In this document: positions 1-64,000 of the stretch, one piece after another
Layout: the number at the start of each line of letters is the position of its first letter
Position numbering within the stretch: the first letter of the stretch is position 1
Assembly (NCBI RefSeq): GCF_004122095.1
Contig: NZ_SAWZ01000001.1
Coordinates: 372,001-436,000 of the forward strand
From: Pseudoxanthomonas composti
GTDB lineage: Bacteria > Pseudomonadota > Gammaproteobacteria > Xanthomonadales > Xanthomonadaceae
Length of the DNA: 64,000 nt
Direction of reading: 5' to 3'
Notes under the pieces: model-generated
What the model saw: the letters and a program-made list of their open reading frames with translations, nothing else
What the model was told of the DNA's origin: nothing
Databases searched by the model: none
Position numbers and translations under genes: made by a program

Positions 1-1620
1 CTGGTAGATATAAGTTCCTGCTTGGACACGCGCACCGTTGGCGCTCACGTTCGAGAATGAGCCGGTACGGTTCGCGATGGTCGCTAGCGAGTCCTGAAGA
101 CCTTGTTTGAATTGCTCTGGATCCGTTGCAACCAGGAACTTTCCGCGACCGTTGATCGTTGCATGCCACATGTCATCGATGTTCTCGATGACATTTTTAC
201 CTGGGCTTGGCCAAGCTGTGGTCCCAGCAACCAGACCCGGAAGCGCAGTAGTGGGATCGAGCCGGCCCCGGGAGCCAATGGAAATTCCAAAGGTCACCAT
301 GTGTTGCCAGAAAGCCGGGTCCTCGGCTGTAACCGGCACAACGTTCTCCAGATCCGAACGCAGGTCGCTCTTCCAGTAGCGCATCGCGACGTCAGCCATG
401 GTATTGGAGTCCCCCGTCTTACCACTGTAAGGCGGACCCGGCGTGTACTCATATGCGGCGTTCTTGGGCCCGACAATCTTCGCGCCCGCGGCGCTGTCCT
501 GCTCACCCACGCCACTGTAGGACTCATTGGAATAGCCATCGGAGGTCAGAATGGCGAAGTTCTGACGGCACGCATACTGGTCGCTCCCAGACTCGGGCCC
601 CCAGGGCCCATTCGCTGAGGAGCTGCTGAAATAGGTTCCCGCGCGTTCTAGCGCTTTTCTTGAGGGCGTAGCATCACTGCCAGATGCGCTGTAAAGGCGA
701 TCAAACCAAAGCGTTCGATTATTATCAGAGCCAGCGGGACCATTTGGATCCTCGAAAAGACCATTATTGCGCTGAACCGGGATCGGATAATCTTCAGTGA
801 TCACATTCCCCGGAATAGAGCTTGCGTTGCGCTGATGAATAGTACGAAAGCCAACGCGGATATTACTGCCAAGCGCACTGAATGCGCGCCCAGAGCCGGC
901 CTTTGCAACCTTCATCCGTGTCCGATGATAGGAGTACCAAGTTGCAAAGTTTGTAAATTCATCTGCCTCAGTACGTCCGGTAGGCGTAACCCGCGTGCAA
1001 AGCTTCCACCGGTAGCCGGCCCCGTTGGAACCACTGCAACCGCTGTTTCGCAAGCCTTCGTTCGCAGCTCCCTCGACCCATTCGCTGCGAATCACTCTGC
1101 CATCGGTACGCAACTGATACCGATAATAATTTGCACCATTCCGCAAATAATCTTCATCCTTACGCGACTCATCTTTCGGAACATAAAAGTCTCTGTCAGC
1201 ATTCGAAAGGTTGGCGGAGCCAGTTAAAGAGCTTTCATTGGTGTAAACGGAGGTGTAGCTAGTCCCGCCTGTCATTACAGTTCCCGACGAATCGACCCAA
1301 GGCTCATAACTAACCGCAGGATTGTAATAAATCCAGTTTCGGACATAGGTCTGCGCACTGATGAGGTCACCCTCCTCATCTAGTTTCGGCTTTCGCGTCT
1401 CACCCATTTGGTCCGGCATCGTCGTAAACGACATCGAGCCCGAGTCATCGAGGATGAACAGCACATTCGGAGGGATCCGTGCGCTCGTGGTGAGTGGCTC
1501 GGTCGGCATCACGATCCCCGCGCTGGCCTGACCGGCCAACAACGCCAAGGCGACACCCATCAGTGTCGGGCGGAGGCGGTCCAGGCCGCCACCAGCACCA
1601 CTACGGATTGAACGCTTCAT
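1..1620 (-). CDS. pilY1: PilY1-like type IV pilus tip adhesin/assembly protein, C-terminus beyond window
   Basis: The reading frame runs from the ATG at 1620 to the left edge without a stop (540 residues seen), so the C-terminal part is missing. The N-terminus is a signal peptide ending near ASA (residues 32-34). A von Willebrand A fold follows, with a MIDAS motif DDSGS (D58-S60-S62) inside VLFILDDSGSMS. Later segments (QNFAILTSDGYSNESYSG, WHATINGRGKFLVA) are typical of PilY1. PilY1 is exported, caps the pilus with the minor pilins and acts in adhesion and surface sensing. It starts 11 bp after pilX, and its ribosome site (GAGGG) overlaps the pilX stop, so the two are coupled. The C-terminal beta-propeller and its calcium site cannot be examined here. 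pilE would be expected beyond the edge. Confidence 0.93.
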   Translation of the reverse strand, partial: MKRSIRSGAGGGLDRLRPTLMGVALALLAGQASAGIVMPTEPLTTSARIPPNVLFILDDSGSMSFTTMPDQMGETRKPKLDEEGDLISAQTYVRNWIYYNPAVSYEPWVDSSGTVMTGGTSYTSVYTNESSLTGSANLSNADRDFYVPKDESRKDEDYLRNGANYYRYQLRTDGRVIRSEWVEGAANEGLRNSGCSGSNGAGYRWKLCTRVTPTGRTEADEFTNFATWYSYHRTRMKVAKAGSGRAFSALGSNIRVGFRTIHQRNASSIPGNVITEDYPIPVQRNNGLFEDPNGPAGSDNNRTLWFDRLYSASGSDATPSRKALERAGTYFSSSSANGPWGPESGSDQYACRQNFAILTSDGYSNESYSGVGEQDSAAGAKIVGPKNAAYEYTPGPPYSGKTGDSNTMADVAMRYWKSDLRSDLENVVPVTAEDPAFWQHMVTFGISIGSRGRLDPTTALPGLVAGTTAWPSPGKNVIENIDDMWHATINGRGKFLVATDPEQFKQGLQDSLATIANRTGSFSNVSANGARVQAGTYIYQ

Positions 1621-1631
1621 CTGCCGCGCCC

Positions 1632-2165
1632 TCATTGGACCAGGTAGTTCGATTGGAGAATGACTTCTGCACGACTTCCATCATTACTTCTGCTGCGCGC
1701 GGTGACGCGATAGCGCGGCGCCATGCATAGCGGCGACCGGTTCGCTTCGTCGATCAGGTCGCATCCAGGCCAGGTCGGCGCCATCCCCATGAATTCCACG
1801 AAGTACTGGGGGGTCATGGCATTCGTACTGACTCCGCTGGACGCATTGACCCATCCCGTGAAAGACGCATCCTTCCACCGGTCGGTATCAGTCGCGACCG
1901 GCCGTGAGCACATTCCACCTGAGCATCCGCTGGCTGGAACGCTAGCCAAGGCAAATCCCTGGGCGAGCGTCTCTCCGTCACGCAACGCAGTCTCCGCCGC
2001 CTGGAATGCCAGATTGCGGTCGGTCAAATTGGCCGCCATGCGCTCCTGGAGAATCGAGCCGCGCATTGCGGCAAGACCGAGCAAGGTCATGATCAGCAGC
2101 AGGATCAAGACGACGAGAAGCGAAACGCCCTGCTGGAGCCGTGGACTGAGGGGTGCGATCTTCAT
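1632..2165 (-). CDS. pilX: PilX-like minor pilin assembly protein
   Basis: This 177-residue protein begins MKIAPLSPRLQQG followed by a long hydrophobic helix (VSLLVVLILLLIM). Prepilin peptidase should cut after the Gly of QQG. Position +5 of the mature protein is Val rather than Glu, as is usual for PilX/GspK-type proteins. The globular part carries a Cys pair (CSGGMC) and a later Cys (WPGCDL). PilX belongs to the minor-pilin complex that primes pilus assembly with PilV, PilW, FimT and PilY1. A longer open frame runs upstream to 2288, but the start at 2165 forms an ATGA overlap with the pilW stop and leaves the correct short leader, so I chose it. Confidence 0.9.
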   Translation of the reverse strand: MKIAPLSPRLQQGVSLLVVLILLLIMTLLGLAAMRGSILQERMAANLTDRNLAFQAAETALRDGETLAQGFALASVPASGCSGGMCSRPVATDTDRWKDASFTGWVNASSGVSTNAMTPQYFVEFMGMAPTWPGCDLIDEANRSPLCMAPRYRVTARSRSNDGSRAEVILQSNYLVQ

Positions 2166-3166
2166 TCGTTTCGGTTCCGAAGCATCACTACGTGGCTGAC
2201 CTCGCGCGTGACCGGTTGACCGTCGGTTCCAATGGCATCGGGGGTGGCAACGACAAGCCGGACGCGAACAGCGGTGACAGCGTTCCAATCGGTGATGGCG
2301 GACGCATTGCGATACAGCGGATTACCAGTCGCCAGATAGGTGATCTGCATATCGTTAACGCCCTCAGCCACTTCGTTGGCGACGGGCACCGCGGATCCGG
2401 AAGGCGGCGCCAGCTGATAGAGGGATCGGCCGCCGCGTCCGTTGAAGCCGATGAACCAGGCTGTGGCATGCAACTTGGCGATGGTTGAGTTGGCGCCGAA
2501 AGCATAGTCGACGCCGCTCGCACAGTTGACAGGCAATCCAAGACTCTTGGTGCAGTTGCCGGGCGTCACTCCTCCCCCTGCATTGTGGATCAGGTTCGTA
2601 TTGGTGCCTGGCGAAGCGTTGGTGACCTGGAAAACTGCCGCCTGCCGGTTATCGCAAATGATCGCCAGATCGCCGGAGCTCAAGCCATGGTTCGCAGTAT
2701 TGAGTTCGATGCGAGCGGAAGAGGGATTAGCGCTTGCGACCGTCACGCCTTCAGAACCAGTACTCTTGATCTCGATGGCATCGGTGTTGCTCACCCGCCG
2801 AGCCGCGGCGGTGCCAAACGCCACCCCACTGAACGCGGCAGTATTGTCGAACCCCTGTATTGGACTGGACCAATCGCTGTACCAGTTGGCCGTTGCACTG
2901 TTCAGCACGTTCGCGGTTGGCAAGCCACGGCTGCACGCATTACCGCCGGCTTCGCGGATATCCAATGCCATCAACTCGAAGGCGGTGCGCACATTCTCCT
3001 GCAGGCGGCCCACGTTTTCGGCGGCCCGGTAGGCCTGCCGGTTGCTCGAAAAAATCGCGATCGCGGCACCAAGCACCATCAGCCCCAGCACCATGGCGAT
3101 CATCATCTCGATCAGCGTCAACCCCGACATTCGAGAGCGCCCGACTCTGTAGCGAGTGCGAATCAT
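2162..3166 (-). CDS. pilW: PilW-like minor pilin
   Basis: The product has 334 residues. A class III signal RMSG/LTLIEMMIAMVLG is visible, with cleavage after Gly15 and Glu at mature position 5, followed by the hydrophobic N-terminal helix. The long C-terminal domain with NVGRLQENVRTAFELMALDIREAGG is typical of PilW. In the pilus it is one of the initiating minor pilins, located in the inner membrane before assembly. Both ends overlap their neighbours by four bases (ATGA with pilV upstream and pilX downstream), which points to tight translational coupling in one operon. Confidence 0.92.
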   Translation of the reverse strand: MIRTRYRVGRSRMSGLTLIEMMIAMVLGLMVLGAAIAIFSSNRQAYRAAENVGRLQENVRTAFELMALDIREAGGNACSRGLPTANVLNSATANWYSDWSSPIQGFDNTAAFSGVAFGTAAARRVSNTDAIEIKSTGSEGVTVASANPSSARIELNTANHGLSSGDLAIICDNRQAAVFQVTNASPGTNTNLIHNAGGGVTPGNCTKSLGLPVNCASGVDYAFGANSTIAKLHATAWFIGFNGRGGRSLYQLAPPSGSAVPVANEVAEGVNDMQITYLATGNPLYRNASAITDWNAVTAVRVRLVVATPDAIGTDGQPVTREVSHVVMLRNRNE

Positions 3167-3654
3167 AGGAGGACCACCGTTCTGACCTGCTGAGTCTCGC
3201 TCGCCGAGCCGGAGATATCACGGCCGCGCTGGTCGTCCCATTGCACGATGACCGTGCAGACTCCAGCGGCAGTGCAGTTGATGTTGCCGCACGTCGTGGT
3301 GTCTCCCGCCGCCCCGTTGCCCATGGAATTTTTGAGCGACGTCATCCAAGCATGCCTGTCCGCTGCGGATTGGCTTCCATCGTCTTCCGGCACGGCGCAC
3401 GCCATTCCCGATGTGTTGTACCTGCCTGCCCGCGCCTGAACCCTGTTGACGCGCATCGCATCAATGATGGAATAGCTCTGGATGACCGCTTGGGAACGCT
3501 CCATCGAACTCTGGGTGTTACGCAGCGAGGTGGTCTGCATGGCAGCAATGCCAAGCATTCCCACTGCCATGATCAGCACGGAAATCATGACCTCCAGCAA
3601 GGTAACGCCGGCCTGATTGCGTGCGGACGATCTCAAGTTCACGGGCGAATGCAT
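3163..3654 (-). CDS. pilV: PilV-like minor pilin
   Basis: The protein has 163 residues from the chosen start MHSPVNLRSS. The prepilin motif NQAG/VTLLEVMISVLIMAVG has Glu at mature position 5. The segment MLGIAAMQTTSLRNTQSSMERSQA is the usual PilV/PulJ-type continuation of the helix. The frame stays open upstream to 3720, but the ATG at 3654 has a GAGG ribosome site six bases upstream that overlaps the fimT stop, and it gives a leader of normal length (16 residues). It is a minor pilin of the pilus-initiating complex. Its stop overlaps the pilW start by ATGA. Confidence 0.9.
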   Translation of the reverse strand: MHSPVNLRSSARNQAGVTLLEVMISVLIMAVGMLGIAAMQTTSLRNTQSSMERSQAVIQSYSIIDAMRVNRVQARAGRYNTSGMACAVPEDDGSQSAADRHAWMTSLKNSMGNGAAGDTTTCGNINCTAAGVCTVIVQWDDQRGRDISGSASETQQVRTVVLL

Positions 3655-3661
3655 AGAAACC

Positions 3662-4276
3662 TCACGCGGGATTGGCAGGAGTCGCACAACTCGCGCCACC
3701 ATTGGCGGCCGCGACTGCAACGCGACTACCGCTCACCAGTTGCACCAGACGAATGTTCTCCGCCGGCTGACTGGTGGCCTTGCATACGGAGAGCGCGCCA
3801 CGCAGCAAGGTCCCGGCACCATCTCGCGCCAAGCCATCCGCGCCATACACGATGCGCTGGCTGTTCCCGGAGATGGCAGGACTGGCAAGCAAGGAGACGC
3901 CACTGCGGATCGTGCCCGTCCTTAATACTTCATTGGCGTTGGTCAGCAGGCCGTTCCCGTCGGTATCGACGTAGGTGACCCAGCGGCTCCACGCGCCGCC
4001 GGCCGTATCGCAGGACGTCCCATTCGTGGACTTGCAGACGATCACTCGCCTGTTGAAACGAATCGCGTCCATCCGTGCGGACTGCATTGCCACCACGAGC
4101 TCATTGGCCTGGGAGGTGAGCCGCTGCCCATTGATCAGCCCGACCATGTTCGGAAATGCAATCGCCATCAGGATCGCGGCGACGGCGACCGTCACCATCA
4201 GCTCCACGAGCGTGAACCCCGCCGCATGCGTGCCTGTCGGGCCCCTCATGGAGAGGCACCCTGTTCCCCTGCTCAT
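3662..4276 (-). CDS. fimT: FimT/FimU/GspH-family minor pseudopilin
   Basis: This 204-residue protein has the prepilin signal HAAG/FTLVELMVTVAVAAI (Glu at +5) followed by a GspH/FimT domain with the conserved SARMDAIRFNRRVIVCKS and a C-terminal Cys pair (CKAT, ASCA). GspH/FimT proteins are minor pilins; some FimT homologues bind DNA during natural transformation, but nothing in this sequence decides that. It is the first gene of the minor-pilin operon. I kept the upstream ATG at 4276 because AGGGG lies nine bases before it; a second ATG at 4249 would also give a plausible leader. Confidence 0.88.
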   Translation of the reverse strand: MSRGTGCLSMRGPTGTHAAGFTLVELMVTVAVAAILMAIAFPNMVGLINGQRLTSQANELVVAMQSARMDAIRFNRRVIVCKSTNGTSCDTAGGAWSRWVTYVDTDGNGLLTNANEVLRTGTIRSGVSLLASPAISGNSQRIVYGADGLARDGAGTLLRGALSVCKATSQPAENIRLVQLVSGSRVAVAAANGGASCATPANPA

Positions 4277-4355
4277 AGCTCAACCCCTTATGACGCATCA
4301 GAATGCTAGTCGTATCATCCGCAGTTGCACTAGCATCCCTCGACGGACGGCAGAG
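4277..4355. promoter_or_regulatory. Divergent control region between the minor-pilin operon and the sensor kinase gene
   Basis: This 79-bp gap separates the divergent start codons of fimT and the kinase gene. It holds a perfect 8-bp inverted repeat, ATGCTAGT at 4303-4310 and ACTAGCAT at 4329-4336, with an 18-bp spacer (26 bp, about 2.5 helical turns, between arm starts). It looks like a binding site for a dimeric regulator that could act on both genes. I see no clear AlgR-type CCGTTCGTC box. Confidence 0.4.
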
Positions 4356-5462
4356 ATGGACCCACAGACGGACTCTCGCACCCCATCGCCCCCCGTCAAC
4401 GGTGCCGCGATCGACATTCTCTGGACACCTGCACCTTTGATCTGGACGGTGTTGTGTGGCGAAGGCGTCGCCCTGCTGCTGGCGCTCAATCCGACCGGAG
4501 AACCTGGGACCTGGATCACATTTGCGATCGCTTCCATGGTGATTCAGTGGACCCTTCTGTCCGTGCTGGCCTCACTTCATCTATTACGCAGGTGGCTTCG
4601 GCGCGTGCGCCCGACCCGAGTGGCGCGCCTCGCCCTGGTCCTGTTGCTGCTCTACGCATGGGCCATCTCGGGATTTGCCCTCATGCTCACCGACCAATCC
4701 GACGGGGGAGCCGCTCCCTGGGCGAGACTAACCCGCGTCGGGCTGAGCGCACTACTTATCGGAATCGTCGCGCTTTCCGCATTCCAGAACCACTTACGCG
4801 CAACACGGCTCGTCGCTGCTACCAAGCAGGCGCAGCTTGATGCGCTGCAAGCGCGCGTCAAGCCGCATTTCCTTTTCAACGCGCTGAACGCCGCCGCATC
4901 ACTGGTGCGACAGAACCCGTCAGCAGCGGAAGACGTTCTCCTCGATCTCTCCGATCTTTTCAGGGCCGCCATGAGAGCGCCTGGGATGGCGACACTGGGT
5001 GAGGAGCTCACTCTGGCACGCCGCTACCTGCAGATCGAAGCAATGCGTTTTGGCGACCGTCTCCAGGTGCAGTGGAGGATAGATCCAGCACTGGATCATG
5101 TCCCGGTGCCATCGCTAACGCTGCAACCGCTTGTGGAAAACGCGGTACTGCACGGCGTACAGGCCACGCTGGAACCATGCACCATCACGATCGCATGCCG
5201 GGCCGATGGCGACCAAGCGTGCCTCGAAGTCTCCAACACCCTTAGCGGCGCAGCTGCATCTGCTTCGCACCTCGGGCACAAGATTGGCTTGACCGCGGTA
5301 CGAGAACGGCTGGCTACCGTCACGGGCCGGGACGATGCGCTGAGGGTCGACGCGACAGCGCAGCATTATCGCGTGATGATCACCCTGCCACTGAACAACG
5401 GCGGCCAACCACGCCCAAGGCTCAGCCCACCACGCGATAGCAGGGCTGGTAGTCCCCGCTGA
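4356..5462 (+). CDS. LytS/AlgZ (FimS)-type membrane sensor histidine kinase
   Basis: The product has 368 residues from the ATG at 4356. Four hydrophobic segments lie at about residues 28-45, 52-76, 90-111 and 127-143. A His_kinase domain follows: phosphoacceptor H171 in KPHFLFNALN, the N-box PLVENAVLHG (N262), and a G-box HKIGLTAVRERL around 308-319. This is the AlgZ/LytS class that normally pairs with a LytTR response regulator. In Pseudomonas aeruginosa fimS-algR stands next to the fimU-pilVWXY1 operon and controls it, so the position here suggests the same job. No response-regulator gene follows: the last 41 bp overlap the convergent ppnN gene, and the C-terminal tail after the G-box domain (QPRPRLSPPRDSRAGSPR) is low-complexity. 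The open frame continues upstream of 4356 inside fimT; that part is only an antisense shadow. Confidence 0.88.
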   Translation: MDPQTDSRTPSPPVNGAAIDILWTPAPLIWTVLCGEGVALLLALNPTGEPGTWITFAIASMVIQWTLLSVLASLHLLRRWLRRVRPTRVARLALVLLLLYAWAISGFALMLTDQSDGGAAPWARLTRVGLSALLIGIVALSAFQNHLRATRLVAATKQAQLDALQARVKPHFLFNALNAAASLVRQNPSAAEDVLLDLSDLFRAAMRAPGMATLGEELTLARRYLQIEAMRFGDRLQVQWRIDPALDHVPVPSLTLQPLVENAVLHGVQATLEPCTITIACRADGDQACLEVSNTLSGAAASASHLGHKIGLTAVRERLATVTGRDDALRVDATAQHYRVMITLPLNNGGQPRPRLSPPRDSRAGSPR

Positions 5463-6804
5463 TCTTCATACGGCGCTGTTCGACGAAGGCCCGCAGCAGC
5501 GCGTCCAGGGCCTGCATCATTTCCGGGTCGCCCTTGATCTCGAACGGACCCAGTTCCTCGATGCGGGCCATCGCCTCCTCCTTCACGTTGCCGGCCACGA
5601 TGCCCGAGAACGCACGCCGAAGGTCGGCCGCCAACGCAGAAGCCGGCCGCCCGCGGTGCAGGTCCAGCGCGGCCATGGCTTGGTGGGTCGGCACGAACGG
5701 CTGCTGGAATTCCAGCGGAATCTCGATGGCCCAATTGAAGAAATAGGAATCGCGCCGGGTCTTGCGGTGCTCGCGCACGTTGCGGATGCCCTCGGCCATG
5801 CGCGCGGCGACCTTGGGAGGATCGCCGACGATGATCTCGTAGCGCGAGGCGGCCTCGTCGCCCAGCGTCAGGCGAATGAACCGGTCGATCTGCTCGAAGT
5901 ACGGCGCGGCGATGGCCGGACCGGTGAGGATCAGCGGGAACGGCAGTGCCGCGTTCTCCTCGCGCAACAGCAGGCCCAGCAGATAGAGGATCTCCTCGGC
6001 CGTGCCCACGCCGCCGGGGAACACCAGAATGCCGTGACCGATGCGAACGAAGGCCTCCAGGCGCTTCTCGATGTCCGGCATGATCACCAGGTGGTTGACG
6101 ATGGGGTTGGGCGACTCGGCGGCGATGATGCCCGGCTCGGTCACGCCGATATAGCGCATGTCGTGGCGACGCTGCTTGGCGTGAGCGATGGTGGCGCCCT
6201 TCATCGGCCCCTTCATCGCGCCCGGGCCGCAGCCGGTGCAGATATCCAGGCCACGCAGGCCCAACTCGTAGCCGACCTGCTTGGTGTAAATGTATTCCTC
6301 GCGCGAGATCGAGTGTCCGCCCCAGCACACCACCAGGTTCGGTTCGGCGGGCTTGAGGATGTGGGCGTTGCGCAGCTGGCCGAACACCGCATCGGTGATG
6401 CCGGACGAGGTGCCCAGGTCGTCGACGCAGCCATCGCCCATCTCGATGGACATGTAGGCCAGGTCGCGCACGACGGCGAACAACAACTCGGCAACGCCGC
6501 TGATGATGGCCCCGTCGACGAAGGCCATGGCCGGTGCATTGGTCAGCTCGATCCGGATGCCGCGGTCGTATTGCCCGACCTGGATGTCAAAGTCCGGATA
6601 GAGGTCGCGCGCCGCGCGCGGATCGTCGGAGGCGCTGCCGCTGGTCAGGACCGCCAGCGCGCAGCGGCGCAGCAGTTCATGCATGCCGCCAGCCGAGGCA
6701 TCGCGCAGGCGCGCGACCTCCACCCGCGACAGCATCGCCAACCCGCCCTTGGGGTAGACGTGGGTACTCACCACCGGCAACGCGCTCTTGGACCTGCCTT
6801 CCAT
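5422..6804 (-). CDS. ppnN: Pyrimidine/purine nucleotide 5'-monophosphate nucleosidase (LOG family, PpnN/YgdH)
   Basis: The product has 460 residues, close to the 454 of E. coli PpnN. The LOG/lysine-decarboxylase-like signature is clear: CTGCGPGAMKGPMKGA, then LVFPGGVGTAEEILYLLG, the PGGxGTxxE active-site loop. N-terminal and C-terminal extensions typical of the long PpnN type flank it. The enzyme hydrolyses the N-glycosidic bond of nucleoside monophosphates and is controlled by (p)ppGpp in E. coli. I chose the ATG at 6804 because AGGA lies five bases upstream; the frame stays open to 6867. Its 3' end overlaps the convergent kinase gene by 41 bp. Confidence 0.93.
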   Translation of the reverse strand: MEGRSKSALPVVSTHVYPKGGLAMLSRVEVARLRDASAGGMHELLRRCALAVLTSGSASDDPRAARDLYPDFDIQVGQYDRGIRIELTNAPAMAFVDGAIISGVAELLFAVVRDLAYMSIEMGDGCVDDLGTSSGITDAVFGQLRNAHILKPAEPNLVVCWGGHSISREEYIYTKQVGYELGLRGLDICTGCGPGAMKGPMKGATIAHAKQRRHDMRYIGVTEPGIIAAESPNPIVNHLVIMPDIEKRLEAFVRIGHGILVFPGGVGTAEEILYLLGLLLREENAALPFPLILTGPAIAAPYFEQIDRFIRLTLGDEAASRYEIIVGDPPKVAARMAEGIRNVREHRKTRRDSYFFNWAIEIPLEFQQPFVPTHQAMAALDLHRGRPASALAADLRRAFSGIVAGNVKEEAMARIEELGPFEIKGDPEMMQALDALLRAFVEQRRMKISGDYQPCYRVVG

Positions 6805-6867
6805 CGATTCCTGACCTGGCTTCTTCGAAAACGTGCGGACTGTAGCGCAAAGCTGAACCGCGGACAT

Positions 6868-6897
6868 GAAAAAACGGCCGGGTTTCCCCGGCCGTTC
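6868..6897 (-). terminator. Rho-independent terminator of the TonB-dependent receptor gene
   Basis: A perfect 9-bp stem (6874-6882 with 6887-6895) closes a four-base loop. It is followed on the minus strand by a run of six T (6869-6874 read in reverse). It lies 24 bp after the receptor stop codon. Confidence 0.85.
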
Positions 6898-6920
6898 TCT
6901 CGACTCAAGCTACAACCGCA

Positions 6921-9900
6921 TCAGAACTGGTAGCGGAAGCCCAGCTGGATCGACCACTGCGAGACACCCTGGTCGAAACCGTCGGCATCGGCATTGGCCA
7001 CCACCGGCTCGTCGGCTGCGGTGAAGTTGTAGACATACTTGCCGTTGTTGATGCCCTGCAGGGTGGCAACGCGCGCATCGGCGAAGAAGCCGTAGTCGTA
7101 GATGTTGCCCCACTTCTTGTTGAGCAGGTTGCCAACGTTCTGGATGTCCACCCACAACTGCGACTTGTGGCCCTTGAACAGTCCCGGCAGTTCCTGGCTG
7201 ATGCGCACGTCGAAGGTGTTGATCCAGCCGGTACGGAAGCCGTTGGCCGGTGCGTAACGACCTGCGTACTTGGCCAGCTGCGGGTTCGCCTGCAGCCACT
7301 CGAAGAAGCGCTGCTCCATGGCCGGATCGGCAACGAAGCTGTTCGCCGTGCCAGTCATGGTGCCGAACAGCACATCGCCCGGGCCCGTGGGCACGTAGAA
7401 CAGGTCATTGGCGGTACGGGTGTCGCCGTTCGCGTCATTGGCGTAGACATAGCTGTACGGACGACCGCTGCGGCCTTCGTAGAACAAGCCGACGCTGGTC
7501 TTGTAGTCGCCGAAGAACTTGTGCTGCCAGTTGAGGTTGCCGGAAACGCGATCCTTGATCTCGTAGCGCGAGGTGGTCTCAACATCGCTGTTGGAATTGA
7601 ATGCGTACTGGTAGCCCCAACCCGAGCTGGCCGTGGAGCTGGTCAGCGGGCCGACTTCCGTGGCCTGGGTGTAGGTGTAGTTCAGGCTCCAATCCCAGTC
7701 GCTGTTTTCGGACCACGGCTTGGAAAGGCCAACGGTGAACTGGTTGGTCTTGCCCTTGCTGGTGTTGTCGATCAGGAAGACGTTGTTGAAGGCGGCGTTG
7801 CGACCAAAGCGCGCATCGGCGTTCGCCCAGGCGCGGTTGACGGCGGTCGGCCTCCAGTACAGGTCGCGTCCATCGGGACCGATCGAATTAGGCACCGGAC
7901 CTTCACCCGGCACCGGGGTCGGGCCAATGTTCAGCGACTGGTAGTACAGGCCATCCTTGACCTTGGTCGAGAGCCACTCAGCCGATGCCACGATGCCATA
8001 CCACGGCAGCTCGTGATCGAATGCCAGGTTGGCCTTCCAGATCGAAGGCAGCTTGAAGTCCTTGCCCACCAGGTTGACGTTCTGCGTCGGCAGGGTGCCG
8101 GGGCCGGAGGGCACGGTCGGATTCTTACCGTCGGGTCCGAACGGAACGGTCGGGTCATAGGCCTGATAGTTGTAGGAGACGTAGTTCAGACCGGTGGTGT
8201 TGAAGCTGTTGCCCACCCAGACCTGCGGCGCGTCGCCCTGGAACAGGCCCACGCCACCACGCAGCTGCGTCGGACGGTCGCTGTCGAAGGTGTAGTTGAA
8301 GCCCAGGCGCGGCTGGATCAGGAAATCACCGCTGAAGAGCTTGCTGTTGTTGTAGCCAAACACCTGCTCGGCCTGCGCGTTGTACTGCGGGTCGCGATTG
8401 GTGTCGGGGCGATCGCCACGCACACCTGCCGTCAAGGTCAGGTTGTTGTTGACGTACCAGGTGTCCTGGATGAACAGGCCGAGATTGCTGTTCTTGTAGT
8501 CGGCCGCGATCGAGCCCGGCGAGGTCTCATAGCTCAGGTTATAGGAGCTGTAGCGACCCTGGGCGAAGTTGTTCAGCCCGGCGAAGGTATAGGTGCCGTA
8601 CGAGTTGGCGCCGAAGAAGTTGTAGATGTCGTTGTCGGTGTACGCGAAGCCGAACTTCACGTCATGGTCGCCTACGTTCCACGTCGCCGCGCCGTAGTAG
8701 TCCCAGGTCTTGGTGAACAGCGAATTGCCGTGGGTGTTGGCTTCGGTACCGAGGTAGAGCGAGTCGCCGGTCGGCTGCGCCGCAGTGCCCGCGAAGTAGA
8801 TGCGGATGCTCGGCGCGGTGCTGTCGGTCACGCGCACGGCGCTGTAGTCGCGATACGAGGCCTTGAACTCGGTCGAGAAGTTGTCGCTCCAGTCGCTGAA
8901 GAGCTGGCCGACGTAGCTCTCAACGGTCTTCTGGTGCGTGTACCAGTACGAGCTCAACGAAACGCTCGAAGTCGCCATGCCTTGGATGCGCAGCTGGTTC
9001 TGCTCCAGCTTGCTGTAGCGCAGGCTCGCACGGTGGTTGTCGTTGATGTTCCAGTCCAGCTTCAGCGCATACTCTTCCAGATCCGTGTTGGCATTGCTGC
9101 TCAGGCCGCCCGCGTTGATCCCGTAACCCTCAGCGATCTGCTGGGCGCGCTCGATATCGCCCATATCGATGAAGGTGTCGTTCGGATTGACCGTGGTCGC
9201 CTTGCCCAGCGCGGTGGTCGACAGGTCGAAGCCCGGCGCCTTGCGCTCCTGCTTTTCGTAGTTGGCGAAGAAGAACAGCTTGTCCTTGACGATCGGTCCG
9301 CCGATCGTGGCGCCGTAGGTGGTTTCCTTGTCGAAACCATTGAAGGGCTGGCCTTCCGGGTTGTCGCCGAACCAGTCGCCATCGCGCAGGTTGCCGTAGA
9401 ACGAACCGTGGAACTCATTGGTACCGGACTTGGTGACCGCGTTGACGGTCGCGCCCGATGCGCTCGGCAGGCTGACATCGTAGTTGGACAGGTTGATGTC
9501 GATGGCTTCGATGGCTTCCATGGACACCGGCTGACGGCGGGTGGTCATGTTGTTGCCTTCCAGGCCGAACGTGTCGCTGGCGGAGACGCCATCGATGTTG
9601 ATCTGGTTGTAGCGAGGATTCTGGCCGCCGGCCGAGATGGTGCCCGAGGCGCGGTCGATGAAGGCCACGCGCGGATCCAGGCGCATGAAGTCCTGGATGT
9701 TGCCGTTGATCGAGGGCAGCGCGTCGATGGTCTGCTCGGTGATGTTGGTGCCCGAGCCGGTCTTGGTGGCACTGAACACGCTGGAGCCGCCGCTGAAGCC
9801 GATCGCCGTCACGGTGCCCAGCTGAGTCACATCGCCCGTCAGCGCCGCATTGACCGTGTTGACCTGGTTGAGGCTCAGGAACACGCCGTCCTCGGTCTTG

Positions 9901-10181
9901 GTGCCTTCGCCCGGCTTGGTGACCGTCACCGTGTACGGACCGCCGACGCGCAGGCCGCGGGCAACGTAACGACCGGCTTCATCGGTGGAAGCGCGGCTGA
10001 CCGTACCGGACTCAACGTGAGTGATGGTGACCTCGGCGCCAGCGACCGGGGTGCCGGAGGCGCTGGTGACGGTGCCGCCGACGCCTGCGGACGTGCTCTG
10101 GGCGAAGGTGGGAGCGGCTGCGAGGGCAGCCACGAGACCAAGCGCGAGCTTGGACGTCCGGATGCGACGGGATTGTTTCAT
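6921..10181 (-). CDS. Oar-like TonB-dependent outer-membrane receptor with N-terminal carboxypeptidase-regulatory domain
   Basis: This is a 1086-residue outer-membrane protein. A signal peptide (cut near TFAQ/STS) is followed by a CarboxypepD-reg-like beta-sandwich at about residues 32-115 (GGTVTSASGTPVAGAEVTI, DEAGRYVARGL). Next comes a plug domain with TIDALPSINGNIQDFMRLDP and YNQINIDGVSASDTFGLEG, then a 22-strand barrel ending in the classical aromatic residue (LGFRYQF). This is the Oar/adventurous-gliding-receptor class common in Xanthomonadaceae, thought to import large substrates such as glycans or peptides. No neighbouring gene identifies the substrate: it has its own terminator and a 501-bp upstream region. 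Confidence 0.93.
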   Translation of the reverse strand: MKQSRRIRTSKLALGLVAALAAAPTFAQSTSAGVGGTVTSASGTPVAGAEVTITHVESGTVSRASTDEAGRYVARGLRVGGPYTVTVTKPGEGTKTEDGVFLSLNQVNTVNAALTGDVTQLGTVTAIGFSGGSSVFSATKTGSGTNITEQTIDALPSINGNIQDFMRLDPRVAFIDRASGTISAGGQNPRYNQINIDGVSASDTFGLEGNNMTTRRQPVSMEAIEAIDINLSNYDVSLPSASGATVNAVTKSGTNEFHGSFYGNLRDGDWFGDNPEGQPFNGFDKETTYGATIGGPIVKDKLFFFANYEKQERKAPGFDLSTTALGKATTVNPNDTFIDMGDIERAQQIAEGYGINAGGLSSNANTDLEEYALKLDWNINDNHRASLRYSKLEQNQLRIQGMATSSVSLSSYWYTHQKTVESYVGQLFSDWSDNFSTEFKASYRDYSAVRVTDSTAPSIRIYFAGTAAQPTGDSLYLGTEANTHGNSLFTKTWDYYGAATWNVGDHDVKFGFAYTDNDIYNFFGANSYGTYTFAGLNNFAQGRYSSYNLSYETSPGSIAADYKNSNLGLFIQDTWYVNNNLTLTAGVRGDRPDTNRDPQYNAQAEQVFGYNNSKLFSGDFLIQPRLGFNYTFDSDRPTQLRGGVGLFQGDAPQVWVGNSFNTTGLNYVSYNYQAYDPTVPFGPDGKNPTVPSGPGTLPTQNVNLVGKDFKLPSIWKANLAFDHELPWYGIVASAEWLSTKVKDGLYYQSLNIGPTPVPGEGPVPNSIGPDGRDLYWRPTAVNRAWANADARFGRNAAFNNVFLIDNTSKGKTNQFTVGLSKPWSENSDWDWSLNYTYTQATEVGPLTSSTASSGWGYQYAFNSNSDVETTSRYEIKDRVSGNLNWQHKFFGDYKTSVGLFYEGRSGRPYSYVYANDANGDTRTANDLFYVPTGPGDVLFGTMTGTANSFVADPAMEQRFFEWLQANPQLAKYAGRYAPANGFRTGWINTFDVRISQELPGLFKGHKSQLWVDIQNVGNLLNKKWGNIYDYGFFADARVATLQGINNGKYVYNFTAADEPVVANADADGFDQGVSQWSIQLGFRYQF

Positions 10182-10682
10182 TGCAAAAGCCTCGTAAGAG
10201 TTTTGGGCGAACGGCTGAAAACGTATGAGACGTCACGCCAGAGGCGCCCTTCCGCCCGTGCGGAGGAGGCTGGTCACACCTTTGCAGACCCCTGGCCTTG
10301 CCGGCCCATGTGCTGGGGCGCAACAAGTTAACGACAGGTTAACACGATAGGTGCCCAATGTGACCGTTTGGTGACGGTTTTGGGGCCACATTTTTGGCCC
10401 AGGCTGAACACGATGTCGTTGCCGTGACTCCACCGGCAACCCCCGCAGCCAGGCGATGACCGGATATGTTGGACACGCCATCCGGGCCGAGCCGGGTCGG
10501 CCGGAGCCGGACCCCATGTCGCTCCCACCACCCGCGCAGACAGCCTCTGGACGTGGTGCTGGCCCCTACGTTCGGCCCGGCAGCCTTCCCGGCCTGGCGC
10601 TCACCACCGGGTGGATCCATGACAGCCGGGACCGGGCACGCCACCTCTCGCACCGGGGTGCCGGGGTGCCTACACCCCGCGC
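10182..10682. promoter_or_regulatory. Long upstream region of the TonB-dependent receptor gene
   Basis: There is no credible gene in these 501 bp; the open frames here have poor composition and no ribosome sites. Read toward the receptor, the region has two GTTAAC hexamers starting 11 bp apart (10327-10332 and 10338-10343), and just upstream of them ACCGT/ACGGT as an inverted repeat (10363-10367, 10374-10378). About 145 bp separate the hexamers from the start codon, so a long untranslated leader is likely. The part next to marC (10400-10682) is very GC-rich and shows nothing else clear. Confidence 0.35.
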
Positions 10683-11282
10683 TCAGATCGTCTTGGGCAG
10701 CCCCAGGTAGGTGCCGATGCCGTCGAGGAACATCTGCACCGAGATGGCGATCAGCAACATGCCCATCAGGCGCTCGATGGCGGTCAGCGCGCGCATGCCC
10801 AGGAATTTGTACAGCACCGTGGCCGAGAACAGGATCGCCGCGGTCAGGCCCCAGGCGATCATCAGTGCCAGGCTCCACTCGCCCAGGCGCTCGGGCTCGT
10901 TGCTGCCCATCAGCATTACCGCGGCCATGCCCGAGGGCCCGGCCACCAGCGGAATGGCCAGCGGCACGATGAAGGGCTCGCCGCCGGGGATCTCACCCAT
11001 CAGGCCTTCCGGCCGCGGGAAGATCATGCGGATACCGATCAGGAACAGCACGATGCCCCCGGCGATCTGCACCGACTCCTGACGCAGGTGCATGGCCTCC
11101 AGGAAATGCTTGCCGGCCCACAGGAAGATCATCAGCACCGCCAGGGCGATGAGCAGCTCGCGCACCAGCACGATGCGCTGCCGGCGCGGCGGCAGCGGCC
11201 GCAGCACCGACAGGAAGATGGGGATGTTGCCCAGCGGATCCAGGATCAGGAACAGCAGCAGGGCCGCCGAGACGATGGTCAT
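10683..11282 (-). CDS. MarC-family (YhgN-like) integral membrane protein
   Basis: The 199-residue protein has six hydrophobic segments in two groups of three. LFLILDPLGNIPIFLSVL near the N-terminus and IPLVAGPSGMAAVML in the middle are the MarC hallmarks (DPLGNIP and AGPS). It matches the 197-residue E. coli YhgN in length. The function of the family is unknown; the old link to antibiotic resistance was withdrawn for MarC. Its ATG overlaps the stop of the SDR gene (ATGA), so it is the third gene of a grxD-SDR-marC operon. Confidence 0.9.
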   Translation of the reverse strand: MTIVSAALLLFLILDPLGNIPIFLSVLRPLPPRRQRIVLVRELLIALAVLMIFLWAGKHFLEAMHLRQESVQIAGGIVLFLIGIRMIFPRPEGLMGEIPGGEPFIVPLAIPLVAGPSGMAAVMLMGSNEPERLGEWSLALMIAWGLTAAILFSATVLYKFLGMRALTAIERLMGMLLIAISVQMFLDGIGTYLGLPKTI

Positions 11283-12010
11283 GCGGGAAGCTTCCAGATG
11301 TCGCCGCGATGGTCTGCGCCGGCCGCGGACAGGAGGTGGACGCAGGCCGGCACCACGCGGTCCACGGGAAGACCTTGGTGGTCATCGGCGTACGCCCGTC
11401 CACGCAAGGCTGTGCGCATCGGCGGTAGCTGCAGGCCGCTGACACGCACGTGGCTGGAGGCCAGTTCGGCATGCAGCATCGAGACCAGCCCGACCATGCC
11501 GTGGTGGGCGACGCCGTAGCCGCCCCAATAGGCCTCACCGACGCGCGCCGGATCGTCCATGGCGAACACCACGGCCGCATCCTCGGCGGCGCGCAGCAGC
11601 GGCAGGCAGGCCTGGGTCAGCCACCAGCGCGCGGTCAGGTTGACGTGGATGGCGCGGGCGAAGACGGCCGGGTCGGTCTGCTCCAGCGGCGTCAGGCCGC
11701 GGAACTCGGCCGCGCAGTGCAGCACGCCATGCAGCGCACCCAGCTCCGAGCCGATCCGTTCGGCGAGCGCAGCCAGGTCCTCGGGCGTGGCGCCTTCCAG
11801 ATCCAGCGGATACAGGAACGGCTCGCTGCCCTGCCTGGCGCACGCGTCGTACACCGCACCAAGTTTGCGCGGCGAGCGCCCCAGCAGCACCAGGCTGGCA
11901 CCTTGCGCGGCGCAGGCCACGGCGGCGGCCGCGCCCAGCCCGCCCTGCGCGCCGACGATCAGGATCACGCGCCCGGCCAGGGTGCCGGACGCGTGCGGCG
12001 TGGTCTGCAT
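11279..12010 (-). CDS. YciK-like short-chain dehydrogenase/reductase with a degenerate active site
   Basis: The product has 243 residues from ATG 12010, five bases after grxD. The Rossmann motif VGAQGGLG (residues 19-26) binds the dinucleotide, and an Asn of the tetrad is present (VNLTA, N124). Where YciK-type enzymes have a Ser, the aligned residues are M151-D152-D153. The YxxxK signature reads Y165-GVA-H169, so Lys is His. The overall fold and the SDR C-terminus are intact. It may bind NAD(P) without the usual SDR chemistry. The frame stays open upstream to 12253, but that part is antisense shadow over grxD. Confidence 0.85.
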   Translation of the reverse strand: MQTTPHASGTLAGRVILIVGAQGGLGAAAAVACAAQGASLVLLGRSPRKLGAVYDACARQGSEPFLYPLDLEGATPEDLAALAERIGSELGALHGVLHCAAEFRGLTPLEQTDPAVFARAIHVNLTARWWLTQACLPLLRAAEDAAVVFAMDDPARVGEAYWGGYGVAHHGMVGLVSMLHAELASSHVRVSGLQLPPMRTALRGRAYADDHQGLPVDRVVPACVHLLSAAGADHRGDIWKLPA

Positions 12011-12015
12011 GCCGC

Positions 12016-12336
12016 TCACTCGGACAGGGCTTCGGCGACGATGCGGCCGAGCTCGCCGGACTCGAAGAGTTCCAGCGTGATGTCGCAGCCGCCGATCAGC
12101 TCGCCATGGATGAAGAGCTGCGGATAGGTCGGCCAATTGGAGAAACGCGGCAGGTTGGCGCGGATCTCCGGCTCTTCCAGCACGTTGATCGTATGCACGT
12201 GCGTTGCCCCGGCCGAACGCAGCGCCTCGATGGCGCGACTGGAGAAAGCACACATCGGATAATCCGGCGTGCCCTTCATGAAGAGCACCAGCGGATGGTT
12301 CTCCACCTCCGCCTGGATCCGTTCCAGCACCGGCAT
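12016..12336 (-). CDS. grxD: Monothiol glutaredoxin, Grx4 family
   Basis: This 106-residue protein has VLFMKGTPDYPMCAFSSRAIEAL, the Grx4 core with the glutathione-binding K and the WPTYPQLFIHGELIGGCDI segment. Grx4 proteins carry and hand over [2Fe-2S] clusters with glutathione as co-ligand. The active site reads CAFS instead of the canonical CGFS; the Gly to Ala change is visible in the codons (TGT GCT TTC TCC). AGGAG lies nine bases before the ATG at 12336. It is the first gene of an operon with the SDR and marC genes and is divergent from sodB, which suits an iron and oxidative-stress context. Confidence 0.93.
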   Translation of the reverse strand: MPVLERIQAEVENHPLVLFMKGTPDYPMCAFSSRAIEALRSAGATHVHTINVLEEPEIRANLPRFSNWPTYPQLFIHGELIGGCDITLELFESGELGRIVAEALSE

Positions 12337-12477
12337 GATGATTTCTCCTGCATTGACGGTATGCCTACCCCCGTCGGGTAAACTTCGCCCCGGCTCCCGC
12401 CACGCGGGATGCGACATTGTAAGCGCTGCGTGCCCGCACCGGCGCCTGCCACCCACCGCCACAGCCCAGAGGTAGCC

Positions 12478-13056
12478 ATGGCCATCGAATTGCCCCCCCT
12501 TCCGTATGACCGCACCGCGCTGGAGCCGCATATCTCCGGCGAGACGATCGATTTCCACTACGGCAAGCATCACAAGACCTACGTGGACAACCTCAACAAG
12601 ATGATCGAGGGCACCGAGTTCGCTTCGCTGCCGCTGGAGGAGATCATCAAGAAGTCCCAGGGCGGCATGTTCAACAACGCCGCGCAGGTGTGGAACCACA
12701 CCTTCTACTGGAACTGTCTCAAGCCCAATGGTGGCGGCGAGCCGACCGGCAAGCTGGCCGAGCTGATCAACCAGGCCTTCGGCGATTTCGCCAAGTTCAA
12801 GGAAGAGTTCACCAAGACCGCCATCGGCACCTTCGGCTCGGGCTGGGGCTGGCTGGTGCAGCGTCCGGATGGCTCGCTGGGCCTGGTGAGCACCTCCAAT
12901 GCCGCCACCCCGCTGACCAGCGAGGACACCCCGCTGCTGACCATCGATGTGTGGGAGCACGCCTACTACATCGACTACCGCAATGCCCGTCCTAAGTACG
13001 TCGAGTCGTTCTGGGCGCTGGTCAACTGGGACTTCGTGTCCAGCAAGCTGGCCTGA
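12478..13056 (+). CDS. sodB: Superoxide dismutase [Fe]
   Basis: The 192-residue enzyme has all four metal ligands: H27 (YGKHH), H74 (VWNHTFYW), D157 and H161 ([11 protein letters not shown]). Gln70 in NNAAQVWNH and the motif around it are typical of iron rather than manganese enzymes. It converts superoxide to oxygen and peroxide in the cytoplasm. GAGG lies seven bases before the ATG. It is divergent from grxD across 141 bp and closed by a strong terminator. Confidence 0.97.
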
Positions 13057-13079
13057 GCGTTCCGACAGGTGCAAGGAAG

Positions 13080-13101
13080 AGCCGGGGAAACCCGGCTTTT
13101 C
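13080..13101 (+). terminator. Rho-independent terminator of sodB
   Basis: A perfect 7-bp stem (AGCCGGG at 13080-13086, CCCGGCT at 13091-13097) closes a GAAA tetraloop and is followed by TTTT. Confidence 0.85.
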
Positions 13102-13453
13102 TGCTTTCCAGACTTGGCTGGTGTTGGGAGTGGGCGTTTTCGAGGAGTGCCGCCACACCGTGAGCGCACGGGCGATCAGACTACTGGACCGGGGTCGGGA
13201 CAGGCGCGCTGCGGACCGATCGACCGGGGCGCCCTGTCAGCCAGTGCGAGGTAGACGCCCGATGGATGTCAGCGATCACCGATAAACGAGCCGGCCAGCG
13301 CCCTGGTGTCTTGATTGGCCCATGGGTGGGCGCATACGCGCGTCTTGTGCCGCGAAGGCGACGATGCCATCGGACATGCGCTGATGCGCGTGCCGATGAC
13401 TTCGCCGGTGACGGACGTTGCAGGCGCCCGCGCGGCGCCCGCAGCACGCGCGG
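13101..13453. other. Intergenic stretch between sodB and purK without a recognised feature
   Basis: The sodB and purK genes converge on these 353 bp. Open frames exist in several phases but show random composition, no ribosome sites and no family I know. Apart from the sodB terminator at the left end I see no repeat or RNA gene. Confidence 0.4.
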
Positions 13454-14596
13454 TCAGCCGCGCAGGCGCGCGATGACCGGTGCCACCTGAGCGTGGCGGT
13501 CCAGCTGCTCGCCGGCGGCATGCAGCGCATCGACCAGGCCCAGGGTGGTGTCGGCGCGGAAGGTGGCGTGGCCGACCTTGCGGCCTTCGCGCGGCTCCTT
13601 GCCGTAGTCGTGCCAGTGCCCGCCAGGCTGGCCCAGCACGCCACGCGCATCGGGCAGCGCACCCAACCAGTTGAGCATGCAGGCCTGGCCGCGGGCACGG
13701 GTGCTGCCCAGCGGCAGGCCGACCACGGCCCGGATGTGGTTCTCGAACTGCGAGGCCTCGGCGCCCTCGATGGTCCAATGACCCGAGTTGTGCACGCGCG
13801 GAGCCATCTCGTTGGCCAGCAGGCGGCCATCGCAGCAGAACAGCTCCAGCGCGAACACGCCCACGTAGTCCAGCCGCTCGGCGATCTTGTGCGCGGCCAG
13901 CCGCGCCTGCTCGGCCAGGGCGCCTTCCACCGCCACCGGCGAGAGGCTGGCCGAAAGCACGCCATCGACGTGCCAGTTCTCGGTCAGGGGCCAGGTCTGG
14001 AATTCGCCATCGCGGCCACGTACGGCGATCACCGAGATCTCGCGCTGGAACCGCACGAAGCCTTCCAGGATCAGGCCGGTCTTCTCCACACTGGGGCCAA
14101 GGGCCGTCCAGGCCGCCTCCAGGTCCTGCGGGGCATTGATGCGGAACTGGCCCTTGCCGTCGTATCCCAGCCTGCGCGTCTTGAGGATGCACGGCGTGCC
14201 CAGCGCGGCCACCGCCTGCTCCAGCTGCGCCCGGCTGGCGATGTCGGCGAACGGCGGCACCTCGATGCCCAGCTCGCGGAACAGCGTCTTCTCCAGCAGG
14301 CGGTCCTGCGCCAGCGCCAGGGCCTGCGGGTTGGGAAACACCGGCAGGCGCTGCGCCAGCCACTGTGCGCTGCGGGCCGGCACGTTCTCAAAGTCGAAGG
14401 TGACCACATCGACTTGCGAGGCGAACTCGGCCAGCGCCGACTCATCGCCGTACTCGCCCACCATCAACGGCGCAACCTGTCCTGCGCAGGCATCGGCCGA
14501 CGGGTCCAGCACCATGAAGCGCAGGCCCATGGGGGCACCTGCCAGGGCCAACATGCGGGCCAGCTGCCCGCCCCCGAGAATACCGACGGTCATCAT
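13454..14596 (-). CDS. purK: 5-(carboxyamino)imidazole ribonucleotide synthase
   Basis: This 380-residue ATP-grasp enzyme begins MMTVGILGGGQLARMLALAG (nucleotide loop) and contains TFDFENVP, the ATP-grasp segments ILKTRRLGYDGKGQF and GVFALELFCCDGRLLANEMAPRVHNSGHWTIEG. PurK makes N5-carboxyaminoimidazole ribonucleotide from AIR, ATP and bicarbonate, and PurE then rearranges it. It lies 138 bp downstream of purE on the same strand, wider than the usual near-overlap. Two ATG codons (14596, 14593) are adjacent and neither has a strong ribosome site; I took the first. Confidence 0.96.
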   Translation of the reverse strand: MMTVGILGGGQLARMLALAGAPMGLRFMVLDPSADACAGQVAPLMVGEYGDESALAEFASQVDVVTFDFENVPARSAQWLAQRLPVFPNPQALALAQDRLLEKTLFRELGIEVPPFADIASRAQLEQAVAALGTPCILKTRRLGYDGKGQFRINAPQDLEAAWTALGPSVEKTGLILEGFVRFQREISVIAVRGRDGEFQTWPLTENWHVDGVLSASLSPVAVEGALAEQARLAAHKIAERLDYVGVFALELFCCDGRLLANEMAPRVHNSGHWTIEGAEASQFENHIRAVVGLPLGSTRARGQACMLNWLGALPDARGVLGQPGGHWHDYGKEPREGRKVGHATFRADTTLGLVDALHAAGEQLDRHAQVAPVIARLRG

Positions 14597-14734
14597 GTCC
14601 GGATCAGCTCCTATTGCGTGTCGCGTAAATCGATGCGGCATCGTCCGGCCCCGGCTCGCCCTTCCCCGCCAAAACCTCAGGGGAGAGGCGCGCGGCGCTT
14701 GCGCCCCGCGCCGATGCCTCGACACCGGCGGCCA

Positions 14735-15238
14735 TCATTGCCGTGGATCGTCCGCGGCCATGACATCGGCCGTCTGCCTGCTACGGAAATCCTGCAGCGC
14801 CTGACCGATGCCGGCGTGCTCATGGGCCAGCATCGCCGCGGCGAACAGCGCCGCGTTGGCGGCACCGGCATTGCCGATGGCGAAGGTGGCCACGGGGATT
14901 CCCGCCGGCATCTGCACGATGGACAGCAGCGAATCCATGCCGTTAAGCGCCTTGGACTGCACCGGCACGCCCAGCACCGGCACGGCGGTCTTGGACGCCA
15001 GCATGCCCGGCAGATGCGCTGCGCCGCCCGCGCCGGCAATGATCGCGCGCAGGCCACGGCCCGCGGCCTGCTCGGCGTAGGAGAACAGCACGTCGGGCGT
15101 GCGATGGGCCGAAACGACCTTCACCTCATACGGCACGCCCAGCGCATCGAGCTTGCTGGCGGCGTGCTGCATGGTCTCCCAGTCCGAGCGGGATCCCATC
15201 ACGATGCCGACGATGGCGGTGGTCTGGCTGGCGGTCAC
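14735..15238 (-). CDS. purE: 5-(carboxyamino)imidazole ribonucleotide mutase
   Basis: The 167-residue protein has the class I PurE motifs: [25 protein letters not shown] (catalytic His in SAHR), [13 protein letters not shown] and [29 protein letters not shown]. It converts N5-CAIR to CAIR in de novo purine synthesis and forms an octamer. It is the first gene of the purE-purK pair. The divergent neighbour across 63 bp is the Trm112-like gene. Confidence 0.97.
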
Positions 15239-15301
15239 GGTTGGCCGTCCCCTGTCTTAAAGACGTATTCTAGCCGCCTTCAACGTAATCCGACTTCCCC
15301 C

Positions 15302-15571
15302 ATGGACCGCAAATTGCTCGACATCCTGTGCTGCCCGGCCTCCCGCCAGCCCCTGCAGTTGCTGGAAAGCCGCGGACTGGACGTGATCAACGCGGCGGTC
15401 TCCAGCGGCACGCTCAAGCGCGTGGACGACGCCCCCCAGACCGCGCCGCTGCGCGAGGCGCTGGTCACCCGCGACCGCAAGACGGTGTACCGCATCGACG
15501 ACGGCATCCCGGTGCTGCTGGTGGAAGAAGGCATCGCCACCGCCCAGCTCGCCGATTTCCCGACGCGCTGA
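15302..15571 (+). CDS. Trm112 family (YcaR-like) small protein
   Basis: The 89-residue protein begins MDRKLLDILCCPASRQPL, the Trm112/YcaR signature (LLDILxCPxxxxPL), and ends with DDGIPVLLVEEG, the second family signature. Only the CCP cysteines are near the first motif and the usual second CxxC pair of zinc forms is absent, as in many bacterial members. Trm112-like proteins activate or stabilise methyltransferases; the bacterial partner here is unknown. The spacer between the two motifs is somewhat longer than in E. coli YcaR (60 residues). Confidence 0.85.
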   Translation: MDRKLLDILCCPASRQPLQLLESRGLDVINAAVSSGTLKRVDDAPQTAPLREALVTRDRKTVYRIDDGIPVLLVEEGIATAQLADFPTR

Positions 15572-15593
15572 CCGCGCAGGGCTGACCGCGTCG

Positions 15594-16448
15594 ATGGATC
15601 CGATCCCCTCACCGCCCGAGGCCGTCGTCCAGGCCAATGTCCTGGCCGCCCTGGGCGAGGACCTGGGCAGCGGCGATGTCACCGCCGCGCTGCTCGAGGA
15701 CCAGCCGGCCAGCGCCTACCTGCTGTGCAAGGAAGGCGCCGTGGTGGCGGGCCGGCCCTGGTTCGACGCCACCCATCGCGCGCTGGACCCGCAGGTACGC
15801 ATCGACTGGCAGGTGGTGGAAGGCCAGCGGGTCGACGCTGGCACGGTGCTGGCGCTGTTGCACGGCCATACCCGCGCCCTGGTCTCGGCCGAGCGCACCT
15901 CGCTCAACTTCATGCAGACCCTGTGCGCCACCGCCACGGTCACCGCCCAGTACGTGGCCGCCGTGGCCGGCACCGGCGCGCGCATCCTGGACACGCGCAA
16001 GACCGTGCCCGGCCTGCGCATGGCGCAGAAGTACGCGGTGCGCTGCGGCGGCGGCATGAATCACCGCATTGGGCTGTTCGATACCGTGATGCTGAAGGAG
16101 AACCACGTCCGCGCCGCCGGCTCGATCACCGCCGCCATCGCCATGGCGCGCGCCGCCCAGCCCACGCTGCCGCTGGTGGTGGAGGTGGAGACGCTGGAGG
16201 AGCTGCATGATGCGCTGGCCGCCGGCTGCGACCGCATCCTCATCGACGACTTCGATGCCCAGATGCGCCGCGAGGCGGTGCGCATGGCCGCAGGGCGCGT
16301 CCCGCTGGAGGTTTCCGGCAGCGTGGACATGGCCACCCTGGCCGGCATCGCTGCCGATGGCGTGGACTACATCTCCATCGGCGCGCTGACCAAGCATGTG
16401 CGCGCCATCGATCTGTCGCTCAAGCTCGGCCCGCCGCCGGCGCGCTGA
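15594..16448 (+). CDS. nadC: Nicotinate-nucleotide pyrophosphorylase (carboxylating)
   Basis: The 284-residue enzyme converts quinolinate and PRPP to nicotinate mononucleotide in NAD synthesis. Visible family motifs are ALGEDLGSGDVTAALL, SAERTSLNFMQTLCATAT, ILDTRKTVPGLRMAQKYAVRCGGG (substrate-binding RKT and RCGGG), MLKENHVRAAGSI and LEVSGSVDM. Length and motif order match the family. It follows the Trm112-like gene by 22 bp, so both may share a transcript. Confidence 0.97.
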   Translation: MDPIPSPPEAVVQANVLAALGEDLGSGDVTAALLEDQPASAYLLCKEGAVVAGRPWFDATHRALDPQVRIDWQVVEGQRVDAGTVLALLHGHTRALVSAERTSLNFMQTLCATATVTAQYVAAVAGTGARILDTRKTVPGLRMAQKYAVRCGGGMNHRIGLFDTVMLKENHVRAAGSITAAIAMARAAQPTLPLVVEVETLEELHDALAAGCDRILIDDFDAQMRREAVRMAAGRVPLEVSGSVDMATLAGIAADGVDYISIGALTKHVRAIDLSLKLGPPPAR

Positions 16449-16496
16449 CCCTGCCGGCATCTTGAAGCGGTACACCCGCCCCGCCATCCTGCGCCC

Positions 16497-16832
16497 ATGC
16501 CCGAACTCATCCTGATCATGATCGCCTGCGCCGCCGGCTATGCCTGGTGGAATGCCTCGCGTGCCGCCTCCGAGCGGGCGACCCAGGTCGGTCGCAATGC
16601 CTGCCGCAATGCCGGGGTGATCCTGCTGGACGAAAGCGTGCACGCCACCGGCCTGCGCCTGCGTCGCAACGAGGATGGCCGCCTGGGCGTGGAGCGCAAC
16701 TTCCGCTTCGATTATTCCTACGACGGCGTGGAGCGACACACCGGGCGCATGGTGCTGCGCGGCGATGCGCTGGTGAGCTTCATCGGCCCGGTGGGCTCCA
16801 CCGCGCAGGTGCGTCCGCTGGTGCGGGAGTAA
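16497..16832 (+). CDS. DUF3301 family single-pass membrane protein
   Basis: The 111-residue protein has one N-terminal membrane segment (LILIMIACAAGYAWW), then a soluble part with ACRNAGVILLDESVHATGLRLRRNEDGRLGVERNFRFDYSYDG, the DUF3301 pattern (RFEFS..G..R..G.). The function is not known. It is 48 bp downstream of nadC on the same strand and convergent with sspB. Confidence 0.8.
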   Translation: MPELILIMIACAAGYAWWNASRAASERATQVGRNACRNAGVILLDESVHATGLRLRRNEDGRLGVERNFRFDYSYDGVERHTGRMVLRGDALVSFIGPVGSTAQVRPLVRE

Positions 16833-16876
16833 GACGCTGCAGGCACCCACGCGCCGTCGGCCCGCGGTGACCGCGC

Positions 16877-17335
16877 TTACTTGACGATGCGCAGGTGCGG
16901 GCGCTTGCCCGCCGGCGGCGGCTCGTCCGGCGTGGTCGGCGAATCGCTGCTCTGCTCCACCAGTTCCAGCTCCGCCGCCGCAGGCGCCTCGTCGCGGGTG
17001 GCGCCCACGTCCTCGGGCAGCGCCATGCCCTGACCGGTCTCGCGCGAGTAGATCGCCAGCACCGCACTGATCGGCACCATGACCGGGTAGCTCACCCCGC
17101 CGAAGCGCGCGTTGAAGCTGACCGCCTCATTGCTGATCATCAGGTTGGCCACCGCCCGCTGGGCGATGTTCAACACCACACGGCCGTCCTTCACCGCGCT
17201 GGCAGGGACCTGCACGCCGGCCTGCGTGGCGTCCACCAGCAGGTGGGGCGTCATGTCGTTATCGGCGATCCACTCGGCCAGCGCCCGCAGCAGGTACGGG
17301 CGATGGCTGGTCATTGGGGGGAATTCCTGGGTCAT
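16877..17335 (-). CDS. sspB: ClpXP protease specificity-enhancing factor SspB
   Basis: The 152-residue protein has RPYLLRALAEWIADNDMTPHLLVDA, VVLNIAQRAVANLMISNEAVSFNARFGGVSYPV and an acidic, proline-rich linker ending in RPHLRIVK. The last residues are the ClpX-docking tail of SspB. It tethers ssrA-tagged proteins to ClpXP. A second possible start at 17314 (MTSHRPYLLRAL) would shorten it by seven residues. It is downstream of sspA, separated by a repeat-rich 107 bp. Confidence 0.95.
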   Translation of the reverse strand: MTQEFPPMTSHRPYLLRALAEWIADNDMTPHLLVDATQAGVQVPASAVKDGRVVLNIAQRAVANLMISNEAVSFNARFGGVSYPVMVPISAVLAIYSRETGQGMALPEDVGATRDEAPAAAELELVEQSSDSPTTPDEPPPAGKRPHLRIVK

Positions 17336-17350
17336 GCCCGGAGTTTAAAG

Positions 17351-17440
17351 GAACGAGTGGAGAGGAACGAGAAACGAGGGCAACCCGAGACCCATGCCTT
17401 GTCCTCGCTCGTTCCTCGTTTCTCTAAACTCGTTTCTCGC
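17351..17440. repeat. Inverted-repeat element between sspA and sspB
   Basis: The gap is filled with copies of GAACGAG and GAGAAACGAG and their complements. The best pair is 17368-17378 with 17429-17439, a perfect 11-bp inverted repeat (CGAGAAACGAG / CTCGTTTCTCG), and a third arm (CTCGTTTCTC) lies near 17414-17424. It can fold in alternative ways and may act as an intercistronic structure or be a dispersed palindromic repeat. Confidence 0.6.
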
Positions 17441-17442
17441 CC

Positions 17443-18081
17443 TCAGGCCGGCAGCTCGCGCAGCTTGCGCTCCTGTTCGGTCAGGCTGCGGGCGAAGCCC
17501 GGGTTGCGGAAGATGCGGTTGCCGTAGTCCTCGATGACCTTGGCGCCCTCCTTGGGCAGCGGGATCTCCAGGGCCTCCAGGCGCCAGATGATGGGCGCCA
17601 TCGCGCAATCGGCCAGGCTCATTTCCGGGTTGAGGAAGAACTTGCTCGCCTTGAACAGCGGCACCGAGGCAGTGAGCAGCTCCTTCAGGCGCTTGCGGCC
17701 GGCATCGGCCTGGGCCTTGTTGCCCAGCTGGATGGCCTGCACCTGCGGCACCCAGTCGTGCTCGATGCGCAGCATCGCCAGCCGCAGGCGCGCGCGGGAG
17801 AGCGGGTCGACCGGCATCAGCGGCGGGTGCGGGTAGCGCTCGTCCAGGTACTCGCTGACCACCGAGGCGGCGTAGAGCACCAGGTCGCGCTCCACCAGGG
17901 TGGGCACGGAGTGGTAGGGATTGAGGTCGATCAGGTCTTCGGGGGGGTTCTGCGGATCCACCGGGACCAGGTCGTAGGTCACGCCCTTGGCCGCCAGCAC
18001 CAGCCGGACGCGATGGCACAGGACATCATCGGTGGAGGAAAACACAGTCAGGGTATTGCGCATGCGTGGGCTCACAGCCAT
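17443..18081 (-). CDS. sspA: Stringent starvation protein A (glutathione-transferase fold)
   Basis: The 212-residue protein has a GST-like fold: an N-terminal thioredoxin domain (TVFSSTDDVLCHRVRLVLAAKGV, NPYHSVPTLVERDLVLYAASVVSEYLDERYPHPPLMP) and a helical C-terminal domain (DCAMAPIIWRLEAL). SspA binds RNA polymerase and remodels stationary-phase and acid-stress transcription. The PHPPLMP loop, important for SspA activity in enterics, is present. The order petABC-sspA-sspB is the usual one in beta- and gammaproteobacteria. Confidence 0.95.
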   Translation of the reverse strand: MAVSPRMRNTLTVFSSTDDVLCHRVRLVLAAKGVTYDLVPVDPQNPPEDLIDLNPYHSVPTLVERDLVLYAASVVSEYLDERYPHPPLMPVDPLSRARLRLAMLRIEHDWVPQVQAIQLGNKAQADAGRKRLKELLTASVPLFKASKFFLNPEMSLADCAMAPIIWRLEALEIPLPKEGAKVIEDYGNRIFRNPGFARSLTEQERKLRELPA

Positions 18082-18244
18082 TTGAGGCTCTCCGGGCGAC
18101 CGGAATCCGCCGGTCGTACCGACGCCGCCGGCCCTGTGCCGACGGTCGTCACGGGCCCTGGGGCCGGCCCTCCACGGCCGCAGACTTCGGTGTCGGCGAC
18201 CCCGGAGCTCCCTCCCGGGGCAGAACCGGCACGGGGGTACCGGT

Positions 18245-18982
18245 TCAGTGAACGTCCTTCCAATATTCCTTTTTGAGCAAATACGCCAGGAAGGTCAAGA
18301 GCACCAGGAACAACACCACCCAGACGCCCATGCTCTGGCGCTTCAGCGCGGCAGGCTCGCCGGCGTATTCCAGGAAGTTGGTGATGTCGCGCACGGTCTG
18401 GTCGAACTCGGCAGCGGTCTGCCGGCCCGGCACCTTGATCTCCAGGCCCTCCACCGGCTGTTCGCCCAGTTCGTTCTTCTTGCCCAGCTTGGCCTGCTGC
18501 AGGCCCTGTAGCTCCCACAGCGGATTGGGCATGGAGGCATTGGGGAACAGGCGGTTGTTCCAGCCCAGCGGACGACTCTGGTCCAGGTAGAACGACTTGA
18601 GGTAGGTATACAGCCAGTCGGTCCCGCGCACGCGGGCGATCAGGCTCAGGTCCGGCGGCGCCTTGCCGAACCACTGCTCCCCCGCCGCGGGCGGCATCGC
18701 CGAATGGATCTGCTCGCCGATGGCCGCGCCGTTGAAGTTGAGGTTGGTCATGACCTCTTCCTCGCTCAGGCCCAGGTCGCTGGCCATGCGCGAGTAACGC
18801 AGATACTTGAGCGAGTGGCAGCCGGAGCAGTTGTTCATGAACAACTGCGCGCCCCGCTGCAGCGAGGCCCTATCGCCCAGGTCGTTGCCCGCCTGCTGCA
18901 ACGCCGCCCCACCCTCGGCCGCCTGCGCGCTACCAGCCAAGGCCAGCGCCAGCACCACCACGAGCTTCCTGCCCCAGCTCAT
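18245..18982 (-). CDS. petC: Cytochrome c1 of the bc1 complex
   Basis: From the ATG at 18982 the protein has 245 residues. It starts with a signal peptide ending AQA/AEGG, carries the haem motif CSGCH (C52, C55, H56), the KYLRYSRMASDLGLSEEEV region and PPDLSLIARVRG, and ends with one membrane anchor (VWVVLFLVLLTFLAYLL). I chose 18982 because GGAGG lies six bases upstream. An earlier ATG at 19006 would overlap the petB stop by eight bases. It takes electrons from the Rieske protein and passes them to soluble or membrane cytochromes. Confidence 0.95.
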   Translation of the reverse strand: MSWGRKLVVVLALALAGSAQAAEGGAALQQAGNDLGDRASLQRGAQLFMNNCSGCHSLKYLRYSRMASDLGLSEEEVMTNLNFNGAAIGEQIHSAMPPAAGEQWFGKAPPDLSLIARVRGTDWLYTYLKSFYLDQSRPLGWNNRLFPNASMPNPLWELQGLQQAKLGKKNELGEQPVEGLEIKVPGRQTAAEFDQTVRDITNFLEYAGEPAALKRQSMGVWVVLFLVLLTFLAYLLKKEYWKDVH

Positions 18983-18998
18983 CGGCATCCTCCAGCGC

Positions 18999-20258
18999 TT
19001 AGTCATGGGCGGCCACCCGATCCGGCACCGGCCGGGTCTTGTCGATCCGCGTCCATAGCGGCATGGTCAGGAAGAACAGGAAGTAGTACAGCGTCAGCAC
19101 ACGGCCGATGTAGGTCTCCATCACCTCGGTGCCCGGGCCGGCACCGATCTTGCCCAGCCAGATGAAGGCGATGGCGAAGCCGAACAGCAGTCCCTTGGAC
19201 AGCCAGCCGCGATAGCGATAGGACTTGACCTTGGCCCGGTCCAGCCACGGCACGAAGAACAGGATGATGATCGCGCCGAACATCACCATCACCCCGCCCA
19301 GCTTGTCCGGCACCACGCGCAACATCGCGTAGTACGGCGTGTAGTACCACACCGGCTTGATGTGCTCGGGGGTGACCAGGCGGTTGGCCTCGGTGAAGTT
19401 GTCGTGTTCCAGGAACCAGCCGCCGAAGCCGGGGGCAAAGAAGATGATGAAGGCCGCGATGATCAGCAGGAAGCCGACGCCCACCAGATCCTTCACCGTG
19501 TAGTACGGATGGAAGGGAATGGTGTCCACCGGCGCGGACTTGCTCCAGGCATTGCCCTTGGGGCCATGCTTGGTATCGATGCCGTCGGGGTTGTTGGAAC
19601 CCACCTCGTGCAGCGCGCCCAGGTGCAGCACCACCAGCAGCAACAGCACCAGCGGCAGGGCGATCACGTGCAGGGCGAAGAAGCGGTTGAGCGTGGCATC
19701 GCCGGGCAGGTAGTCGCCCATGATCCACTCGGTCAGGCCGTTGCCGATGACCGGGATGGCGCCGAACAGCGAGATGATCACCTTGGCGCCCCAGAAGGAC
19801 ATCTGGCCCCAGGGCAGCACGTAGCCCATGAAGGCTTCGGCCATCAGCACCAGGTAGATCAGCATGCCGAGAATCCACACCAGCTCGCGCGGACGCTGGT
19901 AGCTGCCGTAGAGCAGGCCGCGGAACATGTGCAGGTAGACGACGATGAAGAACAGCGAGGCGCCGGTGGAGTGCATGTACCGGATCAGCCAGCCCCACTC
20001 GACGTCGCGCATGATGTACTCGACCGAGGCGAAGGCCTCGGCCGCGCTGGTCTTGTAGTGCATCGTCAGGAAGATGCCGGTGACGATCTGGTTGACCAGG
20101 ATCAGCAGCGCCAGCGAGCCGAAGTAGTACCAGAAGTTGAAGTTCTTCGGCGCGTAGTACTCGGTCATGTGCTTGCGGTACATGGGCATCAGCCCAGGCG
20201 CGCGCGCGTTGACCCAATCGGCCACGTTGCCCGCGGTCCGCATCAAGATGTTCGCCAT
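18999..20258 (-). CDS. petB: Cytochrome b of the bc1 complex
   Basis: The 419-residue membrane protein has eight hydrophobic segments. The paired haem His residues lie in STGASLFFIVVYLHMFRGLLYGSY and LNRFFALHVIALPLVLLLLVVLHL. The quinol site PEWY is replaced in this frame by KPVWYYTPYYAMLRVVPDKLGG, the typical proteobacterial form. It carries quinol oxidation and the proton-motive Q cycle. Its start overlaps the petA stop by one base (TGATG). Confidence 0.97.
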   Translation of the reverse strand: MANILMRTAGNVADWVNARAPGLMPMYRKHMTEYYAPKNFNFWYYFGSLALLILVNQIVTGIFLTMHYKTSAAEAFASVEYIMRDVEWGWLIRYMHSTGASLFFIVVYLHMFRGLLYGSYQRPRELVWILGMLIYLVLMAEAFMGYVLPWGQMSFWGAKVIISLFGAIPVIGNGLTEWIMGDYLPGDATLNRFFALHVIALPLVLLLLVVLHLGALHEVGSNNPDGIDTKHGPKGNAWSKSAPVDTIPFHPYYTVKDLVGVGFLLIIAAFIIFFAPGFGGWFLEHDNFTEANRLVTPEHIKPVWYYTPYYAMLRVVPDKLGGVMVMFGAIIILFFVPWLDRAKVKSYRYRGWLSKGLLFGFAIAFIWLGKIGAGPGTEVMETYIGRVLTLYYFLFFLTMPLWTRIDKTRPVPDRVAAHD

Positions 20259-20878
20259 CAGGCAGCCCCTTCCGGATCGACGCCGATCACGATGGTGTTG
20301 TCATCCTGATAGTGGTGAGGGGGCACCAGCAGGTTCAGTGGGGCCGGCACGCCCTCGAACACGCGCCCGGCCATGTCGAAGCGCGACTTGTGGCAGGGGC
20401 AGAAGTAGCCGCCCTTCCACTGTGGGTCGTAGGGCTCGGGGCGGATCTCGGCGACCATCTCCGGCGAGCAGCCCAGATGGGTGCACAGGCCGACCAGCAC
20501 CGAGACGTCGGGCTTGATCGAGCGCAGCTCGGGATTCTTGTCCAGCACGTACTTGGGCTGCTGGTCCACGCTCTCGGACTTGGGATCGCGCAGGCGATCG
20601 TCCAGCGTGGGCAGCGCGTCCAGGATGGCCTTGGAACGCTTGACGATCCAGATGGGCTGGCCGCGCCATTCCAGGATCAGGCGCTGGCCTTCCTGCAGGG
20701 CGCTGATGTCGGCGGTGACCGGTGCGCCGGCCAGCTTGGCCCGGGTGCTCGGATTCCACGACTTGATGAAGGGAATTGCGGTGATGCCGGCGCCCACGGC
20801 GCCCACCACGGCGGTGGTAGCCGTGAGAAATCTACGTCGACCTGTATCCACAGGCCCGTTGAACCCATCTATGGCCAT
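20258..20878 (-). CDS. petA: Ubiquinol-cytochrome c reductase Rieske iron-sulfur subunit
   Basis: The 206-residue protein begins with a Tat-type leader containing RRRFLT and a hydrophobic stretch that stays as an anchor. The [2Fe-2S] ligands are in CTHLGC (C132, H134, C137) and CPCHKS (C160, C162, H163). It moves electrons from quinol to cytochrome c1 on the periplasmic side. It is the first gene of petABC. The 144 bp upstream (20879-21022) should hold the operon promoter, but I could not pick clear boxes. Confidence 0.97.
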   Translation of the reverse strand: MAIDGFNGPVDTGRRRFLTATTAVVGAVGAGITAIPFIKSWNPSTRAKLAGAPVTADISALQEGQRLILEWRGQPIWIVKRSKAILDALPTLDDRLRDPKSESVDQQPKYVLDKNPELRSIKPDVSVLVGLCTHLGCSPEMVAEIRPEPYDPQWKGGYFCPCHKSRFDMAGRVFEGVPAPLNLLVPPHHYQDDNTIVIGVDPEGAA

Positions 20879-21022
20879 CCGGCCCCTCCGCGGTGTGACT
20901 GTGGGTAGCTGACAGGCTGCCGGGCAAACGTGTGGGGTACGAATGCCGCGAAGTTGCCGGAGTGTAAGGGAAGCTTTACGACGCCGACAAACTGGACTTT
21001 CGCATCAGAGAGCGATTTAGGC

Positions 21023-21925
21023 TTACTGCGCTGCAACAGCCGAGCGGTAGCGATCGGCCAGCAGACCGACCCGCTGCACGTAGCGCTGGGTCTCGCTGTA
21101 GGGCGGCACGCCGCCGTGCTTGTCCACCGCGCCCTCGCCCGCGTTGTAGCCGGCCGCGGCCAGGGTCAGGTTGCCGTTGAAGCGCTTGAGCAGCCAGGCC
21201 AGGTACTGCACGCCGCCGCGGATGTTCTGGCTGGCGTCGTAGGAATCGCTCACGCCGAAGCGGCGCGCGGTGGCCGGCATCAGCTGCATCAAGCCCTGGG
21301 CGCCGGCACGCGACAGGGCCAGCGGGTTGTACGCCGACTCGGCATGGATGATGGCGCGCACGATGGCCTCGTCCACGCCGTACTCGCGCGCCGCCGCGGC
21401 GATCTCGGCCTGGTAGCTGGCGGTGTTCAAGCGCACCTGGCCGAAGTTCACGCCCGGGTTGCCGCAGGCGTAGCAGCGCTCGATGAAGCTGTACTTGATG
21501 GTGCGGACATTGGCCAGGGCCACGCCGGCCGGGCGCACGCTGGTGTAGTGGCGCACGCCGTCCTTGACGTAGGAATAGACCTGGCCGCTGACCACGCGCT
21601 GGGGCGCGGCAGTGGGCCTGGGCAGTGCGTCCGGCTGGCTGCCGGCGGCGGCCGACAGCGCCGCCGGCACGGCCCTGGGCACTTGCTCGGCAGCCTTGGC
21701 CGCCGGCTCCAGCGCGGGGACTGGGCGCGGCGCGGCGACCACCGGCGCGGCGCGGCGCGGGCCGGGCGTATAGCGGCTGACGATCTCGCAGCGGGCCCCG
21801 GACGGGCGTTTGCTCACATAGCTGGTGATGCCATCGCCACCCACGCACTTGTACAGCGTGCCGGCACTGGCCGGCAGTGCGACCAGTGCAGCGGCGATCA
21901 TCCCCAGTCGCAGCACCCCCTTCAT
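21023..21925 (-). CDS. Lytic transglycosylase (SLT domain) with DUF4124 N-terminus
   Basis: The 300-residue protein has a signal peptide (MKGVLRLGMIAAALVALPASA), a short DUF4124-like segment (GTLYKCVGGDGITSYVSKRP) and a proline/alanine-rich linker. The SLT domain follows: IIHAESAYNPLALSRAGAQGLMQLMPATA has the catalytic Glu in ES and the GLMQLMP motif, and AAAGYNAGEGAV follows. It should cleave peptidoglycan glycan strands in the periplasm. The frame stays open to 22993, but that stretch is shadow over the WYL regulator. Confidence 0.92.
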   Translation of the reverse strand: MKGVLRLGMIAAALVALPASAGTLYKCVGGDGITSYVSKRPSGARCEIVSRYTPGPRRAAPVVAAPRPVPALEPAAKAAEQVPRAVPAALSAAAGSQPDALPRPTAAPQRVVSGQVYSYVKDGVRHYTSVRPAGVALANVRTIKYSFIERCYACGNPGVNFGQVRLNTASYQAEIAAAAREYGVDEAIVRAIIHAESAYNPLALSRAGAQGLMQLMPATARRFGVSDSYDASQNIRGGVQYLAWLLKRFNGNLTLAAAGYNAGEGAVDKHGGVPPYSETQRYVQRVGLLADRYRSAVAAQ

Positions 21926-21978
21926 CGGCGCGAGTCTCCCAGCTTCGTCGAAGGATTCCAAGCAAAAATCCGGCCAGA

Positions 21979-22962
21979 TCAGCCAGATGCGTGCGTTTCG
22001 GGCTGCAGGTCCCGGCCCAGCCGTGCCTGCAGCGTGTCCAGGCTGGCCCGCATCTGCGCAAGCAACGTCGGGCTTGAGGCCCGGACCAGGTCGAAGTCGA
22101 CCTCCAGGGTCAACATCAGGCTGGCCAGCAGGGCCGGCGAGTCGGCGCTGAGGGTCAGCAGGCAATGGCTGGCGCTTTCGGGCTCGGGCACGCCACACCA
22201 GCCGGGAATGCTGGCGCGCACCTGCGCCAGGGTGCCGGCCAGCCGCACCACCAGGCGATGCTCGAAGGGGGACTGGCTCACCGCGCGCCGCACCATCGCC
22301 TCTGGCGATTCCGGCGTGGGGCGGCGGATGCCCTGCCCCGGCTGCGGCCTCAGGCCCTGGATCCGGTCGACGCGGAAGGTGCGCCAGTCGGCGCGATCGA
22401 GATCGAAGGCCAGCAGGTACCAGCGGCGGCCATCGTTGACCAGGTGGTGGGCATCGACCCGGCGCTCGCTGCCGTGGCCGGCGAAGCTGCGATACGCGAA
22501 CACGAGCCGGCCAGCCCCGCGGCAGGCCTGGGCCAGCTGCCCCAGCAGGCGGGCATCGGTCGGCGGCGGATCGGACAGCGAGGCGGTGGCCGCATGCACC
22601 TGACCGCTCTGGCGGCGCAACCGGGTCGGCACCAGCGGGTCGAGCTTGCCCAACAGGCGCTCGGCGGTGTCCTCGATTCCACCGACGCTGGCCGCTGCCG
22701 CGCGCAAGGCCACCGCCATGGTCACGGCCTCCTCCTCCTCGAACAACAGCGGAAGCGCCGGCGCGTTGGCCCCCATCCGGTAGCCGCCGCCGGTGCCGGA
22801 GGAGGACTGGATGGGATAGCCGAGCTGACGCAAGCGCTCGACATCGCGGCGGATGCTGCGCCGGTCCACGCCCATCCGCTCGGCCAGCTCGGCGCCCGGC
22901 CAGAACCGCCGGGCCTGCAACAGGGCGATCAGGCGCAGCAGGCGGGCGGCGGTATGGCGCAC
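21979..22962 (-). CDS. YafY-type transcriptional regulator, HTH_11 plus WYL domain
   Basis: The 327-residue protein starts with a winged HTH (RLLRLIALLQARRFWPGAELAERMGVDRRSIRRDVERLRQLGYPI) and has a central WYL domain. The signature is RRWYLLAFDLDRADWRTFRVDRI, and the WCX extension lies at the C-terminus. WYL proteins bind nucleic acid or small ligands and often control stress or defence genes. It is divergent from the GST gene across 71 bp, so that gene is the likely target. Confidence 0.9.
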   Translation of the reverse strand: MRHTAARLLRLIALLQARRFWPGAELAERMGVDRRSIRRDVERLRQLGYPIQSSSGTGGGYRMGANAPALPLLFEEEEAVTMAVALRAAAASVGGIEDTAERLLGKLDPLVPTRLRRQSGQVHAATASLSDPPPTDARLLGQLAQACRGAGRLVFAYRSFAGHGSERRVDAHHLVNDGRRWYLLAFDLDRADWRTFRVDRIQGLRPQPGQGIRRPTPESPEAMVRRAVSQSPFEHRLVVRLAGTLAQVRASIPGWCGVPEPESASHCLLTLSADSPALLASLMLTLEVDFDLVRASSPTLLAQMRASLDTLQARLGRDLQPETHASG

Positions 22963-23033
22963 AGGCGTTCTCGCGGACAGTTTGCGTCCGCAATGATCCC
23001 TAGGATGGCGCCACTTTCCAAGGGAGCACGCCC

Positions 23034-23654
23034 ATGTCCGACCGCCACATCACCCTGTTCCACGCCATCCCCTCGCGCGCTTCCGGGGTGCTCACCCTGC
23101 TGGAGGAACTGGGCGCGGACTACGAGGTGAAGCTGCTGGACCTGAAGGCCGGCGACAACCTCAAGCCCGACTACCTGGCGGTCAACCCGATGGGCAAGGT
23201 CCCGGCGATCCTGCACCAGGGCGCGCTGGTGACCGAGCAGGTGGCGATCTTCATCTACCTGGGCGATCTGTACGCCGATGCGGGCCTGGCCCCGGCGATC
23301 GGCGACCCGCTGCGCGGGCCCTACCTGCGCTGGCTGGCCTTCCACGGCTCGTGCTTCGAGCCGGCGCTGATCGACAAGGCGCTCAAGCGCGAGCCTGCCC
23401 CGCGCGGCATGTCGCCTTTCGTCGATGCCGACACGGTGATGCAGGTGGTGCAGGACCAGCTGGCTGCGGGCGACTACCTGCTGGGCGAGCGCTTCACCGT
23501 GGCCGACGTGCTGTGGGGCAGCGCACTGGGCTGGCTGGTCGGCTTCGGCCTGGTGCAGGCCACGCCGGAGATCGCCCGCTACCTGCAGCGGGTCACCACG
23601 CGGCCGGCGTTCGAACGCGCCCGCCAGCTCGACGCGGCCCGCGCCGGCGGCTAG
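23034..23654 (+). CDS. Glutathione S-transferase family protein
   Basis: The 206-residue protein has an N-terminal thioredoxin-like domain with HAIPSRASGVLTLLEELGADYEV (Ser as the likely glutathione-activating residue), the cis-proline motif NPMGKVPAIL and the helical C-terminal domain (GERFTVADVLWGSALGW). The substrate is unknown. AGGGAG lies eight bases before the ATG. A WYL regulator sits divergently next to it. Confidence 0.9.
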   Translation: MSDRHITLFHAIPSRASGVLTLLEELGADYEVKLLDLKAGDNLKPDYLAVNPMGKVPAILHQGALVTEQVAIFIYLGDLYADAGLAPAIGDPLRGPYLRWLAFHGSCFEPALIDKALKREPAPRGMSPFVDADTVMQVVQDQLAAGDYLLGERFTVADVLWGSALGWLVGFGLVQATPEIARYLQRVTTRPAFERARQLDAARAGG

Positions 23655-23676
23655 GACCAGGGGAACACGGCGGAAG

Positions 23677-23700
23677 AAGCCGGTAAACTAGCCGGCTTTC
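23677..23700 (+). terminator. Likely terminator between the GST gene and miaB
   Basis: A 7-bp stem (AAGCCGG at 23677-23683, CCGGCTT at 23692-23698) closes an 8-base loop and is followed by a short T run (CTTTC). It lies 23 bp after the GST stop and 26 bp before miaB. Confidence 0.5.
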
Positions 23701-23725
23701 CCGCCACCCGACTGGATTAAGCACC

Positions 23726-25159
23726 ATGACCGGGACGCCAGACGTCACCACGCCCCTCGCGGGCGATTCCACCCTCGTGCCCCTGCCCGGCCTGGCCCAC
23801 AAGCCGGCCCAGGTGCGCGGCAAGCTCTACATCAAGACCCACGGGTGCCAGATGAACGAGTACGACTCGGCCAAGATGGCCGACGTGCTTGCCCAGGCCG
23901 AGGGCCTGGAGCTGACCGACAAGCCCGAGGAGGCCGACGTCATCCTGGTCAACACCTGCTCCATTCGCGAGAAGGCGCAGGAGAAGGTCTTCAGCCAGCT
24001 CGGCCGCTGGAAGGAGTTCAAGACCGGCGGGCGCCAGGTATTGATCGGCGTGGGCGGCTGCGTGGCCTCGCAGGAGGGCGAAGCCATCGTCAAGCGCGCG
24101 CCCTACGTGGACCTGGTGTTCGGCCCGCAGACGCTGCACCGCCTGCCCGAGCTGATCCGCGCCCGCCGCGAGCAGAACAAGCCGCAGGTGGACATCAGCT
24201 TCCCGGAGATCGAGAAGTTCGACGCGCTGCCGCAGCCGCGCGCCGAAGGTCCCTCGGCTTTCGTCTCGATCATGGAAGGCTGCAGCAAGTACTGCAGTTT
24301 CTGCGTGGTGCCCTACACCCGCGGCACCGAAGTCAGCCGCCCGTTCGAGGATGTGCTAGTGGAAGTGGCGCAGCTGGCGTCCCAGGGCGTGCGCGAGATC
24401 AATCTGCTGGGCCAGAACGTCAATGCCTATCGCGGCCCGTACGGCGAGGAGGGCGAAGTCGCGGACCTGGGCATGCTGATCCGCACGATCGCGCAGATCG
24501 AGGGCGTGGGCCGCATCCGCTTCACCACCTCGCACCCGCTGGAGTTCTCCGACTCGCTGGTCGATGCCTATCGCGACGTGCCGCAGCTGGCGAACTTCCT
24601 GCACCTGCCGGTGCAGGCCGGCAGCGACCGCATCCTCAGCGCGATGAAGCGCGGCTACACCGCGCTGGAGTTCAAGTCCAAGATCCGCAAGCTGCGCGCG
24701 GTGCGGCCGGACATCTCGATCAGCTCGGACTTCATCGTCGGCTTTCCCGGCGAGACTGAGGCGGACTTCGAGAAGACCATGAAGCTGATCGAGGACGTGG
24801 GCTTCGATCAGAGTTTTTCCTTCATCTACTCGCGCCGCCCAGGCACGCCGGCGGCCGACCTGGAGGACACCACCAGCGAGGCGGACAAGCACGCGCGCCT
24901 GTCGCGCCTGCAGGCGCGTATCAACCAGTTCGCCGCGGAGATCTCGCAGAAGATGGTCGGCACCACCCAGACGGTGCTGGTGGAAGGGCCCTCGCGCAAG
25001 AACCCCAACGAGCTGACCGGCAAGACCGAGAACATGCGCTCGGTGAACTTCCCCGGCCATCCGCGCCTGATCGGCCAGTTCGTGGATGTGGTGATCACCG
25101 AGGCGATGACCAACTCGCTGCGCGCACGCGTGGCGCTGCAGGACGACGCCGCGGCCTGA
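23726..25159 (+). CDS. miaB: tRNA-2-methylthio-N6-dimethylallyladenosine synthase
   Basis: The 477-residue radical SAM methylthiotransferase has the auxiliary-cluster cysteines C41, C78 and C112 in the UPF0004 domain. The radical-SAM motif CSKYCSFC (C186, C190, C193) follows, and then a C-terminal TRAM domain. It adds the methylthio group to i6A37 of tRNAs reading UNN codons. It heads the miaB-phoH-ybeY-corC cluster known from many gammaproteobacteria. Confidence 0.97.
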
Positions 25160-25327
25160 GCGACCGCGGTCTGGCGCGGCGCTTCCCGCTCGACGGGCCG
25201 CCGCGCGGCGGTCGACGGCACGCACAGGCCGGAGTTCGTGAGCGTGGGCGCCCGAGACGCTGCGACACGCCCGCCCCCGCAATCCATGACGCCGGCTTGC
25301 GTGGCTTCGCGCTACGCTTGCGCCCCT

Positions 25328-26311
25328 ATGAACATGCCCTACCGCGACTTCACCCTGGACCCCTACGACACCGAGCAGCTGGCCAACCTGGCCGGGCCGT
25401 TCGACGCCCACCTGCGCCAGATCGAGCTCAAGCTGGGCGTGCAGATTTCCAACCGCGGCAACGTCTTCCGCGTGGAAGGCACGGACAAGGCCATGGCGGC
25501 GGCCGAGCAATTGTTGCGCGCCCTGTACGCGGAGGCAGCCACGGAGGTGTTCGATGCCGACGCCATCCACCTGCGGCTTAACGAAGCCAACGTGGATCAC
25601 ATCGCCGCAGGCGGCTACGAGGCGCAGGAAGTCACGGTGCGGGTCAAGCGCGGCACCCTGCGCGGGCGCGGCCCGAACCAGGCCGCCTACCTGCATGCCA
25701 TCGCCACCCATGACATCAACTTCGGCATCGGCCCGGCCGGCACCGGCAAGACCTACCTGGCCGTGGCCATGGCGGTGGACGCGCTGAACGAGTCGCGCGT
25801 GCAGCGGCTGATCCTGGTACGCCCGGCGGTGGAAGCCGGCGAGAAGCTCGGCTTCCTGCCGGGCGACCTGACCCAGAAGGTCGACCCCTACCTGCGTCCC
25901 CTGTACGACGCGCTGTACGAAATGATGGGCGTGGAAAAGGTGGTCAAGCTGCTGGAGAAGAACGTCATCGAGATCGCCCCGCTGGCCTATATGCGTGGCC
26001 GCACGCTCAATGACGCTTTCGTGATCCTGGACGAGGCGCAGAACACCAGCATCGAGCAGATGAAGATGTTCCTGACCCGTATCGGCTACGGCAGCACCGC
26101 GGTGGTGACTGGCGACATGACGCAGATCGACCTGCCCAAGCACCAGAAGTCCGGGTTGAAGGACGCCATCGAGGTGCTGGGCGACGTGGAGGGCGTGTCT
26201 TTCACCTTCTTCAACAGCCGCGACGTGGTGCGCCACCCGCTGGTGGCGCGCATCGTGCGGGCCTACGACGCGCGCGACGAGCGCAACGAGGCCAGCGGCC
26301 CTTCGAACTGA
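25328..26311 (+). CDS. ybeZ: PhoH family ATPase (YbeZ)
   Basis: From the ATG at 25328 the protein has 327 residues. The Walker A motif is GPAGTGKT (135-142) and the Walker B motif VILDEAQNT. It also shows VRPAVEAGEKLGFLPGD and VTGDMTQIDLP, typical of PhoH. YbeZ works with YbeY in 16S rRNA maturation and ribosome quality control. The frame extends upstream to 25238 without a ribosome site. It lies 168 bp after miaB. Confidence 0.95.
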   Translation: MNMPYRDFTLDPYDTEQLANLAGPFDAHLRQIELKLGVQISNRGNVFRVEGTDKAMAAAEQLLRALYAEAATEVFDADAIHLRLNEANVDHIAAGGYEAQEVTVRVKRGTLRGRGPNQAAYLHAIATHDINFGIGPAGTGKTYLAVAMAVDALNESRVQRLILVRPAVEAGEKLGFLPGDLTQKVDPYLRPLYDALYEMMGVEKVVKLLEKNVIEIAPLAYMRGRTLNDAFVILDEAQNTSIEQMKMFLTRIGYGSTAVVTGDMTQIDLPKHQKSGLKDAIEVLGDVEGVSFTFFNSRDVVRHPLVARIVRAYDARDERNEASGPSN

Positions 26312-26474
26312 ATCGCCTCCCGGGGCGCGTGTCGATGGACCGACCCGCCCGGATGCTCGCGCAGCGCGCGATGCGTGAGCGCCGTGGGCGCCCGTCACTG
26401 AGGCGAATGGGTTCGTCGCCGCCTTCGGCAGGCGGGCGCATAATGCGCCCAGCCCACGTCACGCCCGCATCGCC

Positions 26475-26966
26475 ATGACCCAAGGTCCTGTCCATCTCGA
26501 AGTCGCCGTCAGCTACGCGCTGCCGCGCACTGGCCTGCCTGCGGCGGTGAGCTTCCGCAAGTGGGTCGCCGCGGCGCTGAAAGGGCGCATCCGCGAAGCC
26601 GACCTGGCCATCCGCATCGTCGATGCCAAGGAAGGGCAGTCGTTGAACCGGCACTATCGTGGCAAGGACTACGCGACCAATGTGCTGTCCTTTCCCGGCG
26701 AGTTGGACGAGGACATCAAGCTGCCGCCGGGGGTCACCATGCCCCTGCTGGGCGATCTGGTGATCTGCGCGCCGGTCGTGGCCCGGGAGGCCAAGGAACA
26801 GGGCAAGCCGCTGGCCGCCCACTACGCGCACCTGACCGTGCACGGCACCTTGCACCTGCTGGGCTGGGACCACGAGGACGACAAGGATGCCGAGGCGATG
26901 GAGCAGCTCGAACGCGAGATCCTGGCCGAGCTGGGCATCGCCGACCCCTACGCGGGAGAGCGCTGA
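26475..26966 (+). CDS. ybeY: Endoribonuclease YbeY
   Basis: The 163-residue metalloprotein has the zinc motif [11 protein letters not shown] (H123, H127, H133) and the NVLSFP region. YbeY is a single-strand endoribonuclease needed for 16S rRNA 3' processing and ribosome quality control. Its stop overlaps the start of the next gene by one base (TGATG), which couples an uncharacterised secreted protein to it. Confidence 0.97.
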
Positions 26967-27535
26967 TGCGTATCGCGCGCCGATCCCTGCTGCTGACCGC
27001 GGCCCTGGCCGCCCCGCTGGCGGCGGCCGCGCCGCCTGCGGCCGGCCCCGACCTGGCCGCGCTGATCGAATGCCGGGCGGAGATCTCCGACTTCCTGTCG
27101 GCCGAGCCGATGGCCAAGGACCCGGCGCAGGCCGCCGCCCTGGGCTGGCAGCCGCTGCCGCAGAAGAACATGTTCATGCGCGAGTTCAAGCTGGCCAGCC
27201 CGATCCGCGTGTTCGGCCACGCCACCGACCAGATCGCCTTCTACAGCGACAACATCATGGCCATCGTCGACGTTCCCGACCCGCGCCCGCTGGCCCGGGA
27301 ACTGCAGCTGGAGACCGGGATCGACACGCCGGACAAGGCGATCTTCGGCAAGGAAGTGCGCAGCACCCAGACCTTCGATGAGAAAACCGGCGCCACGCTG
27401 ATCCAGTCCATCATCCTCAACGTGTCCAACGTCGGGTCGCACCCGGGCAAGACCCTGGTCGGCTGCACCTACAACCTGGATACCGAGGGTCCGGAACCGC
27501 CGACCCCCACCGCCCCGACCGTGGACGCCCGCTAG
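26966..27535 (+). CDS. Uncharacterised secreted protein coupled to ybeY
   Basis: The 189-residue protein begins [22 protein letters not shown], a clear signal peptide. The mature part has two Cys residues (LIECRAE near 51 and GCTYNL near 172), which could form a disulfide in the periplasm, and a proline-rich tail. I do not recognise a family. Its ATG overlaps the ybeY stop (TGATG), so it is made with YbeY although the two work in different compartments. This gene is not part of the E. coli ybe cluster. Confidence 0.8.
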   Translation: MRIARRSLLLTAALAAPLAAAAPPAAGPDLAALIECRAEISDFLSAEPMAKDPAQAAALGWQPLPQKNMFMREFKLASPIRVFGHATDQIAFYSDNIMAIVDVPDPRPLARELQLETGIDTPDKAIFGKEVRSTQTFDEKTGATLIQSIILNVSNVGSHPGKTLVGCTYNLDTEGPEPPTPTAPTVDAR

Positions 27536-27570
27536 CCCCGCCGCCGCCCTGGCTGGCGCCGCCGGGGCTT
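27534..27570 (+). terminator. Possible hairpin terminator after the ybeY-coupled gene
   Basis: AGCCCCG (27534-27540) and CGGGGCT (27563-27569) form a stem that extends inward with two mismatches around a CTGGCT loop. The following bases (TCTGCTAGACT) are only weakly T-rich, so it may be an attenuator rather than a full terminator. Confidence 0.35.
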
Positions 27571-27620
27571 CTGCTAGACTGCCAGGGCTCGTCCCTCCTC
27601 CCAGGGGCGTGAAGACATTG

Positions 27621-28484
27621 ATGTCCGAAGATGACAGTCGCTCCTCGCCGGAGCTTCCCGAAAAACGACGCGGTTGGCTCGAACGCCTGAGCCACGCATT
27701 CTCCGGCGAGCCCGAATCCCGCGAGGACCTCGTCGCGCTGCTGCGCGACGCCCAGAGCAACGGCGTGCTGGCCGCCGACACCTTGAAGATGATGGAAGGG
27801 GCCATGTCGGTGGCCGAGCTGACCGTGGGCGATGTGATGATCTCGCGCTCGCAGATGGTCTCCCTGCCTGTCGAAGGCGAGCTGGGCGCCCTGCTCGACC
27901 AGGTGGTCGAGTCCGGGCACTCCCGCTTCCCGGTCCATGGCGAGAACCGCGACGAGATCCTGGGCATCCTGCTGGCCAAGGACCTGCTGCGCGGGGTGGT
28001 CTCCGACCGCGGCGGCACCACCGTGCGCGAGCTGCTGCGCCCGGCCGTGCTGATCCCCGAATCCAAGAAGCTCAACGTGCTGCTGAAGGAGTTCCGGCTC
28101 TCTCGCAATCACATGGCGCTGGTGGTGGACGAGTACGGCGGCGTGGCCGGGCTGGTCACCATCGAGGACGTGCTGGAGCAGATCGTCGGCGACATCGACG
28201 ATGAGCACGACGACGCCGAGGACGAGGCGCTGCTGATCTCGGCCCAGGCCGATGGCCAGTACGTGGTCGATGCGCTGACGCCGATCGGGGATTTCAACGA
28301 GCGCTTCGGCGCGGACTTCCCAGACGACGAGTACGACACCGTTGGCGGTCTGGTGACTTCGGCCATCGGCCATCTGCCCGAGACCGGCGAGGAGCTGACG
28401 CTGGGCCGTTTCGCTTTCCGCGTGGCCAAGGCCGATGGACGTCGCGTGCACGCCTTCCACGTCGGCATCCTGCCCGAAGCCTGA
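27621..28484 (+). CDS. corC: CorC/HlyC family CBS-domain protein (YbeX)
   Basis: The 287-residue protein has two CBS domains (MISRSQMVSLPVEGELGALLDQVVESGHSRFPVHG and VLIPESKKLNVLLKEF..HMALVVDEYGGVAGLVTIEDVLEQIVGDI) and a C-terminal CorC_HlyC domain (YDTVGGLVTSAIGHLPETGEEL). YbeX has been linked to magnesium/cobalt efflux and to ribosome metabolism. I chose ATG 27621; a GTG at 27609 in the same frame would add four residues. In E. coli the next gene is lnt; here it is a DUF4105 protein. Confidence 0.93.
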   Translation: MSEDDSRSSPELPEKRRGWLERLSHAFSGEPESREDLVALLRDAQSNGVLAADTLKMMEGAMSVAELTVGDVMISRSQMVSLPVEGELGALLDQVVESGHSRFPVHGENRDEILGILLAKDLLRGVVSDRGGTTVRELLRPAVLIPESKKLNVLLKEFRLSRNHMALVVDEYGGVAGLVTIEDVLEQIVGDIDDEHDDAEDEALLISAQADGQYVVDALTPIGDFNERFGADFPDDEYDTVGGLVTSAIGHLPETGEELTLGRFAFRVAKADGRRVHAFHVGILPEA

Positions 28485-28493
28485 GGGCGACCC

Positions 28494-29699
28494 ATGTCCG
28501 TGCGATCGATCGCGCTGAGCCTGCTGGGGCTATGCCTGCTGTCCGTGGGGATGGTGCTGGGCATTCCCGGCGCTAGCGCCGCCCCGCGCATCGGCGTGGC
28601 AACGATGCAGCCGGGCGAGGTGTTCTTCGAACGCTTCGGGCATGACGCCATCGTCGTGCAGGACCCGCTCAGCGGGCGCGCCACCTCGTACAACTTCGGC
28701 TTCTTCGACCCGACCGAGCCGGACTTCAACGCCAACTTCGCCCGTGGCGTGATGATGTATTACCTGGTGGCGCTGCCGCTGGAGCGGGACCTGGCCAACT
28801 ACCAGGCCGAAGGCCGCGGGGTGAGCATCCAGTGGCTCAACTTGCCGCCTGCACAGGCACAGGCGCTGGCCGAGACGCTGGCTCGCCGGGCGCAGCCGGA
28901 CCAGGCGCGCTACCGCTACGAATACTTCACCAACAACTGCGCCACCCAGGTGCGCGACACCCTGGATGCGGCCATGGGCGGTGCGCTCAAGCGCCAGTTC
29001 GCCGGGCGCTCGCGCGGGAACACCTATCGCACCGAGTCGGTGCGCCTTGCCTCGCCGGCGCTGTGGATGTGGGTCGGCTTCGACCTCGGGCTCGGGCCCT
29101 ATGCCGACAGGCCGCTGTCGCGCTGGGACGAGGGCTTCGTGCCGATGCGGCTGGCGGCGATGCTGGCCGAGGCCAAGCTGCCCGATGGCACGCCGCTGGT
29201 CAGCCGCACCGAGCAGGTGCTGCCACATCGCATCGCACCGGAGCCGCCGGAGGCCGCGCGCCCCTGGTGGCCGTGGCTGCTGGCGGGCGTGGGCGTGGCC
29301 CTGGCGCTGGTGCTGCTGGCGCGCAAGACCCCGCGCGCGGTGCTCGCGCTGGCCCTGCCGCTGTGGCTGCTGTGCGGGCTGGGCGGACTGACGCTGCTGT
29401 ATCTGTGGGGCATCACCGAGCACCAGGCCGCCTGGGCCAATCGCAACCTGTTGCTGCTCAATCCGCTGTGCCTTGCCCTGCTGGTGGGCGCCATCGCACC
29501 GCTGCGCGGCCGGGCTGCGGCCGGCTGGTGGCGGGCCACGCTTGGCATCGTCGCCCTGAGTGGGTTGATCGCCTGGGTGCTGCACTGGTTTCCGTTCGGC
29601 TTCCAGGACAACCGCGCCTGGGTCGCGCTGCTGCTGCCGATCCACCTGGCCTTGGCCTATGTCTTCGGGCGAGGCAAGGCGCGGGTCGGCGCGAGTTAA
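28494..29699 (+). CDS. DUF4105/Lnb N-terminal periplasmic domain membrane protein
   Basis: The 401-residue protein has a signal peptide, then a periplasmic DUF4105 domain with FFERFGHDAIVV (H50), SYNFGFFDP and YFTNNCATQVRDTLDAA (C149). This His and Cys pair fits a papain/NlpC-like thiol site. Five membrane segments follow from about residue 258. DUF4105 is the Lnb domain, whose Bacteroides member was described as a lipoprotein N-acyltransferase. The gene starts 9 bp after corC, exactly where lnt stands in E. coli. Family membership and site residues are seen; the acyltransferase role here is inference. Confidence 0.85.
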   Translation: MSVRSIALSLLGLCLLSVGMVLGIPGASAAPRIGVATMQPGEVFFERFGHDAIVVQDPLSGRATSYNFGFFDPTEPDFNANFARGVMMYYLVALPLERDLANYQAEGRGVSIQWLNLPPAQAQALAETLARRAQPDQARYRYEYFTNNCATQVRDTLDAAMGGALKRQFAGRSRGNTYRTESVRLASPALWMWVGFDLGLGPYADRPLSRWDEGFVPMRLAAMLAEAKLPDGTPLVSRTEQVLPHRIAPEPPEAARPWWPWLLAGVGVALALVLLARKTPRAVLALALPLWLLCGLGGLTLLYLWGITEHQAAWANRNLLLLNPLCLALLVGAIAPLRGRAAAGWWRATLGIVALSGLIAWVLHWFPFGFQDNRAWVALLLPIHLALAYVFGRGKARVGAS

Positions 29700-29970
29700 G
29701 ACCGGCTCTCCTGCCGGCAGGGATGGAGAAACGCGAGGCGCGTGCGTATCGCAATCGTGCGATGGCGATGGTCGGGCTGGCGTTGACCGCGTCGAAGCAT
29801 GCTGTGGGAGCGGCTCGATTCTGACGAAGACAATTTGCTCCACGCACTGTTGCGCCCGCGGCGTCCTGCCTGACCTCCCGTGACCACCGCCCGCCAGCCA
29901 GCCGGCCGGCCGTTGCACGCACCAGGGTCGAGCGCTTCGTTTGCCGAAGCCCAAAGCCAACCGCAGCGGG

Positions 29971-30080
29971 CCTGGCCCTGAGCCGGAGATAGCGAAACGC
30001 AGGCCAGGGATGGCCTGCGCCGGCGAGTCAGCCATGGATGGCTGACCGAGCCTGGGAGCCATCTCCGGCTCAGGGTCAGG
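29971..30080 (+). repeat. 110-bp structured repeat, copy 1 (candidate RNA element)
   Basis: The 538 bp between the DUF4105 and CorA genes hold no gene I can support but contain this element. A 20-bp outer stem (29971-29990 with 30061-30080, one G-U) encloses hairpin A (29998-30005 with 30012-30019, loop AGGGAT) and hairpin B (30027-30033 with 30040-30046, loop ATGGAT). Copy 2 at 38106-38215 on the other strand can be aligned without gaps, with 89 of 110 positions equal by hand count. All 12 differences in the outer stem keep pairing. Similarity continues for about 50 bp downstream. The motif TGTGGGAGCGG at about 29804 recurs near 37880. Confidence 0.8.
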
Positions 30081-30237
30081 CGGGTTGGCGAAGTCGGCTT
30101 TTCGCGACCCTTCGCATCGCGCCGGAGGACTTCACCGCCTCGCGCGTCGGCGAAGAGGCTTGGAACTGTCTTGGCTACAGACGCGCACCGGCGTGCCGCG
30201 CTTGTCCGTTCACGGGGGCTGGCGCAGGATGCGCGGC

Positions 30238-31251
30238 ATGACGACATCCGCAGCTGCCTCGCCCCGCGTCGATTTACCCACCTGTGTCATCAACTGCGCG
30301 CTGTACAACGCTGAGGGCAAGGTCCGCGACCTGACCCTGGACGAGATCAGCGATGTGCTGGCGGTGGAAGACGGCAGCTTCGTCTGGGTCGGCCTGTACG
30401 AGCCGGAAGAATCGGTGCTGCAGAAGCTGCAGGAAGAGTTCGACCTGCACGAGCTGGCCATCGAGGATGCGCGCAAGGCGCATCAGCGGCCCAAGGTCGA
30501 GGCCTATGGCCACGCGCTGTTCCTGGCCGCTCATACCGCCCAGGTGGTCGATGAGAAGATCCGCTACGGCGAAACCCAGGCCTTTCTCGGCCAGCGCTTC
30601 CTGATCACCGTGCGCCATGGCGCGTCCTTGTCCTATGCCGAGGTGCGCCGACGACTGGAGCGCGAACCCGGCATGCTGGCCGAAGGTCCGTCGGTGGGGC
30701 TGTACGCGGTGCTGGATTTCATCGTCGACAACTACCAGCCGATCATGCAGGAGTTCCGCGACACGCTCAGCCGGCTGGAGAAGGACATCTTTTCCGACGA
30801 GTACAAGCGCAGCGTGGTCACGCGCCTGTACGACCTCAAGCGCGAACTGACCTACATGCGCCTGGCCGTGGGGCCGCTGCAGGACGTGCTGCTACAGCTG
30901 GTGCGTGGCAGCAGCCCGCTGGTGCCCGAGGCGATCCGCCCCTACCTGCGCGACGTGCACGACCACGCCCTGCGCACCAACGACGCCATCGACGCGCTGC
31001 GCGACATGCTGGGCACCGCGCTCAGCGTCAACCTGTCGATGGTGACTCTGGCCCAGGGCGAGGTGGTCAAGCGCCTGGGTGCCTGGGCGGCGCTGCTGGC
31101 CGCCCCGACCCTGATCGCCAGCTGGTACGGCATGAACTTCGCGCACATGCCGGAAACCCAGACCCGCTATGGCTACTGGGTGCTGATTGCTGGCGTGATT
31201 GTCATCTGCGTGGGCCTGCACCGGCTGTTCAAGCGCGCGCGGTGGCTGTGA
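30238..31251 (+). CDS. CorA-family magnesium/divalent cation transporter
   Basis: The 337-residue protein has a long cytoplasmic N-terminal domain with helices (EEFDLHELAIEDARKAHQRPKVE), then two membrane helices at the C-terminus. The hallmark YGMNFAHMPE (GMN) lies at the end of the first one. CorA proteins form pentameric channels for Mg2+ and related ions. The ATG at 30238 has AGGA nine bases upstream (GCAGGATGCGCGGC); the frame is open further upstream inside the repeat region, but without coding character. Confidence 0.93.
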   Translation: MTTSAAASPRVDLPTCVINCALYNAEGKVRDLTLDEISDVLAVEDGSFVWVGLYEPEESVLQKLQEEFDLHELAIEDARKAHQRPKVEAYGHALFLAAHTAQVVDEKIRYGETQAFLGQRFLITVRHGASLSYAEVRRRLEREPGMLAEGPSVGLYAVLDFIVDNYQPIMQEFRDTLSRLEKDIFSDEYKRSVVTRLYDLKRELTYMRLAVGPLQDVLLQLVRGSSPLVPEAIRPYLRDVHDHALRTNDAIDALRDMLGTALSVNLSMVTLAQGEVVKRLGAWAALLAAPTLIASWYGMNFAHMPETQTRYGYWVLIAGVIVICVGLHRLFKRARWL

Positions 31252-31366
31252 CCATCGATGTTGCAGCGCCGCACTAGACCAAAGTGCTACCGCGCGTAAC
31301 CGGAATATGCGTTGACCCGTTACACGCATGGGTAGACCCTTGTCGCAGTTTCCAAGGGGCTACTCC

Positions 31367-33454
31367 ATGAAAGGGTTCTCGAAGATCGCCTGGGCCGCGC
31401 TGGCGGTACTGGGTGCGTTCTGCCTCGGCACCGTGGCCTTGCGGCAAGGCGAGACCGTCAACGCGCTGTGGATCGTGGTGGCCGCGGTGTCCATTTACCT
31501 CGTCGCCTATCGCTACTACGGCTTGTTCATCGCCAACAAGGTGATGCAGCTGGACGCCACCCGCGCCACGCCCGCGGTGCTGCGCAACGACGGCCTGGAC
31601 TTCGTGCCCACCAACAAGCATGTGCTGTTCGGCCACCACTTCGCCGCCATCGCCGGCGCCGGCCCGCTGGTCGGCCCGGTGCTGGCCGCGCAGATGGGCT
31701 ACCTGCCCGGCATGCTGTGGCTGATCTGCGGCGTGGTCCTGGCCGGTGCGGTGCAGGACTTCATGGTGTTGTTCATCTCCAGCCGCCGCGACGCGCGCTC
31801 GCTGGGCGATCTGGTGCGCGAGGAGATGGGTCAGGTGCCTGGCACCATCGCCCTGTTCGGCGCCTTCCTGATCATGATCATCATCCTGGCGGTGCTGGCG
31901 ATGGTGGTGGTCAACGCCCTGGCCGAGAGCCCCTGGGGCATGTTCACCGTGGTGGCCACCATGCCCATCGCGGTCATGATGGGCGTATACATGCGCTACA
32001 TCCGCCCAGGCAAGATCGGCGAGATCTCCGTGGTCGGCCTGATCCTGCTGCTGGGCGCCATCTGGGGCGGCGGGCAGATCGCCGCCTCGCCGACCTGGGG
32101 CCCGGCCTTCACCTTCAGCAAGGAAGCCATCGTCTGGATGATGGTCGGCTACGGCTTTGTCGCCTCGGTGCTGCCGGTGTGGCTGCTGCTGGCGCCGCGC
32201 GACTACCTGTCCACCTTCCTCAAGATCGGCACGATCGTCGCCCTGGCCATCGGCATCCTGGTGGTCATGCCCGACCTGAAGATGCCGGCGCTGACGCAGT
32301 TCGGCTCCTTCGGCAGCCCCGAGTACGGCAAGGGCCCGGTGTGGGTGGGCGGCCTGTTCCCGTTCCTGTTCATCACCATCGCCTGCGGCGCGGTCTCGGG
32401 TTTCCATGCGCTGATCAGCTCGGGCACCACGCCCAAGCTGCTGGCCAACGAGCGCCACATGCCCTACATCGGCTACGGCGGCATGCTGATGGAATCCTTC
32501 GTGGCCATCATGGCGCTGGTCGCCGCGGCCATCATCGAGCCGGGCGTGTACTTCGCCATGAACTCGCCGCCGGCCATCGTCGGTGGCGATGTGGCCACGG
32601 TGGCCGCCAAGGTCACCGAGTGGGGCTTTGTCATCACCCCCGACGTGTTGGAAGCCACCGCCAAGGAGATCGGCGAGAGCACCATCCTCAACCGCGCCGG
32701 TGGCGCGCCGACCCTGGCCGTGGGCATCGCGCAGATCCTGCACAGCGTGCTGCCGGGCGAGGACACGATGGCCTTCTGGTACCACTTCGCCATCCTGTTC
32801 GAGGCGCTGTTCATCCTGACCGCGGTCGATGCCGGCACGCGCGCGGGCCGCTTCATGCTGCAGGACCTGTTGGGCAACTTCGTGCCGGCCCTGCGCAAGA
32901 CCGAGTCCTGGGGCGCCAACATCATCGGCACCGGCGGCTGCGTGGCGCTGTGGGGCTACCTGCTCTACACCGGCGTGACCGACCCCTTCGGCGGCATCCG
33001 CACCCTGTGGCCGCTATTCGGCATCTCCAACCAGATGCTGGCCGGCATCGCGCTGATGCTGGGCACGGTGGTGCTGTTCAAGCTCAAGCGTGACCGCTAT
33101 GCCTGGGTGACCATCATCCCGGCGGTGTGGCTGCTGCTGTGCACGACCAGCGCCGGCCTGATCAAGATCTTCGACGACAACCCGGCGCAGGGCTTCCTGG
33201 CCCAGGCCAGGAAGTTCCAGGACGCCATCGCCTCGGGCACCATCACCGCGCCGGCCAAGGACCTGGGCCAGATGCATCAGATCGTGGTCAACGCCTACGT
33301 CAACACCGGCCTGACCGCGCTGTTCCTGTTCGTGGTGGCCGCAGTGCTGGTGTACTCGGTCAAGACGATCCTGGCCGCGCGTCGCAGCCCGCAGCGCACG
33401 GACAAGGAGACCAAGTACGTGGCGCTCGAGCCGCACCAGATGGCGGACCTGTAA
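31367..33454 (+). CDS. cstA: Carbon starvation protein CstA (peptide/pyruvate transporter)
   Basis: The 695-residue protein has many membrane segments and the CstA signatures TNKHVLFGHHFAAIAGAGPLVGP, GAVQDFMVLFISSRRDARSL, SGFHALISSGTTPKLL and LFGISNQMLAGIAL. CstA-family proteins import pyruvate and, in some bacteria, peptides, and are induced by carbon starvation. I chose the ATG at 31367 with AAGGGGC eight bases upstream. It overlaps the ybdD-like gene by one base (TAATG), the usual partner arrangement. Confidence 0.96.
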   Translation: MKGFSKIAWAALAVLGAFCLGTVALRQGETVNALWIVVAAVSIYLVAYRYYGLFIANKVMQLDATRATPAVLRNDGLDFVPTNKHVLFGHHFAAIAGAGPLVGPVLAAQMGYLPGMLWLICGVVLAGAVQDFMVLFISSRRDARSLGDLVREEMGQVPGTIALFGAFLIMIIILAVLAMVVVNALAESPWGMFTVVATMPIAVMMGVYMRYIRPGKIGEISVVGLILLLGAIWGGGQIAASPTWGPAFTFSKEAIVWMMVGYGFVASVLPVWLLLAPRDYLSTFLKIGTIVALAIGILVVMPDLKMPALTQFGSFGSPEYGKGPVWVGGLFPFLFITIACGAVSGFHALISSGTTPKLLANERHMPYIGYGGMLMESFVAIMALVAAAIIEPGVYFAMNSPPAIVGGDVATVAAKVTEWGFVITPDVLEATAKEIGESTILNRAGGAPTLAVGIAQILHSVLPGEDTMAFWYHFAILFEALFILTAVDAGTRAGRFMLQDLLGNFVPALRKTESWGANIIGTGGCVALWGYLLYTGVTDPFGGIRTLWPLFGISNQMLAGIALMLGTVVLFKLKRDRYAWVTIIPAVWLLLCTTSAGLIKIFDDNPAQGFLAQARKFQDAIASGTITAPAKDLGQMHQIVVNAYVNTGLTALFLFVVAAVLVYSVKTILAARRSPQRTDKETKYVALEPHQMADL

Positions 33455-33678
33455 TGGGGACCCAGCTGGTTCCGGTCGGGCAGTTCCAGGCGCACCGCCG
33501 CGTGTGGCGGCGGCTGGTGCAGACCGCGCGTCTGTGCTGCGGCATCCCCGACTACGACAACTACGTCCGCCACGTGCTGGAAAAGCATCCGGACCGCACG
33601 CCGATGGACTACAAGACCTTCTTCCGCGAGCGGCAGGAAGCCCGCTTCGGCGGCGGCAACGGCTTCCGTTGCTGCTGA
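33454..33678 (+). CDS. YbdD/YjiX family small protein, CstA partner
   Basis: The 74-residue protein has the family pattern: CCGIPDYDNYVRHVLEKHP followed by FFRERQEARFGGG and the terminal RCC. The E. coli homologues YbdD and YjiX act with CstA and BtsT and are needed for pyruvate uptake by them. The start overlaps the cstA stop (TAATG), so translation is coupled. Confidence 0.92.
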   Translation: MGTQLVPVGQFQAHRRVWRRLVQTARLCCGIPDYDNYVRHVLEKHPDRTPMDYKTFFRERQEARFGGGNGFRCC

Positions 33679-33702
33679 GGGCTCGGGCCTGCAGGTGCAT
33701 CA

Positions 33703-33736
33703 CGACAACGGCGCCGCAAGGCGCCGTTGTCGTTTG
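33703..33736 (+). terminator. Terminator of the cstA operon
   Basis: A perfect 13-bp stem (33703-33715 with 33720-33732) closes a GCAA tetraloop and is followed by TTTGACTT. Confidence 0.85.
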
Positions 33737-33808
33737 ACTTAACCGCGCATGCAGTGCGGCCTTGGCGGTTCATGCGGCACCTGCGCCCTCCGCTAGAGTG
33801 GCGCCTGG

Positions 33809-33828
33809 TATAACGGCGATTCAAGGAG
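33809..33828 (+). promoter_or_regulatory. -10 box and ribosome site of the DUF2845 gene
   Basis: TATAAC (33809-33814) is a good -10 match and AAGGAG (33823-33828) lies six bases before the ATG at 33835. No strong -35 hexamer is visible at the normal distance. Confidence 0.45.
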
Positions 33829-33834
33829 AACACG

Positions 33835-34104
33835 ATGCGCAGGCGACTACTGGCACTCACCCTGTGTGCGATCACGGTTTCGGCCACCGCGGCCAGCGCG
33901 CGATTCGGCAATCGGCTGGTGACCACCGGCGACAGCGCCGGCAAGGTCAGCCAGGTCGCGGGCACGCCTAACCGCGTGGTGCCGCTGGAAAACAAGTTCA
34001 GCGCCAACATCGGCGAGCGCTGGGAGTACGACCAGGAACGCAAGACCATCCAGATCGTCTTCCGCGACGGCAAGGTCGTGGATATCCAGGAGGTCTACGA
34101 CTGA
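33835..34104 (+). CDS. DUF2845 domain secreted small protein
   Basis: The 89-residue protein has a signal peptide (MRRRLLALTLCAITVSATAASA), then RFGNRLVTTGDSAGKVSQVAGTP and RWEYDQERKTIQIVFRDGKVVDI. These are the DUF2845 features (GD...V...G.P and W.Y). The function is unknown. It has its own promoter-like box and is followed by 182 bp without a feature before the convergent DUF819 gene. Confidence 0.85.
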   Translation: MRRRLLALTLCAITVSATAASARFGNRLVTTGDSAGKVSQVAGTPNRVVPLENKFSANIGERWEYDQERKTIQIVFRDGKVVDIQEVYD

Positions 34105-34286
34105 GGGGCGCGCCCCGCGTTAGCACTCTTGGGCGTACATCGTGCGGCGTACGCCGCCGCCAATGACCCGCTGCACCGTATCAGTGTTGCGTCAGTGTCG
34201 CGAAAGGCCCTGCCTTCGCAGATGGAGCATGCCGCGGACGCAACTCGCCCGCCTGGGCATGACATGGCATCGGTAATCGACGTCGA

Positions 34287-35537
34287 TCACCCGGCACCGG
34301 CCATGGCGCGCAGGCCGATACCCACCAAGTACGCCAGCACGGTGCCGGTGGCATAGCCGAGCGCGCCCAGCAGCGCGCCCACGGGCGCCAGTGCCGGGTG
34401 GAACACCGCCGCCACCACCGGGGCCGAGGCCGGGCCGCCGATATTGCTCTGCGAGCCGATGGCGAAATAGAAGAACGGCACTTTCAGCAGCTTGCCCAGG
34501 GCCCAGAGCAAGCCGATGTGCACCAGGATCCAGATCAGCCCAAGCAGGAACAGCCACGGGCGATCCAGCAGCGCGGCGATATCCATCTGCATGCCGATCG
34601 AGGCGATGAGGATGTAGAGCAGCAAGGTGCCGATCTTCGAGGCCCCCGCCCCATCCAGCGTGCGGGCGCGGGTGGTGCTGAGCGCCAGGCCGACGCAGGT
34701 GGACAACACCACGACCCACACGTACGGCGTATCCAGGCTCATCTGCCGCGCCCAGGCGAAGTTGGCGCCCAGCCAGCCGGCCAGCGATGGGGACATCGCA
34801 TGCGCCAGGCCGACCACGCCGAAGGCGATGCCGACGATGAGCATCAGGTCGGCCAGCGTGGGGATGCGCTCGTGCTGGGCCTGGTAGGCCGCCAGGCGCT
34901 GCTTGAGATCCTCGATGGCGCCGGTGTCGGCGCCGGAACGCGCATCGATGCGCTTGGCGCTGCCGGCCAGGAACATCAGCACCGCCATCCACACGTAGCC
35001 GATGCCCACATCCAGCACCACGAACTGGCCGAAGGTGGTCTCATCGACTTCGAATACCTCCTTCATCGCGACCATGTTGGCGCCGCCGCCGATCCAGCTG
35101 CCGGCCAGCGCGGCCATGCCGCCCCAGGTGTCGCCTGCGACGGTGGCGGGATGGATCACCCCCATCAGCCAGAACGCGACGAAGGCCCCGATCATCACGC
35201 TGACCGAGGCGCCCAAATACATGGCCAGCAGCTTCGGCCCCAGCTTCAGCACGCCCTTGAGGTCGATGGTCAGCGTCAGCAGCACCAGCGCGGCCGGCAG
35301 CAGCACGCGGCTGGCGATGGGGTTGTAGAGCTGGCTGTTGGCGCCGTCGATCAGGCCCAGGCTGTTGTAGAGGCCGGGCAGGAAATAGCACAACAGCAGG
35401 GGTGGCACCACGCCGTAGAACTTCGCCCAGAACCCGCTCTTGCGGGAGGAGGTCCAGAACACCAGCGCCAGGGTGGCGGCAATGAGTCCGAACAGGACGA
35501 TGTCGTTCTGGATCAGCGCGGAAGACTTGGGCACCAC
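34287..35537 (-). CDS. DUF819 family integral membrane protein (YjcL-like)
   Basis: The 416-residue protein has about eleven hydrophobic segments and the family segments AALAGSWIGGGANMVAMKEVFEVD (inner-membrane transporter-like GG motif) and YFAIGSQSNIGGPASAPVVAAVFHPALAPVGALLGALGYATGT. The fold resembles secondary transporters with an inverted repeat; the substrate is unknown. It lies 95 bp downstream of an S9 peptidase on the same strand, and a hairpin sits in the gap. A link with peptide or amino-acid uptake is only suggested by the neighbours. Confidence 0.85.
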   Translation of the reverse strand: MVPKSSALIQNDIVLFGLIAATLALVFWTSSRKSGFWAKFYGVVPPLLLCYFLPGLYNSLGLIDGANSQLYNPIASRVLLPAALVLLTLTIDLKGVLKLGPKLLAMYLGASVSVMIGAFVAFWLMGVIHPATVAGDTWGGMAALAGSWIGGGANMVAMKEVFEVDETTFGQFVVLDVGIGYVWMAVLMFLAGSAKRIDARSGADTGAIEDLKQRLAAYQAQHERIPTLADLMLIVGIAFGVVGLAHAMSPSLAGWLGANFAWARQMSLDTPYVWVVVLSTCVGLALSTTRARTLDGAGASKIGTLLLYILIASIGMQMDIAALLDRPWLFLLGLIWILVHIGLLWALGKLLKVPFFYFAIGSQSNIGGPASAPVVAAVFHPALAPVGALLGALGYATGTVLAYLVGIGLRAMAGAG

Positions 35538-35579
35538 GACCTCGGGTTTTCTTGGACTGCAGCGACGAAATTACCCGAC

Positions 35580-35611
35580 CTGCCCTGCGCACGCATCCGC
35601 GCGCAGGGCAG
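35580..35611 (-). terminator. Perfect hairpin between the S9 peptidase and DUF819 genes
   Basis: An 11-bp perfect stem (CTGCCCTGCGC at 35580-35590, GCGCAGGGCAG at 35601-35611) with a 10-base loop lies 21 bp after the peptidase stop. No T run follows on the minus strand, so it may be an mRNA-stabilising or partial termination structure. Confidence 0.45.
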
Positions 35612-35632
35612 CGATCGCCCGGGCCCGCTTCC

Positions 35633-37753
35633 TTATTGTCCGATGTGCTGCTTGAGCCAGTCGTTGACCGTGTCGTGCCACAGCACGCTGTTGGCCGGCT
35701 TGAGCACCCAGTGGTTCTCGTCGGGGAAGTAAAGGAACTTGGACTCCACGCCCTTGCGCTGGGCCGCGGTGAAGGCCGCCAGCCCCTGCTCGACCGGGAT
35801 GCGGAAATCCAGCTGGCCGTGGATCACCAGCATCGGCACGGTCCAGTCCTTGACGTGGTTGACCGGGTTGAACTTTTCGTACTTCTCGACGTTGTCCCAG
35901 GGCGTGCCGCCGTTCTCCCATTCGCTGAACCACAGCTCCTCGGTGCTGTAACCCATCATGCGGTTGTCGAACACGCCATCATGGTCGACCAGGCACTTCC
36001 ACGGCTTGTTCCAGTTGCCGGCCATCCAGTACACCATGTAGCCGCCGTAGCTGGCGCCCAGCGCGCAGGCCTTGTCGCCGTTGAGGAACGGATACTTGCT
36101 CTGCGCCGCCGCCCAGCCCTTCTGCAGGTCTTCCAGCGGACGGTCGCCCCAGTGCTGGCTGATCGCATCGGTGAAGGCCTGGCCATACCCGGTGGAGCCG
36201 TGGAAATCGATCATCACCACCGCATAGCCCTGCCCTGCGTAGGTCTGCGGATTCCAGCGGTAGCTCCAGCCGTTGCCGAAGCTGCCCTGCGGGCCGCCGT
36301 GGATCAGGAACGCCACCGGATAGGTCTTGCCTTCCTCGTAGTTCCACGGCTTGACCACATAGCCATGCACGGTCTCGTTGTTCCAGCCCTTGAACTGGAA
36401 CTGCTCGGCCTGCCCGAACTTCACCTCAGGCAGCAGTTCGCTAGCGCTCTTGGTGATCGCGCGCATCTGCGCGGCTGCGTCGGCGCCGCGATCGCCGACC
36501 TGCGAGGTGAACAGCTGGTTGCCGGTCTGCAGCGAGTTGGTCATCACCGCCAAGGTGCCGCCCTTGACGTCGAATTCGGCCACGCTGCTGCCGCCGACGA
36601 GCTGCGACACGCTGCCGGTGGCGATGTCCACCTCGAACAACGGGTGCTGGCCCAGTTCCTGCGCCGGGACGTAGAGCGTCTTGCCATCGGCCGAGACCTG
36701 CAGGCCGTCGGCCGAGCGGTCCCACTTGGGCGCGATCTCGCGCGACTTGCCCGAGGCCAGGTCCAGCGCCATCAGCCCGAAACGGTCGGCCTCGAAGCCC
36801 GGGCGTTTCATCGCGCGGTAGTACAGGGTCTTGCCTTCGGCGCTGAACACCGGGCCAGCGTCCCAGGCGGGGTTGGAAGCGGTCAGGTTGACCGGGCGTG
36901 CCTTGCCGGCCGCATCGAGCCGATACAGGTCGAAGTTGGTCGACCAGGGCTCGTCGTTGCCCGGCGCCTTGCCGTGCGGCCGGGGGATGCGGACGCTGGC
37001 CACGAGGGTCTTGCCATCGGGCGACCAGGTGTAGTCTTCGCCACCGCCGAAGGGCTTGCCCGGCACGTCGCCGGCGAGCGTGGCGCTGATCGCCGTGGCG
37101 CCCACCACCGGCTGCGCACCGGCCGCCGGCAGCGGCGCGACGAACAAGGTATTGCGGCGGCCGTCGTTCCAGGTATCCCAGTGCCGCACGAACAGCGCAT
37201 CGTGGACCACGCCGGAGGCAGGCTTCTTGCCGTTGGCTTCCACGCGCTTGGCGGTGCAGTCCAGGTCGGCGCCGCAATCCTGGTAGACGCTGGCGCTGAA
37301 GGCGATGCGGTCGTCCTTGGGCGAGACGTGGTAGCTGTCCACATCCACGGCCATGCCGGTCAGCGCGCGCGGTTCGCCGCCGGCCAGCGGCATGGCGTAG
37401 AGCTGCTGGCTGCCGGACTTGGCGCTGAGGAAGTACACCGTGCTGCCATCGGCCGACAGGCTGGGCGAATTGACGTTCCAGCCTTCCGGCGTCAGCCGGC
37501 TCGGCGGGGCCAGGTCGCGCGTGCGCAGGTTGCGCTGCCACAGGCTGGTGGTGGCCTTGCTGCCATCGGGCTGCACCTCACGCTTGGCGAAGATCACCAC
37601 AGCGCCGTTGGGCGTGAGCACCGGCGAGGACACCCGCTCCAGGGCCACCATGTCGCGCACAGTGAAGCCACGCGATTGCGCCGCGGCCGGCAGGGCCGAC
37701 AGCACGGCAAGCGCCAGGGTGGCAGGAATGGCAAGACGCTGGGACAGCTTCAT
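35633..37753 (-). CDS. S9 family (prolyl-oligopeptidase type) secreted peptidase
   Basis: The 706-residue protein has a signal peptide (ending LPAAAQS) and a seven-bladed WD40-like beta-propeller with repeated WSPDG/LSADG strands. The alpha/beta-hydrolase domain has the nucleophile in GASYGGYMVYW, the acid in HGQLDFRIPVEQ and the His in FPDENHWVL. The type resembles dipeptidyl peptidase 5/acylaminoacyl peptidase enzymes that trim oligopeptides in the periplasm or outside. I chose ATG 37753; the open frame upstream to 37831 has no leader. Peptide transporters (OPT, POT) lie next to it. Confidence 0.93.
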   Translation of the reverse strand: MKLSQRLAIPATLALAVLSALPAAAQSRGFTVRDMVALERVSSPVLTPNGAVVIFAKREVQPDGSKATTSLWQRNLRTRDLAPPSRLTPEGWNVNSPSLSADGSTVYFLSAKSGSQQLYAMPLAGGEPRALTGMAVDVDSYHVSPKDDRIAFSASVYQDCGADLDCTAKRVEANGKKPASGVVHDALFVRHWDTWNDGRRNTLFVAPLPAAGAQPVVGATAISATLAGDVPGKPFGGGEDYTWSPDGKTLVASVRIPRPHGKAPGNDEPWSTNFDLYRLDAAGKARPVNLTASNPAWDAGPVFSAEGKTLYYRAMKRPGFEADRFGLMALDLASGKSREIAPKWDRSADGLQVSADGKTLYVPAQELGQHPLFEVDIATGSVSQLVGGSSVAEFDVKGGTLAVMTNSLQTGNQLFTSQVGDRGADAAAQMRAITKSASELLPEVKFGQAEQFQFKGWNNETVHGYVVKPWNYEEGKTYPVAFLIHGGPQGSFGNGWSYRWNPQTYAGQGYAVVMIDFHGSTGYGQAFTDAISQHWGDRPLEDLQKGWAAAQSKYPFLNGDKACALGASYGGYMVYWMAGNWNKPWKCLVDHDGVFDNRMMGYSTEELWFSEWENGGTPWDNVEKYEKFNPVNHVKDWTVPMLVIHGQLDFRIPVEQGLAAFTAAQRKGVESKFLYFPDENHWVLKPANSVLWHDTVNDWLKQHIGQ

Positions 37754-38105
37754 CTGCAGGCTCCGCAAGACGATCGGGAAAGCCGCCGATGGTAGGCCGC
37801 GGCCCGGATCGGGGCAAAGGCCTGAAGTCACAGGCCAACGTACGAGCCCATCAGACGCGGTGCGCGTTCAAGTCTCTTGTGGGAGCGGATTCATCCGCGA
37901 AGAGGCTTGCCCCGGGGCACTACGGGCTGAGTGCCTGAGCATTTCACGGCGGGGTTCGCCTGAAAGTCGATCTGCTGCGGATCACCTCCCTGGCGGCGCG
38001 GAACCGCTCTGTCGACCATGTGACAGGTACCTCGCCGAAATGAGGAACGGTGAGAACTCCCCGAGGCGATCTGGATGGTCGCAAAAAGCTGGCTCCGCTA
38101 CTTAG
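37754..38105. other. Upstream region of the S9 peptidase with a REP-like palindrome
   Basis: This stretch holds no gene. At about 37877-37906 it carries the sequence TTGTGGGAGCGGATTCATCC, whose core GCGGATTCATCCGC is palindromic. This looks like the dispersed REP elements of pseudomonads and xanthomonads; a shortened version of its first half lies near 29804. The part 38030-38105 is the 3' flank of structured repeat copy 2. Confidence 0.4.
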
Positions 38106-38215
38106 CCCGGGCCCGAGCCGGGCATGGCTCCTCGGCTCGGTCAGCCATCCATGGCTGACTCGCCGCCGCGGGCCATCCTTGGCCCGCTTTCCGCCATACC
38201 CGACTCGGGCCCGGG
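38106..38215 (-). repeat. 110-bp structured repeat, copy 2 (candidate RNA element)
   Basis: Read on the minus strand it aligns with 29971-30080 over its whole length with no gap. The outer stem pairs 38215-38196 with 38125-38106; hairpin A is 38187-38168 (loop AAGGAT on the minus strand) and hairpin B 38159-38140 (loop ATGGAT). A 32-bp stretch around hairpin B is identical in both copies. The element lies between the OPT gene and the S9 peptidase gene, both on the minus strand, so a read-through transcript would carry it in its folded sense. Confidence 0.8.
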
Positions 38216-38440
38216 CTCGCGACCTGATGGTTTTGGACTGCTTCCAAGAAAGCATCTCGCCTGAGGCGTGCAGCGTCGAGCCGGCGGTGGGTAGCTGCGG
38301 CAAGCGAGACAGTGAGCCAAGCGCCTGGATGCCCTGACCGAGGGAAGAGCGGCCACCGCCCTCCGGATGCTGCCGCTCCGAAGCCGCGATCCCCACACGC
38401 CTCGCGCCTCTCTCCCGTCTTCACGAAGAAGCGCCACAAA

Positions 38441-38466
38441 AAAGGGCGACCCGCGGGCCGCCCTTT
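38441..38466 (-). terminator. Terminator of the OPT transporter gene
   Basis: On the minus strand AAAGGGCG (38466-38459) pairs with CGCCCTTT (38448-38441) and is followed by more T. The inner part has a second palindrome (CCCGCGGG). It lies 30 bp after the OPT stop. Confidence 0.7.
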
Positions 38467-38495
38467 CAATCTCGCGCCGAACGGACGATCAACGC

Positions 38496-40463
38496 TTACG
38501 CGCCCTGCTCACCCTTCCTGCCGGTGCGGTACAGCAGCCAGCCGACCAGGAACAGCAGGGCCAGGCCGAGCCACTGCGCGGCCGGCAGATGGAACGGCAG
38601 CGCCAGCGCGTCGGCACGCCCGGTGACCACGATGGGCACGGCGATGGCGATCCCCATCAGCGCCTCGCCGGTGATCAAGCCCGCGGCGAACAGCACGCCA
38701 GGCTTGTGCACGCGGTCGCGGCCCTCCTCGTCGTCGGCGCGCACCTTGTGGAAACGCTCGACCAGGTGCGAGATCAGGCCGCCCAGGAACACCGGCACCA
38801 TCAGCTCCAGCGGCAGGTAGATGCCGATGGCCGCGGCCAGCACCGGCACGCGGAAACGGAAACCGCGCGCCTTCAGCCAGCTGTCGAAGGCGATGATGAC
38901 CGCGCCCAGGACCGCGCCGATGCCGATGAAGGTCCACGGCAGCGCGCCGCCGAACAGGCCCTTGGCCACCGAGGCCATCAGGTTGGCCTGCGGCGCGGCC
39001 AGCGCGTTGGGATGCAGCTCGGACTTGACGCCGATGCCATAGGCGGTCGCCAGCAGGTTCAGCACCGGCGCCATGATCAGCGCGCAGGAGAAGGCGCCGA
39101 TGCCCAGCATCAGCTGCTGCTTCCAGGGCGTGGCGCCGACGATGTAACCGGCCTTGAGGTCCTGCAGGTTGTCCCCGCCCACTGCCGCCGCACAGCACAC
39201 CACCGCGCCGATCATGATCGCGGCCACCGCGCCCAGCGGCGCGCCGCCGCTGCCGACCGGCATCAGCCCATCCTTGCCCAGCAACAGCACCAGCACCGCC
39301 GACGCGAACAGGATGGTGGAGATGGTGATGCCCGAAACCGGGTTGTTGGACGAGCCGATCAGGCCGGCCAGGTAGGCCGACACCGACACGAACAGGAAGC
39401 CGGCCACGATCATGATCAAGGTCATCGGGATCGACACGTGCCACTGGCCGACGATGGCCTGGTACAGCGCCAGCAGCGGCAGGGTGAAGGCCACCAGCGC
39501 CACCAGCATCCACTTCATCGGCAGGTCGCGCTCGGTGTGGGCCAGCACCGGGCCACCGCTCTTGCGCGCGGCGGCAAAACCGCTCTTGATGCCGCCCAGC
39601 AGGGACTTGCGCAGCGAGATCAGGGTCCAGATGCCGCCGATCAGCATCGCGCCCACGCCCAGGTAGCGCATCTTCGCGCCCCAGATGGCGAAAGCCGCCT
39701 CGGTCGATGAGGCGCCAGCGATGGACGCTGCCAGCGCCGGGTCCGAATCGACGAAGAAGGCCTGGTACAGCGGGATGGCGATATGCCAGGTCAGGATCGA
39801 ACCGGAGACCACGACGATGCCGACGTTGAGGCCGACGATGTAGCCCACGCCCAGCAGCGCCGGGGACAGGTTGGAGCCGATGAACGCGGTGACCCTGGAC
39901 CCGCCGACGTAGGCCGAGGTCGCCCAGGCATCGGGAATCAGGCGCAGGCCGCTCTCGGCGGCCAGCTTCACGAAGGCACCGATCACCGCCGACACGCCCA
40001 GGATCTTCAGGCCCGGGCCGGGGTTCTCACCGGCCTTGAGCACTTCGGCGGCCGCCTTGCCCTCCGGGAACGGCAGCGGATCCTCCACGATCATCGAGCG
40101 CCGCAGCGGCACCGAGAACAGCACGCCCAGCAGGCCACCCAAGCCGGCGATGCCCAGCACCCACCAGTACTTGAAGTCCGGCCAGTACCCCATGATCACC
40201 AGCGCAGGGATGGTGAAGATCACCCCGGCGGCGATCGACGAGCCGGCCGAGGCACCGGTCTGGACGATGTTGTTCTCCAGGATCGATCCACCGCCCAGCA
40301 CCCGCAGCACACCCATCGAGATCACCGCGGCAGGAATGGCGGTGGCGATGGTCAGACCCGCGAACAGGCCCAGGTAGGCATTGGCGGCGGACAGGATCAC
40401 CGCCAGCACCACGGCCAGGACGACCGCGCGAATGGTGAGCTGCGGAGGGGAAGAGGCGGACAT
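38496..40463 (-). CDS. OPT family oligopeptide transporter
   Basis: The 655-residue membrane protein has about fifteen hydrophobic segments. Characteristic segments are SAANAYLGLFAGLTIATAIPAAVISMGVLR, NNIVQTGASAGSSIAAGVIFTIPALV, SNNPVSGITISTILFASAVL and GGDNLQDLKAGYIVGATPWKQQ, the bacterial OPT (EspB/YgdQ-like) pattern. OPT proteins take up oligopeptides or metal chelates with protons. I set the start at ATG 40463; the open frame continues far upstream (to 43283), but that is an antisense shadow of the POT gene. It diverges from the POT transporter across 102 bp. Confidence 0.92.
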   Translation of the reverse strand: MSASSPPQLTIRAVVLAVVLAVILSAANAYLGLFAGLTIATAIPAAVISMGVLRVLGGGSILENNIVQTGASAGSSIAAGVIFTIPALVIMGYWPDFKYWWVLGIAGLGGLLGVLFSVPLRRSMIVEDPLPFPEGKAAAEVLKAGENPGPGLKILGVSAVIGAFVKLAAESGLRLIPDAWATSAYVGGSRVTAFIGSNLSPALLGVGYIVGLNVGIVVVSGSILTWHIAIPLYQAFFVDSDPALAASIAGASSTEAAFAIWGAKMRYLGVGAMLIGGIWTLISLRKSLLGGIKSGFAAARKSGGPVLAHTERDLPMKWMLVALVAFTLPLLALYQAIVGQWHVSIPMTLIMIVAGFLFVSVSAYLAGLIGSSNNPVSGITISTILFASAVLVLLLGKDGLMPVGSGGAPLGAVAAIMIGAVVCCAAAVGGDNLQDLKAGYIVGATPWKQQLMLGIGAFSCALIMAPVLNLLATAYGIGVKSELHPNALAAPQANLMASVAKGLFGGALPWTFIGIGAVLGAVIIAFDSWLKARGFRFRVPVLAAAIGIYLPLELMVPVFLGGLISHLVERFHKVRADDEEGRDRVHKPGVLFAAGLITGEALMGIAIAVPIVVTGRADALALPFHLPAAQWLGLALLFLVGWLLYRTGRKGEQGA

Positions 40464-40565
40464 GCGGGCACCAGGGCGAACAGAATCGGACAACGCTACC
40501 CCAAGCGCTTGGGCGCGGAAAGTGGCCGCCGGGACTGGCGCGCACGCCTGGCTATACTCGCGGCG
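40464..40565. promoter_or_regulatory. Divergent promoter region of the OPT and POT peptide transporter genes
   Basis: A 12-bp perfect palindrome CCAAGCGCTTGG (40501-40512) lies near the middle of the 102 bp. TATACT (40553-40558) is a strong -10 match only eight bases before the POT start codon at 40566, and no ribosome site stands before that ATG. Transcription from this box would begin at or next to the start codon. Confidence 0.45.
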
Positions 40566-42350
40566 ATGAATCCGGGAGCTTCCTCGTTGGCCCACAGTGC
40601 TGCTGCCTCTGCCCGCCACGGCGACTTCCTCGGACACCCCAAGGGCGTCTACGTGTGCTTCTTCACCGAGATGTGGGAGCGCTTTTCCTTCTATGGCATG
40701 AAGGCGCTGCTGCTGCTGTATCTCACCAAGTACCACCTGTTCGGCGATCGCGCCGGCCTGGACCTGCTGGGGGCCTATGGCGGCCTGGTGTACTGCATCC
40801 CGGTGATCGGCGGGCTGCTGGCCGACCGCTGGCTGGGCATGCGCAAGGCGGTGGTGTTCGGCGGCGTGCTGCTGGTGCTGGGTCACATCGGCATGGCCTT
40901 CGAGGGCACGGCGGCCACGCGCATCGGCGGCACGCTGGTGCGCGACGAGCGCGCGCTCAACATCACCTACCTGTCGCTGGCGCTGATCATCATGGGCGTG
41001 GGCTTCCTCAAGCCCAACATCTCCACCATCGTCGGCAAGCTGTACCCGGAGGACGACCCGCGCCGCGATTCGGGCTTTTCGCTGTTCTACGCCGGCATCA
41101 ACCTCGGCTCGCTGTTCGCCTCGCTGGTGTGCGGCTACATCGGCGAGGCCTATGGCTGGAAGTACGGCTTCGGTGCGGCCGGCATCGGCATGCTGGCGGG
41201 GCTGGCGATGTTCCTGTGGGGCCAGCGTTATCTCGATGGCCACGCCGAACCGGCCGACCCGGACGCCTTGCGCGCCTCGGTGGGCGGGCTGCGCCGGGAG
41301 TGGCTGATCTACCTGCTGGCCATCGTCGGCGTGGTGCCAATCGCCTGGCTGATGTGGGCCGCGGCCAATGGGGCCTTCGCGCTGGGCGGGGACGTGTCGT
41401 TGGCCCTGCTGCTGATGCTGGTGGTGCTGGGCGGCGTGCTGCTGTGGTTCGCCTGGTTCACCGGCACGCGCTGCACGCCGCAGCAGCGGCGGCAGATGTG
41501 GGCGCTGATGGCCTTGATCTTCATGGCGCTGGTGTTCTTCACCCTCTACGAGCAGACCTATGGCTCCTGGGTCACCTTCACCGACCGCCTGCTGACCAAG
41601 GACCTGGTGCCGGCACTGGTGATCCGCCAGGGCACGCCGCTGCCCTGGTCGATGCTGTCCCTGTTGCTGGCGCCGGCCGCCTTCGTCCTGGCCGCGCGCA
41701 TGTCCGAGCGCGCGCCGGGGTCTTCCGCGCCCAAGCGGATGTTCGGCGGCGCCATCGCCCTGATCCTGGTGCTGCTGGTGCGCGACTGCCTGGTGCTGCC
41801 GCAGACCGCCGGCTCGCTGACCTACCTGGGGGCCTTGTTTCTGGTGCTGCTGGCGCCGCTGTTCGCCGGGCTGTGGGCCTGGCTGGACCGACGCGGGCTG
41901 GACCCGTCCAAGCCGACCAAATCGGCCTGGGGCCTGGTGCTGGGCGGGCTGTCCTTCGTGCCGCTGGCCCTGGCCGCGCAGCAGGTGGGCAGCACCGGGC
42001 AGCTGGCCAGCGTGTGGTGGCTGGTGGGCGCCTACCTGGTGCTGGAGATCGGCGAGATGTGCCTGTCCCCGGTCGGCCTGTCGGCGGTGACCGAGCTGGC
42101 GGTGCCGCGGGTGATGAGCCTGATGATGGGCGCCTGGTTCCTGGCTACGGCGTTCTCCGAGACCCTGGCCGCGCTGTTCGGCAAGCTGGCGGCCATCGAG
42201 GTGCCGGAGGGCGAGACGCTCAACCTGGCCGACGCCGCCGCGCGCTACGCGCACCTGTTCTGGCTGCTGATGTGGATCGGCATCGGCTGCGGCGTAATTG
42301 CGATGCTGGCCGCGCCGCTGCTGCGGCGGCTGATGCAGCCGCACCGCTAG
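40566..42350 (+). CDS. POT/PTR family proton-dependent oligopeptide transporter
   Basis: The 594-residue protein has the POT signatures GVYVCFFTEMWERFSFYGMKALLLLYL (ExxERFxYY-like motif EMWERFSFYG) and MGVGFLKPNISTIVGKLY, then SLFYAGINLGSLFASLVCGYIGE (PTR2 motif). About fourteen membrane segments are visible, and a late FFTLYEQTYGSW segment with the conserved Gln region. It imports di- and tripeptides with protons. The gene is divergent from the OPT transporter and convergent with a second S9 peptidase. Confidence 0.95.
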   Translation: MNPGASSLAHSAAASARHGDFLGHPKGVYVCFFTEMWERFSFYGMKALLLLYLTKYHLFGDRAGLDLLGAYGGLVYCIPVIGGLLADRWLGMRKAVVFGGVLLVLGHIGMAFEGTAATRIGGTLVRDERALNITYLSLALIIMGVGFLKPNISTIVGKLYPEDDPRRDSGFSLFYAGINLGSLFASLVCGYIGEAYGWKYGFGAAGIGMLAGLAMFLWGQRYLDGHAEPADPDALRASVGGLRREWLIYLLAIVGVVPIAWLMWAAANGAFALGGDVSLALLLMLVVLGGVLLWFAWFTGTRCTPQQRRQMWALMALIFMALVFFTLYEQTYGSWVTFTDRLLTKDLVPALVIRQGTPLPWSMLSLLLAPAAFVLAARMSERAPGSSAPKRMFGGAIALILVLLVRDCLVLPQTAGSLTYLGALFLVLLAPLFAGLWAWLDRRGLDPSKPTKSAWGLVLGGLSFVPLALAAQQVGSTGQLASVWWLVGAYLVLEIGEMCLSPVGLSAVTELAVPRVMSLMMGAWFLATAFSETLAALFGKLAAIEVPEGETLNLADAAARYAHLFWLLMWIGIGCGVIAMLAAPLLRRLMQPHR

Positions 42351-42463
42351 CCCGCTGACTGACCCGCCGGTCGCGCAACACGTTTTTGGCGCGCGATCGG
42401 TCCGCGGCCTGTCCTGCGCCAGCGCGCGCCACTCAGACGTGTGGGCGCTGGAACTTGCCAGCC

Positions 42464-44425
42464 TCAGTCCGGCTTTGCGGCCACCGCGCCGGTGCGGCCG
42501 ATGTGACGGTCCAGGAACGCCAGCAGCCGTGTGTAGAAGGCTTTCTGATGCTCCTGGGTGTAGAAGCCGTGGCCCTCGGTCGGGTAGTACAGCGTCTCCA
42601 CCGGCACCCCGGCCGCGCGCAAGGCCTTTTCCATGCGTTCGCTGTGCTTGATCGGCGCCACCTCGTCCTCGCCGCCGGCCGCCAGGAACACCGGCACCTT
42701 GATGCGGTCGGCCAGCAGGTTCGGCGAGACCGCGGCCAATTCCGAGGGTTTGCCGACCCAGTCGTCGGCCCAGTTGCCCAGGCGCACGCTGCGCTTGGAA
42801 TCTTCCTTGACCATCATCGGCAGGTCGTACACGCCCACGTAGCCGGCGGCGCAGCGATAGAGAGCCGGCTCCTTGGCCGCCCCCATCAGCGCGGCGTAGG
42901 CGCCGTAGCTGGCGCCGTAGATGCAGATGCGGCCGGGGTCGGCGATCTTCTCGGCGATGGCCCAGCGCGTGGCGTCGGTCAGGTCGTCCTGCATCGCCAG
43001 CCCCCAGCCCCGGGCACCGGCCTGCAGATAGGCCCAGCCATGCTGGCCCGAGCCGCGATAGTTCAACTGCAGCACCGAGTAGCCGGCTTGGGCCAGCAGT
43101 TGCACTTCCTGCGCGAAACCCCATTGATCGGCGATGCCGAAGGGTCCCCCGTGCGGCAGCACCACCAGCGGGCCCGCGGCCGTGGCATTGGTCGGACGCG
43201 TCAGCAGGCCGTGCAGCTGCATCCCATCGCGCGCCTTGAAGGCAATGGTGCGCATGGGGGCCATCGCGGCGGGGTCGATCCACTCGCGCCGCGCCAGCAC
43301 GAACTGGGCCTGCTTGGCGGCGTTGTCGAACAGGAAATAGCTGCCGGGCTCGCGGTCGGAGGACACCAGGATCAGCGACAGCGCGCCATCGTCGCTGACC
43401 GAGCTGACCCGCACCGCCATGCCCGGGAAGGATCGCTCCAGCCGTCGCTGCATCAGCGCATCGGGGCCCTTCTCATCGAAGAACGCGGTCCGCGGCGCGC
43501 CATTGCCGAACTCCACGCCCACCGGCATCAGCGAGGCGCCATGCGCGGTGATGAAGCGCGTGGGGTCGCTGACGGCATCGCGCATCAGCTCGCGCCGCTG
43601 TCCGGTCTGGGTGTCGTACGCCACGATGGCGTCGGGCCCCTCCGGCATCTCCACCTGCAGGTAAGCGGTGCGGTTGTCAGCGGCAAAGCCGATCGGGAAT
43701 TCGCGACGCTGGGTCTGCGCCGCGTCATGGATCAACGTCCACTCGGCCGTGTCGTTGGGCCGGTGGTAGAGCTTTCCGACATTGTCCTCGGCCGAGCCGG
43801 TGACCATGCGCACCACCCCGGCATTGTCGGTGTAGAAGCGCGCATCGCGGATCGGCGCCCGCGCCACGATCACGCGACGGGCGTTCTCCACGTCCATGCG
43901 GTCCACGCGCGACCAGGTCTCGCGCCGGGAGTACGGCGACACGGTCACCAGCACGTTGCGCGTATTGCCGGGCAAGCGCTGCACCGACAGCGCCGCCAGC
44001 TCGTCCGAGCGCCCGGCACGTCCGACGCTGGCATCGCCGGAGCGGTAGCCGATCAGCGGCTCGGGCCGGCTCTTGCCCAGGTCCAGCGCCAGCAGTTCGC
44101 CAGTCTCGCGCGGCTGGTCCAGCTTGCCGAGCTTGCGCTGGGTGGTCATCAGCAGGCGGGTGTTGCTGGCCCACATCAGCTCGCCGACGTGTTCGTCCTT
44201 GAGCAGCTTGAAGGCGCTGACGATCTGCTTGTCCGAGCGGCGCATGATCGCCAGCCCGGTGCGATCCTCCTGCGCCACGGTCACCGCATAGTGGGAGCCG
44301 TCGGGAGAAATCACGATGTCGTTGTACGCGCTGCGCTTGAGCAGGCCGTCCAGGTCGGCCGCGCCCACGGCCGACGCCCACACCCCCATCGCGCAGCCCA
44401 GGATGGCTGCGATCCGCTGCTTCAT
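42464..44425 (-). CDS. S9 family peptidase (second copy type)
   Basis: The 653-residue protein has a signal peptide (MKQRIAAILGCAMGVWASAVGAA), a beta-propeller and a C-terminal hydrolase domain. The nucleophile is in YGASYGAYAAL, the acid region in FLAAGGEDEVAPIKHSERM and the His in YPTEGHGFYTQEH. LPHGGPFGIADQWGF and LQLNYRGSGQHG form the oxyanion and substrate loop. It is distinct from the peptidase at 35633 in sequence. I set the start at 44425; upstream sequence in the same frame lacks a leader. It ends 113 bp from the convergent POT gene. Confidence 0.93.
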   Translation of the reverse strand: MKQRIAAILGCAMGVWASAVGAADLDGLLKRSAYNDIVISPDGSHYAVTVAQEDRTGLAIMRRSDKQIVSAFKLLKDEHVGELMWASNTRLLMTTQRKLGKLDQPRETGELLALDLGKSRPEPLIGYRSGDASVGRAGRSDELAALSVQRLPGNTRNVLVTVSPYSRRETWSRVDRMDVENARRVIVARAPIRDARFYTDNAGVVRMVTGSAEDNVGKLYHRPNDTAEWTLIHDAAQTQRREFPIGFAADNRTAYLQVEMPEGPDAIVAYDTQTGQRRELMRDAVSDPTRFITAHGASLMPVGVEFGNGAPRTAFFDEKGPDALMQRRLERSFPGMAVRVSSVSDDGALSLILVSSDREPGSYFLFDNAAKQAQFVLARREWIDPAAMAPMRTIAFKARDGMQLHGLLTRPTNATAAGPLVVLPHGGPFGIADQWGFAQEVQLLAQAGYSVLQLNYRGSGQHGWAYLQAGARGWGLAMQDDLTDATRWAIAEKIADPGRICIYGASYGAYAALMGAAKEPALYRCAAGYVGVYDLPMMVKEDSKRSVRLGNWADDWVGKPSELAAVSPNLLADRIKVPVFLAAGGEDEVAPIKHSERMEKALRAAGVPVETLYYPTEGHGFYTQEHQKAFYTRLLAFLDRHIGRTGAVAAKPD

Positions 44426-44557
44426 TCCTTGTCCCCTGCCTGTCCTGCACCGGCCATGGCGGCCGCCCCTGCCGCGATGCGGCTCGCCGGATCCTACGCC
44501 AGCCCCACGCGCGCACGCCAGATGCGACGCAGCACGCGCCCAGGGCCGCGCTGGCAC

Positions 44558-45073
44558 TCAATCCGCGATCGGCAGGCTCAAGGTTTCCTTGACCTCCTCC
44601 ATGACGATGTAGCTCTTGGACTCGCGCACGTGCGGCATGGTCAGCAAGGTGCTGCCGAGCAGCTTGCGGTAGGCGGCCATCTCGTTGATGCGCGCCTTGA
44701 TCAGGTAGTCGAAATCGCCCGACACCAGGTGGCATTCCAGCACGTTGGGCAGCTTCATCGCCGCGCGGCGGAACTCCTCGAAGATGTCCCCGGACTTGTA
44801 GGCCAGGCTGATCTCCACGAACACCAGCAGGCTGGCCTTGAGCGCCTGCGGGTCCAGCCGCGCGTAGTAGCCGGTGATGACCCCGTCGCGTTCCAGCCGG
44901 CGCACGCGGTCGGTGCAGGGGGTGGTGGACAGTCCGACCCGCTCGCCCAGTTCGGTGAACGAGATGCGCCCTTCCTGCTGCAGGATGCGCAGGATCCTGC
45001 GGTCGATCTTGTCCAGCTCGCGGCGTACGGCCATGGCGGTCTTGTCCGGCGTGTCGTTTTTGGTGGAATCCAC
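44558..45073 (-). CDS. lrp: Lrp/AsnC family regulator (Lrp/DadR-like)
   Basis: From the GTG at 45073 the protein has 171 residues (VDSTKNDTP...), matching the E. coli Lrp N-terminus VDSKKR in place. An HTH ([56 protein letters not shown]) is followed by the RAM ligand domain with [26 protein letters not shown]. Lrp responds to leucine or alanine. It is divergent from dadA-alr, the arrangement of dadR-dadAX in Pseudomonas, so it is likely to induce D/L-alanine catabolism. The frame is open upstream to 45148; a later ATG at 45034 would cut the tail. Confidence 0.93.
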
Positions 45074-45180
45074 TGCCTGAGGCGGCCAAATCAGGAAATC
45101 GTCCTGAGAGGCGGCCCATATACTGTGGCGATCAAGGTGTCCTGCCACCAGTTTGCAGGAAAAGTTGCCGCGGAGGCTGC
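45074..45180. promoter_or_regulatory. Operator-promoter region between lrp and dadA
   Basis: It holds a perfect inverted repeat TCAGGA-AATCG-TCCTGA (45091-45107), flanked by two GAGGCGGCC copies. TATACT (45119-45124) is a strong -10 for dadA, 57 bp before its ATG. The palindrome lies where the -35 box of dadA would be, which fits a site for the Lrp-type regulator. Confidence 0.5.
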
Positions 45181-46449
45181 ATGCACGTTCTGGTCCTGGG
45201 AAGTGGCGTCATCGGGGTGTCCACGGCGTGGTACCTGAGCAAGGCCGGGTTCGAGGTGACCGTGGTCGATCGCCAGCCCGGTGCGGCCCGCGAAACCAGT
45301 TACGCCAATGCCGGCCAGCTGTCCTTCGGCTATGTCTCGCCCTGGGCCGCGCCGGGCATTCCGCTCAAGGCGATGAAGTGGCTGACCGAACGGCATGCGC
45401 CGCTGGCGATCCGCCCCGGCACCGACCCGCGTCAGTACCGCTGGATGGCGCAGATGCTGGCCAACTGCACCGCCGAGCGCTATGCGGTGAACAAGGCGCG
45501 CATGGTGCGCATGACCGAGTACAGCCGGGACTGCCTGGACGCACTGCGCGCCGAGACCGGCATCGAATACGAAGGCCGCCTGCTGGGCACGCTGCAGCTG
45601 TTCCGCACCCAGGCGCAGCTGGACGCGGCGGCCAAGGACATCGCGGTGCTGGAGGATTTCAACGTGCCGTACGCGCTGCTGGACCGCGCCGGCACCATCG
45701 CCTGCGAGCCGGCGCTGGCCGCGGCGCAAGCGCCCATCGTCGGCGCCCTTCGCACGCCCAAGGACCAGACCGGCGACTGCTACCTGTTCACCACGCGCCT
45801 GGCCCAGATGGCCCAGGCCGCTGGCGTGACCTTCCGCTACGGCTGCAACATCGAGCGCATGGAGCGGCAGGGCGATGTGGTCACCGGCGTGCGCATCGAT
45901 GGCCGCCTCGAGACCGCCGACGCTTACGTGATGGCGCTGGGCAGCTATTCGCCCGGCCTGATCGAACCGCTGGGCCTGCCGCTGCCGGTGTATCCGCTGA
46001 AGGGCTACTCGCTGACCCTGCCGATCACCGATGCGTCCATGGCACCGACCTCCACCGTGCTGGACGAAAGCTTCAAGGTGGCCGTCACCCGCTTCGACGA
46101 CCGCATCCGCGTGGGTGGCATGGCCGAGGTCGCAGGCTTCGACCTGTCGCTGTCCCCGCGCCGCCGCGCCACCCTGGAGATGGTGGTCAACGACCTCTAT
46201 CCGCGCGGCGGAGACCTGCGCGCGGCCGAGTTCTGGACCGGCCTGCGCCCGGCCACGCCGGACGGCACGCCGATCGTCGGCGCCACCCCGTTGCGCAACC
46301 TGTACACCAACACCGGCCACGGCACCCTGGGCTGGACCATGGCCTGCGGTTCGGGCCGTTTCGTCGCCGACCTGGTGGCCGGGCGCGCGCCGGAGATCGA
46401 CCCTTCCGGCCTGTCCATCGGCCGCTACCTGCCCGGCGGGCGTCGCTGA
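45181..46449 (+). CDS. dadA: D-amino acid dehydrogenase
   Basis: The 422-residue FAD enzyme begins with [32 protein letters not shown] (dinucleotide-binding fold). It has [30 protein letters not shown] and the C-terminal [21 protein letters not shown] and [16 protein letters not shown], all typical of DadA. It oxidises D-alanine and other D-amino acids to keto acids at the inner membrane. The alr gene follows with a one-base overlap (TGATG). Confidence 0.97.
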
Positions 46450-47516
46450 TGCGGCCTGCGCGCGCGTGGATCGACCTGGACGCCCTGCGCCACAACTACC
46501 GGCAGGCCCGGCAGCTGGGCGGCGGACGGGCGCTGGCGGTGATCAAGGCCGATGCCTACGGCCATGGCGCGGTGCGCTGCGCGCAGGCGCTGGAGGCCGA
46601 GGCCGATGGCTTTGCCGTGGCCTGCATCGAAGAAGCCATGGAGCTGCGCGAGAGCGGCATCCGCGCGCCGATCCTGTTGCTTGAGGGCTTCTTCGAACCC
46701 GAGGAACTGGCGCTCATCGAACGCCTGGGCCTGTGGACCGCGGTGGCCTCCGATTGGCAGGTCGAGGCCCTGGCGCGCCATCCAGGCGCCGCGCCGATCA
46801 ACGTTTGGCTGAAGCTGGACACCGGCATGCATCGCCTGGGGCTGTCGCCAGCGGCTTTCCGCGCCGCGCATGCGCGCCTGTCCGCGCTGCCGCAGGTGCG
46901 CGTGCAGGTGATGATGAGCCACTTCGCGCGCGCCGATGAAACCGGCTGCCAGCGCACCACCGAACAGGCCCAGGTGTTCGCCCAGACCATCGCCGGTCTG
47001 CCGGGCGACACCAGCCTGTCCAACTCACCGGCCCTGCTGGCCTGGCCGCAGGTGCGCGGCCACTGGGCGCGGCCTGGCCTGATGCTCTACGGCGCCACGC
47101 CGCTGCCGGTGGGGGCTGCCCTGCCGGTGGAACTGAAGCCGGTGATGCACGTGCACTCGCGCGTGATCGCCGTGCGCGACCTGGCCGCCGGCGAGCCGGT
47201 CGGCTACGGCGCGCGCTTCGTCGCCCAGGCGCCGGTGCGCGTGGGCGTGGTGGCCATGGGCTACGCCGATGGCTATCCGCAGTTCGCGCCCAATGGCACG
47301 CCCATCCAGGTCGATGGCGCGATGACGCGGGTGATCGGCCGGGTGTCGATGGACATGCTGACCGTGGACCTGACCGACCTGCCCAACGCCGGGGTCGGCA
47401 GCGAAGTGCAGCTGTGGGGCGATGCGCCCAGCGCCAGCGTGCTGGCCCAGCACTGCCAGGTCAGCGCCTACCAGCTGCTGTGCGGGCTCAAGCGCGTGCC
47501 GCGGTCCTATCGCTAA
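46449..47516 (+). CDS. alr: Alanine racemase (DadX/Alr type)
   Basis: The 355-residue PLP enzyme has the cofactor Lys33 in [11 protein letters not shown] and the second catalytic base Tyr253 in [18 protein letters not shown] and GMHRLGLS are the other family segments. Sitting after dadA under an Lrp-type regulator, it is probably the catabolic racemase that feeds D-alanine to DadA. I cannot tell whether a separate biosynthetic alr exists outside this window. Confidence 0.96.
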
Positions 47517-47525
47517 GCACCAGCC

Positions 47526-48362
47526 TTAAGCGCGCTGCGGCGATCTGTCCAGCAAGCTGCGGATGCGCGCGGCGTCCGCCGGCCCGGTGGGCGAGTACAC
47601 CACCATGCCCAGATCCGGACGCCCATCGACCGAGAAGGCCGAATACTCCAGCGACAGTCGGCCCGCCACGGCGTGCAGCAGCACCTTGCTGCCTTCGCCG
47701 TGGGCGCGCACGTCGTGGTCGCGCCACAGCGCCTGGAACTCGGGGCTGCGCCGACTCAGGTCCTCGACCAGCGCCGCCACCTGCGGCAGGTCGCCGGCGC
47801 GCGCAACATCGGCGCGGAAGGCGGCCACCACGAAACGCGCCACGCCCTGCCAATCCGGCTGCGCAGCGCGCACGCGCGGGTTGCAGAAGATCTGCCGCAG
47901 CACATTGCGCTCGCCGGGCGGCAGCTGGCCGTAGTCGGTCATCACCACCGAGGCGGCGCGGTTCCAGGCCAGCACGTCCCACCACAGGGTCTTGATGAAG
48001 GCCGGACTGGTGTCGAGCGCATCGAGCACGCGCTGCAGGCGCGGGGTGACGCCGGAGGCGCCACGCACGGCCATGCGCTCGGGCGGGCGGCCCAGGCCGA
48101 GGAAGAACAGATGCTCGCGCTCGACATCGGTCAGCATCAGCGCCGCTGCCAGGCGCTCCAGCACCGGCGCCGACGGCGCACCGCCGCGCCCCTGCTCCAG
48201 CCAGGTGTACCAGGTGGCACTGACGTGGGCGCGCTGGGCCACCTCCTCGCGGCGCAGGCCAGGCGTGCGCCGGCGCGCGGAAGGAAAGCCCAACGCCGCC
48301 GGATCCAGGCGCTCGCGCCGGTCGCGCAGGAAGGTGCCCAGTGGACTTGCATGAGCGGCCAT
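47526..48362 (-). CDS. XRE-family HTH regulator with MmyB-like ligand-binding domain
   Basis: The 278-residue protein has an HTH (TPGLRREEVAQRAHVSATWYTWLEQGRG) and a C-terminal MmyB-like domain that binds small hydrophobic ligands (PAFIKTLWWDVLAWNRAASVVMTDYG; LLHAVAGRLSLEYSAFSVDGRPDLGMVVYSP). Such proteins commonly repress a neighbouring oxidoreductase. Here it is divergent from an SDR gene with a 114-bp gap. Confidence 0.92.
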   Translation of the reverse strand: MAAHASPLGTFLRDRRERLDPAALGFPSARRRTPGLRREEVAQRAHVSATWYTWLEQGRGGAPSAPVLERLAAALMLTDVEREHLFFLGLGRPPERMAVRGASGVTPRLQRVLDALDTSPAFIKTLWWDVLAWNRAASVVMTDYGQLPPGERNVLRQIFCNPRVRAAQPDWQGVARFVVAAFRADVARAGDLPQVAALVEDLSRRSPEFQALWRDHDVRAHGEGSKVLLHAVAGRLSLEYSAFSVDGRPDLGMVVYSPTGPADAARIRSLLDRSPQRA

Positions 48363-48476
48363 CGACGATTCCGTTGGATGATCCCGTTAGTGGCTATACC
48401 CGGATAACGCCACGTATTTACCCGTATCTTCGCACGCCCCAGGCTGGCCGTCCTTTTTCGCTTCAGGAGCTCGACC
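48363..48476. promoter_or_regulatory. Control region between the MmyB-type regulator and the SDR gene
   Basis: Two TACCCG hexamers start 22 bp apart (48397-48402 and 48419-48424), about two helical turns, in an A+T richer stretch. They are candidate sites for the adjacent HTH regulator. AGGAG lies before the SDR start. Confidence 0.35.
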
Positions 48477-49367
48477 ATGCGTGTGTTCGTCACTGGCGCC
48501 ACCGGCTTCATCGGCTCGGCCGTCGTGGACAACCTGCTCGCCGCAGGCCATCAGGTGCTCGGCCTGGCCCGCACCGACGCGGCCGCGGCGCAGCTGGCCG
48601 AACGCGGCGCTGCCGCGCACCACGGCAGCCTGCAGGACCTGGGCAGCCTGCAAGCCGGCGCCGATGCCTGCGATGGCGTGATCCATACCGCTTTCATCCA
48701 CGACTTCGGGGACTACCAGGCCAACTGCGAGATCGACCGCCATGCCATCGCCGCGATGGCCCAGGCGCTGCGGGGCTCGGCGCGCCGGCTGGTGGTGACC
48801 TCCGGCACCATCGTCGCAGGCGGCAAGGTGGCCCTGGAAAGCCAGGCCGCGCCGCAGACCGGCGCAGTGCCACGGGCGGCATCGGAGGCCGCCGCGGCCC
48901 AGGCGGTGGCCGAGGGCGCCGATGTGGTGCTGGTGCGCCTGCCACCCTCGGTCCACGATGCGGGCGACCACGGCTTCGTGCCGCACCTGATCCGGCTGGC
49001 GCGCGAGCGCGGGGTTTCGGCGTACATCGGCGATGGCTTCAACCGGTGGCCGGCGGTGCATCGCCGCGATGCGGCGGCGTTGTTCCGCCTGGCGCTGGAA
49101 CGCGGCCAGCGCGGCGCGCGCTACCACGGCGCCGCCGACAGCGGCGTGCCCTTCCGCGATATCGCCAGCCTGATCGGCCGGCATCTGCAGGTGCCGGTCA
49201 AGGCGCTGCAGGACGATGCGGTGCACGGGCACTTCGGCTGGTTCGCGCACTTCGCCGGGGTCGACAATCCCTGCTCCAGCACCTGGACGCGCGCGCAGCT
49301 GGGCTGGCAACCCACCCATCCCGGCCTGCTTACCGATCTGGACCAGCCGCACTACTTCCAGGATTGA
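48477..49367 (+). CDS. Extended SDR (NAD(P)-dependent epimerase-like) oxidoreductase
   Basis: The 296-residue protein begins MRVFVTGATGFIGSAVVDNLLAAGH with the extended-SDR motif TGATGFIG. It has GVIHTAFIHDFG and VVTSGTIVAGGKVA. No YxxxK signature is seen: the corresponding region reads PRAASEAAAAQAV, as in a known subgroup of annotated SDRs near such regulators. The C-terminal half has DGFNRWPAVHRRDAAALFRLALE. The substrate is unknown; a role in handling a small toxic or foreign compound would suit the adjacent regulator. Confidence 0.88.
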   Translation: MRVFVTGATGFIGSAVVDNLLAAGHQVLGLARTDAAAAQLAERGAAAHHGSLQDLGSLQAGADACDGVIHTAFIHDFGDYQANCEIDRHAIAAMAQALRGSARRLVVTSGTIVAGGKVALESQAAPQTGAVPRAASEAAAAQAVAEGADVVLVRLPPSVHDAGDHGFVPHLIRLARERGVSAYIGDGFNRWPAVHRRDAAALFRLALERGQRGARYHGAADSGVPFRDIASLIGRHLQVPVKALQDDAVHGHFGWFAHFAGVDNPCSSTWTRAQLGWQPTHPGLLTDLDQPHYFQD

Positions 49368-49409
49368 ACCGATTCGACAGTCACGGCCGCGGCCCTACAC
49401 TGCGGCCCC

Positions 49410-50243
49410 ATGACCGAAGAATCCCCGAACGATCTCGCCCGTCGCCCGCTCGCCTGCGGCCGCACGCTGCGCCTTGCCTGCGGCCCCCTGGAAGTGCTGG
49501 TTGCGCCGGAGGCCGGTGGCCGGCTGGCCCAGGTGATCCACCAGGGCCAGCCCTGGCTGATCGGCCCGGACGATGGCTATGCGGCCGCCGATGCCTGGGG
49601 CGCATTCCCGATGGTGCCGTGGTCCGGGCGCGTGCGGCACGGGCAGTTCCGTTTTGACGGGAAGCCCCACCAGCTGCCGATCAACCTGGGCGACCACGCG
49701 ATCCACGGTTTCGGCTTCGACCGGCCCTGGCAGATCGAAGACCTCGGGCCGCAGCACTGCGTGCTGACCCGCGACATGCCGCAGGACGCGGCCTGGCCGT
49801 TCGGCGGCCGTGCCGAGCATCGCATCGCCGTGGACGAGGACGGCCTGCATCTGACGCTGTCGCTCACCGCCGGCGCGCACGCGATGCCGGCGCCAGTGCT
49901 CGGCTGGCACCCGTGGTTCCGCAAGCCCGATGGCGTGCACTTCACCCCCGAGGCGGTCTATCCGCGCGATGCCGAGGGCATCGCCACCCTGCCCACGCAG
50001 CCGCCAACGCCGGCGCCCTGGGACGATTGCTTCATCAACCATGCACCGGTCCAGGTCGCCCTGCATGGCGCAACGCTGGAGCTGACCGCCGACTGCGACC
50101 ATTGGGTGGTCTACGACACGCGCCCGTACTCGACCTGTGTCGAACCGCAGACCGGCCCGCCCGATGGCTACAACCTCTTTCCCGAGGCGCGCCTGCCGGC
50201 TGGCGCCACCGCGACCGCACATTTCCACTGGCGCTGGCGCTGA
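49410..50243 (+). CDS. Aldose 1-epimerase family protein
   Basis: The 277-residue protein has the galactose-mutarotase fold pattern: PWSGRVRHGQFRF, GDHAIHGFGFDRPWQI with a His, VLGWHPWF with a second His, and ..YSTCVEPQTGPPDGYN with the Glu. These are the catalytic His/Glu positions of the family. It probably interconverts anomers of hexoses. It follows the SDR gene by 42 bp on the same strand. Confidence 0.88.
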   Translation: MTEESPNDLARRPLACGRTLRLACGPLEVLVAPEAGGRLAQVIHQGQPWLIGPDDGYAAADAWGAFPMVPWSGRVRHGQFRFDGKPHQLPINLGDHAIHGFGFDRPWQIEDLGPQHCVLTRDMPQDAAWPFGGRAEHRIAVDEDGLHLTLSLTAGAHAMPAPVLGWHPWFRKPDGVHFTPEAVYPRDAEGIATLPTQPPTPAPWDDCFINHAPVQVALHGATLELTADCDHWVVYDTRPYSTCVEPQTGPPDGYNLFPEARLPAGATATAHFHWRWR

Positions 50244-50307
50244 TTGCCGCGCCGGCCGCGTGCCGCGCGTCAGCCCCGCTCCCACTTCCGCATCGGAGAC
50301 GTTCGAT

Positions 50308-51564
50308 ATGACTTCCCGCATCGCCTGCGCGCTGTTGCTCGCCACCCTCTCGCTGTCCGCGCTCGCGCAGGCGCGCCAGCCCGTCCAGAGCGCGCCCCAG
50401 GCCGCACGCCTGGACAAGGCCCGACTGGCGCGGCTGGACGGCGCGCTGCAGGGCTATGTCGATGACGGTCGCATCGCCGGCGCGGTGGCGCTGGTGCTGC
50501 AGGACGGCAAGCCGGTCTACCAGCGCGCCGTGGGCTGGAGCGACAAGGAAGCCAGGCGGCCGATGCGCGAGGACACCCTGTTCCGCATCGCCTCGCAGAC
50601 CAAGGCCATCACCAGCACCGCGGTGCTGATGCTGGTGGAGGAAGGCAAGCTGACGCTGGAAGAGAAGGTCAGCAAGAAGATCCCCGCCTTCGCCCACACC
50701 ACAGTCATCGGCGAGGACGGCAAGACCGTGCCGGCCAAGCGCGAGATCACCGTGCAGGACCTGCTGACCCACACCGCCGGCATTTCCTACGGCACCGACG
50801 CGCGCGTGGCCGAGGCCTACCGCGCCAAGGCGCTGGGCCCGGCCGCCGGCTGGGGCTGGTACACCGCGGACAAGGACGAGGACACCTGCACTTCGATGGA
50901 GCGCCTGGCCTCGCTGCCGTTCGTCTCCCAGCCGGGCGAGAAGTGGGTCTACGGCTACAACACCGACATCCTGGGCTGCGTGGTCGAGCGCGCCTCGGGC
51001 ATGTCGCTGGAGGCCTTCATCCGTACCCGCATCACCGGGCCGCTGGGCATGAAGGACACCCAGTTCTTCCTGGACCCGGCCCAGCGCGAGCGGCTGGCGG
51101 TGGTGTACGCCAGCGACGCCGACGGCCACGCCGTACGCGCGCCGGACGGCAGCAAGGGCCAGGGGCACTACGTGGATGGCCCACGCCGCAACTTCGCCGG
51201 CGGGGCAGGGCTGCTGTCGACCGCCCGCGACTACGCGCGTTTCCTCGAGGCCCTTCGGCGCGGCGGCACCCTCGATGGGGTGCGGCTGCTGTCCCCGCGC
51301 AGCGTGCAGCTGATGACCCATCGCCAGACCGACACCTATCCGGTCGATGGCCGCGGCTTCGGCGATGGTTTCGAGATCACCGAGCGCCCCGGCGGCAATG
51401 GGCTGGACGGGGTGGGCGCGTTCGGCTGGGGCGGCGCCTATGGCACCACCTACCGGGTCGACCCGCAGTCCGGACTGGTGCTCCTGCTGATGATCCAGCA
51501 GCTGCCCAACGCAACGGATATCGGTGCGGTGTTTCCAGCGTTGGTGTACCAGGCGCTGGATTGA
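50308..51564 (+). CDS. Secreted serine hydrolase, beta-lactamase fold (family VIII esterase-like)
   Basis: The 418-residue protein has a signal peptide (cut near ALAQA), then the SxxK motif S96-QTK99 in LFRIASQTKAITS. The Tyr motif is WVYGYNTDILG (Y215), which aligns with the YSx of EstB-type esterases. GGAYGTTYR lies near the C-terminus. It is likely to be an esterase or a beta-lactamase-like peptidase in the periplasm; no class C beta-lactamase YSN/KTG set is present. GGAG lies nine bases before the ATG at 50308. The frame is open upstream only as shadow. Confidence 0.9.
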   Translation: MTSRIACALLLATLSLSALAQARQPVQSAPQAARLDKARLARLDGALQGYVDDGRIAGAVALVLQDGKPVYQRAVGWSDKEARRPMREDTLFRIASQTKAITSTAVLMLVEEGKLTLEEKVSKKIPAFAHTTVIGEDGKTVPAKREITVQDLLTHTAGISYGTDARVAEAYRAKALGPAAGWGWYTADKDEDTCTSMERLASLPFVSQPGEKWVYGYNTDILGCVVERASGMSLEAFIRTRITGPLGMKDTQFFLDPAQRERLAVVYASDADGHAVRAPDGSKGQGHYVDGPRRNFAGGAGLLSTARDYARFLEALRRGGTLDGVRLLSPRSVQLMTHRQTDTYPVDGRGFGDGFEITERPGGNGLDGVGAFGWGGAYGTTYRVDPQSGLVLLLMIQQLPNATDIGAVFPALVYQALD

Positions 51565-51610
51565 GCTGTCCTCAGCGGGTGTAGGCGCCTTGGACTTCCC
51601 GCGAAACGCT

Positions 51611-51655
51611 CCCTCATCCGCCCTTCGGGCACCTTCTCCCGCAAGCGGGAGAAGG
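51611..51655 (+). repeat. Dispersed palindromic repeat CCCTCATCC...GGGAGAAGG, copy 1
   Basis: The unit contains the hairpin CCTTCTCCCGC / GCGGGAGAAGG (51632-51642 with 51645-51655). The same unit in reverse orientation lies at 51971-52017, so the two copies bracket about 315 bp. This is a well-known kind of dispersed element of Xanthomonadaceae. Confidence 0.7.
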
Positions 51656-51970
51656 AAGGTGGGTCGGTTTGCGCGCGCGGGCTGCGACGGCGGGTTCGTC
51701 GGTCGCGCTGCATGGTGGGAAACTCCGGCCGCTCGGTTTGCGCTTTAGAGATTGCAGTTTGCAGTTTCCGGCTTTCGCGCTGGTCGTCGTTTGTCGTTCC
51801 AAGCGTCGGATGACTGAGTGGGCGCTGATCGTCCAACGATGGCGCTAGCGTCGACCCTCTATGGAACGCGTCATTCCCCTGCCGGCCTTTCATTCCTGCC
51901 TGGGAGAGAGGGGACTCGGACTGATCCCCTGCAGGCAATCTTGCCCACCGCAGTGCAGCGCGACTCGCGT
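51656..51970. other. Intergenic stretch between two inverted copies of a dispersed repeat
   Basis: These 315 bp contain no credible gene. The composition is less GC-rich than the neighbours near 51745-51840, with a short internal repeat (TTGCAGTTTGCAGTTT). No ribosome site and family match was found. It may be a remnant left by rearrangement between the two flanking repeats. Confidence 0.4.
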
Positions 51971-52017
51971 CCCTTCTCCCGCGTGCCGGAGAAGGTGCCA
52001 GAAGGGCGGATGAGGGC
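51971..52017 (-). repeat. Dispersed palindromic repeat, copy 2, inverted
   Basis: Read on the minus strand the unit begins GCCCTCATCCGCCCTTCTGG and matches copy 1 at 51611-51655 with a few differences, including the hairpin (CTTCTCC / GGAGAAGG). Confidence 0.7.
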
Positions 52018-52082
52018 GCATGCGCGCGCGCCCTGCTCGACCGCATGAACGCCCCTCATACCCTCCGGTCTTGCTGCGCTGC

Positions 52083-52099
52083 AATTTGTATTACAAATT
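52083..52099. promoter_or_regulatory. 17-bp palindrome, candidate operator of the glycosidase operon
   Basis: AATTTGTA and TACAAATT flank a single central T and form a perfect palindrome. The core TTGTATTACAA fits TNGTNNNACNA, the recognised consensus of FadR-subfamily GntR regulators. It lies 50 bp before the GH43-like gene in an A+T-rich island. Confidence 0.55.
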
Positions 52100-52149
52100 C
52101 AATCGAATTAGGCTCGATGAGTCTTGGGGAATCGAGCGGATGCCGGCGC

Positions 52150-53187
52150 ATGAAGATGCTGAAGGGGTTGCTGTTCGCCGCGACGTTGTCCGTCGCCACG
52201 CTGTCGCAGGCCAAGCAGCCGGATCCGCCAGGACAGGTGGCCCCGGGCGAGAGGCCGGTCAACGAGGCCTACCTGTTCGCGCACATGACCCACGCCGACT
52301 ACGGCCGGCTCTACTACAGCGTCAGCCTCGATGGCCTGCACTGGTCGCGCCTCAACGACGGCAAGCGCATCACCGATGACTACCGGGGACATCCGGATAT
52401 CGCGCAGGGGCCGGATGGCACCTACTACATCGTCGGCAACCAGAGCGATGCGGCCACCGCCATCGACCTGTGGTCCTCGCGCGATCTCATCACCTGGTCG
52501 CGCTTTGGCAGCTACACGCCCGACCTGAAATCCACGCCCGGCTACGCCAACGCGCTGCAACGCATCGGCGCGCCCAAGCTGTTCTTCGACAAGGCCTCGG
52601 CGCAGTTCGTCCTGACCTGGCACACCCCGCACCTGGAAGGCACCGAGGAAGACGGCGAGCGCTACTGGGCCAGCCAGCGCACGCTGTATGTCACCTCCAA
52701 GGACCTGAAGACCTTCTCCGCCCCGCCCAGGCGCCTGCTGGACTGGGAGATGGGCACGATCGATGTGTTCCTGCGCCACGAGGAAGGCAAGTACTGGGCG
52801 ATCCTCAAGGACGAGACCTACCCCACGTTGCAGTGGGTGACCGGCAAGACCATCCGCATCGCCAGTTCCGATTCGCTGCTGGGGCCATACAAGGACTTGA
52901 GCCCGCCGATCAGCCCGAACTTCCGCGAAGCGCCGATGCTGATCCCCTCGCCCAACGGCAAGGCCTGGTACCTGTACTACGAGCAGTATCCCGGCGTGTC
53001 CTACGGCCTGTCGGTGTCGGAGAAGCTGGGTGGCCCGTGGTACCAGATCTCCGGCTATACCTTCCACGACGACTGGGACAAGTACGGGCTGCCGCCCAAG
53101 GTCCGGCACGGCACCATGATCACCCTCTCGCGCGCGCAGTACGACGCCCTGGTAAAGAAGTTCGGCATCGAAACATCGCAGCGCTGA
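52150..53187 (+). CDS. Secreted glycoside hydrolase, GH43-like five-bladed propeller
   Basis: The 345-residue protein has a signal peptide (MKMLKGLLFAATLSVATLSQA). Repeated propeller motifs follow: YYIVGNQSD..IDLWSSRDLITWSRFG, RTLYVTSKDLKTF, GKYWAILKDETYP, IRIASSDSLLGPY, APMLIPSPNGKAWYLYYEQY. These are typical of GH43/GH117-like arabinosidase-fold enzymes. Which sugar it acts on cannot be read from the sequence. It is followed by a GH92 gene 125 bp later. The ATG at 52150 has no strong ribosome site; another ATG two codons later is possible. Confidence 0.82.
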   Translation: MKMLKGLLFAATLSVATLSQAKQPDPPGQVAPGERPVNEAYLFAHMTHADYGRLYYSVSLDGLHWSRLNDGKRITDDYRGHPDIAQGPDGTYYIVGNQSDAATAIDLWSSRDLITWSRFGSYTPDLKSTPGYANALQRIGAPKLFFDKASAQFVLTWHTPHLEGTEEDGERYWASQRTLYVTSKDLKTFSAPPRRLLDWEMGTIDVFLRHEEGKYWAILKDETYPTLQWVTGKTIRIASSDSLLGPYKDLSPPISPNFREAPMLIPSPNGKAWYLYYEQYPGVSYGLSVSEKLGGPWYQISGYTFHDDWDKYGLPPKVRHGTMITLSRAQYDALVKKFGIETSQR

Positions 53188-53312
53188 CCTACAGCGCCGC
53201 AGCAGGGCGCCGCGCGCCGCGTCGGTCGCGCACCTCCGCCCCTTTCGCCTCCGACGCACCACACGCTGGGACGCGTCTGGCATCCGGCGCCGTGGACCGT
53301 CTGGAGAAGCAC

Positions 53313-55718
53313 ATGACCCTGCATGCCCACACCGCTGGTGCGGTCCGCCCGATCCGGCCGCGCCTGTGGCCACTGGCGCTGTCGCTGGCCGCGCTGTCGC
53401 TGGCGCTGCCGCTGGGCGCGCAGCAGCAACGCGCCCAAACCGTCCCGCGACAACCGGTCGATGGAGCCAGTCCGCTGGTCGGCACTGCGCCACTGGACCG
53501 CCAGGACCTGATCGGCAACGCGCCGCCCCCGGGCGAGCCGCTGTACTCGGGCATCACCTCCCCGGGTGCGCGTCTGCCGCACAGCGCCACCGAGGCCGCG
53601 CCGGTCAACGTCAACCTGGAGTTGAGCTACCCCACCGGGGTGCCCACGCCCTACCACTACCCCAACCCCACCATGTTCGCCTTCACCGGCGGCGGCGGTT
53701 CCTCGTATGGCGGCCGCGCCGAGCCGATGATCATGCCGGTGGTGGGCGACTGGACCGTGCCGCCGGTCTACACCGCCGCGTCCTACGACAAGTCGCGCGA
53801 AACCGCCTCGCCCGGCTACTACGCCGTGCACCTGGATACCTTTCGCACCCAGGTCGAACTCACCGCGACCGCGCGCACCAGCCTGATGCGCTTCACCTTT
53901 CCGGAAAGCCAACGCGCCAACGTCATCCTCAACCTGCGCCGCAAGGGCGGCCAGGTGGAGGTGGTGGATGCGCGCACCATCCGCGGCATGTCCGCCAGCG
54001 ACGGCGCCAAGGAGCGCAGCGAGGACGGCCCCTACTTCGTCGCCGAGTTCTCCAAGCCCTTCGCCGCGCTGGGCACCTTCAGCTCCAACCAGCAGCACGT
54101 GGGGTGGGGCATCGGCGACAAGGACGTGGCCCCGGACCGCCGCAGCGTGTCCGGCCAACACGCCGGCGCCTACGTCACCTTCCACACCAAGGCCGGCGAG
54201 CAGGTGCTGGTCAAGCTGGCGCACGGGCACAGCTACGCAGAGGCCGAACAGCGCCTGCGCGCCGAGAGCAAAGGCTGGGACTTCGATGGCGTGCGCGCGC
54301 AGGCCCGCCAGGTGTGGGCCAGACTGTTCGACCGCGTGCAGATCAGCGGCGGCACCCCGCAGCAGCGCCGGATGTTCTATTCCACCCTGTTCCAGTCCTT
54401 CGCCAGCCCGCGCCTGGTCGCGCACAAGGGCGAGCGCTTCACCGACCGCAACGGCAAGGTGCAGGTGGCCCAGCACGACCGCTACGGGCCGGTGCCGTTC
54501 TGGGACACCGGGCGCAACCAGATCGTCCTGATGATGCTGCTGGAACCGGACGTGGTGCAGGACGTGATGCGATCTGAGCTGGAGATGGCGCGCGAGCGCG
54601 GCTACATGAACACCTCCTTCCATGGCGACCACGCGATCTTCCTCTACAACGGCGCGCGCCAGCGCGACATCGACTTCGATTACGCCGACGCTTACACCTA
54701 CCTGCGCAGGAACGCGACCGACCCGGCCGGTCCGCGCGGCTATCTGGAGGAGTACGACAGGCAGGGCTGGATCTCCGACATCGTGCCCGAGGGCAACCCC
54801 AGCCCGCCCTATGCCGGTGGCAAGGCCGGCGCCGACAAGACGCTGGAATACGCCTGGGACGATCACGCCCTGGCTGACTATGCCCAGGCAATGGGCAAGC
54901 GGGACGATGCGCAGCTGTTTTCCCGGCGCGCGTCCAACTACCGCAACGTGTTCGACGCCTCGGTCGGCTTCATGCGCGGCAAGACCGCCGATGGCCAGTG
55001 GATCTCACCGTTCGATCCAGGCGAGCCCTACTACAACTTCATGATGAAGGAGGCCTCCGGCTGGTCCACCGTGTGGCTGGTGCCGCACGACGTGCAGGGC
55101 CTGATGCAGCTGCTGGGCGGGCGCGAGGCGTTCAACCGCAAGCTCGACGCCTTCTTCTCCACGCCCTACGCGCCCAAGGGCATCTGCCGCGACTGCACCG
55201 GCATGATCGGCCAGTACGTGCACGGCAACCAGCCCGACCAGCACGCGCCCTATCTCTACGCCTGGAGCGGCCAGCCGTGGAAGACCCAGGCCCTGGTGCG
55301 GCAGATCCTGCGCGACATGTACGGCAGCGATGCCAGCGGCAACGGCTATGCCGGCATGGACGACCAGGGCGCTACTTCGTCCTGGTACGTGCTCAGCGCG
55401 ATGGGCTTCTACCCGGTGGATCCCTCCAGCCCGGACTACATCATCGGCAGCCCGCTGTTTGACGCGGCCAAGCTGCGCATGGGCAATGGCAAGCTGCTGG
55501 AGGTCGTCGCGCGCAACAACAGCGAGGCCAACCGCTACATCCAGTCGGCCACGCTCAACGGCAAGCCGTGGACCAAGCCGTGGTTCAGCCACAAGGACAT
55601 CGCCAATGGAGGCCGGTTCGAGTTCGTCATGGGCCCCGCGCCGAACCAGGACTGGGGCAGCGCCCCGGGCGCCGCACCGCCGTCGATGTCACAGGCCCCG
55701 GTGGGTTCGGAAGGCTGA
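53313..55718 (+). CDS. GH92 alpha-mannosidase
   Basis: The 801-residue protein has a signal peptide (MTLHAHTAG..LSLALPLGAQQ). GH92 segments are clear: FPESQRANVILNLRRKGG, PQQRRMFYSTLFQSFASPR, PFWDTGRNQIVLMMLLEPD, YNFMMKEASGWSTVWLVPHDVQGLM, HGNQPDQHAPYLYAWSGQPWKTQ and the catalytic-base loop GMDDQGATSSWYVLSAMGFYPVDP. GH92 enzymes are calcium-dependent exo-alpha-mannosidases that trim N-glycans and similar mannosides. GGAG lies nine bases before the ATG. Together with the GH43-like gene it forms a glycan-degrading pair. Confidence 0.93.
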   Translation: MTLHAHTAGAVRPIRPRLWPLALSLAALSLALPLGAQQQRAQTVPRQPVDGASPLVGTAPLDRQDLIGNAPPPGEPLYSGITSPGARLPHSATEAAPVNVNLELSYPTGVPTPYHYPNPTMFAFTGGGGSSYGGRAEPMIMPVVGDWTVPPVYTAASYDKSRETASPGYYAVHLDTFRTQVELTATARTSLMRFTFPESQRANVILNLRRKGGQVEVVDARTIRGMSASDGAKERSEDGPYFVAEFSKPFAALGTFSSNQQHVGWGIGDKDVAPDRRSVSGQHAGAYVTFHTKAGEQVLVKLAHGHSYAEAEQRLRAESKGWDFDGVRAQARQVWARLFDRVQISGGTPQQRRMFYSTLFQSFASPRLVAHKGERFTDRNGKVQVAQHDRYGPVPFWDTGRNQIVLMMLLEPDVVQDVMRSELEMARERGYMNTSFHGDHAIFLYNGARQRDIDFDYADAYTYLRRNATDPAGPRGYLEEYDRQGWISDIVPEGNPSPPYAGGKAGADKTLEYAWDDHALADYAQAMGKRDDAQLFSRRASNYRNVFDASVGFMRGKTADGQWISPFDPGEPYYNFMMKEASGWSTVWLVPHDVQGLMQLLGGREAFNRKLDAFFSTPYAPKGICRDCTGMIGQYVHGNQPDQHAPYLYAWSGQPWKTQALVRQILRDMYGSDASGNGYAGMDDQGATSSWYVLSAMGFYPVDPSSPDYIIGSPLFDAAKLRMGNGKLLEVVARNNSEANRYIQSATLNGKPWTKPWFSHKDIANGGRFEFVMGPAPNQDWGSAPGAAPPSMSQAPVGSEG

Positions 55719-55828
55719 GCGAGACGCGCAGCCAGCGGCTTGGGTCCAGGCTGCTCAGCGAAGTCAGCGCACCGGAGCGCAGACATGGATCGACGCGTTC
55801 GCGTCACCGCGCTCACGCCACATTCCAA

Positions 55829-55864
55829 CAAAAAACCCGCTTCCGAAAGGAAGCGGGTCTTTGT
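55829..55864 (-). terminator. Terminator between GH92 and ssb (bidirectional, stronger for ssb)
   Basis: A perfect 10-bp stem (55835-55844 with 55849-55858) closes a GAAA loop. On the minus strand it is followed by a T run (A run 55829-55835 on the plus strand), on the plus strand only by TCTTTGTTG. Confidence 0.8.
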
Positions 55865-55887
55865 TGTTCAGGCCTGAAGACGCAGGC

Positions 55888-56454
55888 TCAGAACGGAATG
55901 TCGTCGTCGGCGAAGTCGTCCATCGGTGCCGGCTGCTGCGCCGGTGCCTGGCGACGCGGCTGCTGGCCGCCGCCCTGGTTGCCGCCACCGTAACCGCCGC
56001 CACCGCCGCCGTAGTTGTCGCCGCCGCCGCGCTGGCCGCCGCCACCGCCACCGTACTCCTGGCGCGGCGCACGCTGCGGGCGATCCCCGCCCATGCCACC
56101 ACCGCCACCGCCGCCATCACCGCGGCCGCCCAACATCTGCATCTCGTCGGCGACGATGTCCGTGGAGTACTTCTCCACGCCATCCTGGCCGGTGTACTTG
56201 TCGTAACGGATCGAGCCTTCGACGTAGACCGAGCTGCCCTTGCGCAGGTATTCGCCGGCGATCTCGCCCAGCTTGCCGAAGAACACCACGCGGTGCCATT
56301 CGGTGCGCTCCTGGGTGTTGCCCTCGCGGTCCTTGCGCACGCTGGTGGTGGCCAGGCTGGCGCGGGTCACGGCCATGCCGCTCTGGGTGTACTTGGTTTC
56401 CGGGTCATTGCCCAGGTTGCCCACCAGGATGACCTTGTTGATGCCACGCGCCAT
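55888..56454 (-). CDS. ssb: Single-stranded DNA-binding protein
   Basis: The 188-residue protein has the OB fold ([64 protein letters not shown]), a Gly-rich disordered linker and the acidic C-terminal tip [11 protein letters not shown]. The DDIPF tip docks SSB-interacting replication and repair proteins. It is divergent from the polyprenyl synthase gene across 157 bp. Confidence 0.97.
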
Positions 56455-56510
56455 GAGAAAAGTCCCGTCAGTCAGCGATTGGCCTGCGGGAAGCAGGCTG
56501 AGAACAGTGA

Positions 56511-56584
56511 ATTATACCCGCTCGCGATGCGGGCATCGGCCGTCCTCCCGCCCGCGGGTCAGAAAAGCCCCAAGCGCCTATAAT
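56511..56584. promoter_or_regulatory. Divergent promoters of ssb and ispB
   Basis: TATAAT on the minus strand (56516-56511), 57 bp before the ssb start, and TATAAT on the plus strand (56579-56584), 28 bp before the ispB start, are perfect -10 hexamers. I do not see good -35 boxes at standard spacing. I also looked for a LexA (CTGTN8ACAG) box near ssb and did not find a perfect one. Confidence 0.55.
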
Positions 56585-56611
56585 CCGGCGACATTCCCCG
56601 GCGCCCGATGC

Positions 56612-57610
56612 ATGTCCGCTGTCCAGATTTCCCGCTCCGCCCTGGCCCTGCCGCAGATCCAGGCGCTCGCCGCCCCGGACATGGAGGCCATCGACGCGCT
56701 GATCCGTCACCGGCTGGCCTCGGACGTGGTGCTGATCAACCAGATCGCCGACCACATCATTTCGGCCGGCGGCAAGCGCCTGCGCCCGATGCTGGTGGCC
56801 CTGGCCGCCCGCGCCTGCGATACGGACAACGCGCGGCACCACCAGCTGGCGGCCATCGTCGAATTCATCCACACCTCCACCCTGCTCCACGACGACGTGG
56901 TGGATGAGTCGGACCTGCGCCGCGGCCGCAGCACGGCCAACGCCCTGTGGGGCAATGCCCCCAGCGTGCTGGTCGGCGACTTCCTGTATTCGCGCAGCTT
57001 CCAGCTGATGGTGGAGCTGGACAGCATGCAGGTGATGCAGATCCTGGCCGACACCACCAACCGCATCGCCGAGGGCGAGGTGCTGCAGCTGCTGCACGTG
57101 CACAACCCCGACACCGACGAGGCCGCCTATCTGCGGGTGATCGAGCGCAAGACCGCGGTGCTGTTCGCCGCGGGCACCCAGCTGGGCGCCCTGGCCGCCA
57201 ACGCCGACCCGGCCACCCAGCAGGCGCTGTACGACTACGGCATGCAGCTGGGCTATGCCTTCCAGATCGCCGACGACGTGCTGGACTACACCGCCGACGC
57301 GGCCGACCTGGGCAAGAACCTGGGCGACGATCTGGCCGAGGGCAAGGCCACGCTGCCGCTGATCCACGCCATCCGCCACTCCGACGCCGCCACCCGCGAG
57401 CGTCTGCGCAGCATCGTGCAGGATGGCCAGGGTGATGCCATGCCCGAGGTGCTGGCTGCGATCCAGGCCACCGGCGGGGTCGAGTACAGCCGGGCCAAGG
57501 CGGTCGAATACGCCCGCGCCGCCGAGCGCGCCCTGCAGGCCCTGCCGGACAACGACGCCACCGCGGCCCTGCACGGCCTGGCCCGATACGCGGTCGAGCG
57601 CCAGCACTGA
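56612..57610 (+). CDS. ispB: Long-chain polyprenyl (octaprenyl) diphosphate synthase
   Basis: The 332-residue trans-prenyltransferase has both aspartate-rich motifs: DDVVD (D94, D95, D98) and DDVLD (D221, D222, D225). GGKRLRPMLVALAARA and GDFLYSRSF are further family segments. It makes the ubiquinone side chain; xanthomonads use Q-8, so octaprenyl is likely, but chain length is not decided by the sequence here. ATG 56612 was chosen; an ATG at 56608 is in another frame. Confidence 0.95.
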   Translation: MSAVQISRSALALPQIQALAAPDMEAIDALIRHRLASDVVLINQIADHIISAGGKRLRPMLVALAARACDTDNARHHQLAAIVEFIHTSTLLHDDVVDESDLRRGRSTANALWGNAPSVLVGDFLYSRSFQLMVELDSMQVMQILADTTNRIAEGEVLQLLHVHNPDTDEAAYLRVIERKTAVLFAAGTQLGALAANADPATQQALYDYGMQLGYAFQIADDVLDYTADAADLGKNLGDDLAEGKATLPLIHAIRHSDAATRERLRSIVQDGQGDAMPEVLAAIQATGGVEYSRAKAVEYARAAERALQALPDNDATAALHGLARYAVERQH

Positions 57611-57621
57611 GTCGTCCTTTC

Positions 57622-57864
57622 ATGGATCGTTTCAGCAAGGCCGAACGCGCCGTATTGCTGGCGGTCAAAGGTGTCGGCCCCACGGTGGTCCAGCGACTTG
57701 AAGAGCTGGGCATCAACACGCTGGCCCAGCTTGCCGTGCTCGATGCGCAGGCCCTGACCCAGCAGGCGTCGGCCATGCTCGGCAGCACCTGTTGGCGCAA
57801 CAGCCCGCAGGCCCGCGCCGCCATGGCCGCGGCCATTGAAGCGGCGCGCGCCGCCCAGCCCTAG
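57622..57864 (+). CDS. Small helix-hairpin-helix domain protein
   Basis: The 80-residue protein has AVLLAVKGVGPTVVQRLEELGINTLAQLAVLDAQAL, one HhH motif (GVGPxxxxRLEELGI). HhH motifs bind DNA non-specifically. The rest is Ala-rich helix. It starts 11 bp after ispB on the same strand, so it is probably cotranscribed. I do not know a named family for it; its role is open. The 124-bp repeat array begins directly downstream. Confidence 0.75.
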   Translation: MDRFSKAERAVLLAVKGVGPTVVQRLEELGINTLAQLAVLDAQALTQQASAMLGSTCWRNSPQARAAMAAAIEAARAAQP

Positions 57865-57885
57865 TCGCGCGTCGCGCACGTGGGA

Positions 57886-58437
57886 TGGACAACGCGAAGC
57901 TTGTCCGCCGAGGCGTCCGGCGACGGACCAGCCCGCGACGCCGCCACGCCGCCACGCCCACGTTGCTCCGTTTCGCGGATGGTGGATGAAAGAGCGTCAT
58001 CCACCCTACGTCGGGTGGACAACGCGAAGCTTGTCCGCCAAGGCGTTCGGCGACCGCCGAGCCTGCGACACCGCCACGCCCACGTTGTTCCGTTTCGCGG
58101 AGGTGGTGGATGAAGAAGCGTCATCCACCCTACGTAGGGTGGACAACGCGAAGCTTGTCCACCAAGGCGTCCGGCGACGGCCGAGCCTGCGACACCGCCA
58201 CGCCCACGTTGCTCTGTTTCGAGGGGGTGGTGGATGAAGGAGCGTCATCCACCCTACGTAGGGTGGACAACGCGAAGCTTGTCCACCAAGGCGCCGGGCG
58301 ACGGCCGAGCCTGCGACATCGCCACGCCCACGTTGCTCCGTTTCGTGGAGGTGGTGGATGAAGGAGGGTCATCCACCCTACGTAGGGTGGACAACGCGAA
58401 GCTTGTCCACCAACGCGGCCGGCGACGCCACAGCGCG
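57886..58437. repeat. Tandem array of a 124-bp unit (four units plus a partial fifth)
   Basis: Unit starts (TGGACAACGCG) are at 57886, 58016, 58140, 58264 and 58388. The first spacing is 130 and the rest are exactly 124. Each unit has a hairpin GGTGGACAA / TTGTCCACC (for example 58138-58146 with 58155-58163), a GTGGATGA / TCATCCAC hairpin, and a junction palindrome TCCACCCTACGTAGGGTGGA (58124-58143, 58248-58267, 58372-58391; imperfect in the first). Because 124 is not a multiple of three, open frames across it do not repeat a protein. It lies between two convergent genes. Confidence 0.9.
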
Positions 58438-58439
58438 CC

Positions 58440-59849
58440 TCAGGCGATGCCCAGGCCCGGAATGGCGACGATCGATTCGGGGTCGAACCCGCCCAGCGCG
58501 GCGAAATGCTTGCCGCGGGCGACGTAGTCCTTGTAGGCGCCATAACTCGGCGCCCCGGGCGAAAGCAGCATCACCCCGGTCTCACCCAACCGCGCGCGTG
58601 CCTGCTGCACGGCCGAGGCCAGCGTGTCCGCTTCCAGCAGCTGCAGGCGCCCCTGCTCGGCCAGGGGGCGCAGAAGCGCGTGGATCCTCGGGCCGTTCTG
58701 CCCCATGGTGACCACCACCTCGGGACAATGCGTGGTGACCTGCTTGGCGAAGTCGTCCCAGTCCAGGCCGCGGTCGTGCCCGCCCAGCAGGATGGCCACT
58801 GGCTGGCGGCCATCGGCCACGCACTCCAGCGCTGCCAGGCTGGCGTGCGGGGTGGTGCTGATGGAATCGTTGATCCAGGTGATGCCCTCGCGCGTGCCCA
58901 GGGTCTGCAGCCGGTTGGGCAGCGGGCGGAAGGTGGTCGCGGCGGCGGCCAGCGCCACGCCATCCAGGCCCAGCGCCTCGATGGCGGTCAGCACCGCGCA
59001 CAGATTGCTGCGGTTGTGACGCCCGGGCACCGGCACCGTGGTGGTGTCCAGCACGAAGCGCTCGCCGCGATGGAGGTCGTTGCCGCGCAGGTGCCAGCCC
59101 TGCGGCTGGTTGAACCAGTGCACCTGGCTCTGCGGCAGCACCAGCGTGGACAGCAGCGGATCGGCGGCGTTGAGCACGGCGATGCGCGGATGGGCCACCG
59201 TCACCAGCGCCAGCTTGTCCTCGATGTAACGCTGCTGGCTGCCGTGCCAGTCCAGGTGCTCGGGAAAGAGGTTGAGCACGATGGCCACCGCCGGCGCGGC
59301 GCCGGACAGGGCGACATCGCGGGTCTGGTAGCTGGACAGCTCCACCGCCCAGTCCTGCGGCGGCGGCTGCGGGTCCAGCACCTCCAGCAAGGGCACGCCG
59401 ATATTGCCCACCAGCGCGGTGCGTCGCCCGGCCGCGCGCAGCAGGTGCGCCAGCAGCGCGGTGGTGGTGCTCTTGCCCTTGGTACCGGTGACGGCCACGG
59501 TGTCTTCGACGATGCCCTGCGCGTTGGCGCGCTCGCCGAACCACAGCGTGCTGCCGCCGATCAGCGCGGTGCCGCGCGCCACGGCATGCGCGGCCGCCTC
59601 CCCGTAGGGACTGATGCCGGGCGATTTGACGACCACCTCGAAGGCCGCCAGCGCTTGGCCCGTGGCCTCCAACCGCACCTGCAGGGCCGGATCGGCCAGC
59701 GCGGCGACCTCATCGGCCTCGGCGGCGCTGCAGAACAGCGTCAGCGGCTGGGTCGGAAAGCGACCGCGCAGGACGCGATAGGCCGCGCGGCCCTCGCGCC
59801 CCCAGCCCCACAGGGCCAGCCTGCGGCCTTCAAGCTGCGAAACGCGCAC
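58440..59849 (-). CDS. murD2: UDP-N-acetylmuramoyl-L-alanine--L-glutamate ligase (MurD2-type)
   Basis: From the GTG at 59849 the protein has 469 residues and overlaps the murL stop by 20 bases. The Mur-ligase ATP loop is TGTKGKST (121-128). Further motifs are [31 protein letters not shown] and [18 protein letters not shown]. In Xanthomonas oryzae the MurD2 homologue next to MurL was shown to add L-Glu to UDP-MurNAc-L-Ala instead of D-Glu; the neighbourhood points to the same here. The canonical murD of the dcw cluster should lie elsewhere. Confidence 0.9.
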
Positions 59850-61194
59850 GCAGGCGTTCCCACAGCGCGGCCGGGATGCGGTGCTCGCCCTGCGGTTCCA
59901 GCAGCGCTTCCACCGCCAGCTCGGTCGGGTCCAGTTGCGGCCGGATCTCGCGGTTGAAGCGCGCCACCAGCACGTCCTCCTTCCACTCCGGGCGCTCGCC
60001 CAGGGTGGCCATCGCCGCGCGCGATTCGCGGCCTTCGCCGACGCATTCGAACGGCTTGTGGTCCTGGTACTCCAGCAGCGCATCGAAGCCGCCGACCTGG
60101 CCGGCATCGTCCAGCAGGTTGCGGCCGAAGATCTTCACCAGCCGGGTCTTGGGCATGAACGGGGCCAGCGCCAGGTAGACGAAGTGGCACTTGGGGCACA
60201 TGCCGCACCAGCGGTTCACCGGGCGCTCGCCGAGGATATGGAAGTTGCGGTTGCAGCTGGAGAAATGCGCGTCGTAGTGGTCGGTGCGGGCGAACTGCCG
60301 GGCCACGGCCAGCTCCGACAGCGGCCGCAGCAGCGAGTAATACTTCAGGTCCGCGGCCAGGTGCCGTTGCACGTAGTCGGCCAGCGCCGTCTCGAAGGCC
60401 CAGCCCTTGGACCACTGGTGGTTCACCTCGCCGGTCCCGGGGATGATGCTGCCGTAGCTGGCCGAGCGCTCGTTGGAGAACACCACCTGGTCCATGTCGT
60501 GCAGCAGCGCGGCCATCAGCAGGATCGAGGAGTTCACCGCGGTAACCGGGATATGCCCGTTCCAGGCGCCCTGGCGGTTGAGCTCGAACAGCTCCGGCGC
60601 CAGCGCGCGCCCGATCTGCAGCGAGGCCAGCCCCGTGCGTGCCGCACAGGCGGCGATCAGCTGCGAGCCGCCTACCCAGGTCACCGTCTGCTCCACTCCC
60701 AGCGCGCGCAGCGACTCGATGGACACCAGCGAGTCCTTGCCGCCGCCGATGGCCACCAGCGCATGCGCGCGCAGGCCCAGCGCCGGCGCGGGCGCTTCGT
60801 CGTTGGCGGCCGCGCGCGGGAATTTGATCCGCCCATGCAGGTCCAGCCCGTTGCGATAGGCGAACTCGCCCAGCCCGTTGAGGTAGACCTGCTCCAGCCA
60901 GTCGGCGGTGTCCGCATCCAGCGGCTCGCCCTCCACCAGGATGGTCTGCGGCACGCCGGCCTTGTAGTAGCTCACCCCGGCCATCAGGTGCAGCAGGCGC
61001 AGGGCGCGCTGCACCGCGGCCGCGCGCTCGGGCGACAGCGCGAACGGCGCGCCCGGGAAGGTCACCGTCTCCACCAGCTCCGGCCCCTGGTCGAAGGCAT
61101 AGCGCAGCTTGGCCACGCCGGTGTCGGCATCGAAGGCGCAGCCGACGAAGCGGAACGCCTGCACGGCATCACGCTGGAACTTCCACTCAGACAT
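59830..61194 (-). CDS. murL: UDP-N-acetyl-alpha-D-muramoyl-L-alanyl-L-glutamate epimerase (MurL)
   Basis: The 454-residue protein has a PP-loop GGGKDS (150-155) of the ATP-pyrophosphatase type. Also visible are [12 protein letters not shown] and a Cys-rich segment [27 protein letters not shown]. MurL epimerises the terminal L-Glu of the MurD2 product to D-Glu with ATP, giving the normal UDP-MurNAc-L-Ala-D-Glu. Its start overlaps the lysAC stop by eight bases, and its stop overlaps murD2 by 20. Confidence 0.93.
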
Positions 61195-63784
61195 CGAGGA
61201 CCTCTTCCTTCGGCAGGTCGCGCTGGTTGTAGGTGCTGGCCATGCTGTAGCCGTAGGCGCCGGCGTCGGAAATCAGCATGACATCGCCCGGTGCGGTGGT
61301 GGCGGGCAGCTTGCGGCGGCGGCCGAAGACATCGGAGGACTCGCAGATCGGGCCGACCACGTCGAAGCTGGCGGTGTCCTGCTCTTCCAGGCGACTCAGG
61401 TTGGCGATGTCGTGCCAGGCGTCGTACAGCGCCGGGCGGATCAGGGCGTTCATGCCCGCATCCAGGCCGACGCGACGGATGCCGTCCTTCTCGATCACCT
61501 GGGTGGCCGCGGCCAGCAAGACGCCGGCCTCGGCCACCAGATAGCGGCCGGGCTCGATGGCCAGGCGGAAAGCCGGGTGCACGGCCTTGACCTCTTCCAG
61601 GCCCTTGGCCCACGCGTCCAGGTCGAAGGGCTCGTCGTCGGCGTGGTACGGGATCGGCAGGCCGCCGCCGATGTCGATGATCTCGATGGTGCCGATGCGG
61701 CGCGCGAAGCCGGCCAGCTCATCGCACATCAGGCGCCAGTGGCCCTCGGCCTCCACGCCGCTGCCGAGGTGCGCATGCAGGCCGGTGAGGGTGATGTCCA
61801 GGGCGCGCGCGGCGGCGACGAACTCATCCACGCGCGCGGCCGACAGCCCGAACTTGGAGGCCTTGCCGCCGGTGTTGACCTTCTCGTGGTGGCCATCGCC
61901 ATGGCCCAGGTCCACGCGCAGCCACAGCGTGCGGCCGCGGAACACCTCCGGCCAGCGCTGCAGCGCTTCGACATTGTCCAGGGTCACGGTCACGCCCAGG
62001 CCGAAGGCGGCCTCGTACTCGGCGCGCGGTGCGAAGCTGGGGGTGAACAGCACGCGCCGCGGGGACAGCTCCGGCACCGCTTCGAACACGCGTTGCAGCT
62101 CGCCGTAGGACACGCACTCCAGGCCGAAGCCCTCCTCCACCAGCGTGCGCAGCAGCATCGGATGCGAGTTGGCCTTGATCGCGTAGTAGCGCTGGTCGAT
62201 GGGGGCGATCGCCGCCAGTGCACGGGCGCGCTCGCGCACGGTGGGCAGGTGGTAGACGTAGCGCGGCGTGCCCGCCTGGGCCAGCTCCAGCAGTCGGCTG
62301 CGCTGGACCTGCCACCACGGCGTGGCGCGCGGACGCACCGCGCCGTTGATCTCACGCCAGCGCGGACCGAACACGGTGTCGTCCTCCACCGGCATCGCCC
62401 CGCTGTCGATCAGCTCGCCGTGCAGGATCGGCAGCAGGCCATCGGCGTCGGCCTCGTCGATCACGAAGGTCAGGTTCAGGTCGTTGGACGACTGGCTAAT
62501 CATGTGCACGCGCTCCTTGCCGAAGGTGGCCCACACGTCCGAGAGCTTGTGCAGCAGCGAGCGCATGCCGCGGCCGACCAGGGTGATGGCCGCGCAGGGC
62601 GCGATCACCTTGACCCGGCAGATCTCCGACAGGTCGGCCGACAGGGCGGCCAGCACATCGGTGTTGACCAGGTTTTCGGACGGGTCCAGCGACACGGTGA
62701 CGTTGGTCTCGGCCGAGCCGATCAGGTCCACCGACAGCCCGTGCTTCTTGAACAGCGCGAACACGTCGGCCAGGAAGCCGACCTGCTGCCACATGCCGAT
62801 GCCTTCCATCGACACCAGCACGATGCCGTTGCGGCGGCTGATGGCCTTCACCCCCGGCACCGGCTCGACGCTGCCGTCGATGCTGGTGCCCGGCAGCTCG
62901 GGACGCTCGGTGTCCAGGATCGCCATCGGCACGCTGGCATCGCGGCAGGGCTTGATCGAGCGCGGGTGCAGCACCTTGGCGCCGGTGGTGGCGATTTCCT
63001 GCGCCTCGAAATAGTCCAGGCGGGTGAGCAGACGCGCATCGGGCACCTCGCGCGGGTTGGCGCTGAACATGCCGGGCACGTCGGTCCAGATCTCCACGCG
63101 GCGGGCCTTGAGCAGCGCGCCGAAGTACGCGGCCGAGGTGTCCGAGCCGCCGCGGCCGAGGATGGCCGTGCCGCCGTCGGCGTGGCGGGCGATGAAGCCC
63201 TGGCTGATCAGCACGCGCGTGGGCTGCTGCGAAAACGCAGCGCGCAGTTCCTCGCTGCCTTGCGCATCGCAGGACACCGACAGGCGCTGCGACCACGCGC
63301 TCTGGTTGGGGATGGCCAGGGCGCTGAGCCACTGGCGCGCATCGCACCAGCCGATCTCCAGCCCCTGCCCGGCCAGGTAGGCCGCACCGATGGTAGAGGA
63401 AAGCAGCTCGCCCTGCCCCAGCACCTCGGCCTGCCAGTCCAGCGCGCGGCTGCCCGCGCGCGGATCGCTGCCCAGCGCGCGCAGCGCCGCCAGGCGCTCG
63501 CCCAGGACCGCCTCGGCATCCAGCTCCAGCTCCGCCAGGAACTCGCGGTGGCGCGCCTCCAGCGCGGCGATGCGCTGGGCGCTGTCGGCCGCGCCGTCGG
63601 CGATGGCGGTCAGCTCGTTGGTCACGCCCGACAGCGCCGACACCACGATCACCACGCGGGCCTGGTGTTCCTCGGCACGTTTTTTCGCCAGCTTCCCAAT
63701 CGTGTCCCAGCGATGACGACGCGACACCGAGGTGCCGCCGAACTTGAGGACGATCCAGCGATCGTGGGGATGGGAAGCTGACAT
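61187..63784 (-). CDS. lysAC: Bifunctional aspartate kinase/diaminopimelate decarboxylase fusion
   Basis: The 865-residue protein has an N-terminal aspartokinase (KFGGTSV at 14-20, GFIARHADGGTAILGRGGSDTSAAYF), ACT-like segments around 300-450 (VSMEGIGMWQQVGFLADVF, SSNDLNLTFVIDE) and a C-terminal PLP decarboxylase. In the latter Lys537 in YYAIKANSHP binds the cofactor and HLGSGVE and GGGLPIPY lie in the glycine-rich loop. It holds the first and the last step of lysine synthesis in one chain, as known in Xanthomonadaceae. It heads the operon with murL and murD2. Confidence 0.97.
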   Translation of the reverse strand: MSASHPHDRWIVLKFGGTSVSRRHRWDTIGKLAKKRAEEHQARVVIVVSALSGVTNELTAIADGAADSAQRIAALEARHREFLAELELDAEAVLGERLAALRALGSDPRAGSRALDWQAEVLGQGELLSSTIGAAYLAGQGLEIGWCDARQWLSALAIPNQSAWSQRLSVSCDAQGSEELRAAFSQQPTRVLISQGFIARHADGGTAILGRGGSDTSAAYFGALLKARRVEIWTDVPGMFSANPREVPDARLLTRLDYFEAQEIATTGAKVLHPRSIKPCRDASVPMAILDTERPELPGTSIDGSVEPVPGVKAISRRNGIVLVSMEGIGMWQQVGFLADVFALFKKHGLSVDLIGSAETNVTVSLDPSENLVNTDVLAALSADLSEICRVKVIAPCAAITLVGRGMRSLLHKLSDVWATFGKERVHMISQSSNDLNLTFVIDEADADGLLPILHGELIDSGAMPVEDDTVFGPRWREINGAVRPRATPWWQVQRSRLLELAQAGTPRYVYHLPTVRERARALAAIAPIDQRYYAIKANSHPMLLRTLVEEGFGLECVSYGELQRVFEAVPELSPRRVLFTPSFAPRAEYEAAFGLGVTVTLDNVEALQRWPEVFRGRTLWLRVDLGHGDGHHEKVNTGGKASKFGLSAARVDEFVAAARALDITLTGLHAHLGSGVEAEGHWRLMCDELAGFARRIGTIEIIDIGGGLPIPYHADDEPFDLDAWAKGLEEVKAVHPAFRLAIEPGRYLVAEAGVLLAAATQVIEKDGIRRVGLDAGMNALIRPALYDAWHDIANLSRLEEQDTASFDVVGPICESSDVFGRRRKLPATTAPGDVMLISDAGAYGYSMASTYNQRDLPKEEVLDV

Positions 63785-63860
63785 TTTGAGTGGGGTTTAC
63801 GATGTGGGGAAAAAGCCCGAAAGCCCGGGCGGAACCGCCGATTCTAAAGGAACACGCCCC

Positions 63861-63881
63861 ATGGCACCGCCCCGCGCATGA
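63861..63881 (+). other. Six-codon leader frame (MAPPRA) overlapping the PhzF start
   Basis: AAGGA (63847-63851) lies nine bases before the ATG at 63861, which opens six codons ending in TGA at 63879-63881. The TGA overlaps the ATG of the PhzF-family gene (ATGA). The PhzF start itself has no ribosome site (CGCCCCGCGC before it), so its translation may depend on ribosomes ending the leader frame. Confidence 0.45.
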
Positions 63882-64000
63882 GCACCTACCGCTATCTGCA
63901 ACTGGATGTCTTCGCCCAGACCCGCGGGGCGGGCAACGCGCTGGGCGTCATCCTGGACGCCAGCGACCTGCACGGGCAGGACATGCAGGACATCGCAGCC
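63878..64000 (+). CDS. PhzF family isomerase/epimerase, N-terminal part only
   Basis: The first 41 residues are seen: MSTYRYLQLDVFAQTRGAGN, then ALGVILDASDLHGQDMQDIAA. The pattern YxQLDVF...GNxLxVxLDAxxL matches PhzF-family proteins, which isomerise or epimerise small molecules and need not make phenazines. The gene continues beyond the window. It is divergent from lysAC across 93 bp. Confidence 0.85.
   Translation, partial: MSTYRYLQLDVFAQTRGAGNALGVILDASDLHGQDMQDIAA

What the first reader, a model, noticed from the sequence alone, without database searches (positions are those of the whole stretch)
29971..30080. A 110-bp repeat whose two copies show compensatory changes along a 20-bp stem
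Copies at 29971-30080 (+) and 38106-38215 (-) align without gaps; I count 21 differences. Twelve fall in the two arms of the outer stem and all keep pairing. Four pairs change on both sides between Watson-Crick pairs (T-A to C-G at stem pairs 3 and 9, C-G to G-C at pair 6, A-T to G-C at pair 17). Pair 18 changes G-C to U-G, and pairs 5 and 13 exchange G-C and G-U. Hairpin A has a further double change. Tolerance of G-U suggests that the folded RNA is under selection. I do not know a described family with this shape (long stem closing two short hairpins with GGAT loops) in Xanthomonadaceae.
Basis: seen in the sequence. Interest (0 to 1): 0.8.

Follow-up and report, generated by a model that had tools for sequence, protein, structure and literature searches.

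The report
Scattered repeats that mimic CsrA-binding RNA
A short DNA repeat scattered between genes of Xanthomonas-like bacteria looks as if it is selected as a folded RNA with two docking loops for the global regulator CsrA, so some genomes may carry dozens of scattered CsrA binding sites.

Summary
The two copies belong to an interspersed family: 24 places in the 4.33-Mb genome, matches in 73 of 247 genomes of the family, but in only 5 of 38 of the genus. The outer stem differs in sequence between lineages yet stays paired: 36 of 39 pairs show double changes; covariation score 0.687 against 0.181 in shuffles. G-U pairs far outnumber A-C mismatches in most sets, so one strand is folded, most likely RNA. 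The fixed part of 47 chosen units is C-A-N-GGA-N-G in the hairpin loops, the published CsrA/RsmA site. A model with those loops masked still finds units with GGA in 77 of 79 recognised hairpins. Units often form outward-reading pairs, are intergenic, prefer convergent genes and often lie a near-constant distance beyond intrinsic terminators. Best reading: a probably mobile repeat carrying a two-site RNA docking module for one CsrA dimer, perhaps a distributed decoy. CsrA binding, transcription and titration are inferred, not shown. No Rfam family matches; nine paper searches listed no description.

The parts
29971..30080 (+). Unit, copy 1: outer stem closing two hairpins (model match 29969-30082)
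   Evidence: (R2 112.2 bits)
38106..38215 (-). Unit, copy 2 (model match 38104-38217)
   Evidence: (R2 119.7 bits)
29999..30018 (+). Copy 1 hairpin A, loop CAGGGATG, GGA at 30008-30010
   Evidence: sequence and GGA positions; loop statistics
30027..30046 (+). Copy 1 hairpin B, loop CATGGATG, GGA at 30036-30038
   Evidence: sequence and GGA positions
38168..38187 (-). Copy 2 hairpin A, loop CAAGGATG
   Evidence: sequence
38140..38159 (-). Copy 2 hairpin B, loop CATGGATG
   Evidence: sequence
38274..38374 (+). Degraded inverted partner unit (U) of copy 2, on the opposite strand
   Evidence: weak: R2 14.5 bits, E 0.64 in the whole window; alignment of U units
38014..38404 (-). Whole repeat around copy 2 as far as it aligns with other copies (partner unit, spacer, unit, 3' flank)
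   Evidence: blastn among loci; single alignments reach different ends
29852..30153 (+). Whole repeat around copy 1 as far as it aligns with other copies; its upstream partner is degraded
   Evidence: single alignments reach different ends
38438..38465 (-). Intrinsic terminator of the OPT gene; its T tract ends 223 bases before the core of copy 2
   Evidence: sequence

Best explanation
Each 110-base unit is a folded RNA module. A long stem of free sequence clamps two hairpins whose loops are CsrA/RsmA sites (ANGGAN on a C-G pair), 25 nucleotides apart between the GGAs in both window copies, so one CsrA dimer could grip both. The module is carried by a small interspersed, probably mobile repeat, often as two inverted units reading outwards, and often set beside intrinsic terminators. 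In paired copies read-through from either side makes one sense unit. Shown here: family, covariation, strand asymmetry, loop motif, context. Inferred: transcription, CsrA binding, and the effect, most likely that many copies together act as a distributed decoy that lowers free CsrA, or that they mark single read-through transcripts for CsrA.
For: Covariation: 36 of 39 pairs with double changes, 93.7% of 1812 cells paired, score 0.687 against 0.181 in shuffles. Strand asymmetry in the outer stem, G-U: A-C: other mismatch: 36:1:15 (21 own cores); 27:6:18 for 12 of 15 own inverted partner units read on their own strand; 110:6:59 (56 of 58 hits in relatives, one copy counted twice); 99:4:38 (39 of 40 units found by the loop-masked model). 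Motif: in 47 chosen units (2 window copies and 45 of 58 hits) the only columns fixed in all are loop C, G, G, A of hairpin A, loop C, A, G, G, A, G of hairpin B, and one G elsewhere. Over 81 units without that choice, 150 of 168 recognised hairpins have GGA. With the loops masked in the model, 77 of 79 recognised hairpins still have GGA (both in 37 of 40 units). The published high-affinity site is an ANGGAX hexaloop on a C-G closed stem, with a weaker form lacking N; both forms occur. CsrA bridges sites 10-63 nt apart, optimum over 18. csrA is in the genome and in 240 of 247 family genomes.
Against: No expression or binding data. No sigma-70-like promoter in either window region. Terminator-like hairpins stand between gene and repeat at 31 of 58 gene ends, so read-through may be low. 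Very stable hairpins were suggested to be unfavourable for CsrA in SELEX work, and most of these hairpins have stems of about 8 pairs. G017 stems show little asymmetry (15:8:22 in 24 of 27 units). In the short inner hairpins of the own copies G-U and A-C are equal (3:3) and in the partner hairpin 3:2. 33 of 38 genomes of the same genus have no match, so the element is not essential. Some own copies have lost GGA in one or both loops. The 13 hits left out of the 47-unit alignment include irregular ones.
Confidence: 0.72

Rival explanations
1. A DNA-level palindrome: arms are kept alike by hairpin or template-switch correction, or the repeat works as single-stranded DNA or cruciform for a transposase or nucleoid protein, as proposed for REP elements.
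For: Arms are near-perfect and free in sequence. G017 units show little G-U excess (15:8), and the inner hairpins of own copies none (3:3). Copies are interspersed and patchy.
Against: In the outer stem G-U far exceeds A-C on the loop-GGA strand, and in the inverted partner on its own, opposite strand. A strand-blind process gives equal numbers; a strand-specific single-stranded DNA is not excluded by this. The fixed CANGGANG with variable N matches the site of an RNA-binding protein.
Confidence: 0.12
2. A transcript-end element: the long hairpin blocks exonucleases, antisense read-through or Rho at gene ends, and the GGA loops are incidental or serve another protein.
For: Convergent gene pairs are preferred (19 of 41 merged loci against 53 of 346 neighbouring pairs); 0 of 24 and 0 of 27 units overlap a called gene; terminators sit next to many repeats.
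Against: Such a role does not need a fixed loop motif, two inner hairpins, or a G-U tolerant strand.
Confidence: 0.12
3. A decayed relic: the repeat was once a CsrA-antagonist sRNA gene spread by duplication and is now mostly neutral.
For: Own copies with lost GGA and degraded partner units exist.
Against: Matches recur in 21 of 54 genera, and most examined copies keep both loops.
Confidence: 0.04

Closest known systems
CsrB/CsrC and RsmX/RsmY/RsmZ sRNAs that sequester CsrA/RsmA
   Same: Hairpins with ANGGAN or N-less A-GGA-N loops on C-G closed stems, several sites in one RNA (passages of PMC4005645, and of PMC7652899).
   Different: Those are sRNA genes with many sites in one RNA. Here two sites are clamped by a long stem, in tens of scattered copies, and no promoter was recognised. 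No Rfam hit.
RsmU of Xanthomonas (PMC7694677)
   Same: Same family of bacteria; a 3' UTR-derived RNA with GGA motifs that binds RsmA (passages).
   Different: From the mRNA of one gene (ComEA), reported only in Xanthomonas; its sequence was not compared here.
REP/BIME repeats with GTAG or CGTC tags (Di Nocera 2013, PMC3733652)
   Same: Intergenic palindromes, often as inverted dimers with spacers mostly of 20-100 bp, mainly between convergent or co-directional genes (abstract and section 14).
   Different: REPs are 20-40 bp with a GTAG or CGTC end; these units are 110 bp, branched, with fixed GGA loops and no such conserved tag.
Predicted 3' UTR sRNAs with GGA repeats in Vibrio fischeri (PMC5568370)
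   Same: A prediction of repeat-bearing 3' UTR RNAs with several GGA loops (passages).
   Different: Different organism; not called an interspersed family in the passages I saw.

Membership tests
CsrA/RsmA-sequestering sRNA (CsrB, RsmX/Y/Z) | Several ANGGAN loops on C-G closed hairpins | tested here: met
   against the rule; two per unit
CsrA/RsmA-sequestering sRNA (CsrB, RsmX/Y/Z) | Match to an Rfam family of that clan | tested here: not met
   0 matches; RsmW only 15.3 bits against a gathering score of 52
CsrA/RsmA-sequestering sRNA (CsrB, RsmX/Y/Z) | Independent gene with its own promoter and terminator | tested here: inconclusive
   no promoter-like site in either region; the only terminator-like site is the one next to the OPT gene; the scans know only the E. 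coli-type consensus
CsrA/RsmA-sequestering sRNA (CsrB, RsmX/Y/Z) | Binds CsrA and titrates it | not testable with these tools
   needs EMSA, CLIP and reporters
GTAG/CGTC REP elements | 20-40 bp palindrome with a GTAG or CGTC end | tested here: not met
   110-base branched unit, no such conserved tag in the aligned columns
RsmU | Homologous sequence in the 3' UTR of the comEA homologue | not tested
   only passages of the paper were seen

The most novel reading that the evidence does not exclude
A terminator-targeting mobile element family has spread ready-made bivalent CsrA docking RNAs through Lysobacteraceae and some other Gammaproteobacteria. Its copy number, not a dedicated sRNA gene, would set CsrA titration in genomes with 20 to more than 50 copies.
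Probability: 0.3. Interest if true: 0.92.

Novelty: new variant of a known kind. Interest (0 to 1): 0.78.

Why it matters
CsrA/RsmA controls virulence, motility and secondary metabolism. The RsmU paper reports no significant homologue of the classical antagonist sRNAs in Xanthomonas genomes (passages). A repeat family offering two CsrA-type loops per unit in tens of copies would be a new way to tune a global regulator, by copy number, and would show a mobile repeat that evolves as a protein-binding RNA. It is directly testable with one EMSA and one strand-specific RNA-seq.

Tried and rejected
Rfam matches at relaxed E-value are mostly microRNA models plus weak fits, all far below their gathering scores; rejected. 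An empty site at the CorA gene failed: in none of the 29 relatives' loci fetched (about 1.5 kb flanks) was the Lnb-like neighbour gene found. An orthologous convergent site in another genus has the unit in one species; in eight others both flanks were found and R2 found no unit; two further loci did not span the site in my cut. The intergenic DNA is too scrambled to show a target duplication. A first gene caller locked onto antisense shadow frames and was replaced. A REP control for G-U against A-C had only 4 copies (3:3), uninformative. CsrA presence could not be correlated with the repeat because CsrA is nearly universal. Phage and plasmid records and viral contigs (exact 31-mer only) gave no match.

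A unidirectional mutation bias was considered for the G-U excess; the inverted partner shows the excess on the opposite strand, which speaks against it. That count uses 12 of 15 partner units; with all 15 it is 36 G-U, 13 A-C, 45 other. Terminator control: shuffled gene-end sequences gave 6 of 58 (with repeat) and 1 of 114 (without), and the window as a whole 5 of 27 ends, its repeat-facing ends included.

Full report
OBSERVATION. The same genome holds 24 copies by blastn and by a covariance model R1 made from 21 of them (the other 19 of 43 R1 matches lie antisense on the same places). R2, built from diverse units, finds 31 places: the 24, five inverted partners and two further places.

WHAT IT IS. 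The conserved DNA is longer than 110 bases: about 300 bases around copy 1 and 390 around copy 2 align with one or another copy. Upstream of the core there is often an inverted, diverged partner unit (U), with a long stem and a GGA hairpin on the opposite strand; I could align 15 of the 24 own upstream regions, 12 of them well, and R2 recognises 5 as units, with spacers of 57-58 bases. In the family loci examined, 23 of 23 adjacent pairs read outwards, 18 of them with spacers of 57-111 bases and 5 with 156-903 (the L054 and L056 partners are weak hits, E 0.069 and 0.088). In an overlapping set picked by eye from the cut listing for four genomes of the genus, 23 of 26 neighbouring pairs read outwards; the other three are in this genome, where copies lie in tandem. 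Three of three pairs outside the family read inwards. Many units have no recognised partner: in 20 regions of G017 there are 27 units, 6 pairs among them.

DISTRIBUTION. R1: 73 of 247 family genomes, 21 of 54 genera, with only 15 candidates scored per genome, so copy numbers there are minima. R2 within the genus: 5 of 38 genomes, with 55, 43, 31, 21 and 1 matches. R2 in the class: 13 of 369 genomes, 11 of them outside the family; 356 had none. The ten best alignments of those outside hits show two hairpins with GGA loops inside a long stem, with some mismatched pairs, in units of 0.50-0.72 G+C. Named carriers of the exact hairpin-B 31-mer: Luteimonas suaedae, L. abyssi, L. saliphila, Luteimonas sp. 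FCS-9 and RC10, Lysobacter spongiicola, Pseudoxanthomonas wuyuanensis and Lysobacteraceae bacterium NML93-0399 (13 stretches).

RNA-LEVEL SELECTION. In 47 chosen units (A3) 36 of 39 pairs have changes on both sides; 0 of 500 shuffles reach any of the five measures, and sliding the partners drops the covariation score from 0.687 to at most 0.133. G-U against A-C separates a folded strand from a strand-blind palindrome. Outer stem: own cores 36:1 in 21 copies, relatives 110:6 in 56 of 58 hits, one copy (L058, L066) counted twice, new units from the loop-masked model 99:4 in 39 of 40. Own partner units, read on their own strand, 27:6 in 12 of 15 (36:13 in all 15). G017 is weaker, 15:8 in 24 of 27 units, its stems being almost all Watson-Crick. 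The short inner hairpins of own copies show no excess (3:3; partner hairpin 3:2). Counts are cells, not independent events. A strand-specific single-stranded DNA is not excluded by this test alone.

THE MOTIF. Of all columns of A3 only C, G, G, A (hairpin A), C, A, G, G, A, G (hairpin B) and one other G are fixed in 47 of 47; the A before and the T after the first GGA are 46 of 47, and the N position is free or missing. This is the ANGGAX hexaloop on a C-G pair, or its N-less five-base form, of Csr/Rsm proteins (passages of PMC4005645; SELEX consensus RUACARGGAUGU and bridging range in passages of PMC7652899). A3 leaves out 13 of 58 hits; without that choice 150 of 168 recognised hairpins in 81 units have GGA. 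To remove circularity I masked both loops and rebuilt the model (R3). It matches 89 of 395 family genomes. Of 40 units that I took from 24 of those genomes, some of them the named species, 37 have GGA in both loops, 2 in one of two, and in 1 only one hairpin was recognised, with GGA. These were among the best-scoring matches. The GGAs are 25 nucleotides apart in both window copies.

CONTEXT. Genes were called with a codon-usage script of my own. Own genome: 24 of 24 units intergenic; 10 convergent, 7 same-sense, 5 antisense, 1 divergent, 1 at a contig end. G017 (20 regions fetched, of 43 matches): 27 of 27 units intergenic; 10 convergent, 6 antisense, 4 same-sense, 1 divergent of 21 loci. Convergent sites are enriched (19 of 41 merged loci against 53 of 346 gene pairs in the same regions, Fisher p 1.4e-5); divergent sites are fewer, not significantly (2 of 41, p 0.06). 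Gene ends facing a repeat have an intrinsic-terminator-like hairpin in 14 of 28 (own) and 17 of 30 (G017), against 6 of 69 and 2 of 45 ends without a repeat and with a gap of at least 100 (the window as a whole gives 5 of 27). The T tract ends 223-233 bases from the core on its 5' side in 6 of 8 first-in-line own copies (the others 195 and 184), and 71-80 on the 3' side in 4 of 7 (the others 123, 142, 143). In G017 10 of 17 T tracts lie 51-76 bases from the nearest recognised unit edge. I read this as a site preference for terminators or for their T side; that is inference. Copy 1 lies between an Lnb-like gene and corA, copy 2 between an OPT transporter gene and an S9 peptidase gene, each downstream of the first-named.

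MECHANISM. A CsrA dimer has two sites and the unit offers two loops within bridging range. The stem sequence is free, so its job is probably shape: it brings the hairpins together and may guard the RNA or feed RNase III (recalled for other repeats, not tested). In outward-reading pairs, read-through from either side makes one sense unit. The likeliest effect is a distributed decoy; local marking of read-through RNA is the alternative. Neither is shown.

NOVELTY. Rfam has no match. Paper searches (open PMC papers only; I saw the 4-15 listed of each) showed no description of interspersed repeats with CsrA sites; subscription papers are not covered. RsmU (passages) is the closest functional relative in these bacteria, REP dimers (abstract and one section) the closest repeats.

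Noticed in passing
G000 contig C1 47934-48043 (-), locus L049: A diverged copy of the unit lies about 680 bases downstream of csrA (48722-48877, same strand), with a tRNA-Ser between; not checked in relatives.
   Followed up: partly
window 38438-38465 and own/G017 loci: Many repeats stand at a near-constant distance from intrinsic terminator T tracts, which suggests terminator-directed insertion by an unknown mobiliser.
   Followed up: partly
L097, L104, L109 (other families of the class): Related units in other Gammaproteobacteria are paired facing inwards, with 154-223 base spacers, unlike the outward pairs of Lysobacteraceae (three pairs only).
   Followed up: no
L004, L005, L006 (own genome): Tandem copies with start-to-start distances of 418, 419 and 229 bases (from the coordinates).
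   Followed up: no
window 29800-29830 and 37874-37930: A separate short repeat with GTGGGAGCGG (REP-like) near both copies.
   Followed up: no
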